From assembly GCF_037893185.1 (NCBI RefSeq), contig NZ_CP140772.1:5456001-5520000 (forward strand): a stretch of DNA of 64,000 nt, read 5' to 3'. The stretch's first letter is position 1; each line of letters starts with the position of its first letter. Source of the stretch: Chitinophaga sp. 180180018-3 (GTDB lineage: Bacteria > Bacteroidota > Bacteroidia > Chitinophagales > Chitinophagaceae). Below are positions 1-64,000 of the stretch, piece by piece. Below the pieces are notes generated by a model, which worked only from the letters and a program-made list of their open reading frames with translations, was not told where the DNA came from and ran no database searches. The position numbers and the translations under genes are program-made.

Positions 1-396
1 TCAGCTGCTCTTATATTATTTCCAGGAAATTGGTTCATGGATACCCATGTCCGGATGTATGAATACCGGCCTTTTTTACAGGTATATGCCTGATTGTTGC
101 TTAGAAAAATACCCGATACCTCACTGCAGTTTTGCCCTGCGCTATTATACCCCAGCTAAAACTTCATTCACCACATCATCCATCCATCTTCAGATCAACT
201 CCACCTTACCTGCACCATTCTCCCATTAATCCTCCTGCTTTCTCCTATCACTCCTTCATGCTGCCGCACTGGCTTGTATGGATGTAAGCGATTGTTCTTC
301 ATCCATACCAGGAGAACTATTACTAATCCCCCAAGTTTTCAACTTGATCCCGGAACACCCCGCACAACTCTCTATAAAACGACTAAATATAGGCAC
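1..396. other. Gene-poor stretch at window edge
   Basis: I see no supportable gene here. Short open frames exist on both strands but encode composition typical of non-coding sequence and match no family I know. The stretch ends at the terminator of the tRNA-Ser gene. Confidence 0.5.
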
Positions 397-430
397 AAAA
401 AAAAGGAAACAACCATTTCTGATTGTTTCC
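397..430 (-). terminator. Rho-independent terminator of tRNA-Ser
   Basis: Arms GGAAACAA and TTGTTTCC (405-412 and 423-430) form a perfect 8-bp stem. On the minus strand it is followed by eight Ts (397-404). It starts 6 bases past the 3' end of the tRNA. Confidence 0.85.
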
Positions 431-435
431 TTTAG

Positions 436-520
436 CGGAGAGTCAGGGATTCGAACCCCGGGACCTGTTACAGTCAACAGTTTTCAAGACTGCCGCAATC
501 GACCGCTCTGCCAACTCTCC
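436..520 (-). tRNA. tRNA-Ser(TGA)
   Basis: The minus strand reads GGAGAGT at the 5' end, pairing with ACTCTCC at the 3' end, discriminator G. The anticodon loop is CTTGAAA, so anticodon TGA, reading UCA serine codons. A long variable arm and the T-loop GGTTCGAATCC make it a class II tRNA of 85 nt, as expected for Ser. The 3' CCA is not encoded. Confidence 0.95.
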
Positions 521-527
521 AGGGACG

Positions 528-558
528 CAAAAGTATGAAACTCCCTCAAACTAACAAA
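528..558 (-). promoter_or_regulatory. Promoter of tRNA-Ser (TTTG-19-TAnnTTTG)
   Basis: On the minus strand the -33 box TTTG (555-558) is followed by exactly 19 bp and then TACTTTTG (528-535), a perfect match to the Bacteroidota primary sigma consensus. The -7 box ends 7 bases before the tRNA 5' end. Confidence 0.8.
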
Positions 559-653
559 TTTTTTTTCAAAAATTTTCTAAACCCGCTACCAGTAAGCATA
601 AAATACAAACCGACAGTTGATTACCCCCTCCTCCTCCAGGCTGTTAGTCTTAA

Positions 654-706
654 AATCTCCTGTCGGTCTTTGCCTGTCTGTAAGGGGAATCTCCTGTCGG
701 TTTTTG
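654..706. repeat. Two 19-bp direct repeats downstream of the RND operon
   Basis: AATCTCCTGTCGGTCTTTG (654-672) recurs at 688-706 with one change (C to T), 34 bp start to start. The inverted core ACCGACAG also appears at 608-616. They lie between the end of the efflux operon and the tRNA-Ser promoter. No function is evident. Confidence 0.6.
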
Positions 707-772
707 TTTAATTCTTCACTCTTAACCTAAATTCTTCTGTTGTTTCCTACGTTTATCTATTGATGTTAAATA

Positions 773-2176
773 TTACTTCCATCCTCCACCAAGCGAACGG
801 TAAAGGTCTACCATCGCACTCAGACGCTGCCGGTCTATATCAGCCTTCGACAGCTCCGCCTGTAATGAACGGGATTGTGCGGTGATCACTTCCAGGTAGT
901 TAGCCAGCCCACTGCGGAAAAGCAACTGTGCCTGCTGAACCGCCAGCTGGGAGGTACTTACCTGTCGTACGGCGATTTCCTGCTGACTCTTTGTTTTATC
1001 CAATTTCACCAACGCATCGCTCACCTCTCCTATAGCATTCAGTGCCGATTGCCTGAACTGGATCACGGCCTGCTCACGCTGTATCTTAGCCACTTCCAGC
1101 TGGGTTTTCAGCTGTCGGCGCTGGAAGATAGGCTGCGTCAGGCTTCCGGCCACTGTACCAAACAACGATGCCGGCATGTTAAACCAGGTGCTGGCCTTGA
1201 AGGCATTCAAACCTCCATTGGCGGTGATGTTCAGGGTTGGGTACATGCTTCCCTGCGCCACTCCTACCTGCGCATTGGCTGCTACCAGGCCCATTTCGGT
1301 GGCCCTCACATCCGGGCGGCGACTGATCATCGCCGCTGGTACGCCTGCAGGCAGTGAATCTGCTACATGGAAATCACCAAGGCCACTACCACGGGCTATA
1401 GTGGCCGGCAGTTCTCCTGTAAGAATACGTAACGCATTCTCCTGGATGGTGATTCCCTGCTCCAGCTGCGGTATCAGCATCTCTGCTGTCTGCTGCTGGG
1501 ATATAGCCTGCTGCACACCCAGCTCAGTAACTTCTCCCGCTGCCTTCTGCAAACGGATCATCTTTACGATGGTGTCGCTGAGCTCCAGGTTCCTCCTGGC
1601 AATGGTGAGCTGATTATCCAGCATCAGCAGGTTGAAATAACTGTTGGCGATAGAAGCCACCAGACCGGTTCTTACTGCTCTCGCACCTTCGTACGACTGC
1701 AGATAACTGGCCAGCGCTGCTTCTTTCTGACGGCGAATCTTGCCCCATATATCTATCTCCCACGACATCCCCACGCCTATACTGAAATCTTCCAAATGAT
1801 CTCCCAGGTTATTAACAGAGAGATTCAATCCTGTAAAACTGTTCTTTGAAGGGAAGTTGGTGTTAGCGGAAGCGGAGGCGGTGAATGCAGGCAACCACGC
1901 CAGTTTCGCCTGCTTCAAATAAGCTTCTGCTGTTTCTACCTTCTTTGCTGCCAGCTGCAGATCATAGTTGCCGGTAAGGGCCTTATCTATCAACTGCTGT
2001 AAAGTTGCATCAGTAAAAAAACGCTTCCATTCCATCTCCGCAATGCTGCTGTCCGATGGTGCTGCATTCCCGAACTGCTGGGGCAGCGCCACCGGTGGCC
2101 GCTGATAATTACGGCCAACCCGGCATGCTGCTAACCCTACAACTAAAAGGAATAATATGCTATGTCTTGTTTTCAT
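773..2176 (-). CDS. RND efflux outer membrane channel, TolC/OprM (NodT) family lipoprotein
   Basis: This is the outer membrane exit duct of a tripartite efflux pump. The 467 residues match the usual OprM/CusC size. The N-terminus is a lipoprotein signal with lipobox LAAC, so the mature protein is probably acylated at Cys18. Two outer membrane efflux repeats follow, with the typical long alanine/glutamine-rich helices and the RRPDVRATE motif in the middle. It is the last gene of a three-gene minus-strand operon, 39 bp after the pump gene. The family assignment is secure; the drug or lipid substrate cannot be read from sequence. Confidence 0.93.
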   Translation of the reverse strand: MKTRHSILFLLVVGLAACRVGRNYQRPPVALPQQFGNAAPSDSSIAEMEWKRFFTDATLQQLIDKALTGNYDLQLAAKKVETAEAYLKQAKLAWLPAFTASASANTNFPSKNSFTGLNLSVNNLGDHLEDFSIGVGMSWEIDIWGKIRRQKEAALASYLQSYEGARAVRTGLVASIANSYFNLLMLDNQLTIARRNLELSDTIVKMIRLQKAAGEVTELGVQQAISQQQTAEMLIPQLEQGITIQENALRILTGELPATIARGSGLGDFHVADSLPAGVPAAMISRRPDVRATEMGLVAANAQVGVAQGSMYPTLNITANGGLNAFKASTWFNMPASLFGTVAGSLTQPIFQRRQLKTQLEVAKIQREQAVIQFRQSALNAIGEVSDALVKLDKTKSQQEIAVRQVSTSQLAVQQAQLLFRSGLANYLEVITAQSRSLQAELSKADIDRQRLSAMVDLYRSLGGGWK

Positions 2177-2215
2177 TTGTCTTGTTTCTGATTCTGTTTA
2201 ATTGTTCAACCAGTA

Positions 2216-5200
2216 TTAATGTACCAGTACTTCTTCGGAAGCCTCTACTACCATTGGTTTCCGGCTTATCTTTTCCTGCAGGTACTGGAATATCACATAC
2301 AATACCGGGATCGCAAATACACCCAGTATCACGCCTGTGAGCATACCTCCGGCGGCACCGGTACTGATAGACCGGTTACCCAGGGCGGATGATCCTGTTG
2401 CACGCATCAGCGGCAACAAGCCCGCAATAAAGGCGAAAGAGGTCATGAGAATCGGGCGCAAACGGAGCTTGGCCGCACGTATAGCAGAAGCTACCAATCC
2501 CATACCACTGCGTCTGCGCTGTACGGCGTACTCCACAATCAGGATCGCGTTTTTCGCCAGCAACCCTATCAACATAATCAATCCTACCTGTACATAGATG
2601 TTGTTGTCGATACCAAACAGGTTGATGAATACAAACACACCAAAGATACCCAGCGGAATAGAGAGGATTACTGCCAGTGGCAATATGTAACTCTCATATT
2701 GTGCTGCCAGCAGGAAGTATACAAAGATGAGACACAGGCTAAAGATGATCACCGCCTGGTTACCTGCACTGATCTCTTCCTTCGTCATACCTACCCACTC
2801 ATAGGTAAACCCTCTTGGCAGATACTTCGCTGCTACTTCTTCCACCGCTTTGATGGCGTCGCCACTGCTGTATCCGGGCTTAGCCTGACCGTTGATGGTT
2901 ACAGCGTTGAACAGGTTGTTACGGGTTACTGTTTCAGGTCCGTATACCCGTTGCAGTGATACCATCGTGTTGATGGGTACCATCTCGCCATGCTGATTCT
3001 TTACGTATACCCCATCCAGTGAGGCAGGATCTTTACGGCGGTCCGCATCTGCCTGCACAATCACACGGTAGTACTTACCAAAACGGTTGAAGTCAGACGC
3101 ATACATACTTCCGTAATACACCTGCATGGTTTGCAGGATATCACCCACGGCTACTCCCAGCTGCTTCGCCTTACGATCGTCGATCTCCAGCTCATATTGC
3201 GGATGTCCGTTGTTGAATGTGGTAAATGCAAAGGCAATCTCTTTACGCTGCATCAGCTCCCCAATAAATCCGTAGGCTGTTTGCCCCAGTTTGTCGAGCG
3301 GCCCACCTGTACGGTCCTGCAACACTACTTCGAAACCGGCTACGTTACTGAAACCCGGTACGGTAGGCATATTAAATACGAACACGCTTGCTTCCGGAAT
3401 GCTGGCAAGTTTCTGCTGCAACATGCCCATAAGCGCATTGATGTCTTTGATGGCGCCACGATCAGCATGTGGCTTCAGTTTGATGAAACCTACGCCGGAG
3501 GTGGCACTGCTGGAGTTCGACAGGAAGTTGAAACCTGATACACTCAGATATGCTTTAGACGACTCCAGGTCTTTTACGATATGTTCTACTTTCGCCACTA
3601 CTTCGCGGGTGCGCTCCAGAGAAGATCCGGGAGGCATGGTAACTGAATACACTGCAAATCCCTGGTCCTCTGTAGGAATAAACCCTGATGGCGTTTTGCG
3701 CATCAGCCACACAGTGGCGATGGTAACAATGATCAATCCACCAACAGCTACCCACCTGTTCTTGATCAGGAACTGCAGCCCGTTGCCATATTTAGAGGTC
3801 ATGGCATTGAAGCCGGTATTGAATGCGGTAAAGAAACGCTGTCCGAAACCTTTCTTCGCCGGAGCTCCATGTTTTTCGTCATGTCCGGTTGCGTGGTTAT
3901 TCTTCAATATCAGGGCACACAACGCAGGGCTCAGCGTCAACGCGTTCAGCGCCGAGATAAGGATGGCGATCGCCAGCGTGAAGGCAAACTGCCGGTAAAA
4001 CACGCCCGCCGGGCCTTCCATGAAACCAACAGGAATGAACACGGCCGACATTACCAGCGTAATGGATATAATCGCACCGGATATCTCCTGCATAGACGAT
4101 AAGGTCGCATTCCGCGGATTAGCCCCCCGCTCCATCTTCGCATGCACCGCTTCCACCACCACAATGGCGTCATCCACCACAATACCAATCGCCAGGATAA
4201 GCGCGAACAACGTCAGCAGGTTGATAGAGAACCCAAATAATTTCATGAAGAAGAAAGTACCTACAATGGCTACTGGTACCGCTATCGCAGGGATCAGCGT
4301 AGAACGCAGATCCTGCAGGAAGATGAATACCACAATGAATACCAGGATAAACGCTTCAATCAGCGTGTGTTTCACCTGGTCAATGGATTCGTCGAGGTAT
4401 TCTTTGGTGCTATAGATATTAAAGTACTCGATACCGGTAGGCAAACTCGCGCCTGCTTTCTTCATTAATTTGTTGATATTCTCCTGTATCTCATTGGCGT
4501 TTGATCCTGATGTCTGGTTAATGGCAATACCAATACCATATTTACCATTCACACGGGTATCACTACCATAACTAAAGGAGCCAAATTCCACGCGGGCCAC
4601 ATCTTTCAGCCGTACTACAGAACCATCGGCATTGGCACGCAGAATAATGTCTTCGTACTGCTGGTTCTTGTTCAGCTTTCCTTTATACTTGATTACATAT
4701 TCGAAAGATTCCTTGCTGGACTCTCCGAAACGGCCGGGAGCCGCTTCCAGATTCTGATCGTGGATAGCACCCAACACTTCCTGGGGCGACATATTATACG
4801 CTGTCAGCCTTTCAGGTTTGAGCCAGATACGCATGGAGTAATCCTTCGCGCCAAACACCATCGCCTGGCCTACCCCGTTCACACGCTGGATTTCCGGGAT
4901 GATGTTAATCTTGGCGTAGTTCTGCAGAAATGTTTCGTCGTATTCAGGCTTGTCGCTCATCAGGTTCACCACCATGATCATGCTGGTCTGCTGTTTCTGC
5001 GTACTGATACCTGCCTGCACTACTTCTGCCGGCAGCAGACTGGTAGCTTTCGCTACGCGGTTCTGCACGTTTACGGCAGCCAGATCCGGATTCGTTCCAA
5101 GTTTGAAATAAATGTTCAGGGTCATGGAACCATCGTTGTTGGAGTTGGAGGTCATGTAAGTCATGTTCTCCACACCATTCACCGCCTCTTCTATGGGAGT

Positions 5201-5386
5201 GGCTACAGAACGTGCTACCACTTCCGCGTTGGCGCCCGGATAAGATGCTGTTACCGCAACACTCGGCGGCGCAATTTCCGGGAACTGGCTCATGGGCAGC
5301 GTATACAACGCCAGTATCCCCAGGATGACCAGTATGATGGATATAACTGTGGCCAATACCGGCCGTTCTATAAATTTTCTAAACAT
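2216..5386 (-). CDS. RND multidrug efflux permease, AcrB/MexB (HAE1) family
   Basis: This inner membrane proton-driven pump of 1056 residues has the normal HAE1 length. It begins with MFRKFIERPVLATVISI, the usual first membrane helix. The proton-relay motif GIVVDDAIVVVEAV with the DD pair sits in the fourth helix, and the C-terminal half carries LLAKNAILIVEYA. Two large periplasmic porter/docking loops lie between the membrane blocks. It lies between the adaptor (5486-6661) and the channel (773-2176), all on the minus strand with short gaps, so the three are presumably one transcript. The hydrophobic-drug type (HAE1), not the heavy-metal type (HME), fits best. Confidence 0.95.
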   Translation of the reverse strand: MFRKFIERPVLATVISIILVILGILALYTLPMSQFPEIAPPSVAVTASYPGANAEVVARSVATPIEEAVNGVENMTYMTSNSNNDGSMTLNIYFKLGTNPDLAAVNVQNRVAKATSLLPAEVVQAGISTQKQQTSMIMVVNLMSDKPEYDETFLQNYAKINIIPEIQRVNGVGQAMVFGAKDYSMRIWLKPERLTAYNMSPQEVLGAIHDQNLEAAPGRFGESSKESFEYVIKYKGKLNKNQQYEDIILRANADGSVVRLKDVARVEFGSFSYGSDTRVNGKYGIGIAINQTSGSNANEIQENINKLMKKAGASLPTGIEYFNIYSTKEYLDESIDQVKHTLIEAFILVFIVVFIFLQDLRSTLIPAIAVPVAIVGTFFFMKLFGFSINLLTLFALILAIGIVVDDAIVVVEAVHAKMERGANPRNATLSSMQEISGAIISITLVMSAVFIPVGFMEGPAGVFYRQFAFTLAIAILISALNALTLSPALCALILKNNHATGHDEKHGAPAKKGFGQRFFTAFNTGFNAMTSKYGNGLQFLIKNRWVAVGGLIIVTIATVWLMRKTPSGFIPTEDQGFAVYSVTMPPGSSLERTREVVAKVEHIVKDLESSKAYLSVSGFNFLSNSSSATSGVGFIKLKPHADRGAIKDINALMGMLQQKLASIPEASVFVFNMPTVPGFSNVAGFEVVLQDRTGGPLDKLGQTAYGFIGELMQRKEIAFAFTTFNNGHPQYELEIDDRKAKQLGVAVGDILQTMQVYYGSMYASDFNRFGKYYRVIVQADADRRKDPASLDGVYVKNQHGEMVPINTMVSLQRVYGPETVTRNNLFNAVTINGQAKPGYSSGDAIKAVEEVAAKYLPRGFTYEWVGMTKEEISAGNQAVIIFSLCLIFVYFLLAAQYESYILPLAVILSIPLGIFGVFVFINLFGIDNNIYVQVGLIMLIGLLAKNAILIVEYAVQRRRSGMGLVASAIRAAKLRLRPILMTSFAFIAGLLPLMRATGSSALGNRSISTGAAGGMLTGVILGVFAIPVLYVIFQYLQEKISRKPMVVEASEEVLVH

Positions 5387-5485
5387 ACAAGCAATAGAAT
5401 TTAAGCGTCATCAATCTGATGGCGTTGGGGAAGGATGACTGCACCCGGCATCACCGTGTGCAGTTATCACCTTCGTGATGAAAAA

Positions 5486-6661
5486 TTAGAGCGGCCTCAC
5501 TTTCAACAGGCTGTCGAGCGACATCTGTTGCGGAGCGATCACGGTACCATCGTGCAGGCGGTCCAGACCAGTGTATACGATACGCTGACCAGCTTTAACG
5601 CCTTTCTCTACGAAATAATAGTTACCGCTTTTACCGGCTATAGTGATGGGAATACCAGTAACCTTGTTGCTGTCTGCCACTGCAAATACCATTACTTTAT
5701 CCTGCAGTTCATAAGTAGCTTCTGTGGGTACTATTACCACATCTGCAAACTGTTCAGGCAAACGTACTTTTCCTGTATTACCGGAACGGAGTAACCCGGA
5801 AGTATTCGGGAACGTAGCCCGGAAGCTTACCGCACCCATTGTTTTATCGAACTGTCCTTCCATGGTTTCAATCCGTCCTTTCTCAGGATAAATACTGTTG
5901 TCGGCCAGCTTCAACTCCACTGCAGGCAGGTGTTTCACCTTATCTGCAATTGTATTGCCGGGTGTTTCGTTCTTAAATTTCAGGAACTCGGGTTCGCTCA
6001 TGGAAAAATAAGCATACACCTCGTTTACGTCCGACAATATGGTGAGGGGCTGTGGTTCTGCCCTGCCAACCAACGCGCCTATCTTGTAAGGAATCCTTCC
6101 TATATATCCACTAACAGGAGCCGTGATCAGGGTATACCCTACATTGATGTGAGTAGATCCGAGCTGTGCCTGCGCCTGGCCTACTGCAGCTTTCGCAGCT
6201 TCGTAATTTGCCTGTGCAGTTTTTAGCTGTACATCAGATACTACATTGTTGTTTACCAGCGGCGTAAGCCTGTCTACTTCTACCTTTGCTTTTTCCAGGT
6301 TCGCTTTGGCAGCCTGTAATGAAGCACTGGCATTGCTTTGTTGTTCGCTGTACATCCGGTCGTTGATTTTGAATAAAGGTTGACCAGCTTTTACATAGGC
6401 ACCTTCATCCACATAAATCTTTTCCAGTGTTCCTTCCACCTGTGGGCGGATTTCCACGTTGGTACGGCCTTCCAGCGCTGCGCTGAATTCCCTATAGGTA
6501 GTGGCCGGCACGGTGCTCAGCTTCAGCACAGGCAACGGTGCAGGAGGCGGCGCTTCGTTCTTCGCCTGAGATGCACTGCAGGCCGACATCACAGAAATAA
6601 CGATCAAACTATAAAATAAGCCCGCCGGCAAATTAGCAATTGTTGATTTCAATGGTTTCAT
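5486..6661 (-). CDS. RND efflux periplasmic adaptor, AcrA/MexA family lipoprotein
   Basis: This membrane fusion protein couples the RND pump to the outer membrane channel. The 391 residues begin with a lipoprotein signal ending at MSAC (Cys28), so it is likely anchored in the inner membrane. After it come the split biotinyl-lipoyl half-motifs (VEIRPQVEGTLEKIYVDEG and ITAPVSGYIGRIPYKIGALV) around an alpha-helical hairpin rich in Ala/Gln. It is the first gene of the operon. An AraC regulator gene lies 350 bp upstream on the same strand and is the obvious candidate controller. Confidence 0.94.
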   Translation of the reverse strand: MKPLKSTIANLPAGLFYSLIVISVMSACSASQAKNEAPPPAPLPVLKLSTVPATTYREFSAALEGRTNVEIRPQVEGTLEKIYVDEGAYVKAGQPLFKINDRMYSEQQSNASASLQAAKANLEKAKVEVDRLTPLVNNNVVSDVQLKTAQANYEAAKAAVGQAQAQLGSTHINVGYTLITAPVSGYIGRIPYKIGALVGRAEPQPLTILSDVNEVYAYFSMSEPEFLKFKNETPGNTIADKVKHLPAVELKLADNSIYPEKGRIETMEGQFDKTMGAVSFRATFPNTSGLLRSGNTGKVRLPEQFADVVIVPTEATYELQDKVMVFAVADSNKVTGIPITIAGKSGNYYFVEKGVKAGQRIVYTGLDRLHDGTVIAPQQMSLDSLLKVRPL

Positions 6662-7011
6662 ACATTTTTTTTAATAAAAAACTAAACAATAAGATCCCCT
6701 CCGGCGACCAAGGCCAGTTAAAGACAGCCTTGCTTCGCAGCAATCAATTTTCAATGACAGCATTCGGGTTGTGGTGAGTACAGGTAGGCAGCCCCGTAAC
6801 ACATGGGCACATATAACGTCACAGTCATTATATGTACTGACGCAGTATTTTGTTACTACTGCAACAAGAAAATCAGTAGATTTTGCGGTAGGCCGCTAGT
6901 AAATTCTCATCGGTTTTCTAATTTTAATGATGCACGGGCAACATCATTGTTTTTTAAAGACAGTGCAAAAATAGACAATTTAAGTTAACGGACGTTTAAA
7001 TTATTACGGGT
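6662..7011. other. Regulatory spacer upstream of the RND operon
   Basis: This 350-bp gap has no gene. It holds the inverted repeat listed at 6809-6835. A TAnnTTTG-like -7 box on the minus strand (TATTTTTG, 6966-6973) has no good -33 partner and would give a 300-nt leader, so I do not call a promoter there. Confidence 0.5.
6809..6835. promoter_or_regulatory. Nested inverted repeat, possible operator of the RND operon
   Basis: ACATATAA (6809-6816) and TTATATGT (6828-6835) form a perfect 8-bp inverted repeat with an 11-bp spacer. A second pair, CGTCA (6817-6821) and TGACG (6838-6842), overlaps it. It lies 148 bp upstream of the adaptor start codon. A site for the adjacent AraC protein or another regulator is an inference. 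Confidence 0.35.
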
Positions 7012-7956
7012 TTAATTGTACTTTTCACGGATACTCCTTTGAAACGATGCCGGAGTATATCCCGAATGTTTCTTAAAAAACCTGTTGAAATATGCGTCGT
7101 CCTCAAAATTCAATTGAGCAGCAATTTGTTTGATAGAATGTTCGCCCCAATATAAGAGACGTTTTGCTTCCATAATCCGCTTTTCGTCGATAATGTATTT
7201 TGCATTTTTCCCCAACAAGGCTTTCACGGTATCATTCAGATGACCAGGGGAAACATATAACATTTCTGCATAGTCGGATACCTGCGGCTTCTGATGGAAA
7301 TGCTGATCTACCAGCATCTTGAATTGCCTCACCATATTATATTGTGAGCTTTCTCCGTTCATCCAGTTGCCCGAAGGCTCAGAAATTCTTCCACAGGCAA
7401 TCACAAAAGCATTCAACAGGTTGCGGATGATCGCATCTTTGCGCAGCTTGTTTCCATGATACTCCTTGCGAATCAAATCTGCATACCCCAATACTTCCTC
7501 CAGCTCCTCCTCACTCAACGGAATCATTCCTGAACTGAAAACGCAACGCCAGCAACTCACTACACCCTGCATTTCCGGCACCAGAAAATCATCGGTGAAG
7601 TAAATATTGATCAGCTCTGCATCTTCACTCATTACATGCTGATGAACCTGGTCCGGCTCCAGCAACATCAATGCCGGTGCCTGTATGTGGTATTCCTTAA
7701 AATCGATCGACTGCCGGATTGTACCTTTAATTAATATATCTACACTATATCCATTATGACGGTGGGGAACATTCATTTCATCTCCAAAACACTCTCCTTT
7801 CCATTCGCCCATATAAAAATTAGCCCCCTCCGCGTAATCACAATTGGCGATCTCCACAACAGAACTACGTGTTGCAACACTTGCTATTACTTCCATTGTT
7901 GTTGTACTTTTTTGGGTAATGTTTTTTACTGTTTCCGTAGGGTAAAGGTAATTCAT
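7012..7956 (-). CDS. AraC family transcriptional regulator
   Basis: This DNA-binding regulator has 314 residues from the ATG at 7956; an upstream in-frame TTG is less likely. The N-terminal half is a cupin-like sensor domain (HRHNGYSVDILIKG, then EPDQVHQHVM). The C-terminal 100 residues form a double helix-turn-helix AraC domain (YAEMLYVSPGHLNDTVKALLG, then IKQIAAQLNFEDDAYFNRFF). It lies just upstream of the RND efflux operon on the same strand, separated by 350 bp, and 50 bp downstream of mutS2. Control of the efflux genes is inferred from position only. Confidence 0.9.
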   Translation of the reverse strand: MNYLYPTETVKNITQKSTTTMEVIASVATRSSVVEIANCDYAEGANFYMGEWKGECFGDEMNVPHRHNGYSVDILIKGTIRQSIDFKEYHIQAPALMLLEPDQVHQHVMSEDAELINIYFTDDFLVPEMQGVVSCWRCVFSSGMIPLSEEELEEVLGYADLIRKEYHGNKLRKDAIIRNLLNAFVIACGRISEPSGNWMNGESSQYNMVRQFKMLVDQHFHQKPQVSDYAEMLYVSPGHLNDTVKALLGKNAKYIIDEKRIMEAKRLLYWGEHSIKQIAAQLNFEDDAYFNRFFKKHSGYTPASFQRSIREKYN

Positions 7957-8006
7957 AAAATAACCCTTAGCCAACTATACGCGGTATAGATAGTTTCTAT
8001 AACTAC

Positions 8007-10115
8007 CTAATTGCTTACCTCCGGCTTCTCCTGAACCAGTACCAGGTCGCTCAGCTTCACATTAATCGGAATATTACCAATCTTCACAATGGCACGCTTA
8101 TCCCTTATCTCCAGCACCTTACCTACCTGACGGTTGGTAGTAATCTTTACCTGCGATCCTATGGCGATTTCTCCTTTTACTTCTTCAAATTTCTCCTGTA
8201 CTTTTTTGTTCAGCTTCTCATTATGCTGTTTCTCTCTTCTGCGGAACAAAAGGATTTCTGCCTGCTTCATCACTTTCTCCTTATCATCGGCACGTTTCCA
8301 CTCTACAACAATCTGCTTCAGCTTACGCTCCATATCTTTCAGATACTGCAGATCTTCTTCCTTAATCTGGTTCTGCAATTTCAGCAGTGTGTATTGTTGT
8401 TGCTTACGCTCTTTGTCTGATAATATTTCGTACTCCTTTTTCAAACGCTCATTTTCTTTCAGCAACTTTTGCAAATCCTTCTCTTTATTCTCCACTTTCT
8501 GCAGGTCCTGCTCTGCTTTATTCAGCAACTTGTCGAGCCGGAAATGCCCTTCATCCACCAGCTTCTTTGCCCGGGCAATCAGCTGCGGCGGTAATCCTAT
8601 GCGCTCGGCAATGGAAAAGGTGTAAGAGCTTCCCGGTTTACCTACCATCAGCTTATACATCGGCAACAGTGTCTCTTCATCAAAGCCCATTGCTCCGTTG
8701 ATGATGCCTTTCACTTTATTGGCCATCACCTTCAGGTTGAGGTAGTGAGTGGTTACCACGCCAAAGGCATGTTTCTTCGCCAGTTCCTCCATGATTACTT
8801 CCGCGAAAGCGCCTCCCAGGTTAGGATCAGATCCGCTTCCCAGCTCATCTATGAAGAAAAGGGTTCTGCCATTGGCATTCTCCATGAAATACTTCATGTT
8901 CTTCAGATGCGAACTATAAGTACTCAGTTCAAATTCAAGCGACTGGGTATCTCCGATATGGATCATCAATTGCTTGAATATACCTATTTGGGAAGATGGA
9001 TGAACCGGCACCAGCAGTCCCGCCTGCAACATCAGCTGGATCAGCCCTATCGTTTTGAGTGTAACCGTTTTACCGCCGGCATTCGGTCCGCTGATCACCA
9101 GGATGTGGTTATCCTTATCCAGGTTGATGCTCACCGGTATGGTCGGCTTCTGGTTTTTACGGTTGTATAATAACAGCAACGGATGATATGCCTGCACCAG
9201 GTTCAGCTCTGCATGTGGCAACAGCATCGGGTAATTGGCATCCATGTCCAGGGCCAGTTTCGCCTTGCCCCTGATAAAATCAAAGGTGCCCAGTATATCA
9301 TGATAACTGTTCAGCAAAGGTGCATAAGTACTCAGTGAGGCGGTCATCGCTTTTAGTATGCGGTATACTTCGCGGTCTTCTTCTCTTTCAAGCGATTGTA
9401 TATCGTTATTCAGCTCTATGGTTTCCTCCGGCTCCAGGAATGCGGTTTTACGGGTATCTGATTCTCCATGAATGATCCCTTTTACCATCCGCTTATTCTC
9501 TGCATAGATGGCTACTACCCGGCGTCCGTTGAGGAAAGCCTCTTCCTGGTCGGCCAGGTAATTGAGTTTCTGCAGCTTCTGCAGGATCCTGTCGAATACC
9601 CGCCGCAGCTCCGTACGCTTACGGAACAGGGATATACGGATGCGCGCCAGCTCGGGGGAGGCATTGTCTCTCACCTGTCCCAGCTCGTCCAGCACTTCAT
9701 CGATGGTGGCAGTGATCTTTTTCTCGTAATGTGTGTCTTTGATGACATCATAAAGACCGGTATATTGCGTGCGCCGGTCGTGGTCGAAGAAGCGTACAAT
9801 GCTATGCATACTTTCTGCCAGCTTACGCAGCAGCATGGCCTGTTCACCAGTGAGTACGGCGCCGTCGATTGCCAGCAGGCGCAATTCTCTCCTCAGATTC
9901 AGGATATAATCGTTCGGAAAATTCTCTTGTAACAGGGTAAGCTGTTTATATTCATGTGCCTGTTGCAGGGCTGTTTGTACATAATCAATATGTGTATGTA
10001 AGCGTAATCCTGCGGCCAGCTCTTTACCCAATTCTGTTTTGCAGTGCTCTTGCAGCAATGCCTGTACTTTATCGAATTCCAACTGCACTAACGCAGATTC
10101 AGGAAAATATTTCAA
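8007..10115 (-). CDS. mutS2: MutS2-family ATPase lacking the Smr nuclease domain
   Basis: This MutS-like protein of the MutS2 branch acts on recombination intermediates or collided ribosomes rather than in mismatch repair. The start appears to be TTG at 10115, because an in-frame stop lies four codons upstream and the first residues match the family. Domains in order are a core/clamp region (1-300), ATPase with Walker A GPNAGGKT (343-350) and Walker B LFFIDELGSGSD (Asp423, Glu424), a long charged coiled coil (about 510-625) and a small beta-rich KOW-like tail (GSQVKITTNRQVGKVLEI). At 702 residues it is about 80 shorter than typical MutS2 and ends before an Smr domain; I see no HxR/LDLHG motifs. 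Confidence 0.88.
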   Translation of the reverse strand: MKYFPESALVQLEFDKVQALLQEHCKTELGKELAAGLRLHTHIDYVQTALQQAHEYKQLTLLQENFPNDYILNLRRELRLLAIDGAVLTGEQAMLLRKLAESMHSIVRFFDHDRRTQYTGLYDVIKDTHYEKKITATIDEVLDELGQVRDNASPELARIRISLFRKRTELRRVFDRILQKLQKLNYLADQEEAFLNGRRVVAIYAENKRMVKGIIHGESDTRKTAFLEPEETIELNNDIQSLEREEDREVYRILKAMTASLSTYAPLLNSYHDILGTFDFIRGKAKLALDMDANYPMLLPHAELNLVQAYHPLLLLYNRKNQKPTIPVSINLDKDNHILVISGPNAGGKTVTLKTIGLIQLMLQAGLLVPVHPSSQIGIFKQLMIHIGDTQSLEFELSTYSSHLKNMKYFMENANGRTLFFIDELGSGSDPNLGGAFAEVIMEELAKKHAFGVVTTHYLNLKVMANKVKGIINGAMGFDEETLLPMYKLMVGKPGSSYTFSIAERIGLPPQLIARAKKLVDEGHFRLDKLLNKAEQDLQKVENKEKDLQKLLKENERLKKEYEILSDKERKQQQYTLLKLQNQIKEEDLQYLKDMERKLKQIVVEWKRADDKEKVMKQAEILLFRRREKQHNEKLNKKVQEKFEEVKGEIAIGSQVKITTNRQVGKVLEIRDKRAIVKIGNIPINVKLSDLVLVQEKPEVSN

Positions 10116-10538
10116 GGTGTTATATTATTTAATGTAAGAAGACACCAACAACCAGGGTCGTTTGTGACTGCGAATAGGTTTATAGTTTGCGCGAAAATGC
10201 GCGGCCAACGTTGTGGCGGAGAAAGTTAATCCGGGAAAATTATTAATTCTTGTCCATTGTTATTGTCATTATGCTATCAAACATCTCCGGTAACCCGGCT
10301 TTTATATCTGTTTCTGCTGCTGCTGACTTATATTGCTGGCGGTTTTTCGGGGCGCCCCCGGGTTCCTCTAAACTGCAAAAGAATGTTAAAGTTAAGTAAC
10401 TCTGGCTTCTTCTCCATCATCTATTACGTAAATTATCATGGGAACCGGGGAATCCGGGTCCCGCCGGCGGGTAGCAATCCCTTTACAGTATTAGGTTCTG
10501 CCTGTTAAAAAAAATCCGTTTCTTTGAACTTTATTTTT
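10116..10538. other. Intergenic region between mutS2 and msrA
   Basis: This 420-bp divergent spacer carries no convincing gene; an open frame at 10257-10508 has no recognisable features. A short inverted repeat GCGC-gaaaat-GCGC (about 10191-10204) and GC-rich patches are present. I could not find a convincing consensus promoter for either flanking gene. Confidence 0.45.
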
Positions 10539-11186
10539 ATGAGAAAATATTCCATCTTCATTTTCCTGATCGCACTGGCCCTGTTTGCCTGTGCCCAACA
10601 TAAAAACGATAAAGTACCCGGCGATATGGAAGTAAACAACAATCAAAAAAACGCAACCGCCACTTTCGGAGGCGGCTGCTTCTGGTGCACTGAGGCGCAA
10701 TTTCAATACCTGGATGGTGTTCTTAAAGTAGAATCCGGCTACGCCGGCGGCTCCGTACCCAACCCCACCTACGAGCAGGTGTGCACAGGTACCACGGGCC
10801 ACGCAGAGGTCATCCGCGTAACCTACGATCCCGCTAAAATCAGCTACGACGAGCTCCTGCAGGCTTTCTGGCTCAGCCACGATCCTACCCAGCTCAACCG
10901 CCAGGGCAACGATGTAGGCACGCAATACCGCAGCGTCATCTTCTATAACAGCGAAGAGCAAAAGGAAAAAGCGGAATTCTATAAAAAGAAACTGCAGGAA
11001 TCCGGCGCCTACAATAAACCAATTGTCACGGAAATTGCTCCCATGACAGCATTCTATAAAGCGGAAGATTATCACCAGAACTACTATAACCAGAACGGCT
11101 CACAACCTTATTGCACCTTTGTGATCAAGCCCAAACTGGAGAAATTCAAAAAGGCCTTTGCCGGAAAATTAAAGAAAAGCAACTGA
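10539..11186 (+). CDS. msrA: Peptide-methionine (S)-S-oxide reductase, exported lipoprotein
   Basis: MsrA reduces methionine-S-sulfoxide in oxidised proteins. I choose the ATG at 10539 over an in-frame TTG at 10524 because it leaves a compact lipoprotein signal (lipobox FACA, Cys after about 17 residues). The catalytic motif GGCFWC has the nucleophile at Cys47, followed by the typical SGYAGG and GHAEVIRVTYDP blocks. The 215-residue length is an MsrA domain plus a signal, so the enzyme probably acts in the periplasm or on the outer membrane. The stop codon lies inside a terminator hairpin. Confidence 0.95.
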   Translation: MRKYSIFIFLIALALFACAQHKNDKVPGDMEVNNNQKNATATFGGGCFWCTEAQFQYLDGVLKVESGYAGGSVPNPTYEQVCTGTTGHAEVIRVTYDPAKISYDELLQAFWLSHDPTQLNRQGNDVGTQYRSVIFYNSEEQKEKAEFYKKKLQESGAYNKPIVTEIAPMTAFYKAEDYHQNYYNQNGSQPYCTFVIKPKLEKFKKAFAGKLKKSN

Positions 11187-11204
11187 TAATTAGTTGCTTT
11201 TCTT
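11172..11204 (+). terminator. Terminator hairpin overlapping the msrA stop codon
   Basis: Perfect 13-bp arms AAGAAAAGCAACT (11172-11184) and AGTTGCTTTTCTT (11192-11204) enclose a 7-nt loop. The left arm contains the last codons of msrA and part of its TGA stop. The T-rich right arm fits intrinsic termination. Confidence 0.75.
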
Positions 11205-11313
11205 CATATATAAACAACTAAAAAATAACAGTTAGCTGCTATTAACTTCCTTTCTCTGCATTAAACCATGAAAATTCCCTATCTTCCTTATACTTAAAAA
11301 TGTTCCACTCTTA

Positions 11314-11721
11314 ATGAGCACTGATCAAAAATGTCCCTGGTGCGGGAGTATCACCACTATGAGCGCAACCACGGTAACCGGCCCTGAAGAGGCCCCAACC
11401 CTATGTCCACAATGCCAAAGGGTCATCTCGGAGATCGACCCGAAGATAGAAGCCGCCAAACGGTTGATCGAAGAAAAAACAATGCAGCTTTGCCTGAACG
11501 CAGGTAAGGCCAACGCCGTTGCCCATTATCTGACTGAAATCAACAAACTCCCGGATCACCACCTTTCCCCTCACGACGCCAAAGCCGCTGTAGAACAACT
11601 GATCAACGCCCGGGGTATACGCCGTGCCGTCAAGAAACCCGGTAAAAATGCCGGCGTCATCATTCTTATTGTTGCACTACTTGCTATTGCCAGTGTGGTG
11701 TACTTCTTCACACACACATAA
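11314..11721 (+). CDS. Zinc-ribbon protein with C-terminal membrane anchor, unknown function
   Basis: I do not recognise a named family. The 135 residues start with a likely zinc ribbon: CPWC near residue 7 and CPQC near residue 32. A middle helical region (about 45-105) follows, then a basic stretch (RRAVKKPGK) and one strong hydrophobic helix (about 113-131) near the C-terminus. This predicts a tail-anchored protein with its zinc ribbon in the cytoplasm. It stands alone between msrA and the Rrf2 gene, all on the plus strand. The ATG directly follows a stop-rich leader. Confidence 0.7.
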   Translation: MSTDQKCPWCGSITTMSATTVTGPEEAPTLCPQCQRVISEIDPKIEAAKRLIEEKTMQLCLNAGKANAVAHYLTEINKLPDHHLSPHDAKAAVEQLINARGIRRAVKKPGKNAGVIILIVALLAIASVVYFFTHT

Positions 11722-11746
11722 ATTTTTCAATTAACCATTATTATTG

Positions 11747-11777
11747 TACTTTTGTACTGTAATAAAGTCGATTACAG
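11747..11777 (+). promoter_or_regulatory. Promoter -7 box and palindromic operator of the Rrf2 gene
   Basis: TACTTTTG (11747-11754) is a perfect TAnnTTTG box. Right behind it is CTGTAAT (11757-11763), 7 bp, then ATTACAG (11771-11777), a perfect 7-bp inverted repeat at the predicted transcription start. The ATG of the Rrf2 gene follows at 11779. The 17-bp block 11747-11763 recurs identically at 47436-47452, so autorepression and a shared regulon are likely. Confidence 0.8.
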
Positions 11778-11778
11778 A

Positions 11779-12189
11779 ATGAATAATTCAAGATTTCCCA
11801 TCTCTTTGCACATTCTGACGCTGTTGGCCAGCGCAGAGGGGGAATTATTATCGTCCGACTATATTGCCGGCAGCATCAATATCAACCCGGTACTGGTACG
11901 CAAAGAGGTGAGCAACCTGCGTAACTACGGCCTCGTGGAAAGCAAGGAAGGAAAAAACGGAGGGGCCACCCTGGCCAAATCCGCTGATAAGATCCGGCTA
12001 TCGGAAGTTTTTCATGCGGTGCAGCAGGCCTCCCTGCTGGGAAACAGCAAGAATAAACCCAATCCCGATTGCCCCATCGGCAAGCAAATCAATCAGCACC
12101 TCGATAGTCTTTATCTTGAAATAGAAGGAGCATTGCTGCATAAACTGGAGAAAATGAGCCTGGCAGATTTTCTTCGCCAATTCAAATAA
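11779..12189 (+). CDS. Rrf2 family transcriptional repressor, YwnA-like
   Basis: This winged-helix regulator has 136 residues from the ATG at 11779; the frame stays open further upstream, but that stretch is the operator. The N-terminus (FPISLHILTLLA), the recognition region (NINPVLVRKEVSNLRNYGLV) and the wing (GKNGGATLAK) are typical of Rrf2. It lacks the three-cysteine Fe-S motif of IscR and has a single Cys98 (DCPIG), so a thiol switch is possible. A palindrome sits between its -7 box and start codon, suggesting autorepression. The dioxygenase gene starts 34 bp downstream and is probably co-transcribed. Confidence 0.9.
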   Translation: MNNSRFPISLHILTLLASAEGELLSSDYIAGSININPVLVRKEVSNLRNYGLVESKEGKNGGATLAKSADKIRLSEVFHAVQQASLLGNSKNKPNPDCPIGKQINQHLDSLYLEIEGALLHKLEKMSLADFLRQFK

Positions 12190-12223
12190 CAATAGCTGTC
12201 AGCAACTAAAAGCTAACCACAAT

Positions 12224-13045
12224 ATGGACCTCCACGATCTTAAAAATATTACAGCCGATTTTAAAAGCACCCACCGGATGCCGGTTATGTTCATTGGCCA
12301 CGGCAACCCAATGAATGGTATCAGCGACAATGCTTTTACCCATGCCCTGAGCAAAATGGGAAAGGATGTGGGCAACCAACCCACTGCCATCCTTGTTATT
12401 TCAGCGCACTGGCTGACCAAAGGCACGCATGTATTAACTGCACCCAAACCTTCTACCATACACGATTTCGGCGGTTTCCCCGAAGCCCTGTATGCCGTAC
12501 AATACCCGGCTCCCGGCGCGCCGGAACTGGCCAGGGAAACCAAACAGCTGATTACTTCCGCCGACGTAGTGGAAGATGACCAGTGGGGCCTCGATCATGG
12601 CTCATGGACGGTACTCCGCCATATGTACCCGAAGGCCGATGTACCTGTGTTCCAGCTAAGTATCGATTTCTATAAATCCCCGGAATACCATTTCAAACTG
12701 GCTGCCGAGCTGAAAGCGCTGCGCGACAAAGGCGTGCTGATCATGGGTAGCGGTAACATCGTACATAACCTGCGCCAGGTCAGCTTCTCGGATAATGCCC
12801 AACCGTTCGACTGGGCCCTTTCGTTCGATCATACAGTGAAGGAGAAACTGGAACAACGCGCCTTCAACGACCTGGTTAACTATCATACACTTGGCCGGGA
12901 AGCGCAGCTTTCCATTCCTACCAATGATCATTATCTTCCTATGTTATATACACTCGGGTTGATAGATAAGGAAGAAGATATCAGGTTTACATATGAAGAA
13001 ATACAGAATGGGAGTATCAGCATGCGTTGCTTTACCACCGTTTAA
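12224..13045 (+). CDS. DODA-type extradiol aromatic ring-opening dioxygenase (YgiD-like)
   Basis: This belongs to the LigB/DODA class III extradiol dioxygenases, which cleave catechol-like rings using a non-haem metal. The 273 residues have the metal-ligand regions FIGHGNPMN (His near 25) and VISAHWLTKG (His near 64), plus MGSGNIVHNLR and LSIPTNDHYLP. Length and motif order match YgiD, the 4,5-DOPA dioxygenase group. It follows the Rrf2 repressor by 34 bp, suggesting control by catechol or quinone stress. The physiological substrate is unknown. It converges on the next gene with an 18-bp gap. Confidence 0.9.
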   Translation: MDLHDLKNITADFKSTHRMPVMFIGHGNPMNGISDNAFTHALSKMGKDVGNQPTAILVISAHWLTKGTHVLTAPKPSTIHDFGGFPEALYAVQYPAPGAPELARETKQLITSADVVEDDQWGLDHGSWTVLRHMYPKADVPVFQLSIDFYKSPEYHFKLAAELKALRDKGVLIMGSGNIVHNLRQVSFSDNAQPFDWALSFDHTVKEKLEQRAFNDLVNYHTLGREAQLSIPTNDHYLPMLYTLGLIDKEEDIRFTYEEIQNGSISMRCFTTV

Positions 13046-13063
13046 TACATCCCCTGTACGATA

Positions 13064-16000
13064 TCAGGCTTTCAGCAGTTCGCCTTCTTTTTGCATGCCT
13101 GTTGTTTCCACGCAGATATCAATCGCTTTCAGCAACTCTTCTTTCATTTCTTCGGTCACCCGGCTATACCCGAACATCCGGGCAATAAACGGCACTGCTT
13201 CTTCCCTTTCAATCGCTACTGCATCCTTCACCACTCGTTCCAGTGCCACCCCAATTTCTTCTACAGCAATGTAGCCAATTTTCCGGGCAGATGCCGGTAA
13301 CTGGCTTCTGTTGCGGACTACGGGCGTTGGCAAGTCTGTATCCCATAGGAACTGTCCTTTTATCTTAATGCGTTTGCTGGCATCTGAATGCCTGACGGCA
13401 TGGCGCAGTATTTCACGGATACGCGGGCCCACACGGGTAATGCCTGCGGCCTCCACCATGCGGCGGGCCAGTTCATCGAAATGCACCGGGCTTTCCACAT
13501 TCACCACCTGCTCTACCCAACCACACAGCTTCACCATAGGCGCCTGATGAAATTCCTGTTCCCGGATATCTTCCGGCAGCACCGCTTCTTCGTACGCAGG
13601 CACCTCTACGTTTTCTTCCTCCACTACTTCCCTCGTGATAGAAGGTTCTGCCACACGCTGCGCCGCCATCTGATCATCATCAATAGCCGCCGCTGTTCTG
13701 GCCTGCTCAATGACTTCCACGAGGCGATTCAGCTCTTTCTCCGGGTTACGGAACCAGTCGGTACTCCATACCCTGTACATCTTCCAGCCAATACCTTCCA
13801 GTACCTGCTGACGCAGGCGGTCACGGTCGCGGGCGGAACGGGCGGAGTGATAAGCCGCGCCATCACATTCAATTCCCAGCAGATACCTGCCGGGATACCG
13901 GGGATCTACAATAGCCATGTCTATATAAAATCCCTTCGAACCTACCTGTTTCCTTACCGTATATCCCAACGCTTCCAGTTTGGCAGCTACCATTTCCTCA
14001 AAGGGACTGTCGGCCGGCAAGCCGGTTTCTCCGGTCATATACAGCTTTCCATGCTGCGCGAAATAGAGGAAATTTTTCAGCGATTGTATGCCGTAGCTCC
14101 TGGTCCGGGTCACATCTATATCATCGGCCGTGATGTTGGTAAACACTTCACAGCGCATCTTCGCGCGGGTGATCAGTACATTCAGCCTTCTTTCGCCGCC
14201 GTCGTTATTCAGCGGACCAAACGACATGGCCACATACCCTTCCTCCGTACGCCCGTAACCGATAGAAATAAAGATCACATCCCGTTCGTCGCCCTGCACG
14301 TTTTCGAGGTTCTTCACGAAGAAGGGCTCGTTCTGATGTGCACTGAAAAACGATTCCAGCTCCGGCGCATTCCGGCGCCGCAGCTCCAGCTCATCGCTGA
14401 TGGCCTGTCGCTGTGTGGTGCTGAAAGCCACCACTCCCAGGCTCAGGCCCGGATGCAGGCGGGCATGCTCCATCACTGCATCTGCTACAATAGCTGCTTC
14501 CTTCGGATTGGTGCGGGTTTTACCCCTGTCGTACGCGGTATCTTTCAGGTGATGGAATACCAGGCCCCGGCTGTCTTTATCACCCGGACTGGGGAATATC
14601 ACCAGTTTGTTCTCGTAAAATTCATGATTGGAAAGCGTGATGAGCGATTCATGCCGGCTCCGGTAGTGCCAGCGCAGCATACGTTGCGGAGCACCCTGGG
14701 CGTCGCACAGGCCGAGGATACTTTGCATATCTGCAGTTACATTGTCTTCGTCATCCGTTTCCCGGGTCAGCGAATCAAAGAAACTGGTAGGAGGCAGCTG
14801 TTTATTATCTCCTACCACTACCAGTTGTTTGCCTCTCAAAATAGCGCCCAGTGCGTCTACCGGTTTCACCTGACTGGCCTCATCGAATATCACGAGGTCA
14901 AATTCCACCGCTCCCGGCGGGAGGAAATTGGCGATAGACAATGGGCTCATCATAAACACCGGTTTCACCGCCTGTATCACCACTCCTGCTTCCTGCATCA
15001 GTTTGCGGATGGGCATATGACGCGCTTTCTTATTGAACTCCGTGCGGAGGATATTAACCTGTCCGCCTGCCTCCAGCCGGGGCATCTGCTCCCAGTGCTG
15101 CAAGGCGGCACGGGCACGGTTATACTGAAGATTAACAACATCCAGCCTGCGGAACTGCTGTACAATTTCCTCATGTCCGCCTCTTTCAAACTTCCGGAGT
15201 GCAGGTTGTGATTTGATGGCTGTTTCCACCAGGTATTCGTACCAGTTTTTTTGCAGCGCTGTTTTCAGCCATTGCCGTGCACCTTCCCATTCCTGTGCCG
15301 GAGTAATCAGGCATTGCAGATTTTCCTGTATAGCCGTTTCCGTTACATTGTTCCAGGCGATGAGATGATGAATCTCCGGCAATTTGTTGATCCATGTTTG
15401 CAGCTGTGCCTGCTCTGCGTCAAACTCACCACGATAAATACCTGCACCCAATTCCAGTTCATCCAGCAATTGAGCGCGGCTTTGCTGATGCTCCTGCACA
15501 AGCCGGAGCATTCGTTCCGCATCTGCACGGGCCGTAGCGGCATCACGGTTGTTTTGCAGATAAACTGCCACTTCGGGCGAACAGCTGCCGGAAGCAATGC
15601 GTGTATGCAGTTCCGTAAGATAAGCAGTAGCTGTTTGCAGGGCAGCCCAGTTAGTCTGCGCTTTCTGCCAACGGCTGCCAAACAGGGTGCGGGCCAGTTC
15701 TGCATGTTCTTTCAACAGCGCATCTTCCCGTTTATACTCCATGATGGCATCCACATACTGCAGCTTTTCTTCGTTATAATCGGGCAGGCGATGCCTGCAA
15801 AGGGCTGCCAGCCGGCGATTGCTTCGTTTGTATGCACCTATGAGGAACTTGTACCATTTGTCGCCATGAGCCAGCAGATCCTGCCGGATTTCCAGCACAT
15901 CCTGATCCCAGGCTTCAGGAATCAGCACTTCCTGGTATTGCAGCTGTATAGCAGTTGCTGCTTCGCCCGCGGTGAGCCAGTCGTGTAGCTCCTGTTGCTG

Positions 16001-17692
16001 CTGCAACCAGGCCTTATTGTTTACATCCAGCTCCTGCAGATCCGGTTGCCGTGCCAGCAGCTCACATATATCGATCAGTGTTTTGGTTGTTGGAATATTC
16101 GCCGGCGCTGTTATTCCCATCTTACCGGCTACGGCATTCGTTTGTTGCAGCAGTGCTTCCAGCGATGCGGCCGTTTTCTGCAGCTGATCGGCCAGGGCCT
16201 GTTGCTCATGCGGCAGCAACACGGTCAGCTGGCTGCCGCGAAAAGTAAGTGCCGCCGGCATTCCTGTTTCCTGCAAACAGGCCTGTATACGCAAAGCCAT
16301 CGTGGTGGCCTTGTTCATGGCTGCCGCATCCCATTGTTCTATATCCGGTAACTGTATGGCCGGCAACACTATTCCGGCTGTTTCTTCGTTTAGCCTTAAC
16401 AGGTAGCCAATCAGCTGATGGGCTGTCAGCCCGCTTTTACCTATAGTGTCGTTTATAGAGAGACAATAATCATTCAGTTCTTTTTTGTAGCTGTCCAGCA
16501 GCAGCACCTCTTCCTGCAGTTTCTGTATCCTGGGCCGGCCCAGCTCCAGCACGCGGCGCAGCTCCTGGTGCAGCTCCTTTTTATTGGCTTTGTGACTGTG
16601 AAGCTCCAGGCAGGCCTCGCCTAACTGAATATTATCCAGCCGGCGCTTTACTACTTCCAGTGCGGCCAGTTTCTCCGCAACAAACAACACTTTCTTCCCG
16701 CGCCCGATGGCATCTGCAATGATATTGGTGATCGTCTGCGATTTACCGGTTCCCGGAGGCCCTTGTATAACCAGGTTCCGTCCTTCCTGTACCGATAACA
16801 TTGCCATTATCTGCGAACTGTCTGCATCCACTACCTGGAAAAGCTCGTGGGCAGGCGTATCCCGGTCAATGAAAACATCTTCCGGAATCTGTGGCTGATC
16901 GTCTGAAAAACCGTTCCCAAAAAGGCTCTGGATCACCGGATGCGTTAGTACATCATTGTTGTTTTGCCATTTGGATGCATCGAGGTCGTTATAAATCATG
17001 AATTTCCCAAAGGAGAAAAAACCCAGCTCAATGGCATCCGGCGCTACTTTCCAGCGTGGCATACTTTCCACGGCGGCAGCTACAGAAGCCAGATAATCAT
17101 TCACCTCAAAATCTTCAGTATCCGGCAGATCAGGAATATCGATATTGAAATCCGCTTTCATTTTTGCCAGCAGGGAAATGTTGGCGCCTATTTCCTCAAG
17201 AGAATATTTCAACCGGAAACGTTCCCGCGCATCAGACCTGTCGAGACGAACGGGTATCATGATAAGCGGCGCCAGGCGGGCTTCCTGCTCTTTTTCATCT
17301 TCATACCAGTGCAACATTCCTAAAGACAGGTACAAAATATTCACCCCCTGTTCTTCAATGCTCATGCGGGCTGCATAATAGGTATTCAGCAGCTTTGTAT
17401 GCAGGATGTTCGGCGTTTCGTTGGTTTGTAAACGGGTATCATAGATCGCCTCTTTCGATACGGGTTCATTGTATTCCACACTTTCCCCAGCCTGTTTTTT
17501 CTCGGACCGCCCGAGAAACGACATGGTTTTGTTTTCCCTCACCAGTATATCATAAATGGCGGCAGATTGTTCCTCAACAATATGTAAACCCTTACCCACG
17601 GGCAATCTGTAGTTCAACAAAGGATTTCTCAGACCTAAATCCAGTAACTCCTTGCGGGCAGATTCAAGCCTGGTTAATATGGATGCGATCAT
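13064..17692 (-). CDS. DUF4011 / SF1 helicase / Vsr-like endonuclease / DUF3320 protein, probable defence nuclease
   Basis: This very large protein has 1542 residues. The N-terminus (about 1-290) matches DUF4011. An SF1 (UvrD/Dna2-like) helicase core follows, with Walker A GPPGTGKS (311-318) and motif II FDEASQ (Asp937, Glu938); the long insert between them is helical. Motifs near QGDERDVIFISIGYGR and RLNVLITRAK mark helicase domain 2. A Vsr/DUF559-like nuclease follows, with GIECDGAAYH (Glu1275, Asp1277) and a DRLRQQVL region, then a C-terminal DUF3320-like region. This architecture is, as I recall, the one reported as a single-gene antiphage system (Hhe). It is a lone gene here, without a visible island around it. 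Confidence 0.85.
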   Translation of the reverse strand: MIASILTRLESARKELLDLGLRNPLLNYRLPVGKGLHIVEEQSAAIYDILVRENKTMSFLGRSEKKQAGESVEYNEPVSKEAIYDTRLQTNETPNILHTKLLNTYYAARMSIEEQGVNILYLSLGMLHWYEDEKEQEARLAPLIMIPVRLDRSDARERFRLKYSLEEIGANISLLAKMKADFNIDIPDLPDTEDFEVNDYLASVAAAVESMPRWKVAPDAIELGFFSFGKFMIYNDLDASKWQNNNDVLTHPVIQSLFGNGFSDDQPQIPEDVFIDRDTPAHELFQVVDADSSQIMAMLSVQEGRNLVIQGPPGTGKSQTITNIIADAIGRGKKVLFVAEKLAALEVVKRRLDNIQLGEACLELHSHKANKKELHQELRRVLELGRPRIQKLQEEVLLLDSYKKELNDYCLSINDTIGKSGLTAHQLIGYLLRLNEETAGIVLPAIQLPDIEQWDAAAMNKATTMALRIQACLQETGMPAALTFRGSQLTVLLPHEQQALADQLQKTAASLEALLQQTNAVAGKMGITAPANIPTTKTLIDICELLARQPDLQELDVNNKAWLQQQQELHDWLTAGEAATAIQLQYQEVLIPEAWDQDVLEIRQDLLAHGDKWYKFLIGAYKRSNRRLAALCRHRLPDYNEEKLQYVDAIMEYKREDALLKEHAELARTLFGSRWQKAQTNWAALQTATAYLTELHTRIASGSCSPEVAVYLQNNRDAATARADAERMLRLVQEHQQSRAQLLDELELGAGIYRGEFDAEQAQLQTWINKLPEIHHLIAWNNVTETAIQENLQCLITPAQEWEGARQWLKTALQKNWYEYLVETAIKSQPALRKFERGGHEEIVQQFRRLDVVNLQYNRARAALQHWEQMPRLEAGGQVNILRTEFNKKARHMPIRKLMQEAGVVIQAVKPVFMMSPLSIANFLPPGAVEFDLVIFDEASQVKPVDALGAILRGKQLVVVGDNKQLPPTSFFDSLTRETDDEDNVTADMQSILGLCDAQGAPQRMLRWHYRSRHESLITLSNHEFYENKLVIFPSPGDKDSRGLVFHHLKDTAYDRGKTRTNPKEAAIVADAVMEHARLHPGLSLGVVAFSTTQRQAISDELELRRRNAPELESFFSAHQNEPFFVKNLENVQGDERDVIFISIGYGRTEEGYVAMSFGPLNNDGGERRLNVLITRAKMRCEVFTNITADDIDVTRTRSYGIQSLKNFLYFAQHGKLYMTGETGLPADSPFEEMVAAKLEALGYTVRKQVGSKGFYIDMAIVDPRYPGRYLLGIECDGAAYHSARSARDRDRLRQQVLEGIGWKMYRVWSTDWFRNPEKELNRLVEVIEQARTAAAIDDDQMAAQRVAEPSITREVVEEENVEVPAYEEAVLPEDIREQEFHQAPMVKLCGWVEQVVNVESPVHFDELARRMVEAAGITRVGPRIREILRHAVRHSDASKRIKIKGQFLWDTDLPTPVVRNRSQLPASARKIGYIAVEEIGVALERVVKDAVAIEREEAVPFIARMFGYSRVTEEMKEELLKAIDICVETTGMQKEGELLKA

Positions 17693-17766
17693 AATAAACG
17701 AAATGAAAACGCTGCAAATATAATTTTAATAAACGGTGAACAGGGAGAAGAAGTATATAAAGATTG

Positions 17767-17893
17767 AAATTAAGAATTAAGAGTAGAGAATTAAGAATAA
17801 AGCGCGAAGACCTTAGCGAATTATAATGTTTTACACATATTCGCTAAGGTCTTCGCGCTTTATTCTTAATTCTCTACTCTTAATTCTTAATTT
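17767..17893. repeat. Perfect 55-bp inverted repeat (palindrome family, member A)
   Basis: The arm 17767-17821 is exactly repeated in reverse complement at 17839-17893, with a 17-nt loop. The inner arm holds the core GAAGACCTTAGCGA (17806-17819); the outer arm is a degenerate AATTAAGA simple repeat. The right arm supplies the last four codons and the stop of the phosphoesterase gene. It may terminate that gene's transcript, but it is far longer than a normal terminator. It shares its core with the element at 48201-48321. Confidence 0.9.
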
Positions 17894-19742
17894 TCAACGC
17901 CCCGATTTTCCCATCCATAGAACTTATCAGCACTTTATCCTTGCCTGCCGGCAAAATCGCATTAATAAGGCAGTTAGATAGTTTGTACTTCCAACGAAGC
18001 GTGTGTTGATGGCTGTCTACGGCATAAACAACACCTGAGTGGGTAGATACGTAAATGACGCCGTTACTTTCCACCGAAGGAGCAGGATCCAGTTCATATC
18101 CCATATCGAGACTGGCCTGCCACATGAGTGCGAGACTATCGGCGCGGGTGGATACGCCATACAGGCGGCCTTCCATCGTTTTGATGAATATTTCGCTGCT
18201 GTCGGCGGAGAGTCCGATGGATTCCCTGACTTTCTTATCCGGCATCGAGGTTCTCCAGATCACTTTGCCGGTTCCGGCGTCAAAAGCAGTCATATACCTA
18301 TCTGGTGCCACGATGAATACCCTGTTATTAGCAGCAACCGGCCAGCAGGCGGCAGGAGAGAACATCCGGTTAGAGGCGCCGTTGTTCCATTTCCACTTCA
18401 GCTCGCCTGTACGGGCATCCAGGGCGTAGAAATCGTTGCCCCAGCTGCCAAAATAGATGTTACCGCCGTAATAAAGTGGTTTATCTTCCACGAAACCATT
18501 CACACCGCTGAACTCCCAAACCAGCTTTCCGCTTGCCACACTGATGGCCCTGAAATGCCCGTCGGAAGATCCCGTATAGGCGATACCGTTTACGATCAGT
18601 GTACTGGCCACAATTGGTTTGCCGGTTTCAAAACGCCATAACAGTTTCCCGTTGTCTGCCTGCAGACAATAGATATTGTTATCGGAAGATGCCACCACTA
18701 CCCTGTTGCCCGTCACTTCGGGCGTTGCATAGATTTTACCTTTGGTAGCAAAGGTCCATTTCTTCTTTCCGTTTTGTAACTGTAACGCATATATTTCGCC
18801 GGCGGTATTGGTAGAGATCACCAGGTTGTTGTATAACGCCATGCCTGAACCTATATCGCTGTTATCCTGATATACCCATCCTGTTTTCACTGCAGGGAAA
18901 GAATCGTTCATGGCCTGCGAAGGGCGCGGGAACGCAGGTTGACCGGGCCGGGCCATATGGCTGGCCAGGGGTATCTCTGCCCAGTGACGGCTCCGGGTAA
19001 CCAGCGGCGTGCGTTCTTCGAATACGGCTTTGCCGTTGCCCACGGTAACGATGTTATATCCACCGATACTGTCTTTAGCCCGGAGGTTAGACCGGCACAT
19101 AACGCCGGGGATGTCTTCAAAATTAAAAACATGGTTCGCATGCCCGTGACCACAAAGGATCAGCTGTATGTTGTGTTTCTTCAACGGGTCTATGGCTTCA
19201 TACCAGTTATTCAGATCAGCATTCTGCGGATAGTGATTTACATAAACAACCGGCGTAATGGTATCCATCTCCCTTAATTGTTTATTCAGCCATACTACAT
19301 TCTCTCTTGGTACCTGTCCGGGTCCCATACGCATATTAGGTCCGCAGTTGGTGCCCAGGAAACGGTATCCGCCATACGTAAAGGAAAATGTTTCGCTGCC
19401 AAAAACCTTTCTGAAGGTATTGCCACCGCTCTCCGACCACTTGGTATCGTGATTGCCCGGAATAATATACCAGGGCTTGTGCAGTCCGTCCAGTACCGAT
19501 TTCGCCAGCCGCAATTCTTCATCAGCGCCAAATTCCGTGATATCGCCGGAAATGACTACAAAGGCGAGTTCCGGCTGGGCATTGATATCGGCCACGGTTC
19601 GCTGCAGATCTTCCAGGGCATTGTCGCTTCCCACATGGGTATCAGATACCATGGCAAATTTGAATATCTTCTGCGCCTTTATTACCGGGGAAATCCCCGT
19701 CAGCAGCAGGCTCCACGCCAATAGCCTCGCATAATATTTCAT
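17880..19742 (-). CDS. Secreted calcineurin-like metallophosphoesterase fused to PQQ-type beta-propeller
   Basis: The 620 residues start from the ATG at 19742, which begins a clean signal peptide; a frame-open ATG nine codons upstream is weaker. The N-terminal half is a calcineurin-like phosphoesterase with SDTHVG, SGDITEFG, GNHDT, NHYP and CGHGHAN metal-ligand motifs. The C-terminal half (about 270-620) has repeated GKxxW blades (KKWTFATKG, GKLLWRFETG, GELKWKWN, GKVIWRT) of a PQQ-like propeller. It lies 30 bp after susD and is probably the last gene of the SusC/D unit, as a surface or periplasmic enzyme releasing phosphate or alcohols. The C-terminal codons come from palindrome A. Confidence 0.92.
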   Translation of the reverse strand: MKYYARLLAWSLLLTGISPVIKAQKIFKFAMVSDTHVGSDNALEDLQRTVADINAQPELAFVVISGDITEFGADEELRLAKSVLDGLHKPWYIIPGNHDTKWSESGGNTFRKVFGSETFSFTYGGYRFLGTNCGPNMRMGPGQVPRENVVWLNKQLREMDTITPVVYVNHYPQNADLNNWYEAIDPLKKHNIQLILCGHGHANHVFNFEDIPGVMCRSNLRAKDSIGGYNIVTVGNGKAVFEERTPLVTRSRHWAEIPLASHMARPGQPAFPRPSQAMNDSFPAVKTGWVYQDNSDIGSGMALYNNLVISTNTAGEIYALQLQNGKKKWTFATKGKIYATPEVTGNRVVVASSDNNIYCLQADNGKLLWRFETGKPIVASTLIVNGIAYTGSSDGHFRAISVASGKLVWEFSGVNGFVEDKPLYYGGNIYFGSWGNDFYALDARTGELKWKWNNGASNRMFSPAACWPVAANNRVFIVAPDRYMTAFDAGTGKVIWRTSMPDKKVRESIGLSADSSEIFIKTMEGRLYGVSTRADSLALMWQASLDMGYELDPAPSVESNGVIYVSTHSGVVYAVDSHQHTLRWKYKLSNCLINAILPAGKDKVLISSMDGKIGALKIKN

Positions 19743-19771
19743 ATGATAACCTTTTCTTTCCTTGATCATTA

Positions 19772-21514
19772 TTACTGCCAGAATGGATTTTGTACAAGTG
19801 CAGGGTTCAATAATATTTCATTCACGGGCAGCGGGAACAGATAATTCTTTTTTTCATCGAATGTTTTTACCTGGTGCGGATATACCCAGATATTGCCTTT
19901 GTCGCCACCTGTCAATTCATGATCAGACCCCAGGATGTAATACTGCACCGCCGGATTGGGGTTCGCAGGCTTCTGGTCCACTACTGCCACATCTGTTTTG
20001 CCGTCGCCATCCATGTCTATCTCTCCTTTTGCCGGGCAGTACATGCCCAGGAACTGTTCTGCCAGCAGATGGCCTTCTTTCCAGCGCATCAGATCCTGGT
20101 AGCGGAAACCTTCCATAGCCAGCTCTATGCGGCGTTCTCTTCTTACCTCCAGTATAATTGGATCGGACGTATGCTTATACAAGTTACTTACTTCCGGATC
20201 AGGTATAATAGCCGCGATATTGAGGTTCGGCATGCCTGCGCGGCGACGGATCAGGTTGATGGATTTATCGGCATCTGCCTGCGTAAACTGTCCCAGCTCT
20301 GCTTTTGCTTCTGCATAGTTCAACAGCACTTCTGCATAGCGGAATACGGGCAGGTCGTTGGTATTGGTATTATATCCGTCCTGATCAGTACCGGTTACAA
20401 ACTTAACACATTGATACCCGGTTTGCGCCACACTGAAATCCGGCACCAGTTTTTTGGTAGTCCCAATGCGCATATACCCGGGTGTACGCATGATCTGCGC
20501 CATACGCGGGTCGCGGTTGGCTGTTTCCTGCAGGAAAGTTTCCTGGGCATATCCCGGCTGTGCCGAGAATGGGGTGCCATCCTTCATCAGAAATCCGTTT
20601 ACGAATGATTTGGTGAATCCTGGCATCGCCAGTGTGGATACAGTAAATACGCCGTTAGCCGCATGTCTTTTTGCGAGCGTATTATCATACACTTCTGCCA
20701 GTATATATTCATCTGTATTGGCATTTTCTGCTGCAAACAGGTTCAGATAATCCTGGTTAGGATTGCCGGTGCTATACAGTTTAAAGCCGCTTGTAAACAA
20801 GGCAGATGAAGCATCCACAGCGGCCTGCAGCAAACTATTGGCTTGTGCACCCAGGTTCAGTTCATCATGATATTTCCGATAGGTTCCTTCGTATAGGCAT
20901 ACCCGTGCTTTCAGTGCCAGCGCGGCCCATTTACTCACCCGGCTTATATTCCGGATAGCAGGCAGGTGCGCAATCGCATAGTCGATATCTGAGAGGATAG
21001 AGTCGAACACCTGCTTGCGCGGCGTGCGTGGATTATACAGCTCAGGGCTGGCTTCGTTCAGGGAAGTGCTGTACCAGGGTACATCTCCGAAACGTTTTAC
21101 CTTATCGAAATAGAACATGGCGCGGAACATCTTTGCCATGCCGGCATATTGCTCTTTCACGGAATCGGGCGCCTGCGCGCGACGATAATTCTCCAGGAAG
21201 TAGTTGATGTTACGTAAACGGTCCCAGGTCCAGTCGGCATCGCCGGCGCTGTTGGGCAACGGCAGTTTACCCGCGATCAGCGCGCTGTTGGAACACTCCA
21301 CGTTATCGCTGCTGCCATCGGCCTGGAATACACTGCTGCCGGGAAGGTAGGTGTAAAATCCGTTTGTATAGATCTCCAGATCCTTTTCTGTATTAAAGAA
21401 CTTTCCAGGCTCTATCTGGCTGATAGGTGACCTGTCGAGATAATCCTTCGCGCAGCTGCTCAGGATCGCGAGCCCTGGCAGGAGAATAGATATATAACAG
21501 ATAATCTTCTTCAT
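19772..21514 (-). CDS. SusD/RagB family outer membrane nutrient-binding lipoprotein
   Basis: This surface lipoprotein caps its SusC partner and binds the ligand. The 580 residues start with a lipoprotein signal (lipobox LSSC, Cys21), followed by the family's N-terminal KDYLDRSP motif. TPR-like helices come next (MFRAMFYFDKVKRFGDVPWY, WAALALKARVCLYEGTY) and the C-terminal RRERRIELAMEGFRYQDLMRWKEG region contains the typical RRxRxxELxxEG signature. It begins 20 bp after susC, as usual for the pair. The ligand is unknown; the adjacent phosphoesterase suggests a phosphorylated compound. Confidence 0.95.
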   Translation of the reverse strand: MKKIICYISILLPGLAILSSCAKDYLDRSPISQIEPGKFFNTEKDLEIYTNGFYTYLPGSSVFQADGSSDNVECSNSALIAGKLPLPNSAGDADWTWDRLRNINYFLENYRRAQAPDSVKEQYAGMAKMFRAMFYFDKVKRFGDVPWYSTSLNEASPELYNPRTPRKQVFDSILSDIDYAIAHLPAIRNISRVSKWAALALKARVCLYEGTYRKYHDELNLGAQANSLLQAAVDASSALFTSGFKLYSTGNPNQDYLNLFAAENANTDEYILAEVYDNTLAKRHAANGVFTVSTLAMPGFTKSFVNGFLMKDGTPFSAQPGYAQETFLQETANRDPRMAQIMRTPGYMRIGTTKKLVPDFSVAQTGYQCVKFVTGTDQDGYNTNTNDLPVFRYAEVLLNYAEAKAELGQFTQADADKSINLIRRRAGMPNLNIAAIIPDPEVSNLYKHTSDPIILEVRRERRIELAMEGFRYQDLMRWKEGHLLAEQFLGMYCPAKGEIDMDGDGKTDVAVVDQKPANPNPAVQYYILGSDHELTGGDKGNIWVYPHQVKTFDEKKNYLFPLPVNEILLNPALVQNPFWQ

Positions 21515-21534
21515 AATCTTCAGTTGTTAGCAGG

Positions 21535-24500
21535 TTAAAAATTCAGATCCAGTCCGGCTGTGAACGTACGCTGCATAGGGTACACGAAACCGGCTCCGTT
21601 GGAAGAGGCATCGGGTTCGTCGCCGATGGTTTCAGGATCAAATGCTTTCGATAGCTTCGTCCAGGTAAAGAGGTTTTGACCGGAGAAGTATACACGCACA
21701 CGATTGAGGTGCAATTTTTTCACCAGTACATCGGGCACGGTATAGCCTATACTGAGATTCTTGAGACGCAGATAGGCTGCATTCTGCAGGTAACGTGTCT
21801 GCGGCAGGTTCAGCGCATCACCACTGGCAAATGCTTCGTATGCCCGTGGCCGTGGGAAGTAGGCATCGGTATGTGTTGGCGTCCAATAGTTGTTCTGTAT
21901 ATGATCATATACAGGCTGGTTCCACCTGTTATAAAATCCCCAGAAAACGCCGGACTCACCACGCGGATAAAAGTCTTTTTTACCAATGCCCTGGAAGAAT
22001 ACGTTTACATCTATATTCCGCCAGTTGGCGCCCAGGTTCACACCGTAGGAATAACGCGGGGTGGTATTGCCTATCAGCACCATATCGCCATGATCTGCCA
22101 GGGTGTATTTTCCGTTATAGATCACGCCATCGCCATTTACATCTTTAAACTTGATATCACCGGCCATAGGATGCCCATTCACTTTATATGGGATAGCGGA
22201 TACTTTTTGCTGATCTGCATGTTTCAGGTATTCGTCGTCGGTCTGAAAGAAACCTTCTGTAATATAGCCCCAGATGCCGCCCAATACCTGGCCTTTGTAA
22301 TAATCGCCGAGGTACTGATTGGGATTGTCGTAGCGAGTGATAGTGGTACGATAATCAGAAAGTACCACGGAAACGTTGTAGCCAAAAGGTTTTCCGCCCA
22401 GCTTGAAATCATCCTTCCATTTGAGCGACAGTTCCCAACCTTTGGTGCTGAGATCAGCTGCATTGGTAGAAGGCTCCGTAGTACCCAATACTGCAGGCAA
22501 CGATTTGCTCTTAGTGAGCATGTTGATGGTCTGACGGTTATACCAGTCGGCTCCTACTTCGAGGCGGTTGTTGAGTAATCCTATATCCGCTCCAAAATCC
22601 AGTGTCCTCGCAGTTTCCCAGGTAAGGCTCCGGGCAACAAGTCCGGGTGCAAATGTTCCCGGAGGTTTTGTACCGTCAATGATAGCAGTAATAGGCGCTA
22701 CTGTCATGGTACTGAAATAAGCATAATTGCCTACCTGCTGGTTGCCCAATGACCCATAGGAAGCTCTGAGCTTGAATGAATTAATTGCTGGTTTTAATCC
22801 GCTGAAAAACGATTCTTCGCTCATCAGCCAACCGGCGGATACGGATGGAAAGAAGCCATAACGCTTGCTGGAAGGGAAACGGGAGGTACCGTCGTAACGG
22901 CCGTTGGCTTCGATGAAATATCTGCGGTTATAGTTGTACGACAGGCGGTAAAACATACCTCTCAGTGCCCAGTCGCTGTTATTATCGCCCACTTTCATCT
23001 GACCTGAAGTAAGGTTCAGGGAACCGTAGTTATCGCTCAGATTATTCTCTGCATATGCATAATACTGGCGGTAACGGTTCTGTTCCTGGTTAAAGCCTAC
23101 GAGCGCGTCTACATTGTGTTTGCCGAAGCTCTTTTCATATTCTGCATACAGGTTGATAACGCTGTATACATTCTCGTCGGTAGAGGTCTGGTAAAAATCT
23201 TTGTTGGAATAGTTGGCAACATGTCCGGGCTTATCTTCATACTTCAGCTGGCGGGCCTTGCGATCGTCGCGGCTCTGATTCCACACCATGGTACCGTCAC
23301 CGTTAATGTGCAGCGAGTTATCGAAGAAGCTGGTTTTAAAGCCAACGGTATTGCGGAACAGCTGCCGCGTTTGTATCTCCCGGCCACCATCCTGAAGGCT
23401 GCCGAAAGTAAGCATACCAGCCTGTGTCCAGTTGCCTGAGGGCGTTTTGATGACTTCATAGGGGTTGGCGAATAACGACAGGTAACGATATGCGTTGAAA
23501 TCGCCGTTCACGAATTTATTCGGTGCATTGTATTTGCCCTGATCATATTCGCTGTTGGTATAAATCTTCAGCCAGTCGAACGCTTGCAAATCAAGCCGGG
23601 AGCGAAAGTTGTAGCGGTTGTATTTATCAGTGGCCACGCGGAAGGTTCCATCCTGCGATTGAATGCCACCAGAAAGATAGTAGCTCACTTTATCTGTTCC
23701 ACCGGAGATACTGAGAAAGTTTTTACTGAAAGGTTGTTTATCGTTGTAGAATGCCTTGTACCAATCCGTGTTTCCGCCACGGATCCAGGTATTATTGGAA
23801 GTATTCACTCCCAGTTCCGGCAGGGAGGGATCGGCCTGCCGTTGTTTCAGGTAGGCGATCACCGTTAGCATGTCTGTATTATCGATGCCCGCATAGCCTT
23901 TATAGGCTTCGTTCTGTAACGTAGCTGCTGCCAGCGGATCATTGATTACATGAGGCAGTCCAAGAGGAGAACTGTAGCCAAAGGAATTGGAATAATGAAT
24001 ATTCACTTTCCCTTTAGCGCCTTTCTTTGTGGTAACCAGGATCACGCCAAATGCAGCCCTGGCACCATAAATCGCGGAAGAAGCAGCATCTTTCAGTACA
24101 GATACGCTCTCTACATCTTCCGGGTTAATGAGATTGATATCGCCTTCTACTCCATCTATCAAAATCAACGGCCCACCACCGTTGATAGAAGTGAATCCTC
24201 TCAGGTTGAAACTACCGCCTCTGTCGGCACGGCCATCAGCGAAAGTAATGTTCAGGTTGGGTATTACGCCCTGTAATCCCTGTGCCACATTGGTAATCGG
24301 GCGGTTTTCAAACACCTCTTTGCCAGCCTGACTTACAGCGCCTGTGATGTCTTCCTTCTTTTTAGTACCGTAACCTACTACTATTACCTGCGACAATATT
24401 TTATCTTCCTGTTTCATTTTAACAGCCAGTGTCACATGGCTATCAGCTGCAATATCATAGCCGCTGTATTCCTTCTTTTCATAGCCGATGAGACTGAAAG

Positions 24501-24765
24501 TAAAAATGTATTTTCCTTTTGGCAGCCGCTGAAAGCTGAACATCCCGTGTTCATCACTTACTGTACCGGTTTTCGTTTTCTTTTCCGGGTCGGTGGCCAC
24601 CACGTTTACGCCGGGCAGCGCAGCGCCTTTTTCATCATGAATAACGCCTTTCACCGCTGGCGCAGGCTGCTGGGCGCGTGCAGCCATCAACGGGATCAGG
24701 CACATTAGTAACAGGGCATAGCAATGCCGTATTGCCAAAGGCAACAGTTGTTTTCTGAACATCAT
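21535..24765 (-). CDS. SusC/RagA family TonB-linked outer membrane transporter
   Basis: This TonB-dependent importer has 1076 residues. A signal peptide is followed directly by a carboxypeptidase-D-like domain (VKGVIHDEKGAALPGVNVVAT), a TonB-box-like region with VVVGYGTKKKEDITGAVS, the plug with the family motif LRGFTSINGGGPLILIDGVEG, and a barrel ending in AGLDLNF. Although the unit includes FecI/FecR regulators, I see no STN signalling domain between the signal peptide and the carboxypeptidase-like domain. It is third in the minus-strand order sigma, anti-sigma, SusC, SusD, phosphoesterase. Confidence 0.95.
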   Translation of the reverse strand: MMFRKQLLPLAIRHCYALLLMCLIPLMAARAQQPAPAVKGVIHDEKGAALPGVNVVATDPEKKTKTGTVSDEHGMFSFQRLPKGKYIFTFSLIGYEKKEYSGYDIAADSHVTLAVKMKQEDKILSQVIVVGYGTKKKEDITGAVSQAGKEVFENRPITNVAQGLQGVIPNLNITFADGRADRGGSFNLRGFTSINGGGPLILIDGVEGDINLINPEDVESVSVLKDAASSAIYGARAAFGVILVTTKKGAKGKVNIHYSNSFGYSSPLGLPHVINDPLAAATLQNEAYKGYAGIDNTDMLTVIAYLKQRQADPSLPELGVNTSNNTWIRGGNTDWYKAFYNDKQPFSKNFLSISGGTDKVSYYLSGGIQSQDGTFRVATDKYNRYNFRSRLDLQAFDWLKIYTNSEYDQGKYNAPNKFVNGDFNAYRYLSLFANPYEVIKTPSGNWTQAGMLTFGSLQDGGREIQTRQLFRNTVGFKTSFFDNSLHINGDGTMVWNQSRDDRKARQLKYEDKPGHVANYSNKDFYQTSTDENVYSVINLYAEYEKSFGKHNVDALVGFNQEQNRYRQYYAYAENNLSDNYGSLNLTSGQMKVGDNNSDWALRGMFYRLSYNYNRRYFIEANGRYDGTSRFPSSKRYGFFPSVSAGWLMSEESFFSGLKPAINSFKLRASYGSLGNQQVGNYAYFSTMTVAPITAIIDGTKPPGTFAPGLVARSLTWETARTLDFGADIGLLNNRLEVGADWYNRQTINMLTKSKSLPAVLGTTEPSTNAADLSTKGWELSLKWKDDFKLGGKPFGYNVSVVLSDYRTTITRYDNPNQYLGDYYKGQVLGGIWGYITEGFFQTDDEYLKHADQQKVSAIPYKVNGHPMAGDIKFKDVNGDGVIYNGKYTLADHGDMVLIGNTTPRYSYGVNLGANWRNIDVNVFFQGIGKKDFYPRGESGVFWGFYNRWNQPVYDHIQNNYWTPTHTDAYFPRPRAYEAFASGDALNLPQTRYLQNAAYLRLKNLSIGYTVPDVLVKKLHLNRVRVYFSGQNLFTWTKLSKAFDPETIGDEPDASSNGAGFVYPMQRTFTAGLDLNF

Positions 24766-24806
24766 AAAATTTAATTAACGGACAGGTATTCTAATTCAGA
24801 GATATT

Positions 24807-25847
24807 TCATTGTTTCATAAGACTGATACAATTAGTACTATCATTTTGCTGAACCTTCAGATTGTTCAGCTCAGCTATTGTTTTGACGATATCTTCCAAC
24901 GCATCTGTTTTGTTGAATTCTCCCGTAAAGGTGGCTTTTCGTGATACACCGGATATCATAATCCGGCGATTGAATTGTGCCTGCAACACATCAATAACTT
25001 TATATAGCTTTTCGTTGTGGAATTCGAGTGTATGGTCGGTGATCACGGTGGCATTTACGGCGGTAGCCGGACTGGCAATGGCCGGTGTATGCGACCTGGC
25101 CACCAGTACGCCTGGCTTATCGGCAGCAACGCGGAACTCATCGCCCGGTTGCAGTATCACCTGTTCAAACGCTACCTGCATATGCGTTCCGGCGATGGCT
25201 ACTTTTCCTTCGAGCAGCTTCACTCTTGTAGCGATATGCTTCCCTGTTTCCACATCGAAGCAGGTGCCCAGTGCCGTGGTGATCACCTCATTTGCAACAA
25301 CACTGAAAGGATGTCGGGGATCACTGGCAGCGTTAAAACGTGCCTTACCTTCCAGGAAAATGCGGCGGTTGTTGCGGAAATCCAATGCAAACTTTACCTG
25401 TCCTCCGGGCGAAAGCCGGATCCAGGAACCATCTGCCAGGGGAATCTGCATTAATACGTTGCTGTTGTTTGCAATAGTAGTATCTATATTTCGTTTAGTC
25501 GTTTCAGTTAGCGCCAGTTGCGTCTGTTGTACATTGGTGCGGGAGTACTGCCAGTAAGCGCCTGCTGCCACCAGTATCAGTATAGCTGCGGCAGCCGCCC
25601 ACCAGGTACCGGCGCCACGTTTCATGGTACGAATGTTATCGGTGTTTTCGCGAATAATGGTATCGCGCATCCGTGCTGATGTTGCCGGATCCGGTAAATA
25701 ACCGGTGGGCTCCTCCCATCCTTCTTCCGGGAAGACATCATCCAGCAGCTCAGGGCGTTGCTCCAGTATATTCAGTATCTCTGCTTTCTCCGCGTCGGTA
25801 CACTCCCCATTGAAATATTTTTGCAGGCGCAATCTGATATTGTCCAT
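24807..25847 (-). CDS. FecR family anti-sigma factor
   Basis: This single-pass inner membrane regulator has 346 residues. The cytoplasmic N-terminal part (1-78) would bind the sigma factor, and a hydrophobic helix lies at about 82-98 (AAAAILILVAAGAYW). A periplasmic FecR domain follows (PLADGSWIRLSPGGQVKFALDF, RRIFLEGKARFNA, HPFSVVANE). The C-terminal DUF4974-like region (HNEKLYKVIDVLQAQFNRRI) is normal for Bacteroidota FecR proteins. It sits between the sigma factor and susC, so it should control this uptake unit. Confidence 0.94.
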   Translation of the reverse strand: MDNIRLRLQKYFNGECTDAEKAEILNILEQRPELLDDVFPEEGWEEPTGYLPDPATSARMRDTIIRENTDNIRTMKRGAGTWWAAAAAILILVAAGAYWQYSRTNVQQTQLALTETTKRNIDTTIANNSNVLMQIPLADGSWIRLSPGGQVKFALDFRNNRRIFLEGKARFNAASDPRHPFSVVANEVITTALGTCFDVETGKHIATRVKLLEGKVAIAGTHMQVAFEQVILQPGDEFRVAADKPGVLVARSHTPAIASPATAVNATVITDHTLEFHNEKLYKVIDVLQAQFNRRIMISGVSRKATFTGEFNKTDALEDIVKTIAELNNLKVQQNDSTNCISLMKQ

Positions 25848-25919
25848 AAACGGAAAAGCAGGTTTTTAGGAGAGTATACGTACGTGACAGAAAAAACCCC
25901 TAGTGGGTTGGAATATTTT

Positions 25920-26438
25920 TTATTTAAGCAGGTGGCGTAGCTGTTTCAACGCCTGTGCGATATGGTTCTCGACGGTTCTGGGGGAGATCGCCAGTTGCAG
26001 TGCAATCTGTTTATAAGAGAAGCCCAGGTACCGGCTCATATGAAAAACTTTCTTTCTTACAGGAGGCATGGCCTCCATTATTTCCCGGATAACTTCCAGT
26101 TGTGCGTCATCTTCCTCTTCTGTAACAATATCCCGGGAAGCAGTAACATGGCGGTTATACTGCTGCCAGGCCCTGGCATCTCTCAGTTCCTTTCTCAACA
26201 CATCTATCAGGGAGGTTTTCATAATGCGGAACAACTGCACCTGTAAAGGCCATTCATCAGACAATAAATGCCGGCTGTTCCATAGTTTTATAAAGGTGAT
26301 CTGCACGAGTTCTTCTGCAAGATATCGTGAATTCGTTCTCTTGTAAAAATAACCATACAACCGTTCATGCCACTCATCATACACCTGTTCCAAAGCGGTA
26401 TGATCTCCCGATCTTATTGCTGCTAACAAGTCATCCAT
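25920..26438 (-). CDS. ECF-type RNA polymerase sigma factor (FecI-like, SusC/D-associated)
   Basis: This RpoE/FecI-class sigma factor has 172 residues from the ATG at 26438; an upstream in-frame TTG is possible. Region 2 is visible (ALEQVYDEWHERLYGYFYKR, LAEELVQITFIKLWNSR), as is region 4 with the HTH (SRYLGFSYKQIALQLAISPRTVENHI). The length is typical. It precedes fecR by 72 bp and is predicted to activate the SusC/D-phosphoesterase genes once FecR is relieved. A TAGGTTTG box at 26457-26464 lies just upstream, but no -33 match accompanies it. Confidence 0.93.
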   Translation of the reverse strand: MDDLLAAIRSGDHTALEQVYDEWHERLYGYFYKRTNSRYLAEELVQITFIKLWNSRHLLSDEWPLQVQLFRIMKTSLIDVLRKELRDARAWQQYNRHVTASRDIVTEEEDDAQLEVIREIMEAMPPVRKKVFHMSRYLGFSYKQIALQLAISPRTVENHIAQALKQLRHLLK

Positions 26439-26591
26439 GTTGATTGAATTACAGCACAAACCTACTGCTTGTCATAGTTGCCTGTATGTTATATTTATGT
26501 GAATCAGTTTTTCCGTGGCGGGTAATGTACAAAAATTTGATCAGCTGTATAGGGTGATTTTAATTTGATATGACGAAAAAGATTTTATGGC

Positions 26592-26617
26592 CCAGGGGAG
26601 CGCTTTGCCTCCCCTGG
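26592..26617 (-). terminator. Terminator hairpin of the monooxygenase gene
   Basis: CCAGGGGAG (26592-26600) and CTCCCCTGG (26609-26617) form a perfect 9-bp GC-rich stem with an 8-nt loop. It lies 18 bp past the stop codon on the minus strand, and an AT-rich tail follows. Confidence 0.7.
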
Positions 26618-26634
26618 ATGTATTGATGGCTGAA

Positions 26635-28158
26635 TTATACAAACCAGCGAATGGCAGCCTTTCGGAGTTCATTGAGATCCGGGATGTTATCAGATGCCCA
26701 GGCAACGATCCCATCAGGACGTATCAATAGGGCGTTTGCACCCAGGCGGTCTTTCACATTACCTGAAATATACCTGATTTGATCTCCATATTCAGTTGCA
26801 AAAGTTTTAAGAGCAATATTCCCGTCAAAATCAAGCAACACTCCCCGGCCATCCTGCATGAACCCACCAATCCGGGAACCGTCTTCAAACTCAAAATCAG
26901 GAACACTGCGGCCTGTCAGCGGGTGACTGTCACCCAGATTGTACTGCATAAAAACGCCTCTCACCCTTCCTGCAAAATAGGTGGCGCCATCACGTGTATT
27001 CATAAGATCGTTGATAATTGCATTCAGTGCACGTGCAGGTGGATCAGGTTTCATGATGGCCACCTGTGCCCGCGACCAATCCAGCACCTGCGCGCCAATG
27101 GGATGCCGTTCGCTGTAATAGCTATCCAGCAAGCCTTCCGGCGCTCGTTCCCGGATAGTGGCAGCGAGCTTCCAGCCGAGATTCATGGCGTCGCCCAATC
27201 CAAGATTAAGCCCCTGACCTCCTAATGGCGAATGAATGTGTGCTGCATCGCCAGCCAGCAATACCCGTCCATTGCGGTAGATGGAGGCTTGCCGTGTCCG
27301 GTCGCCCCAGGTAGTGGCAACATGCAGGGCGGTGATTGTAACGTCGGTTTCCGAAATGCGGCGCAACACTTCCTGCACATGTTCAGGCGTAACCTGTTTA
27401 TCTGTATTGCGAAAAGCACCGCCATCAAAATCCTGCATAATCAGGTAACCCGGCTGTGATTGCAGATACATGCCGGTTGCTGTCATGTTTCGGCCCGGGC
27501 GAAGTTTCTCCGGATCAGCGATATCAACCAGAACGGAGTAGCCGGTAAATTCGGGCTCCGTACCAATGAACTCAAAGCCACCTGCCTTGCGAACAGCACT
27601 GCGGCTTCCATCGCAGCCCACCAGCCATTTGCCTTTAAATGATTGTCTTTCCGATTGTACTGTCACTTCATCCGCAGTTTGCTGAAAGTCTGTAACGGCC
27701 AGCCCACACCTGATTTCTACTCCCAGCGCTTCTGCGCGGCGAGTCAGCACTGTTTCAACCTCCGCCATTTCAGACAACAAAACGGTGCCGGTGGAGCCTG
27801 GTAAATGATACTTCCATTGCGAGTTATCGATATCTCCCTCATAAAATGGAATTCCGGCGAAATGCCCCGCCTGGCGCCGTGGGCCTTGTTGTACCTGCCC
27901 GGCATGGGGGTTTTTAAGGCGTTTATGTATCTCAAGTTCATCTAACAATCCACGGCGGTAAAACGCTTCAATAGTAGGCATTGAAAGCCCCCGCATACCG
28001 AAAGGAAGTTGCTTCAGTGGAGAGCGTGGATCTGTTGCTTTTTCCAATATCAGCACCGAACATTCAGCCAGCGCCAGTTCACAGGCTAGGAACAGGCCCA
28101 CAGGCCCTGCACCGGAGATGATTACATCGTAAACAGATTGATTTTGCGTAACGTTCAT
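26635..28158 (-). CDS. FAD-dependent aromatic-type monooxygenase (PheA/TfdB family)
   Basis: This flavoprotein hydroxylase has 507 residues from the ATG at 28158; a longer frame begins with TTG at 28221 and lacks support. The N-terminal Rossmann motif is GAGPVGLFLACEL. The middle has VGCDGSRSAVRKA (DG motif) and the C-terminal FAD-ribityl site is GDAAHIHSPLGGQGLNLGL. A thioredoxin-like C-terminal tail (DGRGVLLDFDGN) is seen in this family. It lies directly downstream of an AraC regulator on the same strand (80 bp), suggesting a locally regulated hydroxylase. The substrate (phenolic, polyketide or antibiotic) is unknown. Confidence 0.9.
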   Translation of the reverse strand: MNVTQNQSVYDVIISGAGPVGLFLACELALAECSVLILEKATDPRSPLKQLPFGMRGLSMPTIEAFYRRGLLDELEIHKRLKNPHAGQVQQGPRRQAGHFAGIPFYEGDIDNSQWKYHLPGSTGTVLLSEMAEVETVLTRRAEALGVEIRCGLAVTDFQQTADEVTVQSERQSFKGKWLVGCDGSRSAVRKAGGFEFIGTEPEFTGYSVLVDIADPEKLRPGRNMTATGMYLQSQPGYLIMQDFDGGAFRNTDKQVTPEHVQEVLRRISETDVTITALHVATTWGDRTRQASIYRNGRVLLAGDAAHIHSPLGGQGLNLGLGDAMNLGWKLAATIRERAPEGLLDSYYSERHPIGAQVLDWSRAQVAIMKPDPPARALNAIINDLMNTRDGATYFAGRVRGVFMQYNLGDSHPLTGRSVPDFEFEDGSRIGGFMQDGRGVLLDFDGNIALKTFATEYGDQIRYISGNVKDRLGANALLIRPDGIVAWASDNIPDLNELRKAAIRWFV

Positions 28159-28238
28159 ATAGTATGATTGAAACACAAAATTCCGGAATGTGCATCGGGT
28201 AGGCTTGTATAAACACGACAAAATAGTTGCCGGTTATT

Positions 28239-29012
28239 TCATTTGTGTTTTCGTGCAAATGCTGCCGGCGTAATACCAGTGTAGCGCTTAAATTCTCTGC
28301 TAAGATGGGATTGATCCGTATAGCCCAGCTCGTGAGCTAAGCCGGCAATATTAACGTCCGGATAATGCCATAATTGGTTTCGCACCTGCTCAAAACGGAT
28401 CAGACCTGACACGTCTTTAACCGTGTAACCGGAAGATTGCTTGAACTTCCTTTCCAGGGTACGAACTGTTGTATGAGCCGCGGCGGCAATCCGGCTTACC
28501 GGTATAGCACCGTTTGCTTCCCTCATGGCAATTCCAGCTTTGAATAGCGTGCTGTCAACGGCCATCGGCAACCGCTTGTACAGGAAATACTCTTTTAGAT
28601 ACGTCACCGCTTCATCTATCCTGCCGGCATGAACGTACTTATTCAACGTGGCATGCAGCCGGGCTATAGGATGCTCAAATATATGTACGCTGTCTTTGCC
28701 GGATGACAGTCCGAGCAAATCAAATACTGTCCACGGATAGCACCTGATACCAATGATTTCCAAACAGGCTTTCGTATTTACAAGAACAGGCTGATTGAGC
28801 AGCCCCATGATAAACGGTGATGGCAATGGTTGCAGGCTTCCATTGAAAAAAATGCTGCAGGTATTTCCGAAATGGAAAATAATTTCTGCGTAGCCGTCGG
28901 GGAGTACTTCAAAAACAGCCGGCGCTTTTCTTTCGTACCAAAAGCATTTTATGGAATCACGTAACGCTTCGGGCGGTTCAAATTCTAAGTGTTGTGTATT
29001 GAAAAACAACAT
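28239..29012 (-). CDS. AraC family regulator with DUF6597-like sensor domain
   Basis: The 257 residues have an N-terminal sensor of the type found in many small Bacteroidota AraC proteins (FWYERKAPAVFEVLPDGYAEIIFHFG). The C-terminal AraC HTH domain reads SRIAAAAHTTVRTLERKFKQ, then INIAGLAHELGYTDQSHLSREF with the signature ITPAAFARKHK. It precedes the FAD monooxygenase gene on the same strand with an 80-bp gap and is probably its regulator. No operator is obvious. Confidence 0.9.
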   Translation of the reverse strand: MLFFNTQHLEFEPPEALRDSIKCFWYERKAPAVFEVLPDGYAEIIFHFGNTCSIFFNGSLQPLPSPFIMGLLNQPVLVNTKACLEIIGIRCYPWTVFDLLGLSSGKDSVHIFEHPIARLHATLNKYVHAGRIDEAVTYLKEYFLYKRLPMAVDSTLFKAGIAMREANGAIPVSRIAAAAHTTVRTLERKFKQSSGYTVKDVSGLIRFEQVRNQLWHYPDVNIAGLAHELGYTDQSHLSREFKRYTGITPAAFARKHK

Positions 29013-29154
29013 ATTTGGGGGGATTTAACGGGTATCAAAACAACAGTGATATGATGTATATTTAAGCAGTAATAATATGCAAAATTAAATAAAATGAGGA
29101 AAATCAGGGGATGCAATTTTTCTCTTCGTGTTGTTACCATTTAAAAACAAAATC

Positions 29155-29655
29155 ATGACGCAGGCTAACAGAGAAAGTTTGTGGAAACAATTTGGTGGTA
29201 GTATCGACATGCTGATCAATGCTGTTTCGGCATATCCTGAAAATCTTTGGTACAAGGAGAAAAAGTTTTTTTACATCTCCTATCATGTAGCTATTTTCCT
29301 GGACTACTACTTAACAATTCCGGCGGGGCCGCTCTCTTCACCGCTTCCGTTCACGCTTAGTGACGATGTTCCGGCTGATGGTATTGACGATATTGTTCCG
29401 GACAGGATTTATAGTCAGGAAGAAATACTGGCTTATTTGCAGGCAAGCAGGACGAAATGCCATGAACTTATCATTGGCATGACGGAGAGTGATTACGCGA
29501 AACAGTGGGTAGAGGTAGATGGTAATAAAGAGATGCCGGTTTTTGAATTGTTCTTATACAACATGCGTCATGTACAACATCATGCGGCGCAGTTGAATAT
29601 GCTGGTGAGAAGGGATACGGGTAATGCGCCACGTTGGGTACGGGCGGCGAGGTAA
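29155..29655 (+). CDS. DinB family (DinB_2/YfiT-like) putative metalloenzyme
   Basis: The 166 residues start from the ATG at 29155; an in-frame GTG at 29128 is less likely. It has the four-helix DinB-like layout: helix 1 with SIDMLINAVSAY, a histidine in ISYHVAIFLDYYL, and the C-terminal NMRHVQHHAAQLNML motif that supplies the typical metal-binding histidines. Members bind metal and act in thiol transfer or unknown reactions; the specific role cannot be read. It is transcribed divergently from the AraC gene. Confidence 0.85.
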   Translation: MTQANRESLWKQFGGSIDMLINAVSAYPENLWYKEKKFFYISYHVAIFLDYYLTIPAGPLSSPLPFTLSDDVPADGIDDIVPDRIYSQEEILAYLQASRTKCHELIIGMTESDYAKQWVEVDGNKEMPVFELFLYNMRHVQHHAAQLNMLVRRDTGNAPRWVRAAR

Positions 29656-29787
29656 AACTATATGCGGTAATTGGGTATAGGAAACGGTGGGGTTCGACAA
29701 TACTCCTGACAACCATGCTATATAATTAGATACAAATAAATTATGTATTAACTTTATTAATAAAAAGCATTCGCCTGTATGAAAAAA

Positions 29788-30759
29788 TCATTGACATTTA
29801 TTTAGGATTTTCTGAGTCAGAACCTTGAACTCTTGAAAACTTTTTTGCACGGCATAAACATGTGCTCCAATTGCCCCATCAGCAGGCTTCAGTAAAAAAA
29901 TTGGTTTGTGTGCATCCATGGACATTGGTGCCAAACTGCGATAATGCTTTAATAATGCTATACAGTTTTCATCATTATCAACTGTTATTGAATCATCAAT
30001 ATTAATGCTTGCTAAAACATACTTTTTGTATACTTCTGGAATCCGGTTCGCCCATTTCAGATACGATTTAACAGGACGACTTTCTTTTGCAGAATATTGC
30101 ATTACAATATAACCCGCTGGTTCCGCCCTATTTTCTGGAATAGTTATTTTCTTAGGGACAAGTCCCTTACGTAAGCTCCACTCTTTCTTCCAATGCTGCA
30201 GAGTTGTACCCAAGTTTTTTATTCCTTGCAATGAGAAAAGGTCCGAAGCCACAGGCATAATGATAAAATCAGAGCTTATAGTAACTGCTCTATTGATTGC
30301 TCCAAGGTTCGGCCCAACGTCTACTAATACCACCTCAGCATTAAATCGGCCCGCTGCCTCATCAATGATTGTTTTAAAAATACTAGTAATACGAAATGAA
30401 TAGGTGTCTCCATTCAAGCATTTCAGCCAAGCATCACTTAATCTATCTTCGAAGGTAGACAAAGCTAAGTTACCCAGAATTACACCCAGCTTATCATTAA
30501 TGGACTCAATATGAACTGGCACAAATGGATCACCATCTACAATTGGTAGAATGGCATCCAAAATCGTAATAGGCTCCTCTTTTTCGTAAATTTCTTCAAA
30601 TCGTTCATTAGTTAGAAACATCGATGTCAAATTGGACTGGGGATCCAAATCTATAGTAATGGTTCGTACACCTAGTTCGGACAACATCCAAGCTACATGA
30701 TAAACTGTGGTAGTTTTTCCCACCCCACCCTTATTATTAAAGAACGTAATTATCCTCAT
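29788..30759 (-). CDS. ParA/Soj family ATPase (chromosomal, paired with Schlafen-domain protein)
   Basis: This is a deviant Walker A ATPase of 323 residues. NNKGGVGKTT is at 8-17 (Lys10 signature and Lys15), TIDLDPQSNLT follows, and VDVGPNLGAINRA has Asp147. The end is longer than in minimal ParA proteins. The start ATG overlaps the upstream stop in TAATG (30757-30761), so translation is coupled to the Schlafen gene. No parB or parS candidate lies nearby, which argues against ordinary plasmid or chromosome partition. Codons are much richer in A/T than in neighbouring genes, suggesting transfer. A defence or mobile-element role is inference. Confidence 0.88.
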   Translation of the reverse strand: MRIITFFNNKGGVGKTTTVYHVAWMLSELGVRTITIDLDPQSNLTSMFLTNERFEEIYEKEEPITILDAILPIVDGDPFVPVHIESINDKLGVILGNLALSTFEDRLSDAWLKCLNGDTYSFRITSIFKTIIDEAAGRFNAEVVLVDVGPNLGAINRAVTISSDFIIMPVASDLFSLQGIKNLGTTLQHWKKEWSLRKGLVPKKITIPENRAEPAGYIVMQYSAKESRPVKSYLKWANRIPEVYKKYVLASINIDDSITVDNDENCIALLKHYRSLAPMSMDAHKPIFLLKPADGAIGAHVYAVQKSFQEFKVLTQKILNKCQ

Positions 30760-31955
30760 TACCAATTGTTATTTATCGGAATAGAAACTTTAAATTTTGT
30801 AGTCAAATCCAAGTGAAAAACAGGCTCTCCATTGCCATTCTTTTCCAACTCAGCTTTAGCTCTTTTAACACCATAGTTAAAGCGATTTACATATCCCAAA
30901 ATTTTCATCGATTCCGCTAATACCACATTTCTATAATCGCTAGCATTCGGAAAGTTCTGCGGCGTAGCCTCACCAAATAAACCACCTGAATTTATAATTT
31001 CAATGCGGTTAGAAAATTCATAGATGTAAATAGGAGCGTTTGATTCATAACTTCTGTGCATGATTGCATTCATCACTAATTCACGTAAAGCCCAGTATGG
31101 ATAGTTACGAATACTTTGTTCCTGAAATGAATCAGCTTTCTGTGGTCGCTCCTTAATAATATTTCCTTTAATAAAATCATCAAGCAAACGTAACTCGGTA
31201 ATTAAGGCTCCAGAAAATTTTTTTTCAAATTCTACATCATCAGTCATTTCCGTCCCCCCAAATTTTATATACTGAATGTAAGCACCAGGCAAATAAAATT
31301 CGGGATTCAAGCCAAATAGCAAAATACCAGCATTTGTTGGACACTTTTCTTTTGGATCATAAAAACGTAATGAAGCTAATTGCTCTTCTATTGTTCGTCC
31401 ATTTTCTGCAAGTGTTTCTTTGTCGACTGCGGACGTTAAATAATTAATCTTAAATAAGTCCACACTGATATCTGCTAATGCTGCACCTAATGCAGGCACT
31501 AGATCAAATGTCTTTGCATTCGAAACTCGTTTTTCCGAAAGAATCCTCTCCTCTTCCACGGAGGCTTTATCTCTCCTTGGGCCGACTCTGATCCAACATC
31601 TTCCGTCATATCTAACCGGAGGGTAAGTGGAAGGCTTAACTTCAATTACAATTACATCACCACCATCTAATTGAAAAATAGGACTTACTATAATCGAAGG
31701 TTGAGGTAAAATTTTACCATTGGTTTTCATCCCTCCGATCTTTTGCAAATCATCATCTGTATATTTCTTTCCAGCTAGGGTACCATCATCATTGACACCA
31801 AGCAAAAGATATCCAGGGCACTTATGATTGGGAAAATCGTTGCTAAACGCGCAAATAGCTTGTCCGAGTTTATCGTCTGCGGTTGACCTAGTCCTCTCTA
31901 CCCGGTCACTTTCCATTGTGCCTATTAACTCTTTTACCTTTTCTACTGTAATCAT
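30759..31955 (-). CDS. AlbA_2 (Schlafen) domain protein with GHKL-like ATPase C-terminus
   Basis: The 398 residues begin with an AlbA_2/Schlafen domain (ESDRVERTRS at 15-24, AICAFSNDFPNHKCPGYLLLGVNDDG, then VRYDGRCWIRVGPRRDKA). The usual E...EFK acidic motif is altered to ERT. The C-terminal half has the HATPase_c_4 signature RELVMNAIMHRSY (Asn296, His300), NRIEIINSGGLFG and RNVVLAESMKILGYVNRFNYG. Such proteins have been called RecG-like or transcriptional regulators, and several are defence genes. It is the first gene of a coupled pair with the ParA-like ATPase. AT-rich codon use sets it off from its surroundings. Confidence 0.87.
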   Translation of the reverse strand: MITVEKVKELIGTMESDRVERTRSTADDKLGQAICAFSNDFPNHKCPGYLLLGVNDDGTLAGKKYTDDDLQKIGGMKTNGKILPQPSIIVSPIFQLDGGDVIVIEVKPSTYPPVRYDGRCWIRVGPRRDKASVEEERILSEKRVSNAKTFDLVPALGAALADISVDLFKINYLTSAVDKETLAENGRTIEEQLASLRFYDPKEKCPTNAGILLFGLNPEFYLPGAYIQYIKFGGTEMTDDVEFEKKFSGALITELRLLDDFIKGNIIKERPQKADSFQEQSIRNYPYWALRELVMNAIMHRSYESNAPIYIYEFSNRIEIINSGGLFGEATPQNFPNASDYRNVVLAESMKILGYVNRFNYGVKRAKAELEKNGNGEPVFHLDLTTKFKVSIPINNNW

Positions 31956-32396
31956 TTGTATTAATTAAGATTAGGTTTAACAAAAATACTCTACTGGATT
32001 CGTTGCAAAATAAACCATAGTAATACATTTGTAATGGTACTCCCTAATAATTTCGTTGAATTATAATTGTGATAAAAGAAAAACTGCAGTAAATAAAATT
32101 TACTAATAATTATTTTATACTACAAAAAAGCCAAAACCTTTCGCGATGTTTCTCTCTTCTCATATTGTATGGTACGAAATTCGAACAATTTCCTCAGTAT
32201 TTAGAGATACAAATAGTATTTTCTGAGAGTCTGCACCTCCTAACATTTGACAACAGCATGGTACTTTCATAACAATGTAGAATAATTGGCTCAATTTATA
32301 CCGAGAATATTGCTTTATTAGAGAGCATTTTCGAACCGCTAGTGTCAAGGAGGCTATTAAATTAATATACAATGTGGATAAAGCTTTCAGAGGAAA
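31956..32396. other. AT-rich region between the Schlafen gene and tRNA-Arg
   Basis: There is no convincing gene in about 440 bp. A possible promoter for the Schlafen gene is listed separately. On the plus strand a stop-bounded frame at about 32279-32403 reads like a protein end (WLNLYREYCFIREHFR, then ASVKEAIKLIYNVDKAFRGN), perhaps a decayed remnant. A 70-residue minus-strand frame overlaps it and is not credible. Confidence 0.4.
31981..32009 (-). promoter_or_regulatory. Possible promoter of the Schlafen/ParA pair
   Basis: On the minus strand TATTTTTG (31981-31988) matches TAnnTTTG, and TTTTG (32005-32009 complement) lies 17 bp upstream, shorter than the 19-21 bp norm. The start codon is 26 bp downstream. 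Confidence 0.45.
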
Positions 32397-32397
32397 T

Positions 32398-32438
32398 AAG
32401 AAAGGACAAACCGATGAAAAACCGATTTGTCCTTTCTT
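32398..32438 (-). terminator. Terminator of tRNA-Arg
   Basis: AAGAAAGGACAAACCGAT (32398-32415) pairs with ACCGATTTGTCCTTTCTT (32421-32438), with two wobble positions near the loop. It starts 3 bp past the tRNA on the minus strand. Confidence 0.75.
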
Positions 32439-32440
32439 CG

Positions 32441-32514
32441 TGTCCCGGATTGGATTCGAACCAATGGCCTACTGCTTAGAAGGCAGTTGCTCTATCCAGC
32501 TGAGCTACCGAGAC
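32441..32514 (-). tRNA. tRNA-Arg(TCT)
   Basis: The minus strand starts GTCTCGG and ends CCGGGAC plus discriminator A. The D-arm is AGCTCAGCTGGATAGAGC, the anticodon loop CTTCTAA (anticodon TCT, codon AGA), and the T-loop GGTTCGAATCC. The 74 nt form a normal cloverleaf with no encoded CCA. The AT-rich Schlafen/ParA pair ends at its 3' side, the usual side for island insertion, though I found no attachment repeat. Confidence 0.95.
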
Positions 32515-32651
32515 TTACACGTTCATTTAATCTCTGAAATGTGAAATAAATTGTTATATTTATCCCGCATTTTGGGAGTGCAAATTTATATAAAAATCTC
32601 TCAATAAATCAAAAATAATTTAATTTTCTTTAAATATAGACTTTGCTCGCT

Positions 32652-33323
32652 ATGAATGTACAAATTGAATCAAGTTGGAAGGAAGCGTTAAAAGATGAAT
32701 TTAACAAAGACTACTTTAATCAGATCGTCATGTTCCTCAAACATGAAAAAGCACTGGGTAAAGTCATTTATCCAGCGGGTAATCTGATTTTTAACGCTTT
32801 TGAAAAAACACCCATCGACAAGGTAAAGGTAGTGATATTGGGCCAGGACCCTTATCACGGACCAGGCCAGGCACATGGCCTCAGTTTCTCCGTACCTGAC
32901 GGTGTGAAGCCCCCTCCTTCATTGGTGAACATCTACAAGGAAATGAAAAACGATCTGGGCCTGGAAATCCCCGAAAGCGGCAATCTTACAAAATGGGCGG
33001 AACACGGCGTAATGCTCCTCAACGCCTTCTTAACGGTAAGAGCCGGCGAACCTGCATCACACAGCAAAATCGGCTGGAGCGACTTTACCGACGCAGTGAT
33101 CCGCAAAATATCCGAACAACGGAAGGACGTGGTATTCCTGCTCTGGGGCCGGTTTGCTCAGGATAAACAATACCTGATCGATGCCACCAGACATCATATA
33201 CTACAGGCTGCACACCCCTCTCCTTTCAGCGCCGATAAAGGATTTTTCGGATGCAAACACTTTTCCCGCACCAACGAAATACTCACCAAGGCCGGAATTG
33301 AGCCGGTCGACTGGAGACTATAA
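32652..33323 (+). CDS. ung: Uracil-DNA glycosylase, family 1
   Basis: Ung removes uracil from DNA, starting base excision repair. The 223 residues start from the ATG at 32652. The water-activating loop is GQDPYHG (64-70, Asp66 catalytic), and the leucine loop near the C-terminus has HPSP (188-191). Both match family 1 exactly, and the length is typical. plsC begins 11 bp downstream and may be co-transcribed. Confidence 0.97.
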   Translation: MNVQIESSWKEALKDEFNKDYFNQIVMFLKHEKALGKVIYPAGNLIFNAFEKTPIDKVKVVILGQDPYHGPGQAHGLSFSVPDGVKPPPSLVNIYKEMKNDLGLEIPESGNLTKWAEHGVMLLNAFLTVRAGEPASHSKIGWSDFTDAVIRKISEQRKDVVFLLWGRFAQDKQYLIDATRHHILQAAHPSPFSADKGFFGCKHFSRTNEILTKAGIEPVDWRL

Positions 33324-33334
33324 ACGCATGAGCT

Positions 33335-34078
33335 ATGTTGAGAAATATATTCGGCAGAATATTCGCCCTATGGACCTTACTGCTGTTTGCTGGCACCATG
33401 TTAATCGTATTTATTCCTGTCTGGATCTTTTCATTCTGGCCGGATCCCACCAAAACAAAGGGTTTCCTCGCCATCGGCAGGGCATGGATGATCGTATTCA
33501 TGCCATTGATCGGATGCCCCGTCAGAAGAAAAGGAACGGAATACTTTGCGCCAGACCAAACCTATGTGATAGTATGTAACCACAATTCCCTCATCGATGT
33601 ACCGGTTACTACTGCCAAAACTCCAGGCCCTAATAAAACCCTGGCAAAATCATCGCTCGGCAAAATTCCGCTGTTCGGAGTAATGTACAGGATAGGCGGC
33701 ATTATGGTAGACCGCAGCAGTGAGGCCAGCAGAAAACACAGTGTCGTGCAAATGAAAGAGGCACTGGACCTGGGATTACATATGCTCCTCTATCCCGAAG
33801 GTACCCGCAACCGGACTCCCGAGCCCCTGAAAGCATTTTATGATGGCGCTTTTGCCCTCGCTATCGATACCCAGAAGCCTATCATGCCTTCATTACTCTT
33901 TCATACCCGGAAAATACTGCCTGCAGAAAAGAAATTCTTTATGTGGCCACATCCCATCGAATACCATTTTCTGCCCCCGATCCCTACCGCCGGCCTGACC
34001 AGAGATGATCTGCCAGCCCTCAAGGAGAAAGTATTTCAGTTGATGACGAATTACTATGTAGCACACAATAGTCTTTAG
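33335..34078 (+). CDS. plsC: 1-acyl-sn-glycerol-3-phosphate acyltransferase
   Basis: This membrane enzyme makes phosphatidic acid from lysophosphatidic acid. The 247 residues have an N-terminal hydrophobic helix (about 6-32). The catalytic HX4D motif is in NHNSLIDV (His83, Asp88), and acceptor-binding motifs GGIMVDRSS and LYPEGTRNRT follow. The end of the gene (codons for NSL and stop) lies in the left arm of a 31-bp palindrome. It follows ung closely. Confidence 0.94.
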   Translation: MLRNIFGRIFALWTLLLFAGTMLIVFIPVWIFSFWPDPTKTKGFLAIGRAWMIVFMPLIGCPVRRKGTEYFAPDQTYVIVCNHNSLIDVPVTTAKTPGPNKTLAKSSLGKIPLFGVMYRIGGIMVDRSSEASRKHSVVQMKEALDLGLHMLLYPEGTRNRTPEPLKAFYDGAFALAIDTQKPIMPSLLFHTRKILPAEKKFFMWPHPIEYHFLPPIPTAGLTRDDLPALKEKVFQLMTNYYVAHNSL

Positions 34079-34136
34079 TAAAATGCAGCGAGGATCATAA
34101 CACAATATGATCCTCGCTGCATTTTACTAAAGACTA
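34069..34136. terminator. Perfect 31-bp palindrome between plsC and lptD, bidirectional terminator
   Basis: Arms 34069-34099 and 34106-34136 are exact reverse complements around a 6-nt loop. The left arm overlaps the stop of plsC, and the element separates convergent plsC and lptD. It is longer than usual for a terminator and is followed by ACTAAAAGCTAAA-type repeats. Confidence 0.8.
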
Positions 34137-34156
34137 AAAGCTAAAGGCTAAAGACG

Positions 34157-36952
34157 CTATAAGTCGTAGAACTGTCTCGATCGGTTAATCCTCAGATCTC
34201 GCAAAATACCCGCCTTCGGATTAATAGTGATGCTGAACTGACGGAAAGTACCGAATGGTATGATGTTGATCGACATCTGCCAGCAATGCAGGTCGCGCGA
34301 GATATACATATTCGTATAGGCAATCTGCATATTGGTGAAATCAAAACCAGAGTTAAGCCCGATTTTCCATTTAGGCGTCAGACTGAAATCTCCGTTAAAA
34401 CTCACATATTGTGTCACCCGCTTTACTACGCCTCCGGAGTCGGGAATAACAGTATTGGTATAAGCTAAACTGTAAGAGAGATCCAGGCGCCACGGGATAT
34501 CAAAATCCACGTACTCGCCAGGATTATTACGTACCATCTGCAACTGTCGCTGCTGCGCAGCAAAGGCTGCATCCGTGCTTTGCGCATTCTGGATAGAATC
34601 AAGCTGCGCCTGCTTATTCTTACTCTTCTTGTCTTTCGATTGGAAAGATGTACTCAGCGATATACTGGCGTTAGTCAACCGTCCCAGGCTGAGCTTACCC
34701 TGCTGCCATACGTATTTGTCGAGGCGGTGCCCACGGGCATCTACCTGATACGGATCAATGTTACCAGTGGCAGAGATATTCAGTTTATCAAACAGGTTCG
34801 TTCTTGCATAGATACTGAAAGGCGACAGCTTAAATGAATCAGCCACCAGGTTGTAGCTACCGTTAATACCAAAACCATCCAGCAACTTTATCTTCTTTTC
34901 ATGGCTCCCGCTGGTATCCTTCTTGGAAAATACCTTCATCTCCAGGTTATTATCCAATCCGAAACTGATACCGCCAAACGATCCCATACCCGGCACACCA
35001 ACAATAGCTCCATCAAACATCGATACCATGGTGGAGTCTTTCTCTTTGTTGTACCTGTATTTGTAATAGTATTTGCTCGACAGATCAGGCCTGTAAGACA
35101 TACTGATATTAGGCCGCACCACGTGACGGATCGCCCTTACTTTAGATGTTTTCTTAAAGGCATACATACCATATACGGCCGTCGACAGCGATACACCGGC
35201 GCTTACATCACGTGCAGTGAAGAGCCCCGACTGATAGATACTGTCAACGCCGCCTTTATCAGTTGATCCCGGAATGGGTTTATTGTCGTTCCACTGACGC
35301 AACAGCTTCTTGGCATACCAGTATTCGGTGTAGTTAACACTGGGCGATAAAGTGAATGTTTTAAATACCGGAATGGAGAACGAAATCGGGATACTGTGCT
35401 GCATACCGGTTTGCATCGCATTAAACATCGACTGCTTACCAAAGGCCGAATCTTTGAAATTAGCCTGGTTACGCAATATGCCATTGTAGGAAATACCTAT
35501 CTTATGATACCATTTGGGAGAACCTACCATTTCCTTAGGCTGGAAAGGATAAATCGTATTTACCGTGAAAGTAGCGTCCGGGAACGAAATAGACACATCC
35601 CGGGTACTAAGGTTCTGAGAATGGTTCAATCCCAGCGTAAGGTTATAAGGCTTGCCCTGCCATGTTTTGGAGAAGGTAATAGAAGACCCTATATTGTTGT
35701 TTACGCGGGTATTATAATCATATACATTAAACTGATTGTAGGTAGATGTACCAAAGTTAACAGCTGCTCCAAAGTTCACGCCTGGCCGGGCCTTGCTGTC
35801 CATGCTGTGGTTCCAGGTAACGCGGAAGTCCTTGGAGTTACTGAACTCAGATTTCACCGCCGGATCTCCAAAACGGGTATTGGCAAAGCTCAGGTTCAGC
35901 CCTCCGTTATATTTATAACGCTTCCGGTAAGTGGGGCTGGCCGTCAGGCTCCAGCTGCCATAAGAGTAAACATCCCCTCTCATGGTAAGGTCAAAATGCT
36001 CCCCCAGACCTATATAATACCCTCCGTTTTCCAAACCGATACCTTTCTGCTGGTTCACTACATACTGAGGAGGCAGGATACCGGAACGCTGTCCCTGTGT
36101 GATGGGGAAAATGGCAAACGGAATGAACAAAGGAGTGGGAATGCCCTCTATTTCCAGGTTGGCCGGGCCGGAGATCACCAGCTTATCGGGGATCACCTTG
36201 ATTTTACGCGCCCGGAAACTGAAGTGCGGTGTATCCAGGTTACAGGTGGTATAACCATTCTTGAAACCGAAAATACTGTTGTCAGGTCCTTTTTTGGTTT
36301 GTTCACTATGAATATATCCCTCTCCGTACTGCGACTTGGTATGATAAATCTTTGCTTTCTGGGAGGTAAAGCTGTATTTGAGTGTATCAGACTCGAAGCT
36401 CTGTCCGCCATCATTCATCACCGGTCCGCCAAAAAACTTACCCGCCGTATCTTTGGCATTGGTCGCTTCCAGGATACCGGTTTCCTGGTCGAAATTCATT
36501 TTTTCGGCGGAGAGATCAATAGTTTTGTATTTTGTGTTCGCGGTGCCGTACAGGTAAAACTTTTTGGCCGGAACCATCAGGATGATGGAATCCTTTGCCT
36601 TATAGCTTACCGGAGCATCCAGGGTATCCTTGGAGATCTTTGGCACAAAGAGCGTATCTACTGTTCGCTCGCCGGAAGTATCAGCCCCGGGAGATAACGT
36701 AGTACTATCATTTGCGCCTGCCGGCAGTTTAGCCCTGGTGGTGTCCTTTGAAGCCCGGAGTTTAGCTTTAGTAGAGTCTTTCCTTATTACAGGGGTCGTG
36801 TCTGCCAAATTTTTGTTAAAAAAAGCTGGCGCATGTGGCTTTCCTCCTGCAACTGCATCTATAATAAAAGGAATGGCAATAAACATACCGGCCAAAACCA
36901 GGTATGTATGTCTAAAAAGCTTTTTATAGTTATTTTTGTAGCTAGCGTTCAT
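34157..36952 (-). CDS. lptD: LptD-like outer membrane LPS assembly protein
   Basis: The 931 residues start with an N-terminal membrane/signal helix (about 15-35). An OstA-like beta-taco follows (KTIDLSAEKMNFDQETGILEA, then GYTTCNLDTPHFSFRARKIKV), then the conserved IEGIPTPLFIPFAIFPITQG segment and a long barrel ending in SRQFYDL. Bacteroidota LptD proteins carry this low-complexity Ala/Thr/Lys linker after the signal. It is transcribed divergently from the amidase gene and sits near an OstA/LptA-like gene, so lipopolysaccharide export genes cluster here. Confidence 0.9.
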   Translation of the reverse strand: MNASYKNNYKKLFRHTYLVLAGMFIAIPFIIDAVAGGKPHAPAFFNKNLADTTPVIRKDSTKAKLRASKDTTRAKLPAGANDSTTLSPGADTSGERTVDTLFVPKISKDTLDAPVSYKAKDSIILMVPAKKFYLYGTANTKYKTIDLSAEKMNFDQETGILEATNAKDTAGKFFGGPVMNDGGQSFESDTLKYSFTSQKAKIYHTKSQYGEGYIHSEQTKKGPDNSIFGFKNGYTTCNLDTPHFSFRARKIKVIPDKLVISGPANLEIEGIPTPLFIPFAIFPITQGQRSGILPPQYVVNQQKGIGLENGGYYIGLGEHFDLTMRGDVYSYGSWSLTASPTYRKRYKYNGGLNLSFANTRFGDPAVKSEFSNSKDFRVTWNHSMDSKARPGVNFGAAVNFGTSTYNQFNVYDYNTRVNNNIGSSITFSKTWQGKPYNLTLGLNHSQNLSTRDVSISFPDATFTVNTIYPFQPKEMVGSPKWYHKIGISYNGILRNQANFKDSAFGKQSMFNAMQTGMQHSIPISFSIPVFKTFTLSPSVNYTEYWYAKKLLRQWNDNKPIPGSTDKGGVDSIYQSGLFTARDVSAGVSLSTAVYGMYAFKKTSKVRAIRHVVRPNISMSYRPDLSSKYYYKYRYNKEKDSTMVSMFDGAIVGVPGMGSFGGISFGLDNNLEMKVFSKKDTSGSHEKKIKLLDGFGINGSYNLVADSFKLSPFSIYARTNLFDKLNISATGNIDPYQVDARGHRLDKYVWQQGKLSLGRLTNASISLSTSFQSKDKKSKNKQAQLDSIQNAQSTDAAFAAQQRQLQMVRNNPGEYVDFDIPWRLDLSYSLAYTNTVIPDSGGVVKRVTQYVSFNGDFSLTPKWKIGLNSGFDFTNMQIAYTNMYISRDLHCWQMSINIIPFGTFRQFSITINPKAGILRDLRINRSRQFYDL

Positions 36953-36967
36953 GTGTTACGGCGGCCA

Positions 36968-37001
36968 CAAACCTACAAGATTTTATACAATTTATTACAA
37001 A
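36968..37001 (-). promoter_or_regulatory. Possible promoter of lptD
   Basis: On the minus strand TAGGTTTG (36968-36975) fits TAnnTTTG. The nearest TTTG (36998-37001) is 22 bp upstream, slightly long. The start codon is 16 bp downstream of the -7 box. Confidence 0.45.
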
Positions 37002-37129
37002 TGGTAACTTGTAGTATGAAAAGATCCGTATGTATACAAGTGGCGAAAAGGCGCATGGAGCAAGAGGATGATTTACTTTAACAGATAAACTTATTTTTTT
37101 ATTTTTTGTGAAAAACAGCACCCATTAAA

Positions 37130-38335
37130 ATGAGAATCATGCGCTGGAACCGATTTTGGACTTTAGGACTGGGAACATTATTCACCTGTACCTTTTTTAT
37201 CCAGGCCAAAAACAATCCCGTTACTCCCAAACAGGACAGGCCTATCAAAACCATTATTATAGATGCCGGCCACGGTGGCGAAGATTCCGGGGCCAAAGGA
37301 AGCTATTCTACCGAAAAACAAGTCACCCTTGAAGTAGCCCTGAAACTCGGGAAACTCCTGGAAGAAAATATGCCCGATGTAAAGGTAGTGTATACACGAA
37401 AATCGGACCGTTTTGATGATGTGCGCAGAAAAGCCCAGATCGCGAACGAAAATAAAGGCGATCTTTTTGTGTCTATCCACTGTAATTCTACCGGAAAGAT
37501 CAGGAAGATAGTTGATTACAGAACAGTTTACCATCGGAAAGGCAAACGCAAGATAGCTACCAAACAGCCCGTGTATGCCTATTTCCCGAGCAACGCCAAA
37601 GGTACAGAAACTTATATCTGGGCTACCAGCAAAAACAACGCTAAAATGGAATCACTGAAACAGAATTCCGTTATCGTGCTGGATGCCAACTCCGAAGAAA
37701 CCAAACAGCTGATGGACGATACCGATCCGGAAACTTTCATTCTGCTGAACACACTCCGGAATGCTTATTTCGACCAAAGCCTGCGCCTTTCCGGCCTGAT
37801 TGAAGATGAATTTACCAGGGTAGGTCGTATCAGCCGCGGCGCCCGCCAGAGAAATGAAAAAGGAATCTGGGTGCTCTCCGCTACGGCAATGCCCAGTGTA
37901 TTGGTGGAACTCGGATTTATCAGCAATCCCGAAGAAGAGGATTACCTGAACTCCAACAGCGGCCAGGGTGAATTGGCAAACTGTATATATAAAGCCATTA
38001 AACACTACCGCGATGAACTGGACCGCTTCACCAATAACCGCAATTCCCAGCCTTCTACCACCCGCGTGAATAAAAAGGGCAAAAGCAACCCCGCTGCTCC
38101 GCAACAGGGCGACAGCTATTGCGTGCAATTGATGCTTACAGATAAGATATATAAACCAGGAGCTTCCATTTTCAGGAAGCTCCATGGTGATGTCAACCGC
38201 CAGCCGATTGTCATGAATAAAAAAAAAATGAACAAATATATCTGGGGCCGTTTCAAAACAGACCAGCAAGCCTCGGGGGCCTTGCGCAAAGCCCGGAAAT
38301 TAGGATTTAAAGACGCCTTTGTCACATCTTGCTAA
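37130..38335 (+). CDS. N-acetylmuramoyl-L-alanine amidase (Amidase_3) with C-terminal SPOR-like domain
   Basis: This zinc amidase cleaves septal peptidoglycan. The 401 residues have an N-terminal membrane/signal helix, then the Amidase_3 fold with IIIDAGHGGEDSGAKG (zinc His), ANENKGDLFVSIHCNST (second His) and PSVLVELGFISNPEEEDYL (catalytic Glu). The final 75 residues (YCVQLMLTDKIYKPGASIF, then YIWGRFKTDQQASGALRKAR) resemble a SPOR peptidoglycan-binding repeat. It is followed by the MlaD-like gene. The start is ATG at 37130 or, equally plausible, at 37139. Confidence 0.92.
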   Translation: MRIMRWNRFWTLGLGTLFTCTFFIQAKNNPVTPKQDRPIKTIIIDAGHGGEDSGAKGSYSTEKQVTLEVALKLGKLLEENMPDVKVVYTRKSDRFDDVRRKAQIANENKGDLFVSIHCNSTGKIRKIVDYRTVYHRKGKRKIATKQPVYAYFPSNAKGTETYIWATSKNNAKMESLKQNSVIVLDANSEETKQLMDDTDPETFILLNTLRNAYFDQSLRLSGLIEDEFTRVGRISRGARQRNEKGIWVLSATAMPSVLVELGFISNPEEEDYLNSNSGQGELANCIYKAIKHYRDELDRFTNNRNSQPSTTRVNKKGKSNPAAPQQGDSYCVQLMLTDKIYKPGASIFRKLHGDVNRQPIVMNKKKMNKYIWGRFKTDQQASGALRKARKLGFKDAFVTSC

Positions 38336-38436
38336 TCCCCCCTCTCTACTATATTCTACCCCATCCCTCTACCCCTTTTCCGCTTTTTTTATTACCAACA
38401 TTTTTTGCTGACTACGTCCCGTGCACGCTTTTTGTT

Positions 38437-38444
38437 TATTTTTG
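38437..38444 (+). promoter_or_regulatory. -7 box upstream of the MlaD-like gene
   Basis: TATTTTTG matches TAnnTTTG exactly, 20 bp before the ATG at 38465. No clear TTTG is found at the right distance, so support rests on the -7 box alone. Confidence 0.45.
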
Positions 38445-38464
38445 CGTGAACGTATACGAATCTC

Positions 38465-39463
38465 ATGCTCAAATTATCTAATGAAACCAAAGTGGGTATA
38501 CTAACCGTGCTGGGTATAACCTTACTTGTGCTGGGCTTTAATTTACTGAAAGGAAAAAGCCTGTTTTCTCATAACAGGACTATTTATGCGGTATATAAAC
38601 AGGTGAATGGCCTGCAACCGGCCAACGCCGTGCAGGTAAACGGGCTGGGTGTAGGTAATGTTGCGAATCTGGAGGTAATGGAAAATGATCCTTCCCGCAT
38701 CCTTGTAACACTGACCCTTACTAAAAAAATCGAAATCCCGCGCAACTCCGTTGCCCATATCAGCAGCGATCTGCTGGGTACCAGAACCGTGCAGATAGAC
38801 CTGGGTAACGCTACCGAATATCTGAAAAGCGGAGATACCGTTTATGCTGCCGTAGACGGCTCTATGACAGATGCCATCAAAGAACAGGTCAGCCCGCTGA
38901 TTAAGAAACTACAGGGAACCCTTTCTAATGTAGACTCAGTACTGCTCGCTGTAAACGCCATTCTGGATACTAACGCCAAAGGAAACCTGCAGGAAGCTAT
39001 CCGCAACCTGAATGTGACTATGCGTAACTTTACCCATACCTCCGCATCTCTCAACAGTATGTTGGATCCGGATAAAGGTAATATCCAGAAAACCTTCAAT
39101 AACCTCGCCGCTGTTACCGGTAACCTGAAGGATAATAATGCTAAGATCACCGGTATCCTCGACAATGCACAGAAAGCCACCGGCGCCCTCGCCAATGGCC
39201 AGATCGATAAAACACTGCTGGAGCTTCAGCAAACTGTCAATAACCTGAACCACACCATGGCCAAGCTGAACTCTACTGACGGTACCGCTGGCCTCATGCT
39301 GAACGATAAAAAAGTGTATAATAACCTGCAGTACTCGCTGGGTAACCTGAATAAACTGCTGGAAGATCTGCGGGTCAATCCTAAACGCTACGTACACTTC
39401 TCCCTGTTTGGCAAAAAAGATAAAACGAAACCACTGCCCTCCGACTCGGCAATGGCTCAATAA
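38465..39463 (+). CDS. MlaD/MCE domain protein, lipid-trafficking substrate-binding component
   Basis: The 332 residues start with one membrane helix (about 11-28). The MCE domain follows (YAVYKQVNGLQPANAVQVNG, LEVMENDPSRILVTLTL, NSVAHISSDLLGTRTVQID), then a long helical tail with repeated aliphatic/asparagine heptads. It belongs to the periplasmic part of phospholipid transport (Mla) systems. No MlaE/MlaF partner lies in the window, as is common in this phylum. It lies 10 bp upstream of the OstA-like gene. Confidence 0.9.
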   Translation: MLKLSNETKVGILTVLGITLLVLGFNLLKGKSLFSHNRTIYAVYKQVNGLQPANAVQVNGLGVGNVANLEVMENDPSRILVTLTLTKKIEIPRNSVAHISSDLLGTRTVQIDLGNATEYLKSGDTVYAAVDGSMTDAIKEQVSPLIKKLQGTLSNVDSVLLAVNAILDTNAKGNLQEAIRNLNVTMRNFTHTSASLNSMLDPDKGNIQKTFNNLAAVTGNLKDNNAKITGILDNAQKATGALANGQIDKTLLELQQTVNNLNHTMAKLNSTDGTAGLMLNDKKVYNNLQYSLGNLNKLLEDLRVNPKRYVHFSLFGKKDKTKPLPSDSAMAQ

Positions 39464-39472
39464 TAAGCATCA

Positions 39473-41362
39473 ATGCATCGATATATAAAATCAGGGATCT
39501 TCCTGGCCATTATCTGCTTCTTCGCAGCTACGGCCAACGCCCAGTTTCCGGCGCAACCCGCACCGAAATCCGGGTCAGTTATTGAAATTGTACACGCCGA
39601 CTCACTGCTTCAGGTGAAACGAGACTCCAGTCTCATGACCCGTATCCTCGGGCATGCAGTCTTCAAACAGGGCTCTACCACCTTCACCTGCGACAGCGCC
39701 ATCAGAAATGATAAAACAAATATTATCGACGCTTATGGCAATATCCACATCAATCAGGCCGATAGTGTACACATTTACGGCAACTACCTCAACTACGACG
39801 CCACTACCCGCATCGCCATACTCCGCGAAAATGCCAGGCTGACGGATGGTAAAGTGACCATCACCGGCCCCGAACTGCAATATGATATGAACGCCAAGAT
39901 CGGCTCTTATCTGCAGGGCGGAAAACTGGTGAATGGTAAAAGCGTACTTACCAGCAACGAGGGCTACTATTATACGGAAACCAAAGAGATGCACTTCATA
40001 CAGAATGTATTGCTGGTAGATCCGGAATATACCCTCAGCACCAGCGAACTGCTGTACAACACCGCTACCAAAATAGCCAACATCGTTGCGCCAACTACTA
40101 TCAACAGCAACGATAAAACCGTGATGTACACCAGCAGCGGTTACTACGATACCGAAAAAGGCTACGGTAATTTCGGTAACCGCCCCACCATCGAAGATAG
40201 CACCGGCATCATCACTGCCGATAATATCGAAATGGACAAACTCAATGGCATGGCCTATGCCACCGGTAATATGGTCTATAAGGATACCACCCGCAAAATG
40301 TCGCTGCTGGCCAATAAAGGAATCGTTAATCAAAGGGAAAAAACAGTGCTCGCTGTTCAAAAGCCCCTCCTGATCATGGAGAAAAATAAAGATACCCTGT
40401 ACATGGCCGCTGATACGATGTTTTCAGGAGTTGTTCGTCCTGACGACAGTCTCGCAATTCCCTCTGTGGCCGGGCTCCGGCGTACACCGGAATCTCCGAC
40501 CAGGAACCTGAAAGCGCTCCAAACCAAACGGCCTCCGGAACGGTTCACAGCAACGATTTCACCCATCAATAAAGGCGACTCCATTGCCAAAAAGCAACTC
40601 GATAGTATTCCAGGCAACATCATGATGTTCATGGCCGACAGTGCACTGAAAGTCACGCGGCAAAAACTGGATACCGCTATGGTAAAGAACGTAAAAATAG
40701 CCCCCGTCCCCGAAGTTAAGCTGCAGGATTCACTTCCCGGCGTCAAACACTATGCGGGTAGTATGGCACTCAAACGACCACAAAAGGATACCGCCGAACA
40801 ACGGTATATCCTGGCATACCACCATGTGAGAATGTTCTCGGATTCGTTACAGGGCGTGTCCGACAGCCTTTACTATAGCTCCAAAGATTCTATTTTCCGC
40901 TTCTTCGGCAAACCAGTGCTCTGGTCTAATAGCACAACACAGCTGAGTGGTGATACCATTCTCATGTTCACCAAAAATCAGACTGCCGACAAAATGCTGC
41001 TGAAAAATAATGGCTTTATCATCAATGAAGCCGGCCCTGATATGTACAACCAGATCAAGGGAAACCTGATTACCGGTTATGTAGTCGGCGAAACACTCGA
41101 CTGGATGCATGTGGAAGGAAACGCGGAAACGATTAACTACATCAAAGACCAGGCAGGCGCTTATATGAGCGTCAACAAAGCCCAGTGTGCTATTATCAAT
41201 ATATTCTTCAAGAAAGGAGAAGTAGATAAAGTAGTGCTGATCAAAGATCCTGAAGGCACGGTGTACCCATTCCCTAAACGGCCTAAAGAACAGCTGCTGT
41301 TGGAGAACTTCAAATGGGACAAGAAACGGCAACCGAAAAGCAAATACGAGCTAATGCAATAA
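39473..41362 (+). CDS. OstA/LptA-like periplasmic LPS-transport family protein
   Basis: The 629 residues begin with a signal peptide (cleavage after ANAQ) and two OstA-like blocks: N-terminal (TFTCDSAIRNDKTNIIDAYG, SVHIYGNYLNYDATTRIAIL, LTDGKVTITGPELQYDMNA) and C-terminal (QGVSDSLYYSSKDSIFRFFG, LSGDTILMFTKNQTADKMLL). A proline/arginine-rich linker separates them. Such proteins bridge lipopolysaccharide across the periplasm. Its start is 10 bp after the MlaD-like gene, suggesting one operon. A terminator hairpin follows. Confidence 0.88.
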   Translation: MHRYIKSGIFLAIICFFAATANAQFPAQPAPKSGSVIEIVHADSLLQVKRDSSLMTRILGHAVFKQGSTTFTCDSAIRNDKTNIIDAYGNIHINQADSVHIYGNYLNYDATTRIAILRENARLTDGKVTITGPELQYDMNAKIGSYLQGGKLVNGKSVLTSNEGYYYTETKEMHFIQNVLLVDPEYTLSTSELLYNTATKIANIVAPTTINSNDKTVMYTSSGYYDTEKGYGNFGNRPTIEDSTGIITADNIEMDKLNGMAYATGNMVYKDTTRKMSLLANKGIVNQREKTVLAVQKPLLIMEKNKDTLYMAADTMFSGVVRPDDSLAIPSVAGLRRTPESPTRNLKALQTKRPPERFTATISPINKGDSIAKKQLDSIPGNIMMFMADSALKVTRQKLDTAMVKNVKIAPVPEVKLQDSLPGVKHYAGSMALKRPQKDTAEQRYILAYHHVRMFSDSLQGVSDSLYYSSKDSIFRFFGKPVLWSNSTTQLSGDTILMFTKNQTADKMLLKNNGFIINEAGPDMYNQIKGNLITGYVVGETLDWMHVEGNAETINYIKDQAGAYMSVNKAQCAIINIFFKKGEVDKVVLIKDPEGTVYPFPKRPKEQLLLENFKWDKKRQPKSKYELMQ

Positions 41363-41378
41363 TTTTCAATAATACCGG

Positions 41379-41413
41379 AACTGGTTGCCAACAAAAAGGG
41401 CAACCAGTTTTGT
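41379..41413 (+). terminator. Terminator after the OstA-like gene
   Basis: AACTGGTTGCC (41379-41389) and GGCAACCAGTT (41399-41409) make a perfect 11-bp stem with a 9-nt loop, followed by a T-rich run. Confidence 0.85.
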
Positions 41414-41448
41414 TTTATAGGAAGTATTTTTCACCTAAATAACTGATC

Positions 41449-42660
41449 GTGATCCGGAAATCTATCCACATCATTCATAAAACACTGATATCCCCGATTC
41501 ATACTTTTCTGAAAGACAGCCGGGCAGTAGGAATTGTGCTCATCATCTGCACTATTGTGTCGATGATACTGGCTAATTCCGGGATACAGGACGATTATGT
41601 TGGTTTCTGGAACACCCTTTTTGACCCTGGCAACGAGCATCATTACCACTACCGGTCCTTATATCTTCCTAACTCCTATCTGTTATGGATAAACGACGGC
41701 ATGATGGTATGGTTCTTTTTTCTGGTGGGAATGGAGATCAAAAGAGAACTCACGATCGGTGAACTTTCATCTGTACGCAAGTCTATATTACCTGTGCTGG
41801 CGGCCATCGGAGGCATGTTATTCCCTGCATTGATCTTTGCACTTTTTAATAAAAACACGCCGTATGCCCACGGCTGGGGCATTCCCATGGCCACTGACAT
41901 CGCCTTCTCCCTGGGTATACTATCGCTGCTGGGCCGCCGGGTGCCAGTGTCACTGAAGATATTCCTGATGGCCCTGGCTATCATCGACGATCTGGGCGCA
42001 ATTCTGACTATCGCTGTCTTCTATACCCCACATCTCGATATCAAATACCTGCTTATCGGCGGTGGAGTGCTGCTGATACCCATATTACTTAATTTTCTGA
42101 AAGTACAACGGCTGATCCTGTATTTGATACCAGGCGTGGTGCTATGGTACTGCCTGTTCAATTCCGGCGTACATGCCACCATTGCAGGCGTGTTGCTTGC
42201 CTTTTGCATCCCTCAGGATAAGATTGCATCCCTGGTTCATGGCCTGCATGATCCGGTGAACTTTATTATCATGCCCATTTTTGCCCTGGCTAATACAGCT
42301 ATACAGCTGCCTTCCGATATCCATGGCGCGTTAAATAATAACATCAGTTACGGCATTATAGCCGGATTGGTAATTGGTAAACCTCTGGGAATATTTACCC
42401 TGTCGTTCATTGCAGTGAAACTGAAACTGGCCACACTCCCTTCCCATTCCAATTGGTGGCAGCTGGCCGGGATCGGCCTTATTGCAGGGATCGGCTTTAC
42501 GATGTCTATCTTTATATCTTCTCTCGCTTATGATGAAAGAGAATTACAGATTATAGCTATCATGTCTGTTATTGTTGCCTCTGTCATTGCAGGATTCGCC
42601 GGATTTATTTTTCTTCGCACCCTTAAACCTGTTGGCACTGTTCTTGCGCAACAAGGCTGA
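41449..42660 (+). CDS. nhaA: Na+/H+ antiporter NhaA
   Basis: This sodium/proton exchanger of the inner membrane has 403 residues, about 11-12 membrane helices and the paired catalytic aspartates in AIIDDLGAI (Asp180, Asp181). The initiator is GTG at 41449; no closer ATG keeps the N-terminal helix. The upstream amphipathic helix and the MEIKRELTIGEL motif fit NhaA. It is monocistronic between a terminator and the small outer membrane gene. Confidence 0.95.
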   Translation: MIRKSIHIIHKTLISPIHTFLKDSRAVGIVLIICTIVSMILANSGIQDDYVGFWNTLFDPGNEHHYHYRSLYLPNSYLLWINDGMMVWFFFLVGMEIKRELTIGELSSVRKSILPVLAAIGGMLFPALIFALFNKNTPYAHGWGIPMATDIAFSLGILSLLGRRVPVSLKIFLMALAIIDDLGAILTIAVFYTPHLDIKYLLIGGGVLLIPILLNFLKVQRLILYLIPGVVLWYCLFNSGVHATIAGVLLAFCIPQDKIASLVHGLHDPVNFIIMPIFALANTAIQLPSDIHGALNNNISYGIIAGLVIGKPLGIFTLSFIAVKLKLATLPSHSNWWQLAGIGLIAGIGFTMSIFISSLAYDERELQIIAIMSVIVASVIAGFAGFIFLRTLKPVGTVLAQQG

Positions 42661-42742
42661 TTTTAATCGTCGTCAACATACTTTAGAGGGAAAGCCAACG
42701 TTTTTGGACGTATATATTTAAGTTTAATTCAAACAAGACATC

Positions 42743-43270
42743 ATGAAAAAAGTCGTGTTATTATTCAGCCTTATTGCAGCTATAGCAATTCAGGCCAACG
42801 CGCAAAGAAAAAAGAGCTATCAAAGCAGTGATCCGGCCAACTACAATACTGCATTAGGTATCCGTTTGAATCCGTGGGTAGTAGGGTTTACCGTTAAACA
42901 CTTTATCCAGGGGCCACATGCCATTGAAGGTATCATCAGCACTAACCACGAACACAGGAATAACGTTACCTTCACAGCGTTATATGAATACAACTGGAAC
43001 GTGGGAATGCCCGGCCTGAACATGTATGCCGGCGGTGGTGCACACCTTGGTATTTATGATCGCCGCGACTATGACTGGGATCGTTATGTGAACAAGGGCA
43101 ATGGCTCTTACGTATCACCCGGATTGGATGGTATCATAGGCATCGAATACACTTTCAAGAAATTTCCATTAAACATTAGTGCCGATCTGAAACCTTACGT
43201 ACAGTTTGTGGGCCCCACTAACTACATCGGTGAGGAGATCGGCGGTGTGTCTGCCAGATTTGCTTTCTAA
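42743..43270 (+). CDS. Small outer membrane beta-barrel-type protein, signal-bearing, unknown function
   Basis: I recognise no named family. The 175 residues start with a clean signal peptide (MKKVVLLFSLIAAIAIQANA). The mature part shows alternating beta-strands (ALGIRLNPWVVGFTVKHFI, VTFTALYEYNWNVGM, LNMYAGGGAHLGIY) ending in FAF, typical of small porin-like barrels. It is followed by a strong terminator. Function cannot be read. Confidence 0.8.
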   Translation: MKKVVLLFSLIAAIAIQANAQRKKSYQSSDPANYNTALGIRLNPWVVGFTVKHFIQGPHAIEGIISTNHEHRNNVTFTALYEYNWNVGMPGLNMYAGGGAHLGIYDRRDYDWDRYVNKGNGSYVSPGLDGIIGIEYTFKKFPLNISADLKPYVQFVGPTNYIGEEIGGVSARFAF

Positions 43271-43292
43271 GTAAGGCGACCACTTCATTTAC

Positions 43293-43327
43293 AAACGGAT
43301 CATGAGGCAAGCATGGTCCGTTTTTTT
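43293..43327 (+). terminator. Terminator after the small barrel protein
   Basis: AAACGGATCATG (43293-43304) and CATGGTCCGTTT (43312-43323) form a 12-bp stem with one mismatch, followed by seven Ts. Confidence 0.85.
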
Positions 43328-43370
43328 ATGTTCCTGATTTTGGAGTAATTTTATTGTTCAACATCCGGAC

Positions 43371-44927
43371 ATGAAAATCTTTTCAGCTGCACAAATCAGG
43401 GAGGCCGACGCCTACACCATTGAGCATGAACCTATCAGTAGTGCCGACCTGATGGAAAGGGCTGCCGGCAAATGTGCAGCCTGGCTGGAAGACCACTATT
43501 CGCTTCAACATCCCATCTATATTTTCTGCGGAAAAGGTAATAACGGAGGAGACGGTCTGGTTATAGCCCGGCTATTGCTGGAACGCGGTTACTCCGTTTA
43601 TACCGGCGTACTACAGCACAGCAGCAAGGCCAGCCCGGATCATGAAGCAAAACTGCAGTTACTGCAAACGAAATGCAATGCCTTACCGGCACCGGATAAA
43701 GATCATACCGGCGCCCCATCCTGCCTTTACGAAATTGGCGATGTATCTGATTTTCCGGCACTCCCTCCCGGCGCCGTGATTGTTGACGCCATCTTCGGTA
43801 CTGGTATGAGCCGGCCGGTGGATGGCTGGGTAGCCGCAGTTATTCACCTGATCAACGATCAACACCATAAACACCACGTGGTGGCCATCGATATGCCTTC
43901 CGGTCTCATGGCAGATCACAGCAGTATACACCATCCGGTGGTACAGGCACATTTTACATTAAGCTTCGAGTTTTATAAACTGGCTTTCCTGTTACCGGAA
44001 AATGCCACATGTACCGGTGATGTGCACATATTACCGATAGGACTACATCCCGCATATATAACGCAAACGTCTACACGCTTTCACCTGGCCGACCGTGATA
44101 TTATGCGTACCATATATCGCCCCAGGGATCCCTTTGCGCATAAAGGTACCTACGGCCACGCCCTGCTGATCGCAGGCAGTTACGGAAAAATGGGCGCCGC
44201 TGTGCTCAGCGCAAAGGCCTGCCTGCGCGCCGGTGTTGGCCTGCTCACCTGCCATGTACCCGCCTGTGGTATACAAATCATGCAGATCAGCGAGCCTGCT
44301 GCCATGTGCCTTACCGATGAAGAGGCGCATTTCAGCAGCCACTTTCATCAGGATGTACTTCTGGCCAGTTATAAAGCCATCGGAATAGGCCCCGGCCTCG
44401 ATACCAAACCTGCAACCGCAAAGGCGCTGGAGCACCTGCTGGAGGCCTGGCAGGGCCCGATGGTTATAGATGCCGACGCACTCAATCTTCTCTCCGTATA
44501 TCCCTCTATGTTATACAAAGTGCCCGCAGGCTCCATTCTCACACCCCACCCGAAAGAATTTGAACGCCTGTTTGGAAAAACTGCCAACAATATTGCCCAA
44601 CTGGAGTTACTGTCCGCCAAAGCAGTGAGCCTGCAACTATATATTTTACTGAAAGGACGATATACCGCTATTGCATGTCCGGATGGTTCCGTATATTTCA
44701 ATCATACCGGCAACCCGGGAATGGCTACCGGCGGGAGTGGCGACGTGCTGACCGGCATTCTTACCGGGCTGCTGGCACAGGGATACTCACCTAAGGCTAC
44801 GGCCCTGCTGGGAGCATGGCTGCATGGATACGCCGGCGATCTGGCTGCAGCCAGTCTTTCGCAGGAAGCCATGACAGCAGGAGATATCGTTAGCTGGCTG
44901 GGACAGGCATTCCGCGAGGGCATCTGA
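43371..44927 (+). CDS. nnrD: Bifunctional NAD(P)HX epimerase / ADP-dependent NAD(P)HX dehydratase
   Basis: This repair enzyme restores hydrated NADH and NADPH. The 518 residues contain the N-terminal YjeF epimerase domain with FCGKGNNGGDGLVIARLL and DAIFGTG, and the C-terminal ribokinase-like dehydratase with KGTYGHALLIAGSYGKMGA and GNPGMATGGSGDVLTGILTG. Both halves look intact. It is a single gene between a terminator and the pyrophosphatase. Confidence 0.95.
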   Translation: MKIFSAAQIREADAYTIEHEPISSADLMERAAGKCAAWLEDHYSLQHPIYIFCGKGNNGGDGLVIARLLLERGYSVYTGVLQHSSKASPDHEAKLQLLQTKCNALPAPDKDHTGAPSCLYEIGDVSDFPALPPGAVIVDAIFGTGMSRPVDGWVAAVIHLINDQHHKHHVVAIDMPSGLMADHSSIHHPVVQAHFTLSFEFYKLAFLLPENATCTGDVHILPIGLHPAYITQTSTRFHLADRDIMRTIYRPRDPFAHKGTYGHALLIAGSYGKMGAAVLSAKACLRAGVGLLTCHVPACGIQIMQISEPAAMCLTDEEAHFSSHFHQDVLLASYKAIGIGPGLDTKPATAKALEHLLEAWQGPMVIDADALNLLSVYPSMLYKVPAGSILTPHPKEFERLFGKTANNIAQLELLSAKAVSLQLYILLKGRYTAIACPDGSVYFNHTGNPGMATGGSGDVLTGILTGLLAQGYSPKATALLGAWLHGYAGDLAAASLSQEAMTAGDIVSWLGQAFREGI

Positions 44928-45107
44928 GGGCATTACTTTTTTTTCGTCTGAAACACTTACTCATGGCGCATGTGTACAATAATTTTATTCACTGCGTATA
45001 CAATTAATAATTTATGTTTTATATTCAGTTGAGATATTATTTTGAAATCCTATTAATTTTTTGTTAGTAAAGTTTTTTGTCAACCAGTAAAAATAAATTT
45101 CGCTTAC

Positions 45108-47312
45108 ATGAATATCGTCTATTTAGTTCCATGTTTTGGATTATTGGCTTTGTTATTTACCGCCGTTAAAAGTGCCTGGGTTACCCGCCAGGATGCTGGC
45201 AACGACAAGATGAAAGAAATAGCTCAGCACATCGCTGAAGGCGCTATGGCGTTTCTGAAATCTGAGTATAAAGTCCTTATTTATTTTGTTATTATCGCTG
45301 CACTGTTGCTGGGATACATGGGCGCCACCCATGAAAACTCCCATTGGTCTATTGCCCTGGCTTTTGTCATGGGTGCATGCTTTTCCGCGACTGCCGGCTT
45401 TATAGGCATGAAAGTAGCCACCAAAGCCAACGTACGCACTGCCAATGCAGCCCGTACCAGTCTCGCTAAAGCCCTGCAGGTTTCCTTCACCGGCGGTTCG
45501 GTAATGGGAATGGGGGTTGCCGGTCTTGCTGTACTGGGTCTGGGCTCCCTGTTCATTATCCTGAAAACATATTTCGGAGCGGGTGCCAATACCGATGAAA
45601 TGATAAAAACCATTGAAGTACTGACCGGATTCTCCCTCGGCGCAGAAAGCATTGCCTTATTCGCCCGTGTGGGAGGCGGTATCTATACCAAAGCAGCTGA
45701 TGTGGGTGCCGACCTGGTAGGTAAAGTAGAAGTAGGCATCCCTGAAGACGATCCCCGTAACCCCGCTACCATTGCCGATAACGTGGGCGATAACGTAGGC
45801 GACGTAGCCGGTATGGGCGCCGATCTTTTCGGATCTTATGTGGCAACAGTACTGGCTACCATGGTGTTGGGTTCTGAAACCATTTCCCACGACATGTTTG
45901 GCGGTATCGCTCCTATTCTGCTCCCAATGATGATTGCCGGCTTTGGAATCATATTCTCTATCATAGCTACTTTCTTTGTAAGGATCAGTGAAAGCGCCGG
46001 ACTTAACACCGGCGTGGTACAGAAAGCCCTGAATATGGGCAACTGGGGTTCCATAGTATTAACAGCTATCGCTTCTTACTTCCTCGTAAACTGGATATTG
46101 CCGGCTGACACGATGAGCCTGCGCCACCACGACTTCACCCGCGGACAGGTATTCGGTGCTATCATGGTAGGCCTGGCGGTAGGAACGCTGATTAGTATGA
46201 TTACAGAATATTATACAGCGATGGGGAAACGCCCCGTTAAATCCATCATCCGCCAATCTGCTACAGGAGCTGCCACCAATATTATCGGCGGCCTCTCTGT
46301 AGGTATGGAATCCACTACGCTCCCCATTCTGGTACTGGCGGCAGGTATTGCAGGCTCTTTCTCGCTGGCAGGATTGTATGGCGTTGCTATTGCAGCTGCC
46401 GGCATGATGGCCACCACTGCTATGCAGCTGGCCATTGACGCTTTTGGCCCCATTGCAGATAATGCCGGAGGTATTGCAGAAATGAGTGAGTTACCGAAAG
46501 ATGTACGTGAAAAAACAGATATCCTGGATGCGGTAGGTAACACCACTGCTGCTACTGGTAAGGGTTTTGCCATTGCATCAGCTGCCCTTACTGCATTGGC
46601 GCTGTTTGCCGCCTTTGTAGGGGTAGCAGGTATCCAGGGAATTGATATTTATAAGGCGAATGTGCTGGCCGGACTGTTCGTTGGGGGAATGATCCCCTTC
46701 ATTTTTTCTTCTCTGGCCATTGCTGCCGTTGGACGTGCAGCCATGGCGATGGTGGAAGAAGTTCGCCGCCAGTTCCGGGAAATACCTGGTATCATGGAAG
46801 GTACCGGTAAACCCGAATACGATAAATGCGTGGCGATATCCACGCAGGCTTCTATCCGCGAAATGATGCTCCCCGGTGCCATTGCACTGGTGGCCCCGCT
46901 GCTGGTAGGCTTCCTCGCCGGCCCTGAAGTATTGGGCGGGTTCCTGGCAGGTGCTACGGTGAGCGGCGTATTAATGGGTATCTTCCAGAACAACGCCGGT
47001 GGCGCCTGGGATAATGCTAAAAAATCATTCGAGAAAGGCGTTGAAATCAACGGCGAAACCTACTATAAAAAGTCTGAACCGCATAAAGCATCTGTAACCG
47101 GCGATACCGTAGGTGATCCATTCAAGGATACCTCCGGCCCTTCCATGAACATCCTGATTAAACTGATGTCCATCGTTTCACTGGTGATAGCACCTACGCT
47201 CGCCCAGCTGTACCATACTAAGCAGGCAGATACGCCTACTGCAAAAACAACTGTACAGCAATCTAAAACAACAGATAATAAGGCAACTGCTTATCTATAC
47301 AACAAAAAATAA
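45108..47312 (+). CDS. hppA: Membrane-bound ion-pumping pyrophosphatase, K+-dependent type
   Basis: Membrane PPases use pyrophosphate hydrolysis to pump H+ or Na+. The 734 residues have about 16 membrane helices and the substrate loops [11 protein letters not shown] and [21 protein letters not shown]. The helix-12 motif GNTTAATG (Ala481, Gly484; residues 460/463 in the usual numbering) is Ala/Gly, which is the K+-dependent signature; K+-independent forms have Lys/Thr. Na+ versus H+ pumping cannot be settled by eye. A terminator follows the stop. Confidence 0.95.
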
Positions 47313-47331
47313 CCACCGACACATAACAGCT

Positions 47332-47370
47332 AACGTCCCACGGGCTACCCTCCCGTGGGACGTTGCTTTT
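47332..47370 (+). terminator. Terminator after hppA
   Basis: AACGTCCCACGGG (47332-47344) and CCCGTGGGACGTT (47352-47364) form a perfect 13-bp GC-rich stem, then a short T run. Confidence 0.9.
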
Positions 47371-47412
47371 CCAGCCCCCGCTCCTGCCTCTACCTTTCTA
47401 AAACATTTTTTA

Positions 47413-47443
47413 TTTGGTATTTAAAATATCTTCCTTACTTTTG
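47413..47443 (+). promoter_or_regulatory. Consensus promoter of the NAD(P)H-binding gene
   Basis: TTTG (47413-47416), exactly 19 bp, then TACTTTTG (47436-47443): a perfect Bacteroidota primary promoter. The transcript would start near 47450, inside the operator palindrome. Confidence 0.85.
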
Positions 47444-47445
47444 TA

Positions 47446-47504
47446 CTGTAATATTTTTAATTACAGATTTAACGATCTGTATTTTTAGTAGCTAAAACTG
47501 TAAT
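47446..47504 (+). promoter_or_regulatory. Operator cluster matching the Rrf2 operator
   Basis: CTGTAAT (47446-47452), 7 bp, ATTACAG (47460-47466): identical arms and spacing to the site at 11757-11777. A second perfect inverted repeat TACAGAT/ATCTGTA overlaps it at 47462-47481, and a further half-site CTGTAAT lies at 47498-47504. These sit at and just after the predicted transcription start, fitting repression. Confidence 0.75.
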
Positions 47505-47574
47505 AAAATACATAACAATTAAAACAAACCGCCTTCACTGGCTGTATTACTAAACATCATTTAAATAAATCAAC

Positions 47575-48204
47575 ATGAAAGTAGCCATCATTGGAGCGTC
47601 CGGATTTATCGGCTCCGCCATCCTGAACGAAGCATTGAACAGAGGACATGAAGTAACTGCTATTGTCCGTAACCCGGAGAAGATTGAAGTAAAAAATGAC
47701 CGTCTTACTGTCAGGAAAGGTGATGCTACTGATGAAGCGGCACTGACACCATTGCTGGCAGGAAATGAAGCGGTAATCGTTTCTTATAGTGCACACGATA
47801 CTCCTACTTACGTAAAAGCGATCCATGCTATCCTCAATGCTACAAAAAAGAATGGGATCAGGCGTTTGCTGGCGGTAAGCGGTGCCGGAAGCCTGGAAAT
47901 AGCCCCCGGCGTGCAATTGCTGGATACACCCGAATTCCCGGCAGAATGGAAGGAAGGAGCAAGCGCTACCAGGGAAGCTTTCTATATTATCAGGCAATCC
48001 AATGATCTCGACTGGACAGTACTGAGCCCAGCCATGATGATCCAGCCAGGTGAACGCACCGGCAAATTCCGCCTTGGAAAAGACCAGGTTGTATTCAATG
48101 AAAAAGGCGAAAGCAAAATTTCAAGTGCAGACTACGCCGTAGCCCTGATCGACGAGCTGGAACAACCGAAACATATCAAACAGCGGTTTACGCTGGCTTA
48201 TTAG
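47575..48204 (+). CDS. NAD(P)H-binding protein, NmrA/YwnB-like
   Basis: The 209 residues form an atypical short-chain dehydrogenase fold. The cofactor motif is GASGFIGSAIL (GxxGxxG) near residue 7, and the AIVRNPEKI and VSGAGSLEI segments are typical of YwnB-like proteins. It lacks a clear YxxxK pair. In Bacillus a YwnA-type Rrf2 gene adjoins ywnB; here they are separated by 35 kb but carry the same operator. A quinone or electrophile response is inferred. The stop lies at the edge of palindrome B. Confidence 0.88.
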   Translation: MKVAIIGASGFIGSAILNEALNRGHEVTAIVRNPEKIEVKNDRLTVRKGDATDEAALTPLLAGNEAVIVSYSAHDTPTYVKAIHAILNATKKNGIRRLLAVSGAGSLEIAPGVQLLDTPEFPAEWKEGASATREAFYIIRQSNDLDWTVLSPAMMIQPGERTGKFRLGKDQVVFNEKGESKISSADYAVALIDELEQPKHIKQRFTLAY

Positions 48205-48321
48205 AATGAAGAATATAGAATGAAGAATGAAGAAATAACGGGAAGACCTTAGCGAAAATTTTTAAATCGCTAAGGTCTTCCCGTTATTTCTTCATTCTTC
48301 ATTCTATATTCCTAATTCTAA
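48201..48321. repeat. Long inverted repeat (palindrome family, member B)
   Basis: Arms 48201-48255 and 48267-48321 are reverse complements of 55 nt with two mismatches near the outer ends; the inner 45 nt (48211-48255 and 48267-48311) are perfect. The inner arm has the core GAAGACCTTAGCGA shared with member A; the outer arm is a GAATGAAGA simple repeat. It lies between convergent genes and encodes the last six residues of the AraC protein. It probably also ends transcription both ways. Confidence 0.9.
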
Positions 48322-49303
48322 TACGTCCTGGGCTTACACCAAACTTCTTCCTGAATGCTGTACTAAAGTGTTGGGGAGAAGAATATCCTGCTTGTTCTGC
48401 TATCTGTGATAAAGGTAACAATCCTTCCAGCACCAGTTCCCTGGCGATCTCCAGACGACGGTCGTTCAGATATCCAAAAACAGTGTTATTAAAAACAGTT
48501 TTAAAACCCGATTTAAGCTTGAATTCATTCAGGCCCGCCTTGCGTGAAAGCTGCGCCAGGCTCAATGGTTGTTGTATATGCTCTATCAGAAGATCACGAA
48601 CATAATACAGTTTCTCCACATCTCCGGCAACCATTTTCTCCTTAACAGGCCCATACTGCTCCTGCTCCGCCTGCTCACATTGCAATGCCAGCAGCTCAAT
48701 TACTTTCGACTGCAGAAATAATTTCTTCAATCCTCCCTGGAAACCGGATCCGCGAACATCCTCTATCACACGCGTCATCCGGGGAGTAATACGCGGGTTA
48801 AATTTCTCTGCCAACGCAACTGATCTGTTACCAGCCACGTGATTAGCCAAACCTTCCAGCACCCGGCCGTTGTTTTCTGCCAGCTCCAAAAAACGATCCG
48901 GCGTAAGACCAAGCGCAAAAAGGGTGATGCCCTTCTGCTTCTTCACAGCAGCATTATCCGAAGTGGCCGAAGAATATACCAGGTTATGTTCAAGACTCTT
49001 TAGCTTTAAATCACGTCGGAACCCATCAATAGAGGTGCTAACATCTCCCTGCTCCATAAACATCAACATTACACGTTGCGGTACATCATTTACATGGATA
49101 TAGATATTTTCATACACATCCGCCTGACAACGCACGATGCTGATGCCATCAAAATGTGACTCCTCCATCACAGCTGTACCAAATGAAAGATTTAATTGCT
49201 GTTTGTCTTCTATTATCGCTGTAGAACGCAAATTTTTAAAGTCAAGCGCTGCCGGCTCTGTTAACAGTACATCCCTGGCCTCATTTGTAATCACTACGTC
49301 CAT
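48299..49303 (-). CDS. AraC family regulator, PchR-like
   Basis: The 334 residues have an N-terminal sensor without a known motif and a C-terminal double HTH (SLAQLSRKAGLNEFKLKSGF, FNNTVFGYLNDRRLEIAREL, LSQIAEQAGYSSPQHFSTAF). The GLNEFKLKxGF segment is typical of PchR, the siderophore-responsive activator. It faces a TonB receptor and its lipoprotein 0.6 kb away. The last residues (RIRNIE) are encoded within palindrome B, so the original C-terminus may differ. Confidence 0.88.
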   Translation of the reverse strand: MDVVITNEARDVLLTEPAALDFKNLRSTAIIEDKQQLNLSFGTAVMEESHFDGISIVRCQADVYENIYIHVNDVPQRVMLMFMEQGDVSTSIDGFRRDLKLKSLEHNLVYSSATSDNAAVKKQKGITLFALGLTPDRFLELAENNGRVLEGLANHVAGNRSVALAEKFNPRITPRMTRVIEDVRGSGFQGGLKKLFLQSKVIELLALQCEQAEQEQYGPVKEKMVAGDVEKLYYVRDLLIEHIQQPLSLAQLSRKAGLNEFKLKSGFKTVFNNTVFGYLNDRRLEIARELVLEGLLPLSQIAEQAGYSSPQHFSTAFRKKFGVSPGRIRIRNIE

Positions 49304-49306
49304 AAA

Positions 49307-49345
49307 ATAATCCGTTTCGTATAAGTGATAATCCGTTTGATATAA
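49307..49345 (-). promoter_or_regulatory. Two 18-bp direct repeats before the PchR-like gene
   Basis: ATAATCCGTTTCGTATAA (49307-49324) and ATAATCCGTTTGATATAA (49328-49345) are 21 bp apart, two helical turns. On the minus strand they read ATCAAACGGATTAT-like, just 4 bp before the AraC start codon. A similar motif lies before the TonB receptor gene. Confidence 0.6.
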
Positions 49346-49392
49346 CAGTTATAAGGGGAAACAGTAGCAAATTTGCTAAAAAAATGTATACC

Positions 49393-49605
49393 ATGCTGGG
49401 AATATTCCGGACCAATATTACAACTGTTCACGATAGAAACAATGTAATCAACGCAATTTCCGCGCAATTTACTGTAGATGCCTGCACTGTAGATATCGAA
49501 GACTGCGACAAAGTACTTCGTATCGTAAGCCCCCAATCCCTGACCGAGCAGGCAATTATTGAATTTGTAACCCGCCTGGGGTTCAATTGCGACATCTTGC
49601 AGTGA
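49393..49605 (+). CDS. Small HMA-fold-like protein without CxxC
   Basis: This 70-residue protein starts at ATG 49393 (an ATG at 49384 is also in frame). The pattern of strands and helices (LGIFRTNI, NNVINAISAQF, VDACTVDIED, KVLRIVSP, AIIEFVTRLGF) fits the beta-alpha-beta-beta-alpha-beta fold of heavy-metal-associated domains. It lacks the metal-binding CxxC; the cysteines are in DACTVDIEDCD and FNCD. Short proteins with VDIEDCDKVLRI-type motifs occur widely in this phylum, so I think it is real. Function is unknown. It is divergent from the PchR-like gene. Confidence 0.65.
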   Translation: MLGIFRTNITTVHDRNNVINAISAQFTVDACTVDIEDCDKVLRIVSPQSLTEQAIIEFVTRLGFNCDILQ

Positions 49606-49906
49606 GCAAAATAATAATTTGCCACGAACAAGATAATAATTCGTAAATTACAGATTACGAATTCTGCAATACGTTTTCAATCTTATTTTGCCATCTAATT
49701 AGAGATGAGAACCTAAAATAGTGAAGATAACAACAAAAACGATCTTCACTTTTCCTCCTATAACATCCTCTGCCACTTATTAAAAGCTAACAACTAAAAA
49801 TAACAACTAAAATTAACTTCCGACCTCCGTAGGGGTAACATATTTTTGCTTCGTCATATATGCAAGCGTAAAAACGGAATACTATCATCAAACGGAATTA
49901 GCTTTT
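49606..49906. other. Spacer upstream of the TonB receptor gene
   Basis: There is no gene. It contains the perfect inverted repeat AATTCGTAA/TTACGAATT (49638-49646 and 49655-49663), AT-rich TTAAAAGCTAACAACTAAAA repeats (about 49780-49815), a -7-like TATTTTTG box at 49841-49848 for the receptor gene, and two AAACGGAAT motifs near the start codon. Confidence 0.55.
49872..49898 (+). promoter_or_regulatory. AAACGGAAT direct repeats before the TonB receptor gene
   Basis: AAACGGAAT at 49872-49880 and again at 49890-49898, 18 bp apart and just before the ATG at 49907. The second reads ATCAAACGGAATTA, close to ATCAAACGGATTAT upstream of the PchR-like gene. It may be a shared operator or a shared leader. 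Confidence 0.5.
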
Positions 49907-52288
49907 ATGAAAACTAAAGCAACTATTTGGTTATCCCTGCTCATTTTATTTATAGCGGGTCAGCCAACTGCTGCACAGCAGCGCCGATACACTGTTAATG
50001 GTTATGTAAGAGACAAACAAAACGGTGAAAGCCTTGTTGGCATATCTGTTGGAAAAACCGGCACCAGCCTGGGTACTGTTACTAATCAATACGGATTCTA
50101 CTCCCTCACATTGCCAGCCGGAGAACACGAAATACAGTTCTCCTACATGGGGTATGCTCCCTATAAAACAACGGTCAATCTTACCAAGAACGTTACGATT
50201 GATGTTAAAATGGAAGCTACCAGCAGTCAGCTGAATACCGTCACCATCAACGGTCAGCAACAGGAAAAAACAATCAATACGCTGAACACCAGTATCAATA
50301 AACTGGATATTCAGCAGATGAAAAAAATGCCCACTTTCATGGGAGAAGTGGACGTGCTGAGGGCTATCCAGACATTGCCCGGCGTTAATACCGTTGGAGA
50401 AGGTGCTTCCGGATTCAATGTACGAGGCGGCGCCTCCGATGAAAACCTCATCCTGCTCGATGAAGCCCCGGTATATAACTCCACACACATGCTCGGCTTC
50501 TTCTCCGTTTTCAACCCGGATGCCGTTAAAAGCCTGAACCTGATCAAAGGCGGCTTCCCCGCTGAATATGGCGGCAGAACATCTTCTGTACTCGATATCC
50601 GCATGAAAGATGGTAACGACCAGCATTTCAATGTCAACGGCGGTATCGGTAATATTTTCAGCCGTCTCTCTGTTGAAGGCCCGCTGGTAAAAGATAAAGC
50701 GTCCTTTATTGTGGCCGCCCGCAGATCTTACATTGATATCCTGATGAAGCCTTTCGTGAAGGGAGAAATGAAAGATACCAAACTCAATTTCTATGATCTC
50801 ACCGCAAAGGCGAACTATAAATTCGATAAAAATAATACGCTCTTCGTCAGCGGATATTTTGGCAGAGACGTATTTGGGGTTGGCAAAGATGTAAATATGA
50901 ACTGGGGTAACAGCACCGCAACCGTACGCTGGAACCACGTTTTTACTAACCGCCTTTTCCTTAACCTCACTACTTATTACAGTAAGTACGACTATAGCCT
51001 GAAATTCAGCAACAATACTTCCAAAAAGGAAAATGAAACCACCCAGAAGTATGACTGGACTTCCAACATTATCAACTATGGTCTGAAACCATCTTTCACC
51101 TACTACATCAATTCCGCCAACAGCCTGCATTTCGGGGTTCAGGGTGTTTATTATACCTTCAAACCAGGCACTGGTATCGGTACTGATGGCAACACGGAGC
51201 AGGTTAAGCACCTGCCTGATCAGCATGCACTCGAATCTGCTGTTTATCTTGACCACGAATACAAACCCAGCAAGAAATTTGGCATCCAGTACGGTGGCCG
51301 CCTTTCTGTGTATCAATTCCTGGGAGATGGTACTGCCTACTATTATGCAGACACTACCCCCGGCATCCGGAAAAGGCTGATTGGCACGAAAGAATATGGT
51401 GCTAATGAGAGAATAAAAGGATATTACTACTTTGAACCAAGAATCAGTGCACGCTACGCCTTCACTGACGAACATGCCGTTAAAGTAGCCTATAGCAGAA
51501 CTTCCCAGTTCATGCACCAGCTCTCTAATACAGCCTCTCCTACACCACTGGATATCTGGACACCAAGTACCAATAATATCAAACCCGCCGTTTCTGATCA
51601 GTATACTGCCGGCTATTTCTATAATGCTCCCAACGACTCTTATGAACTGTCTGCAGAAGTGTTTTACAAGACAACAGAAAACCAGCTGGATTATATCGAC
51701 AATGCCGACCTGCAACTGAATCCTCTTATTGAAGCGGACCTCCTCGCATCAAAAGGCCGTGCTTACGGACTGGAGCTGTACGCTAAGAAAGATATCGGAG
51801 CTACTACCGGCTGGATCAGCTATACCCTTTCCCGCACCGAAAGGAAAACTCCGGGCATCAGCCTGAACGAATGGTTCCTCAATCGATACGACCGTACACA
51901 TAACCTGAATATCGTAGCCACCCACACCTTCACCAAACGCCTCTCTGCATCCGCCAACTGGGTGTTTGCTTCAGGTACTCCCGGTACTTATGCCGATAAC
52001 CGGCTCGAGTTCCAGGGCTGGGACATCCCTTATAACAGCACCGATAAGCGTAACAACTACCGCCTGCCGGCATACCACCGGCTCGACCTGTCTGTTACCC
52101 TGAAAGGCAAACAACTGAAACGCTGGAAAGGAGAATGGGTATTTTCACTGTATAACGTGTATGCCCGCAGAAATGCATATACCATCTACTTTAAACAAAA
52201 TAAGGACGATCCCTCCAAGAGGGAAGCCACACGCTTGTCTATCATAGGTTCTATCATCCCTGGTATCACTTACAACTTTAAGTTCTAA
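49907..52288 (+). CDS. TonB-dependent receptor with carboxypeptidase-like N-terminal domain
   Basis: This outer membrane active importer has 793 residues. The signal peptide ends near TAAQQ, then a carboxypeptidase-D-like domain (VNGYVRDKQNGESLVGISVG), plug (LRAIQTLPGVNTVGEGASGF, NVRGGASDENLILLDEAPV) and barrel ending in GITYNFKF. Its length suits a siderophore or metal receptor rather than SusC. It is paired with a DUF4249 lipoprotein 21 bp downstream and probably controlled by the PchR-like regulator. The substrate is not visible. Confidence 0.94.
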   Translation: MKTKATIWLSLLILFIAGQPTAAQQRRYTVNGYVRDKQNGESLVGISVGKTGTSLGTVTNQYGFYSLTLPAGEHEIQFSYMGYAPYKTTVNLTKNVTIDVKMEATSSQLNTVTINGQQQEKTINTLNTSINKLDIQQMKKMPTFMGEVDVLRAIQTLPGVNTVGEGASGFNVRGGASDENLILLDEAPVYNSTHMLGFFSVFNPDAVKSLNLIKGGFPAEYGGRTSSVLDIRMKDGNDQHFNVNGGIGNIFSRLSVEGPLVKDKASFIVAARRSYIDILMKPFVKGEMKDTKLNFYDLTAKANYKFDKNNTLFVSGYFGRDVFGVGKDVNMNWGNSTATVRWNHVFTNRLFLNLTTYYSKYDYSLKFSNNTSKKENETTQKYDWTSNIINYGLKPSFTYYINSANSLHFGVQGVYYTFKPGTGIGTDGNTEQVKHLPDQHALESAVYLDHEYKPSKKFGIQYGGRLSVYQFLGDGTAYYYADTTPGIRKRLIGTKEYGANERIKGYYYFEPRISARYAFTDEHAVKVAYSRTSQFMHQLSNTASPTPLDIWTPSTNNIKPAVSDQYTAGYFYNAPNDSYELSAEVFYKTTENQLDYIDNADLQLNPLIEADLLASKGRAYGLELYAKKDIGATTGWISYTLSRTERKTPGISLNEWFLNRYDRTHNLNIVATHTFTKRLSASANWVFASGTPGTYADNRLEFQGWDIPYNSTDKRNNYRLPAYHRLDLSVTLKGKQLKRWKGEWVFSLYNVYARRNAYTIYFKQNKDDPSKREATRLSIIGSIIPGITYNFKF

Positions 52289-52309
52289 CTGCCCAAAATT
52301 TGACAACAG

Positions 52310-53179
52310 ATGAAAAAGTCATTATTATATATATTGTTCGCCGCAGTAGCAGGACTGACCTCCTGCGAGGACAAAATCAATCTTAACGTGGCGCCGGGTA
52401 TATCCTACCCCGTACTTGATGCGTGGATCACTACCGAAGCCGGTGTACAAAACATCCGGCTTACCAAGTCGGTACCTTATACCGACGACAATCCCGCGCC
52501 TATTATCAACGACGCAAAGATCACCGTATTTGATCTGACATCCGGCGCTTCTTATCCGTTTCTGTTTGATAAAAACGCCGGCCGGTACAGATACGATGCC
52601 AGCGCCCAACCGATCGGTGTAGTTGGGCATGTTTACAAACTGCACCTGGAATATGGCGGAGAAATTTTTGAAGCCCTCGATAGCGTTAAACGCGTGCCCC
52701 CTATTGATTCTATTTCTTACGAATACAAGAAGAAGGAAGAAGTACTGAGTGGCAAAGAAGGATACTATGCCACCATGCACGCCAAAGACATACCAGGAGC
52801 AGTGGATTATTACTGGATTCGCTCCTATCGTAACGATACATTACGCCGGCTGGAAGATGCATTCTCTGTAGACGGCTCTTATGGCTCAGGTGTTTCTGAT
52901 GGCCAGGTATTCATAGCGCCGATCGCCAGAGCTATTAACGACTACTCCAAACCCTTCCAGCTGAATGAAAAAGTGATTGTAAGACTCTCGTCATTGAGTA
53001 AACCAAGTTACGATTTTCTGACCCAGGTGAACGATCAGGTCAATAACGGCGGGCTGTTCGCCAAAGTACTCGAAAATGTAAAAAGCAATGTACAGAATAC
53101 CACCGCATCCGGTAAAACAAAGATACTGGGCTGGTTTGGTACTTCTGCTGTAAGCAGGGCTGAAAGAACTTTCAAATAG
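52310..53179 (+). CDS. DUF4249 family lipoprotein, TonB receptor partner
   Basis: The 289 residues start with a lipoprotein signal, lipobox LTSC (Cys19), then a conserved DAWITTEAGVQNIRLTKSVPY region typical of DUF4249, with beta-rich domains and a C-terminal tail (GWFGTSAVSRAERTF). Genes of this family almost always follow a TonB receptor of the type found just upstream; a surface-exposed capping role is inferred. The pair is probably co-transcribed. A hairpin lies 25 bp after the stop. Confidence 0.9.
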   Translation: MKKSLLYILFAAVAGLTSCEDKINLNVAPGISYPVLDAWITTEAGVQNIRLTKSVPYTDDNPAPIINDAKITVFDLTSGASYPFLFDKNAGRYRYDASAQPIGVVGHVYKLHLEYGGEIFEALDSVKRVPPIDSISYEYKKKEEVLSGKEGYYATMHAKDIPGAVDYYWIRSYRNDTLRRLEDAFSVDGSYGSGVSDGQVFIAPIARAINDYSKPFQLNEKVIVRLSSLSKPSYDFLTQVNDQVNNGGLFAKVLENVKSNVQNTTASGKTKILGWFGTSAVSRAERTFK

Positions 53180-53192
53180 CCTGTTTATCTTA

Positions 53193-53250
53193 ACCGCTTC
53201 CGGGGATTTTGTCTGATCAAAAGATTAGACGAAATCCCCGGAATTCGTTA
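53193..53250 (+). terminator. Long imperfect hairpin after the DUF4249 gene
   Basis: The segments TTCCGGGGATTTTGTCTGATC and its partner around 53224-53245 pair with G-U wobbles, forming a stem of about 20 bp. Position after the stop suggests termination or 3'-end stability. Confidence 0.55.
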
Positions 53251-53290
53251 ACTTAAATAACAAAGCTATATAAGATGCCTCCCGACCTGA

Positions 53291-53304
53291 TATCATATAT
53301 CATA
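53291..53304 (+). repeat. Tandem 7-bp duplication in the 5' part of the sterol desaturase gene
   Basis: TATCATA occurs twice in tandem (53291-53297, 53298-53304). Deleting one copy joins an ATG frame at 53275 (MPPDLISY) to AIPGFVLLILLEITFTTIDK directly upstream of the annotated start. This would restore a 288-residue protein with its first membrane helix. Confidence 0.75.
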
Positions 53305-53371
53305 TGCCATTCCAGGATTTGTTCTGCTCATACTACTCGAAATCACCTTCACTACGATCGATAAAAAGAAT

Positions 53372-54148
53372 ATGTATGAGCCTAAAGATGCCCTTAGCAG
53401 CATCGCTATGGGATTGGGGAACGTCTTCATAGGACTTTTTACAAAGGCAGTCATATTCGGTATCTATCTCTTTATATATCAATTCCGCTTCTTCACACTG
53501 GGCTTTACCTGGTGGGCCTGGCTACTCTGCTTTTTTGCAGATGATTTCAGCTACTACTGGTTTCATCGCAGCAGTCATACCATACGCTTCTTATGGGCCT
53601 CCCATGTCATCCACCATTCATCAGAAAAATATAACCTGGCTACTGCCTTGCGGCAAACATGGACCGGTAACCTGACCGGCAGCTTCATTTTCTGGCTCTG
53701 GATGCCATTGGCAGGGTTCCACCCGGTTATGATCATGAGCATGCAGGCCATCAGCCTGATCTATCAGTTCTGGATCCACACGGAAGTGATACATAAACTG
53801 CCTGCACCCATAGAATATGTATTCAATACTCCCTCGCATCACAGGGTACATCATGGTTCCGACATCGATTATCTCGATAGGAACCACGCCGGTATCCTGA
53901 TCATCTGGGACAGGATGTTCGGCACATTCATTCCCGAAAAACAACGCCCGGTATATGGCCTGACGAAAAATATTCATACCTACAATCCCTTCCGTATTGC
54001 CACCCACGAATGGGTGGATATCTGGAAAGACCTGCGGCAATCACATTCCTTCAGAGAAGCACTCCATTACCTGTTCGACGCGCCCGGCTGGAGTGCCGAT
54101 GGCAGCCGCAAAACAACGAAACAACTTCGCGCTTCCCGTAGCCAATGA
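53372..54148 (+). CDS. Sterol desaturase / fatty acid hydroxylase family protein, N-terminally frameshifted
   Basis: This integral membrane di-iron enzyme carries the histidine clusters FHRSSH, HVIHH and HHRVHHG. From the ATG at 53372 it has 258 residues and lacks the expected first helix. The missing part is encoded upstream: ATG 53275 starts MPPDLISY, and the rest of the helix follows in the frame of this gene after a 7-bp tandem duplication. Without that duplication the product is 288 residues. The gene may be broken, may start internally, or may be phase-variable; an assembly error is also possible. Catalytic residues are intact. Confidence 0.82.
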   Translation: MYEPKDALSSIAMGLGNVFIGLFTKAVIFGIYLFIYQFRFFTLGFTWWAWLLCFFADDFSYYWFHRSSHTIRFLWASHVIHHSSEKYNLATALRQTWTGNLTGSFIFWLWMPLAGFHPVMIMSMQAISLIYQFWIHTEVIHKLPAPIEYVFNTPSHHRVHHGSDIDYLDRNHAGILIIWDRMFGTFIPEKQRPVYGLTKNIHTYNPFRIATHEWVDIWKDLRQSHSFREALHYLFDAPGWSADGSRKTTKQLRASRSQ

Positions 54149-54161
54149 TTGCCGGCAGTAC

Positions 54162-55466
54162 TCATTTCAAACTCCAGGGTCCGCGGATAGATGCTTTTAT
54201 GTAATGATTCGCTTCCCGGTCCTTCCTGAAATGTTCCTTCACAGGGTCCCATTCCAGCGGGCGATTCAGCCAGTAGGCAATATTTGCCAGGCAACATACA
54301 GAGCTTGTTCTATGTCCTGTTTCCACATCACAAATAGGCGCCTTGTTTAACCGGATCGCATCCAGCCAGTCCTGATAATGATCATTACTGTTATAAAGAT
54401 GCACCTCGTCCTGTTTTATTTCAGCAGTAACAATATTCGCAGGGTTGGTATCCAGGTATTCCCGGCTGATGTCCAACGTGCCGTTTGAACCAATAAACCT
54501 TACACCAAACTTCCTTCCGAAATCCTTATGCTTAATAACGATGCCGTTTTCATATTCCATCGTCAGGCAATCATAATTTTTACCATCCGGCGGAAAGAGT
54601 TTTACAGGACCCGTACGATCCAGATCCAGCCCCCAGTGCGCAATATCAAACATATGTGCACCCCAGTCGCTCAGAATGCCGCCGCCAAATTCCCGGTAGT
54701 TACGCCAGTTCGGGAAAATATCCTTCTCCACCGGAGGCGCCAGCTCTGCATTGAAATCACGGAAAGCGGCCGGCCCTAACCATCTATCCCAGTTAAGTAC
54801 CGCCGGAACCGGCTGTCCGGGCAAATCACAGGGAATCCCTGCTTTTCCTACGTTCACCCAGGCTTCTTTCACGGTGCCGATGTAACCATTCCGCACCAGT
54901 TCGCAGGCATGCCGGAAATTCTTCCAGGACCGTTGCATACTGCCTGTCTGCAACACTACTTTATTCCTGTGTATGGCATTCACCATTGCCCTTCCTTCTT
55001 CTATAGAATGCGCCAGCGGCTTTTCACAATACACGTGTTTCCCGGCATTGGCAGCCATAACGGCCCCCACAGCATGCCAATGGTCAGGTGTCGCAATAAC
55101 CACCGCGTCAATATCTTTCCGGTTCAATATCTCCTGGAAATCTTCATAAACATTCAATCCGTTATACACCGGCTGCTCTTTCATATCCGCGTAAATTTTA
55201 TTCGCATTCACCCGAAACAGATCCAGCTTCTGTTTGTCGACATCAGCCGCCGCCAGCACCTGCGCTTTCGATGCAAATGGCCTCAACAGGCCTCTGGCTT
55301 GTTTTCCGGTTCCTATGAAGCCCAGGTTGATATGGTCGCTCGGCGCGATAAACGATTTGCCACCAAGCACATAACGGGGAATAATAGTAAATGCTATCGC
55401 AGCCTGAACGGTATTCCTGACGAAATTCCGCCGGTCGATAGTCTTTTGGGAGTTTGTTTTTTCCAT
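54162..55466 (-). CDS. Gfo/Idh/MocA family oxidoreductase with twin-arginine signal
   Basis: This NAD(P)-dependent sugar dehydrogenase-like protein has 434 residues. The N-terminus has a Tat signal (DRRNFVRNT with a hydrophobic core), so it is exported folded. The Rossmann motif is GFIGTGKQARGL, the EKP cofactor motif is in VYCEKPLAHS, and DWGAHMFDIAHWGLD is the conserved substrate region. It converges on the desaturase gene with a 13-bp gap. Substrate and partner are unknown. Confidence 0.93.
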   Translation of the reverse strand: MEKTNSQKTIDRRNFVRNTVQAAIAFTIIPRYVLGGKSFIAPSDHINLGFIGTGKQARGLLRPFASKAQVLAAADVDKQKLDLFRVNANKIYADMKEQPVYNGLNVYEDFQEILNRKDIDAVVIATPDHWHAVGAVMAANAGKHVYCEKPLAHSIEEGRAMVNAIHRNKVVLQTGSMQRSWKNFRHACELVRNGYIGTVKEAWVNVGKAGIPCDLPGQPVPAVLNWDRWLGPAAFRDFNAELAPPVEKDIFPNWRNYREFGGGILSDWGAHMFDIAHWGLDLDRTGPVKLFPPDGKNYDCLTMEYENGIVIKHKDFGRKFGVRFIGSNGTLDISREYLDTNPANIVTAEIKQDEVHLYNSNDHYQDWLDAIRLNKAPICDVETGHRTSSVCCLANIAYWLNRPLEWDPVKEHFRKDREANHYIKASIRGPWSLK

Positions 55467-55816
55467 GCTATTCAGATATTATTATGAAGACAACAATCAC
55501 ACAGTTATTTACTGGCAGGAAGCTACTGGCAATTCCTTCCCGACTTTCAACACTTTTTCCGGCAATTGTTTTTCTCTGAGTGTTTAGCAAGATGACAGAC
55601 ACCAGGTATCAGGGAAACACAGTTCCTGAGAAAACACTTCTCTTCATCATTATTTGCCCCATAAATGGATATAAGGATGCTCGAGAAAATAACGTGGAAT
55701 TACCTGTAGTTAAGATAATATAATTAGGTGATTTTTTCTGAAAAAAGGGGGAGATAGCCGTCGCCCGGTCCCCCTTTTCCGCTCAACCAAAAATCCTAAA
55801 AAAAACTACCGATTTT
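55467..55816. other. Spacer between the oxidoreductase and BlaI genes
   Basis: A 350-bp gap with no reliable gene; a 43-codon plus-strand frame (near 55593-55724) has no recognisable features. It contains the hairpin AAAAGGGGGA/TCCCCCTTTT (55743-55752, 55769-55778), a possible terminator or leader structure. Confidence 0.45.
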
Positions 55817-55866
55817 TTTGGTATTTACGAAAACCGTCGTACATTCGTTTACGAAGATATTCGTAC
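55817..55866 (+). promoter_or_regulatory. BlaI gene promoter with TACGAA operators
   Basis: TTTG (55817-55820), 19 bp, TACATTCG (55840-55847, one mismatch to TAnnTTTG). Overlapping it are TTACGAA (55825-55831), TCGTA (55837-55841), TTCGT/ACGAA (55844-55848 and 55851-55855) and TTCGTA (55860-55865), which form several inverted repeats. This suggests BlaI autorepression, with a TACGA/TCGTA variant of the usual TACA/TGTA boxes. Confidence 0.6.
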
Positions 55867-55907
55867 AACAATTACCATTATCATATTCATCTTTAATCAT
55901 TCTTGCT

Positions 55908-56297
55908 TTGAAACAGATCAGGCCTACAGAAAGTGAACTGGAAATTTTGAGTGTACTCTGGGAAAAAGGGCCCAGCACAGTTCGTGAGGTACACGACATC
56001 TTATCTCAAACCAAAGATGCCGGTTATACCACTACACTTAAGCTGATGCAGATCATGCATGATAAAGCACTGCTGCATCGCGATACCAGCAGTAAAACGC
56101 ATGTATACACTGCAGCTGTTTCTCAGCAAAAAACACAGCAACAGTTACTGGACAAAATGATAGATACCGTGTTTGGAGGCTCTGCTTCTCAACTGGTGAT
56201 GCAGGCCCTGGGACATCATCAGTCGACCGATGAAGAGCTGCAACAGATCCGGCAGTACCTTTCAGCAATAGAAAAACAACAAAAGGAAAACAGGTAA
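55908..56297 (+). CDS. blaI: BlaI/MecI family transcriptional repressor
   Basis: The 129 residues start from the TTG at 55908; no ATG fits better, and the conserved start KQIRPTESELEILSVLWEKG follows at once. The winged helix has GPSTVREVHDIL and AGYTTTLKLMQIM, where BlaI proteins are cleaved (near residues 90-100 in Staphylococcus) by their BlaR1 partner. It is followed 10 bp later by the M56 gene, the usual pair. Palindromic sites overlap its promoter. Confidence 0.92.
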   Translation: MKQIRPTESELEILSVLWEKGPSTVREVHDILSQTKDAGYTTTLKLMQIMHDKALLHRDTSSKTHVYTAAVSQQKTQQQLLDKMIDTVFGGSASQLVMQALGHHQSTDEELQQIRQYLSAIEKQQKENR

Positions 56298-56307
56298 ACT
56301 CACTACC

Positions 56308-58755
56308 ATGACTTTATTACCTATTACGGGCGATTTCGTTCGTGCACTGGGATGGGCTATCCTTCATTCCATGTGGCAGTCATTCTTTATCTACACTTGT
56401 TTACGTATTGTTTTGAAATTATGGCCTATGGCGGGCGCCCGCATCAGATATAATTTGTCGATGCTATCGCTCACCGGCATTTTCACCTGGTTTCTGGCTA
56501 CGTTATACATACAGATCGATCGTTACCAGGATGTCCGGGCAACAAGTGAATCCTTCAGCGGGCAAATCATGTGGCAACCACCCGTGCAGAAAACAGCTGT
56601 TTATCCCAGCCAGGAATCCCTGGTATGGCTGGTTCCCGACCTGGAACGTTGTTTTCCTTACCTCGTTTCCCTGTATATACTCGGGATGGTGGTCATGACC
56701 GCTAAATTGCTGACTGATTTTATGCAGCTGCGTAAAATACGTACTACCCGGATTGAGCCTATGGGCCCGGAGTGGGACAAACACCTGCAAAAGCTCGCGG
56801 CACGGCTGCAGATACCCAGAAAAGTAAAACTGCTGGTATCCAAACATATACAGGTGCCCGTGATGCTCGGTTTCTTAAAACCGCTCATCCTGCTGCCTGT
56901 GGCAATGGTAAATAACCTGAGCGAAGCCCAGTTGGAAGCGGTACTGCTGCACGAACTGGCACATGTAAAACGTAATGATTATCTGTTGAATATCTTCCAA
57001 TCAATTGTTGAAACGATCCTCTTCTTCAATCCTTTCGTATGGCTGATTTCCAGGACCATCCGTATAGAAAGAGAACATTGTTGCGACGACCTGGTGATCG
57101 CCAGTACCGTGCAACCTTTGCAATACGCACATGCATTGGTTGCACTGGAAGAATACAGGTTAACAGCTAACCGGCTTACCATGGCGGCTGCAGACAATAA
57201 ACAACATCTGTTTTACCGCATTAAACGCATCATGGAAATGAAAACGAAACATCTCAATTATAGTCAGAAATTCTTAGCTGTTCTTATCATTGCTACCGGC
57301 CTTGTTTCAATTGCATGGCTGAATCCTGCCAAGGGAAAAAACTGCGATACAATGGCCAGTGAACAATCTGAATGCGACTCCGTTCCATCCGGTACTGCCG
57401 ACAGCAATAAGCTGTACAGTGTTATTACAACAACAGCTGATATGTCGACCGATGCCAGCCACCCGTCTACTAACAGGTTCCGGCAACAACTCGACGCCGC
57501 AGTGTATGACACTGTATTGCCCGAACCGCCTCCTCCTCCCGCCCCCTCTGCACCTCCATCTAATCCTCAGCCCACACCGGCTCCATCTCCAGCGCTGCCC
57601 CCTCCGCCGCCCGGGCCTGTATCTGCAGTGAAACCGGCTGCGCCGCTTGCCCCGGTTGCCCCGCTGAATGGAAATCTGGCTCCTGTTGAGATGGATATTC
57701 AGACAAGTACCAACGTAAATCCTGATGTAAAAGTTCATATGGATCAGAAGGTACAGCCTAATTTCAACTATAACTACAACTTCGATTACCAGTACAATCA
57801 AAACAAAGATGAGATCCGCAAACAGGTGATGGAAGCCCGTAAGAGCGTTCAGATGGCCATGAAACAACTGAAAGAAGTTGACATGAAGAAAGTACAGGCG
57901 GAAGTGCAGGCGGCCACACAAAATGTTAACTGGAAAGAAGTCACTGAACAAAGTCTAAAAGCACAGGAAGCTGCCCTGAAAGCCCTGAAAAACATTAATT
58001 GGGAACAGATTCAGAAAGTGCAGCAGGAAGCGGTTGAATCACTTAAAAACATCAACTTCGATAACCTCGACAAAGACATTCTGTTCCGCAACAATTCGGT
58101 TATTCCGCAGGAAAAACGGGAAGAATTTCGCAGACGTACTGAGGAGCTGAAAAAAAACCGCGCAGAACAGCAGCGTTATCTTGCTGATCAGCAGAAATAC
58201 ACTAAAGAACAACAGAAGTATATTGCCCAACAGCAGAAATACGTAAAGGACCAACGGAAATACCTGGAGGAAGTAGCCAAAAACCGCGCAGAGGCGGATA
58301 ACATGAGAGAACAAGCTGCCGATAACCTCGAGGAAGTGCGCCGTAAACGCGCCGAATTACTGGCCGATGCGTCTAAAGTACGCAACGAAGCCCGTAAATC
58401 AAGAGAAGACGCACTCCGAAACAACCAAAGTGTCAGTGAAGATGCCATCAACCATTCCAGGCTGTTCGATGATACCCGGAAAACCATGGCTGAAGCCAAC
58501 AAAGCCAAAATGGAAGCAGAAAAAGCTAAACTTTCCAGCAATCAATACCGTGAAATGATCGATAAAATGGCAGCCGACAACCTTCTGGATCCTAAAAAAG
58601 CTTATCACATAGAAAAAAACGACAACGGTTTGTACATTAATGGCCAGAAACAACCCGACAACGTCGTTGAAAAATACAGCCAATACCTGAAGGCGGCCAA
58701 ACATATAACCCTGAAGGGTGGTGAAAAGTCGTTTTATATCAATACCCAGAATTAA
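56308..58755 (+). CDS. BlaR1/MecR1-type M56 membrane metallopeptidase with proline-rich and coiled-coil C-terminus
   Basis: The 815 residues have N-terminal membrane helices (about 10-60, 115-140) and the zinc motif HELAHVKRNDY (His215, Glu216, His219), with further helices to about 345. The C-terminus has no penicillin-binding sensor domain. It has instead a proline-rich segment (about 405-455), then a charged helical region with five exact heptads QQRYLAD, QQKYTKE, QQKYIAQ, QQKYVKD, QRKYLEE (621-655), and a folded-looking tail. M56 proteases activate by cleaving BlaI-type repressors. The signal sensed is unknown. Confidence 0.9.
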   Translation: MTLLPITGDFVRALGWAILHSMWQSFFIYTCLRIVLKLWPMAGARIRYNLSMLSLTGIFTWFLATLYIQIDRYQDVRATSESFSGQIMWQPPVQKTAVYPSQESLVWLVPDLERCFPYLVSLYILGMVVMTAKLLTDFMQLRKIRTTRIEPMGPEWDKHLQKLAARLQIPRKVKLLVSKHIQVPVMLGFLKPLILLPVAMVNNLSEAQLEAVLLHELAHVKRNDYLLNIFQSIVETILFFNPFVWLISRTIRIEREHCCDDLVIASTVQPLQYAHALVALEEYRLTANRLTMAAADNKQHLFYRIKRIMEMKTKHLNYSQKFLAVLIIATGLVSIAWLNPAKGKNCDTMASEQSECDSVPSGTADSNKLYSVITTTADMSTDASHPSTNRFRQQLDAAVYDTVLPEPPPPPAPSAPPSNPQPTPAPSPALPPPPPGPVSAVKPAAPLAPVAPLNGNLAPVEMDIQTSTNVNPDVKVHMDQKVQPNFNYNYNFDYQYNQNKDEIRKQVMEARKSVQMAMKQLKEVDMKKVQAEVQAATQNVNWKEVTEQSLKAQEAALKALKNINWEQIQKVQQEAVESLKNINFDNLDKDILFRNNSVIPQEKREEFRRRTEELKKNRAEQQRYLADQQKYTKEQQKYIAQQQKYVKDQRKYLEEVAKNRAEADNMREQAADNLEEVRRKRAELLADASKVRNEARKSREDALRNNQSVSEDAINHSRLFDDTRKTMAEANKAKMEAEKAKLSSNQYREMIDKMAADNLLDPKKAYHIEKNDNGLYINGQKQPDNVVEKYSQYLKAAKHITLKGGEKSFYINTQN

Positions 58756-58756
58756 A

Positions 58757-58850
58757 GAATCACGAATCATAAAATAGCGCAGCAGCCTTAGCAGATAACA
58801 GATATGCTGTTATCATTCACTAAGGCTGCTGCGCTATTTCATAATTCCTT
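58757..58850. repeat. Inverted repeat C after the M56 gene
   Basis: A 20-bp perfect stem AAATAGCGCAGCAGCCTTAG (58772-58791 with 58820-58839), plus an inner stem GATAACA/TGTTATC. The core GCCTTAGCAGA resembles ACCTTAGCGA of members A and B. Probably also a terminator. Confidence 0.75.
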
Positions 58851-58888
58851 TATCCTTACCTTAGAGTTGTCTTTAACTAACAACTTAT

Positions 58889-60019
58889 ATGAAACATCTG
58901 ACTATTGTATTAATCCTGTTTGCCTTTTCTGCTGCCAATGCACAGGAAAAAAGCATGACAATCAATAACATGGTTCAGGGGAAGATCAACGCCGCTACCC
59001 CCGTTAAAAATCAGGGTATGACCGGCACCTGCTGGGACTTCTCTTCTACATCTATGATAGAATCGGAATGCCTGCGCAAAGGACTACCAGCGCTGGATTT
59101 GTCCGAAATGTTCACTGCCCGCAACATTTACATCGAGAAAGCCAAAAACTACGTGCTGCGTCAGGGTTTCGCCCGCTTTGATGAAGGCGGTCTTGGCCAT
59201 GATGTGATACGCGCCATTGCCACTTATGGCATCGAACCGGAAAGCGTTTACAGTGGCCTGAAAGGTAGTAACACTGTACACAATCATGCTGAAATGGTAG
59301 TAACACTGAAAAAATACCTGGACAGTATCATTAAAGTCTCTCCGGTACCCGATAACTGGGTAAGCCAGTTTACAAGTATCATGGACGATTATATCGGCCA
59401 CCCTCCGGCTACATTTGAGTATAACGGTAAAACCTATACGCCGCAAAGTTTTGCAAAGGAGGTGGTGAAATTCAACGCGGATGACTATGTTTTTCTGACT
59501 TCCTTTACGCATCATCCCTTCTATAAATCATTTATTATAGAAGTACCGGATAACTTCTCTAATGGAGCTTACTACAATGTTCCGCTCAAAGAGCTAACCG
59601 ATATTACAGAAACAACACTCAAAAAAGGATATACCGTATTATGGGATGCAGATGTAAGCAATAAGGGCTTTGTTAACAGCAAAGGCTTCGCGCTGCTGAC
59701 TTCTCAGGAGATCTCTTTGAAAAAAGACAGCATCGACCCTGATATGAAGGAACCCTCATATACCCAGGACTCACGCCAGAAACTATACGAAGAACTGGTC
59801 ACGCAGGATGATCACCTGATGCATATTACCGGGATAGAAAAAACGCCTAAAGGGAAAACATTTTTTGTAGTAAAAAATTCCTGGGGAGCAAATGCCGGGC
59901 CTTTTGGAGGATATATCAATGTATCTGAAGCTTATTTTGCGGTGAACACTATTACGATAGTGGTGCCTAAAGCCGCATTGGACAAAAACTTCCTTAAAAA
60001 ATACTCCACCCTTAACTAA
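58889..60019 (+). CDS. Exported C1 (papain-like) family peptidase, bleomycin hydrolase/PepC type
   Basis: The 376 residues start with a signal peptide (cleavage after ANAQ). The catalytic Cys is in QGMTGTCWDFSSTS, His in HLMHITGIEK, and Asn in FFVVKNSWG. The loop architecture fits the bleomycin hydrolase/aminopeptidase C group, though these are normally cytoplasmic, so an exported form is notable. It is downstream of the BlaI/M56 pair across repeat C. The substrate is unknown; the pairing suggests a proteolytic response at the envelope. Confidence 0.9.
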   Translation: MKHLTIVLILFAFSAANAQEKSMTINNMVQGKINAATPVKNQGMTGTCWDFSSTSMIESECLRKGLPALDLSEMFTARNIYIEKAKNYVLRQGFARFDEGGLGHDVIRAIATYGIEPESVYSGLKGSNTVHNHAEMVVTLKKYLDSIIKVSPVPDNWVSQFTSIMDDYIGHPPATFEYNGKTYTPQSFAKEVVKFNADDYVFLTSFTHHPFYKSFIIEVPDNFSNGAYYNVPLKELTDITETTLKKGYTVLWDADVSNKGFVNSKGFALLTSQEISLKKDSIDPDMKEPSYTQDSRQKLYEELVTQDDHLMHITGIEKTPKGKTFFVVKNSWGANAGPFGGYINVSEAYFAVNTITIVVPKAALDKNFLKKYSTLN

Positions 60020-60030
60020 GGAGCCGTTAT

Positions 60031-60101
60031 GACAAAAGTGCAAAGAAATTTTCACGAACGTACAGGTACTACATCGTAAAACTTTCTTTGCACTTATTGT
60101 C
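60031..60101 (+). terminator. Hairpin after the C1 peptidase gene
   Basis: GACAAAAGTGCAAAGAAA (from 60031) pairs with a near-complement ending at 60101 (TTTCTTTGCACTTATTGTC), with a few mismatches. It lies just after the stop. Confidence 0.6.
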
Positions 60102-60177
60102 AACCGGTCACGGGGTAAATTTTTAACTACGATCGATTGACATAGGAAACTGAACACCAGTCGCCGGACCAGCGGAT

Positions 60178-60465
60178 TTATGAATAAAGGATAGTAAACC
60201 CTTCGAGATGCTGCACCTCACCGTTGGTTACGATCACCTCTTTTACAGAAGCCGTAGCAGGGCCGGATTTGCACCATGCGATGAAATCCTCCATTTTCTG
60301 CTCCGTAGCTTCTGCCACTATCCAAACACTGCCATCCAGCAGATTTTTTACTTGTCCCTGTACATGCATTGAATCAGCTACACGCTTGGCATTTGCCCGA
60401 AATCCAACACCCTGTACTCTCCCTTTTACAATAATTTCTCTGTGAACAATTGTTCTGGCTGTCAT
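60178..60465 (-). CDS. acyP: Acylphosphatase
   Basis: This small enzyme hydrolyses acyl phosphates. The 95 residues start from the ATG at 60465; the longer open frame upstream adds unrelated sequence. The phosphate loop GRVQGVGFR holds the catalytic Arg, and VKNLLDGSVWIVAE has the catalytic Asn. Length and fold are typical. No operon partner is evident. Confidence 0.95.
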   Translation of the reverse strand: MTARTIVHREIIVKGRVQGVGFRANAKRVADSMHVQGQVKNLLDGSVWIVAEATEQKMEDFIAWCKSGPATASVKEVIVTNGEVQHLEGFTILYS

Positions 60466-60994
60466 ATATAAAACGATTAACCTAGTGCTATCCAATCCGA
60501 TACAAACAGACGGACAACCGCACTCCAAATTTTCGCAAAGATACAAACAACCACCACACTATTAACCAACTACCAATTGATTCAGAGAAAGATCAGGGAT
60601 AAAATAAATTACAAACAATATCAATTATCTGAGCCAGGATTAACCGGATAGGCAGATATGCAGCTACCGTAAAATGGGTGCTACCGGGGTCCAATGGCCA
60701 CTACATTTTAACATAGTCGTAACAACTATCTTACATTGCAATGGCAATGGTATGAAAGGATGGCTAACCTGAGGGAAACAAACGCTGATGAAAACTGAAT
60801 ATAGGGATAACAAATACAATGTCCGTCCCATTTCCGGCAGCGCTACAAATCTACCATTCCGGCAATCCTGCACCAGATAATCATTTGCTGATATAACACA
60901 ACACGTATCAATACCGGCCCAGCCACATTGAGCTTCACTGCCAGGGAATGGTTCATACAAACCCGATACGTTATAAAGTTACCAGCTATATTAT
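60466..60994. other. Long non-coding spacer between acyP and the 2H gene
   Basis: The 530 bp hold no gene I can support; a 98-codon minus-strand frame (60664-60960) lacks any recognisable motif. No strong repeat or RNA structure was seen by eye. Confidence 0.5.
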
Positions 60995-61594
60995 TTATGC
61001 TGCAGCATAATTGAATAAAGAACCAGCAAGATGCTCAATATCTCCGAACACAAAATCTTTCACATGCTCATATTTACCTCCGGCACCAGGCCTTCTAAGT
61101 AAACTAAAACAATGACAATTGAAACTGCGAACGAAAAGCTGCTGATTAAGTATCGGCATCAGCTCATTTACCTGTGCATCCTGGACACCCCTCGCCAACA
61201 TAATATGTGGCTTGAATGACTGCGGCTTTAATTCAAATGCCTGCAGAATATTCCGGTGCAATTCAACTAACGGCCTGGGATTAGCAACATTGATGAAGAT
61301 ACTGTTATGACCTTCCGCATGCCTGAAAGACTCCATTTTGGCTGTGTACACCGCAAAGCCTGCCTGCTTGCGGGCCACTTCCTCCAACATATGAATAAAA
61401 TCCCCCTGGAAACGGGACGGAAATGCTGATCTGAATAAAGCGATATGTACTGGCACCCCGGACATAGCCACGTCCTCTAAAGACGCCGCCACAAACTGAC
61501 GAAGACGGGTTACCTCATTTGAAACAACAGCATCCGGGTTCACCACCAACATATAATCAAATACCTCTTCCGAAATTTCATAATTCGTATTCAT
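60995..61594 (-). CDS. 2H phosphoesterase superfamily protein (2'-5' RNA ligase-like)
   Basis: The 199 residues start at ATG 61594. Two histidine motifs occur at the positions expected for 2H phosphoesterases: PVHIALFRS and KPHIMLARG. In active enzymes each reads HxT/S; here the third residue is Ala and Met, so activity may be altered or lost. It is distantly related to LigT/CPDase enzymes that act on cyclic phosphates. Upstream are phased TACTAA/TTAGTA half-sites. The next gene upstream is tpiA with its own terminator. Confidence 0.72.
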   Translation of the reverse strand: MNTNYEISEEVFDYMLVVNPDAVVSNEVTRLRQFVAASLEDVAMSGVPVHIALFRSAFPSRFQGDFIHMLEEVARKQAGFAVYTAKMESFRHAEGHNSIFINVANPRPLVELHRNILQAFELKPQSFKPHIMLARGVQDAQVNELMPILNQQLFVRSFNCHCFSLLRRPGAGGKYEHVKDFVFGDIEHLAGSLFNYAAA

Positions 61595-61654
61595 AACCGA
61601 TATTTTAATTCTTCCTGTTAGAATGACAATACGAATATACGAACTTTTTTCAGA

Positions 61655-61684
61655 AATACTAATTTTTTTAGTATTAATTACTAA
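61655..61684. promoter_or_regulatory. Three phased half-sites (TACTAA/TTAGTA)
   Basis: TACTAA at 61657, TTAGTA at 61668 and TACTAA at 61679 alternate in orientation with starts exactly 11 bp apart; the outer pair extends to AATACTAA/TTAGTATT (61655-61662, 61668-61675). They lie upstream of the 2H gene (on the minus strand) and may be an operator, or part of a tpiA 3' structure. Confidence 0.5.
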
Positions 61685-61717
61685 AAAAATACGCAGTTTA
61701 CACAACTACGTATTTTT
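61685..61717 (-). terminator. Terminator of tpiA
   Basis: AAAAATACGCAGTT (61685-61698) pairs with AACTACGTATTTTT (61704-61717) with one mismatch, beginning 7 bp past the tpiA stop on the minus strand, ending in a T run. Confidence 0.75.
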
Positions 61718-61724
61718 CAATTAC

Positions 61725-62486
61725 TTATGCTAATTTCTCAACAATTGCCACGAAATCTGCCGCCACCAGCGACGCACCGCCAATCAAGCCTCCGTCTACA
61801 TCCGGGCCTGCAAACAACTCAGCTGCGTTACCAGGCTTAGCACTACCTCCATATAAAATAGTGGTGTGTAACGCCGCCTCACGGCCAAATTTATTAGCAA
61901 TCTGAGAACGAATGAAAGCATGCATATCCTGTGCCTGTGCAGCACTTGCTGTAAGCCCTGTACCAATCGCCCAGATCGGCTCATAAGCAATCACTATATC
62001 TTTCAGTTGATCCACTGTTAAATGATACAGACTTTCCTCCAGCTGCTTTGCCACAAAAGCATTTTGTGTTTCACTTTGTCTGATCTCCAGCGGCTCTCCA
62101 CAACAGAAAATCGGTTTCAAACCATTAGCCAGTGCCTGGTCTATCTTCTTTGCCAGCATTGCATTGCTCTCCTGGAAATATTCCCTTCTTTCAGAATGCC
62201 CCAGGATCACATAATCCACGCCTATCGACTTCAGCATCTCTGCTGATACTTCGCCGGTATATGCACCGGATTTTTCACTATAGCAATTCTGTGCTGCCAC
62301 ATAAAAACCCGGATAGTTTTTCAGCAGGGATTTGGCTCTTTGCAGATAAGGAAACGGTGTCGCTACAACAACTTCCTGGTCCTCTTTCAACTTCAGGCCG
62401 GCCTGCAGGATATCATTGATCAACTGCTCACCCTGTGCCAGCGTAAGGTTCATCTTCCAGTTACCTGCAACAATTTTTTTTCTCAT
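61725..62486 (-). CDS. tpiA: Triosephosphate isomerase
   Basis: This glycolytic enzyme has 253 residues. VAGNWKMN is at the start, the His motif in ILGHSERR, the catalytic Glu in AYEPIWAIGTG, and the phosphate loop in ILYGGSAKPGN. The start codon overlaps the upstream GlmU-like gene's stop (ATGA, 62483-62486), so the two are translationally coupled. A terminator follows. Confidence 0.98.
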   Translation of the reverse strand: MRKKIVAGNWKMNLTLAQGEQLINDILQAGLKLKEDQEVVVATPFPYLQRAKSLLKNYPGFYVAAQNCYSEKSGAYTGEVSAEMLKSIGVDYVILGHSERREYFQESNAMLAKKIDQALANGLKPIFCCGEPLEIRQSETQNAFVAKQLEESLYHLTVDQLKDIVIAYEPIWAIGTGLTASAAQAQDMHAFIRSQIANKFGREAALHTTILYGGSAKPGNAAELFAGPDVDGGLIGGASLVAADFVAIVEKLA

Positions 62487-63673
62487 ACTGTTGTGATATT
62501 AGTTTTATGGTTTTTCTGATTTGTCTGTTCATATACCGCCTCCAGTATACGCCGTTCTTTTCCGTCAAATTGCCGCCCTTTCAATCCCATCCAGTTACCT
62601 GCATCCCGCAGCGCTGCTTCTAACCGGTATTTCTCCGCTCCCCAGGTAAAAGAAGGCACATATTTCGGCGGAAGCTGCCCTCCCATGATATTGCACGATA
62701 CGCCTATCACTGTACCCGTATTTAACATCGTGTTGATGCCACAACGACTATGATCTCCCATCAATACGCCACATTTAAGGCCCGCCGCTACCGCTTCTCC
62801 CACCGTCTCCAGCCAAACCTTCACAATAGATACATTATTCTTCAGGTTGGAACAGGTAGTATTTGCTCCCAGATTGCACCATTCTCCTATCACCGCATCT
62901 CCCAAATAACCGTCATGCCCCTTGTTGGAATACCCAAACATCACACTATTCTTGATTTCCCCACCTCCTGTACAAAAAGGCCCCAATGTGGTAGCACCAT
63001 ATACCTTCGTACCCATCTTCAAAACGGCCCCCTCACCCATAGCCAACGCCCCTCTTACTAAACACCCTTCCATCACCTGCGCATTCTTCCCTATGTAAAT
63101 AGGCCCCATACTGGCATTCAGTACACTACATTCCACAGTAGCACCGGGTTCCAGGAATATATCCGCAGGATTGATTAATTGATTGGTGGATGATATCGGC
63201 CCTGATGTTCTCCCCGCCGTAAGCAGCCGGAAATCGGCCCTGATTGCTTTATCGTTGAGCACAAAGATATCCCAGGGCTTATAAATTCCCAGCACTTCAC
63301 CCGGATAATTTTTCCGGTCGCCTGTCGATAATAACGGCACTTCCTTACCCAGTAAGGCTTTAGCTACAAGATAATTATCTTTATACAACTCTTCATTCGG
63401 CTGCAATTCCTTTATTGCTGCCGATAATGCAGCATCCGGCAGAATATTGCCACTGATCAGAATGTTCACTGCATTGGGATCGTGTTGCAAAAGCGGATAC
63501 TTTTCCTGCAAATGGGGAACAGTAAAATGACTGACTCCCGTGCCCAACCAGGCTTCCCATTTCTCCTGAATAGTAAATATACCTATTCTGCAGGCTGCTA
63601 TAGGTCTGGTGTAGGTAAAAGGGTATAACAATTCACGTACTGGTGGGTCGAAAAGAATGTAGTGACGCTCCAT
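62483..63673 (-). CDS. GlmU-family putative sugar nucleotidyltransferase
   Basis: The 396 residues have an unusual N-terminal half that lacks the LxAGxGTRM pyrophosphorylase motif and begins ERHYILFDPPVRELLYPFT, as in the Bacteroidota 'putative sugar nucleotidyl transferase' group. The C-terminal half is a left-handed beta-helix of hexapeptide repeats (GPIYIGKNAQVMEGCLVRG, GEWCNLGANTTCSNLKNNVS, GTVIGVSCNIMGG). It probably catalyses acetyl or nucleotidyl transfer on a sugar; the exact reaction is unclear. It overlaps tpiA by 4 bp. Confidence 0.87.
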   Translation of the reverse strand: MERHYILFDPPVRELLYPFTYTRPIAACRIGIFTIQEKWEAWLGTGVSHFTVPHLQEKYPLLQHDPNAVNILISGNILPDAALSAAIKELQPNEELYKDNYLVAKALLGKEVPLLSTGDRKNYPGEVLGIYKPWDIFVLNDKAIRADFRLLTAGRTSGPISSTNQLINPADIFLEPGATVECSVLNASMGPIYIGKNAQVMEGCLVRGALAMGEGAVLKMGTKVYGATTLGPFCTGGGEIKNSVMFGYSNKGHDGYLGDAVIGEWCNLGANTTCSNLKNNVSIVKVWLETVGEAVAAGLKCGVLMGDHSRCGINTMLNTGTVIGVSCNIMGGQLPPKYVPSFTWGAEKYRLEAALRDAGNWMGLKGRQFDGKERRILEAVYEQTNQKNHKTNITTV

Positions 63674-63690
63674 AAGGAGCTAAAAATAAA

Positions 63691-63718
63691 AAATCCCATC
63701 GACACGCCGATGGGATTT
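63691..63718 (-). terminator. Terminator of the L31 gene
   Basis: AAATCCCATCG (63691-63701) and CGATGGGATTT (63708-63718) form a perfect 11-bp stem; an A-rich run before it gives Ts on the minus strand. Confidence 0.88.
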
Positions 63719-63743
63719 CCCTAAAAAATATTCTACTAAGAAA

Positions 63744-63995
63744 CTATGCTTTCTTCGCGTAACGTTTGTTGAATTTGTCGATACGTCCTGCAGTATCCAC
63801 CAATACGTTCTTACCAGTATAGAATGGGTGAGAAGTATTAGAAATTTCCAACTTGATCAACGGATACTCGTTACCATCTTCCCACTTTGCAGTTTCTTTG
63901 GAAGGAGCGGTAGAACGGCTTAAAAAGCTGTGCCCGTTTGACATATCTTTAAATATCACAAATCTGTAGCTTTCTGGATGGATTCCCTGTTTCAT
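63744..63995 (-). CDS. rpmE2: 50S ribosomal protein L31 type B
   Basis: The 83 residues begin [20 protein letters not shown]. Residues [21 protein letters not shown] near the C-terminus match the type B L31, which lacks the zinc-binding cysteines of type A. It is a single gene with a terminator. The start codon is close to the window edge but complete. Confidence 0.96.
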
Positions 63996-64000
63996 ATCAA

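Follow-up and report, generated by a model that had tools for sequence, protein, structure and literature searches.

A Schlafen–ParA gene pair of Chitinophaga as a candidate immunity module and one branch of a ParA-plus-effector family

The gene pair described here, which encodes a Schlafen-domain (SLFN) protein and a ParA-type ATPase in Chitinophaga sp. 180180018-3, represents one branch of a family of ParA-plus-effector units, and the partners in this family cluster strongly on the ParA tree. The association of the two genes is near-obligate and their distribution patchy. On balance, the sequences favour reading the pair as a mobile immunity module of two genes that would act by abortive infection, in which ParA would be the sensor or switch and the Schlafen RNase the effector.

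Results

Locus and chromosomal spot

The window, the whole stretch of 64,000 nucleotides that we analysed, comes from a genome of a single contig (8.13 Mb), near Chitinophaga sp. sic0106. The features of the locus are as follows.

29788..30759, minus strand: gene for a ParA-type (deviant Walker A) ATPase, 323 aa, intact ORF
30757..30761, minus strand: TAATG overlap of the SLFN stop and the parA ATG, one base common to both, seen in sequence and translation
30759..31955, minus strand: gene for an SLFN_AlbA_2 + HATPase_c_4 protein, 398 aa, intact ORF; predicted endoribonuclease effector with a GHKL-type ATP-binding domain
31981..32009, minus strand: promoter-like site of Bacteroidota type, TTTG-N17-TATTTTTG, about 25 bp 5' of the SLFN start
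32398..32438, minus strand: terminator-like hairpin 3' of the tRNA gene, between the tRNA and the SLFN–ParA pair
32440..32514, minus strand: tRNA-Arg(TCT), found by ARAGORN, conserved edge of a variable spot

The original prediction described a Schlafen/ParA pair overlapping through TAATG and visibly richer in A/T than its neighbours, and both statements hold: the two frames are open over 29788-31955 on the minus strand with the stop/ATG overlap in place, and they are the two lowest in GC (0.374 and 0.381; mean 0.470, sd 0.034) and in GC3 (z-scores of -3.3 and -2.8) among the 40 window ORFs of at least 150 aa. The window ORF list contains no ORF of at least 80 aa other than the pair between 29717 and 32642, and Pfam identifies the genes on either side as DinB_2 and UDG. 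As to a ParB or centromere-binding gene, there is no further same-strand ORF of at least 80 aa toward the tRNA and none adjoining downstream. The site at 31981..32009 matches what we take to be the Bacteroidota promoter consensus, TTTG-N17-TATTTTTG, which a pattern script finds five times in the 64 kb (one on the plus strand, four on the minus); a promoter-like scan of the pair region gave 7 matches against 11.6 in shuffles, no excess over chance.

The pair had been said to end by the tRNA, a usual site of islands. In fact the tRNA is 5' of the operon and separated from it by the hairpin, so that the pair begins by the tRNA, and the idea of a tRNA-integrated island was rejected: between 29000 and 32640 there are short imperfect direct repeats and no long one that could be an attachment site, no integrase adjoins the pair, and the cargo at the spot differs among relatives instead. 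UDG was searched for and found in 59 other genomes, of which we fetched 15 relatives. The tRNA-Arg, UDG and acyltransferase genes are kept together in 15/15, and the far side of the tRNA differs (by Pfam names). One relative (G017) has the SLFN–ParA pair at the same chromosomal place as the window; a second (G460) has, in the pair's slot between DinB and the tRNA, the candidate defence pair HEC-01A/HEC-01B (PADLOC E 1e-148 and 9e-71); a third (G453) has there a 157-aa gene with no PADLOC match. Since one side is conserved and the other variable, we regard the place as a variable spot rather than a demonstrated integration site.

The two proteins

The domains named in the original prediction, an AlbA_2 (Schlafen) domain and a GHKL-like C-terminus, were both recovered by Pfam, as SLFN_AlbA_2 (residues 15-131, E 9e-16, 58.9 bits against a gathering score of 25.3) and HATPase_c_4 (residues 307-391, E 1e-13); Pfam found no wHTH in this protein. 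The acid motif E...EFK had been thought to be changed. Its acidic residues are kept, E15, E20 and D56 being invariant in 28/28 aligned SLFN proteins, the window's included, and only the flanking FK has become RT: among the 28, position 21 is R in 25 and K, W and F in one each, and position 22 is T in 22 and K in 6. The E/E/D triad of SLFN13 is catalytic, as passages of PMC5862951 describe; the spacing is 5 and 38 in SLFN13-like proteins and 5 and 36 here. Structural comparison of the AlbA_2 site, which had been proposed as a check, found a Schlafen-like fold with the triad present. The protein is thus a predicted endoribonuclease, whose RNase activity we infer from these features.

The partner is an AAA_31/CbiA ParA-type ATPase (Pfam E 8e-28) with a predicted model of mean pLDDT 91 and intact Walker residues: K15, T16, D37, D39 and D147 are found in 32/32 aligned ParAs and K10 in 31/32. 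Its closest PDB entry is 3pg5 (DIP2308 of Corynebacterium diphtheriae, E 6e-30), followed by Soj/ParA structures. The best sequence and structure match of the SLFN protein is 3lmm (DIP2311), from the same organism, although at 583 aa that protein is longer than the SLFN protein here and the sequence match is mainly over the HATPase part.

Pairing and patchy distribution

Scanning the contigs of named genomes with ParA identified 24 loci. In 21 of them SLFN immediately precedes ParA, cut by the contig end in one (L009); the other three have no SLFN, and of these L021 has a whole ParA and L028 and L030 are ParA fragments. In 395 Bacteroidota genomes the ParA family occurs in 25 (E 1e-25; the same 25 by profile at 1e-45). 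Twenty ParA places score at least 250 bits, and SLFN is adjacent in all 19 that could be assessed, the twentieth being at a contig edge; among the 19 are G376, in which a fragment of SLFN adjoins a ParA interrupted by a stop, and G327, in which SLFN is open and its ParA has two stops. These counts bear out the co-occurrence that the original prediction had proposed to count. Conversely, ParA adjoins 19 of the 20 SLFN places of at least 270 bits in the same 395 genomes, broken in G092, and the exception (G335, locus L108) is an intact 402-aa SLFN with no ParA within the 17 kb examined. Six weaker SLFN matches (91-111 bits) are in genomes with no ParA match at 1e-25. Among 35 other genomes of the same genus, three have ParA matches at 1e-40 and two have SLFN–ParA.

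Besides the pair, no gene occurs in more than 6 of 49 clustered loci, whose neighbours are partly annotated. This speaks against a conserved ParB-like partner, in agreement with the earlier remark that no ParB is near. Searching 72,556 plasmid records with the SLFN protein at E 1e-20 gave no match.

Defence-gene context

The pair is located in complete or fragmentary Type III restriction operons in 5/24 named loci, with the order mod-SLFN-ParA-res in L025 and L027 and parts of it in L012, L022 and L023. The order HmaA-SLFN-ParA-HmaB is seen in L095 (HmaA cut by the contig end) and L096 (partial HmaB), with remnants in five more; these seven loci, all of one genus, have HmaA pieces in seven and HmaB pieces in three. 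In several of these restriction and Hma loci the pair is open while mod or HmaA is internally deleted. Further, on a viral contig (L127) the SLFN–ParA pair overlaps a PglZ gene (E 1.9e-281), Type I restriction genes are found two genes downstream of the pair in L102, and L101 has a PLD/Snf2-type helicase. Type III or Hma proteins are absent beside the pair in 19/24 named loci and in the window, which we count against the immunity reading. A decayed restriction system in the window was considered and rejected: a tblastn search with four queries, namely a Type III Mod, a Res, HmaA and HmaB, gave nothing significant (best E 0.17).

We compared near and far neighbours in 37 SLFN–ParA loci (the window, L090, L091, L108, L127 and L128 left out). 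The 69 nearest genes include matches to HmaA (6), REase_III (4), MTase_III (4) and HmaB (1), and among the 96 farther genes up to 3 match MTase_I models and other families are matched once each; these tallies cover 25 of about 60 families, several of which match the same protein, the Hma cases are of one genus, and we claim neither an exact number of genes nor significance. As the farther genes also include restriction methylases, we claim no local enrichment beyond the operon-embedded cases.

No named defence system had been recognised in this pair, and the databases agree: PADLOC-DB 2.0.0 has no model covering both proteins, and no NCBIfam equivalog reaches its cut-off for either. The partial PADLOC matches are to a pAgo model, two Aga models, and PDC-M28B over 41-48 ParA residues. 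Membership of the pAgo system (PDLC02394) was rejected, the match spanning SLFN/HATPase residues 25-381 and only 52-424 of the 1121 profile positions; it probably reflects an SLFN-type part shared with the pAgo model.

A ParA family with exchangeable partners

On Bacteroidota chromosomes, distant relatives of this ParA have other partners, namely SIR2_2 (L085), RelA_SpoT (L086) and HEPN_RiboL-PSP (L089) by Pfam. Relatives were also matched in 32 plasmid and 9 phage records. Among the 17 plasmid and phage regions opened, the partner is SIR2 in six (L113, L115, L116, L122-L124), HEPN in three (L110, from phage Pf1, L111 and L121) and RelA/SpoT in one (L125), and seven have no recognised partner (L109, L112, L114, L117-L120).

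For viral contigs we took the best 80 of 427 ParA relatives, near-copies included, which form 70 clusters at 90% identity. The partner in these best 80 of 427 is RelA/SpoT in 20, SIR2 in 17, HEPN in 7 and SLFN in 2, with the contig end reached in 5; the first three lie directly downstream of ParA (44/80) and SLFN upstream (2), and a 4-base overlap is the commonest ParA–partner spacing (21/46). Collapsing the same best 80 of 427 at 90% identity leaves RelA 17 (one mixed), SIR2 15, HEPN 7, SLFN 2 and none or contig edge 29. These partners were named by phmmer against hand-picked seeds, 37 of the 46 by phmmer alone. Pfam scored above cut-off in 19/19 partners tested (SIR2_2 7, RelA_SpoT 5, HEPN 7), nine of them from viral contigs (L136, L143, L156, L159, L164, L179, L183, L190, L198) and ten from other loci (L085, L086, L089, L110, L111, L121-L125). 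Motifs are conserved throughout the viral-contig partners of the best 80 of 427: R-x4-5-H in 7/7 HEPN, NFD and KxHG in 17/17 SIR2, and the short D-x2-G-x-R pattern in 20/20 RelA. Since 29 of the best 80 of 427 viral-contig ParAs have no recognised partner though the contig continues, some family members may act otherwise.

We built a ParA tree by a quick method, without bootstrap, from 100 hand-chosen ParAs and 3 outgroups, omitting near-duplicates and several SLFN loci; a filter on stops and on length below 280 removed none of the chosen ParAs. Rooted on two ParA/Soj proteins of the window's own genome and one plasmid ParA, the family is set apart from the outgroup (support 100), one member of which (L126) has a very long branch. 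On this quick tree the SLFN versions are one clade (support 100), as are the HEPN versions (support 97). Partner labels, outgroup included, need 9 changes, compared with a mean of 59.5 for shuffled labels; by label, the changes are 2 for SIR2, 4 for RelA and 7 for 'none'. This last label is overstated on the tree, as the contigs of L160, L161 and L163 end just past ParA and the partner frame of L146 looks broken.

Discussion

Proposed function and alternatives

Our reading of the pair as an immunity module is based on the pairing and overlap, the conserved catalytic and nucleotide-binding residues, the patchiness, the embedding of part of the loci in defence loci, the exchange of effectors, and the presence of a HEC-01A/B candidate defence pair at the same spot in a relative. 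One ATPase family with a near-fixed overlap, differing cell-arresting enzymes, mobile elements and partly defence loci suggests, in turn, a sensor or switch with exchangeable effectors. What had been called a candidate undescribed defence module gains from the co-occurrence, the patchiness and the loci within or beside restriction or defence genes; that description is incomplete, the pair being one branch of the larger family. In the mechanism that we propose, the Schlafen-domain protein would be the effector, an endoribonuclease acting most likely on tRNA or rRNA, and its GHKL-type domain would bind ATP and gate the RNase. ParA would be the sensor or switch, with a resting nucleotide- or DNA-bound state that keeps the effector idle; infection would shift this state, and the effector would be released or activated. 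Candidate triggers are phage DNA replication, nucleoid loss and inhibition of an adjoining restriction system. RNA cleavage would then halt translation and, with it, phage growth. RNase activity, the direction of ParA control, the trigger and phage protection are all put forward here as predictions, and ParA may act by inhibition, as in toxin-antitoxin pairs, or by activation.

The same genes could be a toxin-antitoxin pair, with SLFN (or HEPN, SIR2 or RelA) as toxin and ParA as antitoxin, by binding or phosphorylation, any defence following the loss of ParA. Passages of the 2013 paper on the HEPN/ParA dyad (PMC3710099) propose just this, the gene order is fixed, the genes overlap, and the effectors are toxin-like enzymes. 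If the cell depended on ParA as an antidote, however, it should hardly tolerate an SLFN protein with no working ParA, and two such cases are at hand, the intact SLFN of G335/L108 and the open SLFN beside the two-stop ParA of G327; being two, they weigh mildly against, as do the phage and plasmid ParAs that commonly have no recognised partner, and we hold this explanation to be rather unlikely. More doubtful still is a guard of restriction systems with a logic like that of PrrC, in which the pair would watch Type III, Hma or PglZ proteins and the RNase would fire when a phage disables the system, stand-alone copies being degenerate or guarding otherwise. The position of the pair inside mod–res and HmaA–HmaB units, and the SLFN-ParA-PglZ arrangement on a viral contig, are what a guard would lead one to expect, but 19/24 genome-collection loci have no Type III or Hma protein, and loci in which mod or HmaA has internal deletions still keep the pair.

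A regulatory pair with no immune function, in which the AlbA_2/HATPase protein would be a nucleic-acid-binding regulator positioned or regulated by ParA, is improbable to a high degree: source databases name relatives as RNA-binding domain-containing or RecG-like and HATPase_c_4 is present, but the catalytic triad is invariant in 28/28 and the distribution is patchy and partly defence-linked. The least credible explanation is a locus for DNA partition or mobile-element maintenance, for which the ParA fold, the Soj/ParA structures next after 3pg5 and the ParA relatives on plasmids can be cited. Against it stand the lack of a recurrent third gene in the 49 clustered, partly annotated loci, the separation of the family from the two own-genome ParA/Soj proteins and the plasmid ParA used as root, the toxin-like partners, and an SLFN protein unmatched on plasmids at E 1e-20.

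Extending the immunity reading from the pair to the whole family is a tentative step, to which we give slightly less than even chances. The family would then be an unnamed, widespread immune class in which one type of ParA ATPase is the common infection sensor, coupled to Schlafen, SIR2-type, RelA/SpoT alarmone-type or HEPN effectors on chromosomes, plasmids, (pro)phages and contigs labelled archaeal. If this class is real, a partition-type DNA-binding ATPase would have been adapted to sense foreign or altered DNA, and ParA ATPases, known as DNA movers, would be a reusable trigger of cell-arresting immunity. The four effector types would be matched test cases, with RNA cleavage, NAD loss and alarmone synthesis as read-outs of one sensor family whose trigger could then be tested directly, and a function would be suggested for phage Pf1 orf317 and its unannotated HEPN neighbour.

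Relation to known systems

Two pieces of this picture were already known, the HEPN–ParA prediction of 2013 and SLFN RNases near BREX-type systems, and there is a real chance that the unified ParA family is a new class. Our search of the open-access literature, preprints outside its scope, found no report of SLFN–ParA, ParA–SIR2 or ParA–RelA units and no paper uniting the SLFN, SIR2 and RelA/SpoT versions. Anantharaman et al. 2013, in passages of PMC3710099, predict a toxin-antitoxin-like dyad of a HEPN protein (MAE_18760 family) and a ParA/Soj protein; as here, a ParA/Soj-like ATPase is encoded together with a single partner that has a predicted RNase toxin domain. The HEPN–ParA loci that we found are one clade inside the same ParA family. 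One of the seven HEPN partners tested (L183) has a weak match, below cut-off, to a MAE_28990/MAE_18760-like HEPN model. Unlike that dyad, the effector here is a Schlafen protein upstream of ParA, on a separate ParA branch (SLFN clade support 100). A 2026 catalogue (PMC12839542) describes bacterial RNases that are made of Schlafen, minimal histidine kinase and wHTH domains and lie next to BREX or BREX-related systems; they share with our protein the SLFN and GHKL-type domains and a close link to defence core genes but differ in the wHTH, which Pfam does not find here, and the main text of that paper does not contain 'ParA' as a whole word.

MinD/ParA-like domains occur in predicted NTP-dependent conflict systems (passages of PMC7159879). 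The likeness is that of a MinD/ParA-like domain in a predicted conflict system; the domains there are predicted inactive effectors, whereas here ParA has intact Walker residues and is a protein distinct from the effector.

The anticodon nuclease PrrC is embedded in a Type I restriction locus and is, like the pair in some loci, an RNase within a restriction operon; PrrC and the SLFN–ParA proteins are different protein families.

CapRel and other toxSAS proteins are alike in that RelA/SpoT-type enzymes are partners of related ParAs. CapRel(SJ46) is a single fused protein in the account of PMC9712102, unlike the units here with ParA as a separate partner; a link from RelA to ParA in the toxSAS literature was considered and dropped, the sole whole-word 'Para' in the text of that paper being a promoter name.

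The Salmonella Gifsy-1 region STM14_3218-3220, which includes a ParA-like gene, is a possible experimental hint at function. As passages of PMC9879122 describe, the region is needed for activation of RtcR, which earlier work showed to bind cleaved tRNA, after DNA damage, and phage titres rise 2- to 4-fold when the region is deleted. The paper notes that insertions in STM14_3218 may be polar on the genes that follow; its authors leave undecided which of the three genes is responsible. STM14_3218 itself, at 840 bp, is shorter than the ParA family here and is taken as a lead only.

Finally, the molecules of 3lmm and 3pg5 are both labelled uncharacterised. The gene numbers of DIP2308 and DIP2311 are three apart, which likely points to a related actinobacterial locus, and the immune class, if real, would suggest a function for both structures.

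Partners of the family ParA

Relatives of the window's ParA-type ATPase (family ParAs) were found in a tight row, between an upstream gene and a SIR2 gene, on a Salmonella plasmid (L116) and likewise in L186 and L188; the upstream gene is a DNA methyltransferase, by annotation or Pfam, in L116 and L186. In phage Pf1 (L110, AY324828.1), the 3' end of the ParA-like orf317 is overlapped by an ORF that carries no annotation and matches a HEPN model.

L116, 2860-5919: upstream gene, ParA, SIR2
L110, 4013-4540, + strand: HEPN_RiboL-PSP ORF, 175 aa (Pfam E 2e-9)

ORFs adjoining family ParAs at L131:3092-3943, L132:5051-5827 and L180:5062-5730 match no Pfam model at E 0.001, and are possible further effectors.

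Solitary family ParA genes occur in phages or prophage-like stretches: L109 (phage ST160), L119 (E. coli) and L112. The ST160 gene lies downstream of the repressor gene c2 and in the same direction, and may therefore be expressed in lysogens. The E. coli stretch (L119:3900-7000) includes yfdP; parts of it are matched in 2878 of 5426 genomes, 60 of which hold at least 80% of it.

Setting of the SLFN-ParA pair

In four loci (L012, L092, L099 and L100) an open SLFN-ParA pair adjoins a gene for Mod (Type III restriction) or HmaA (Hma locus) that has internal deletions. The pair or its ParA also occurs, at 65-70% identity, on contigs labelled Altarchaeum/Altiarchaeales (L018, L020, L021 and L030); L018 shares neighbours with L021, which is without SLFN. 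The site corresponding to that of the window's pair holds, in a relative, another candidate defence pair:

L270, 5508-7255, - strand: HEC-01A/B

Within the window, another low-GC kilobase (49001-50000, GC 0.382) lies outside the SLFN-ParA pair.
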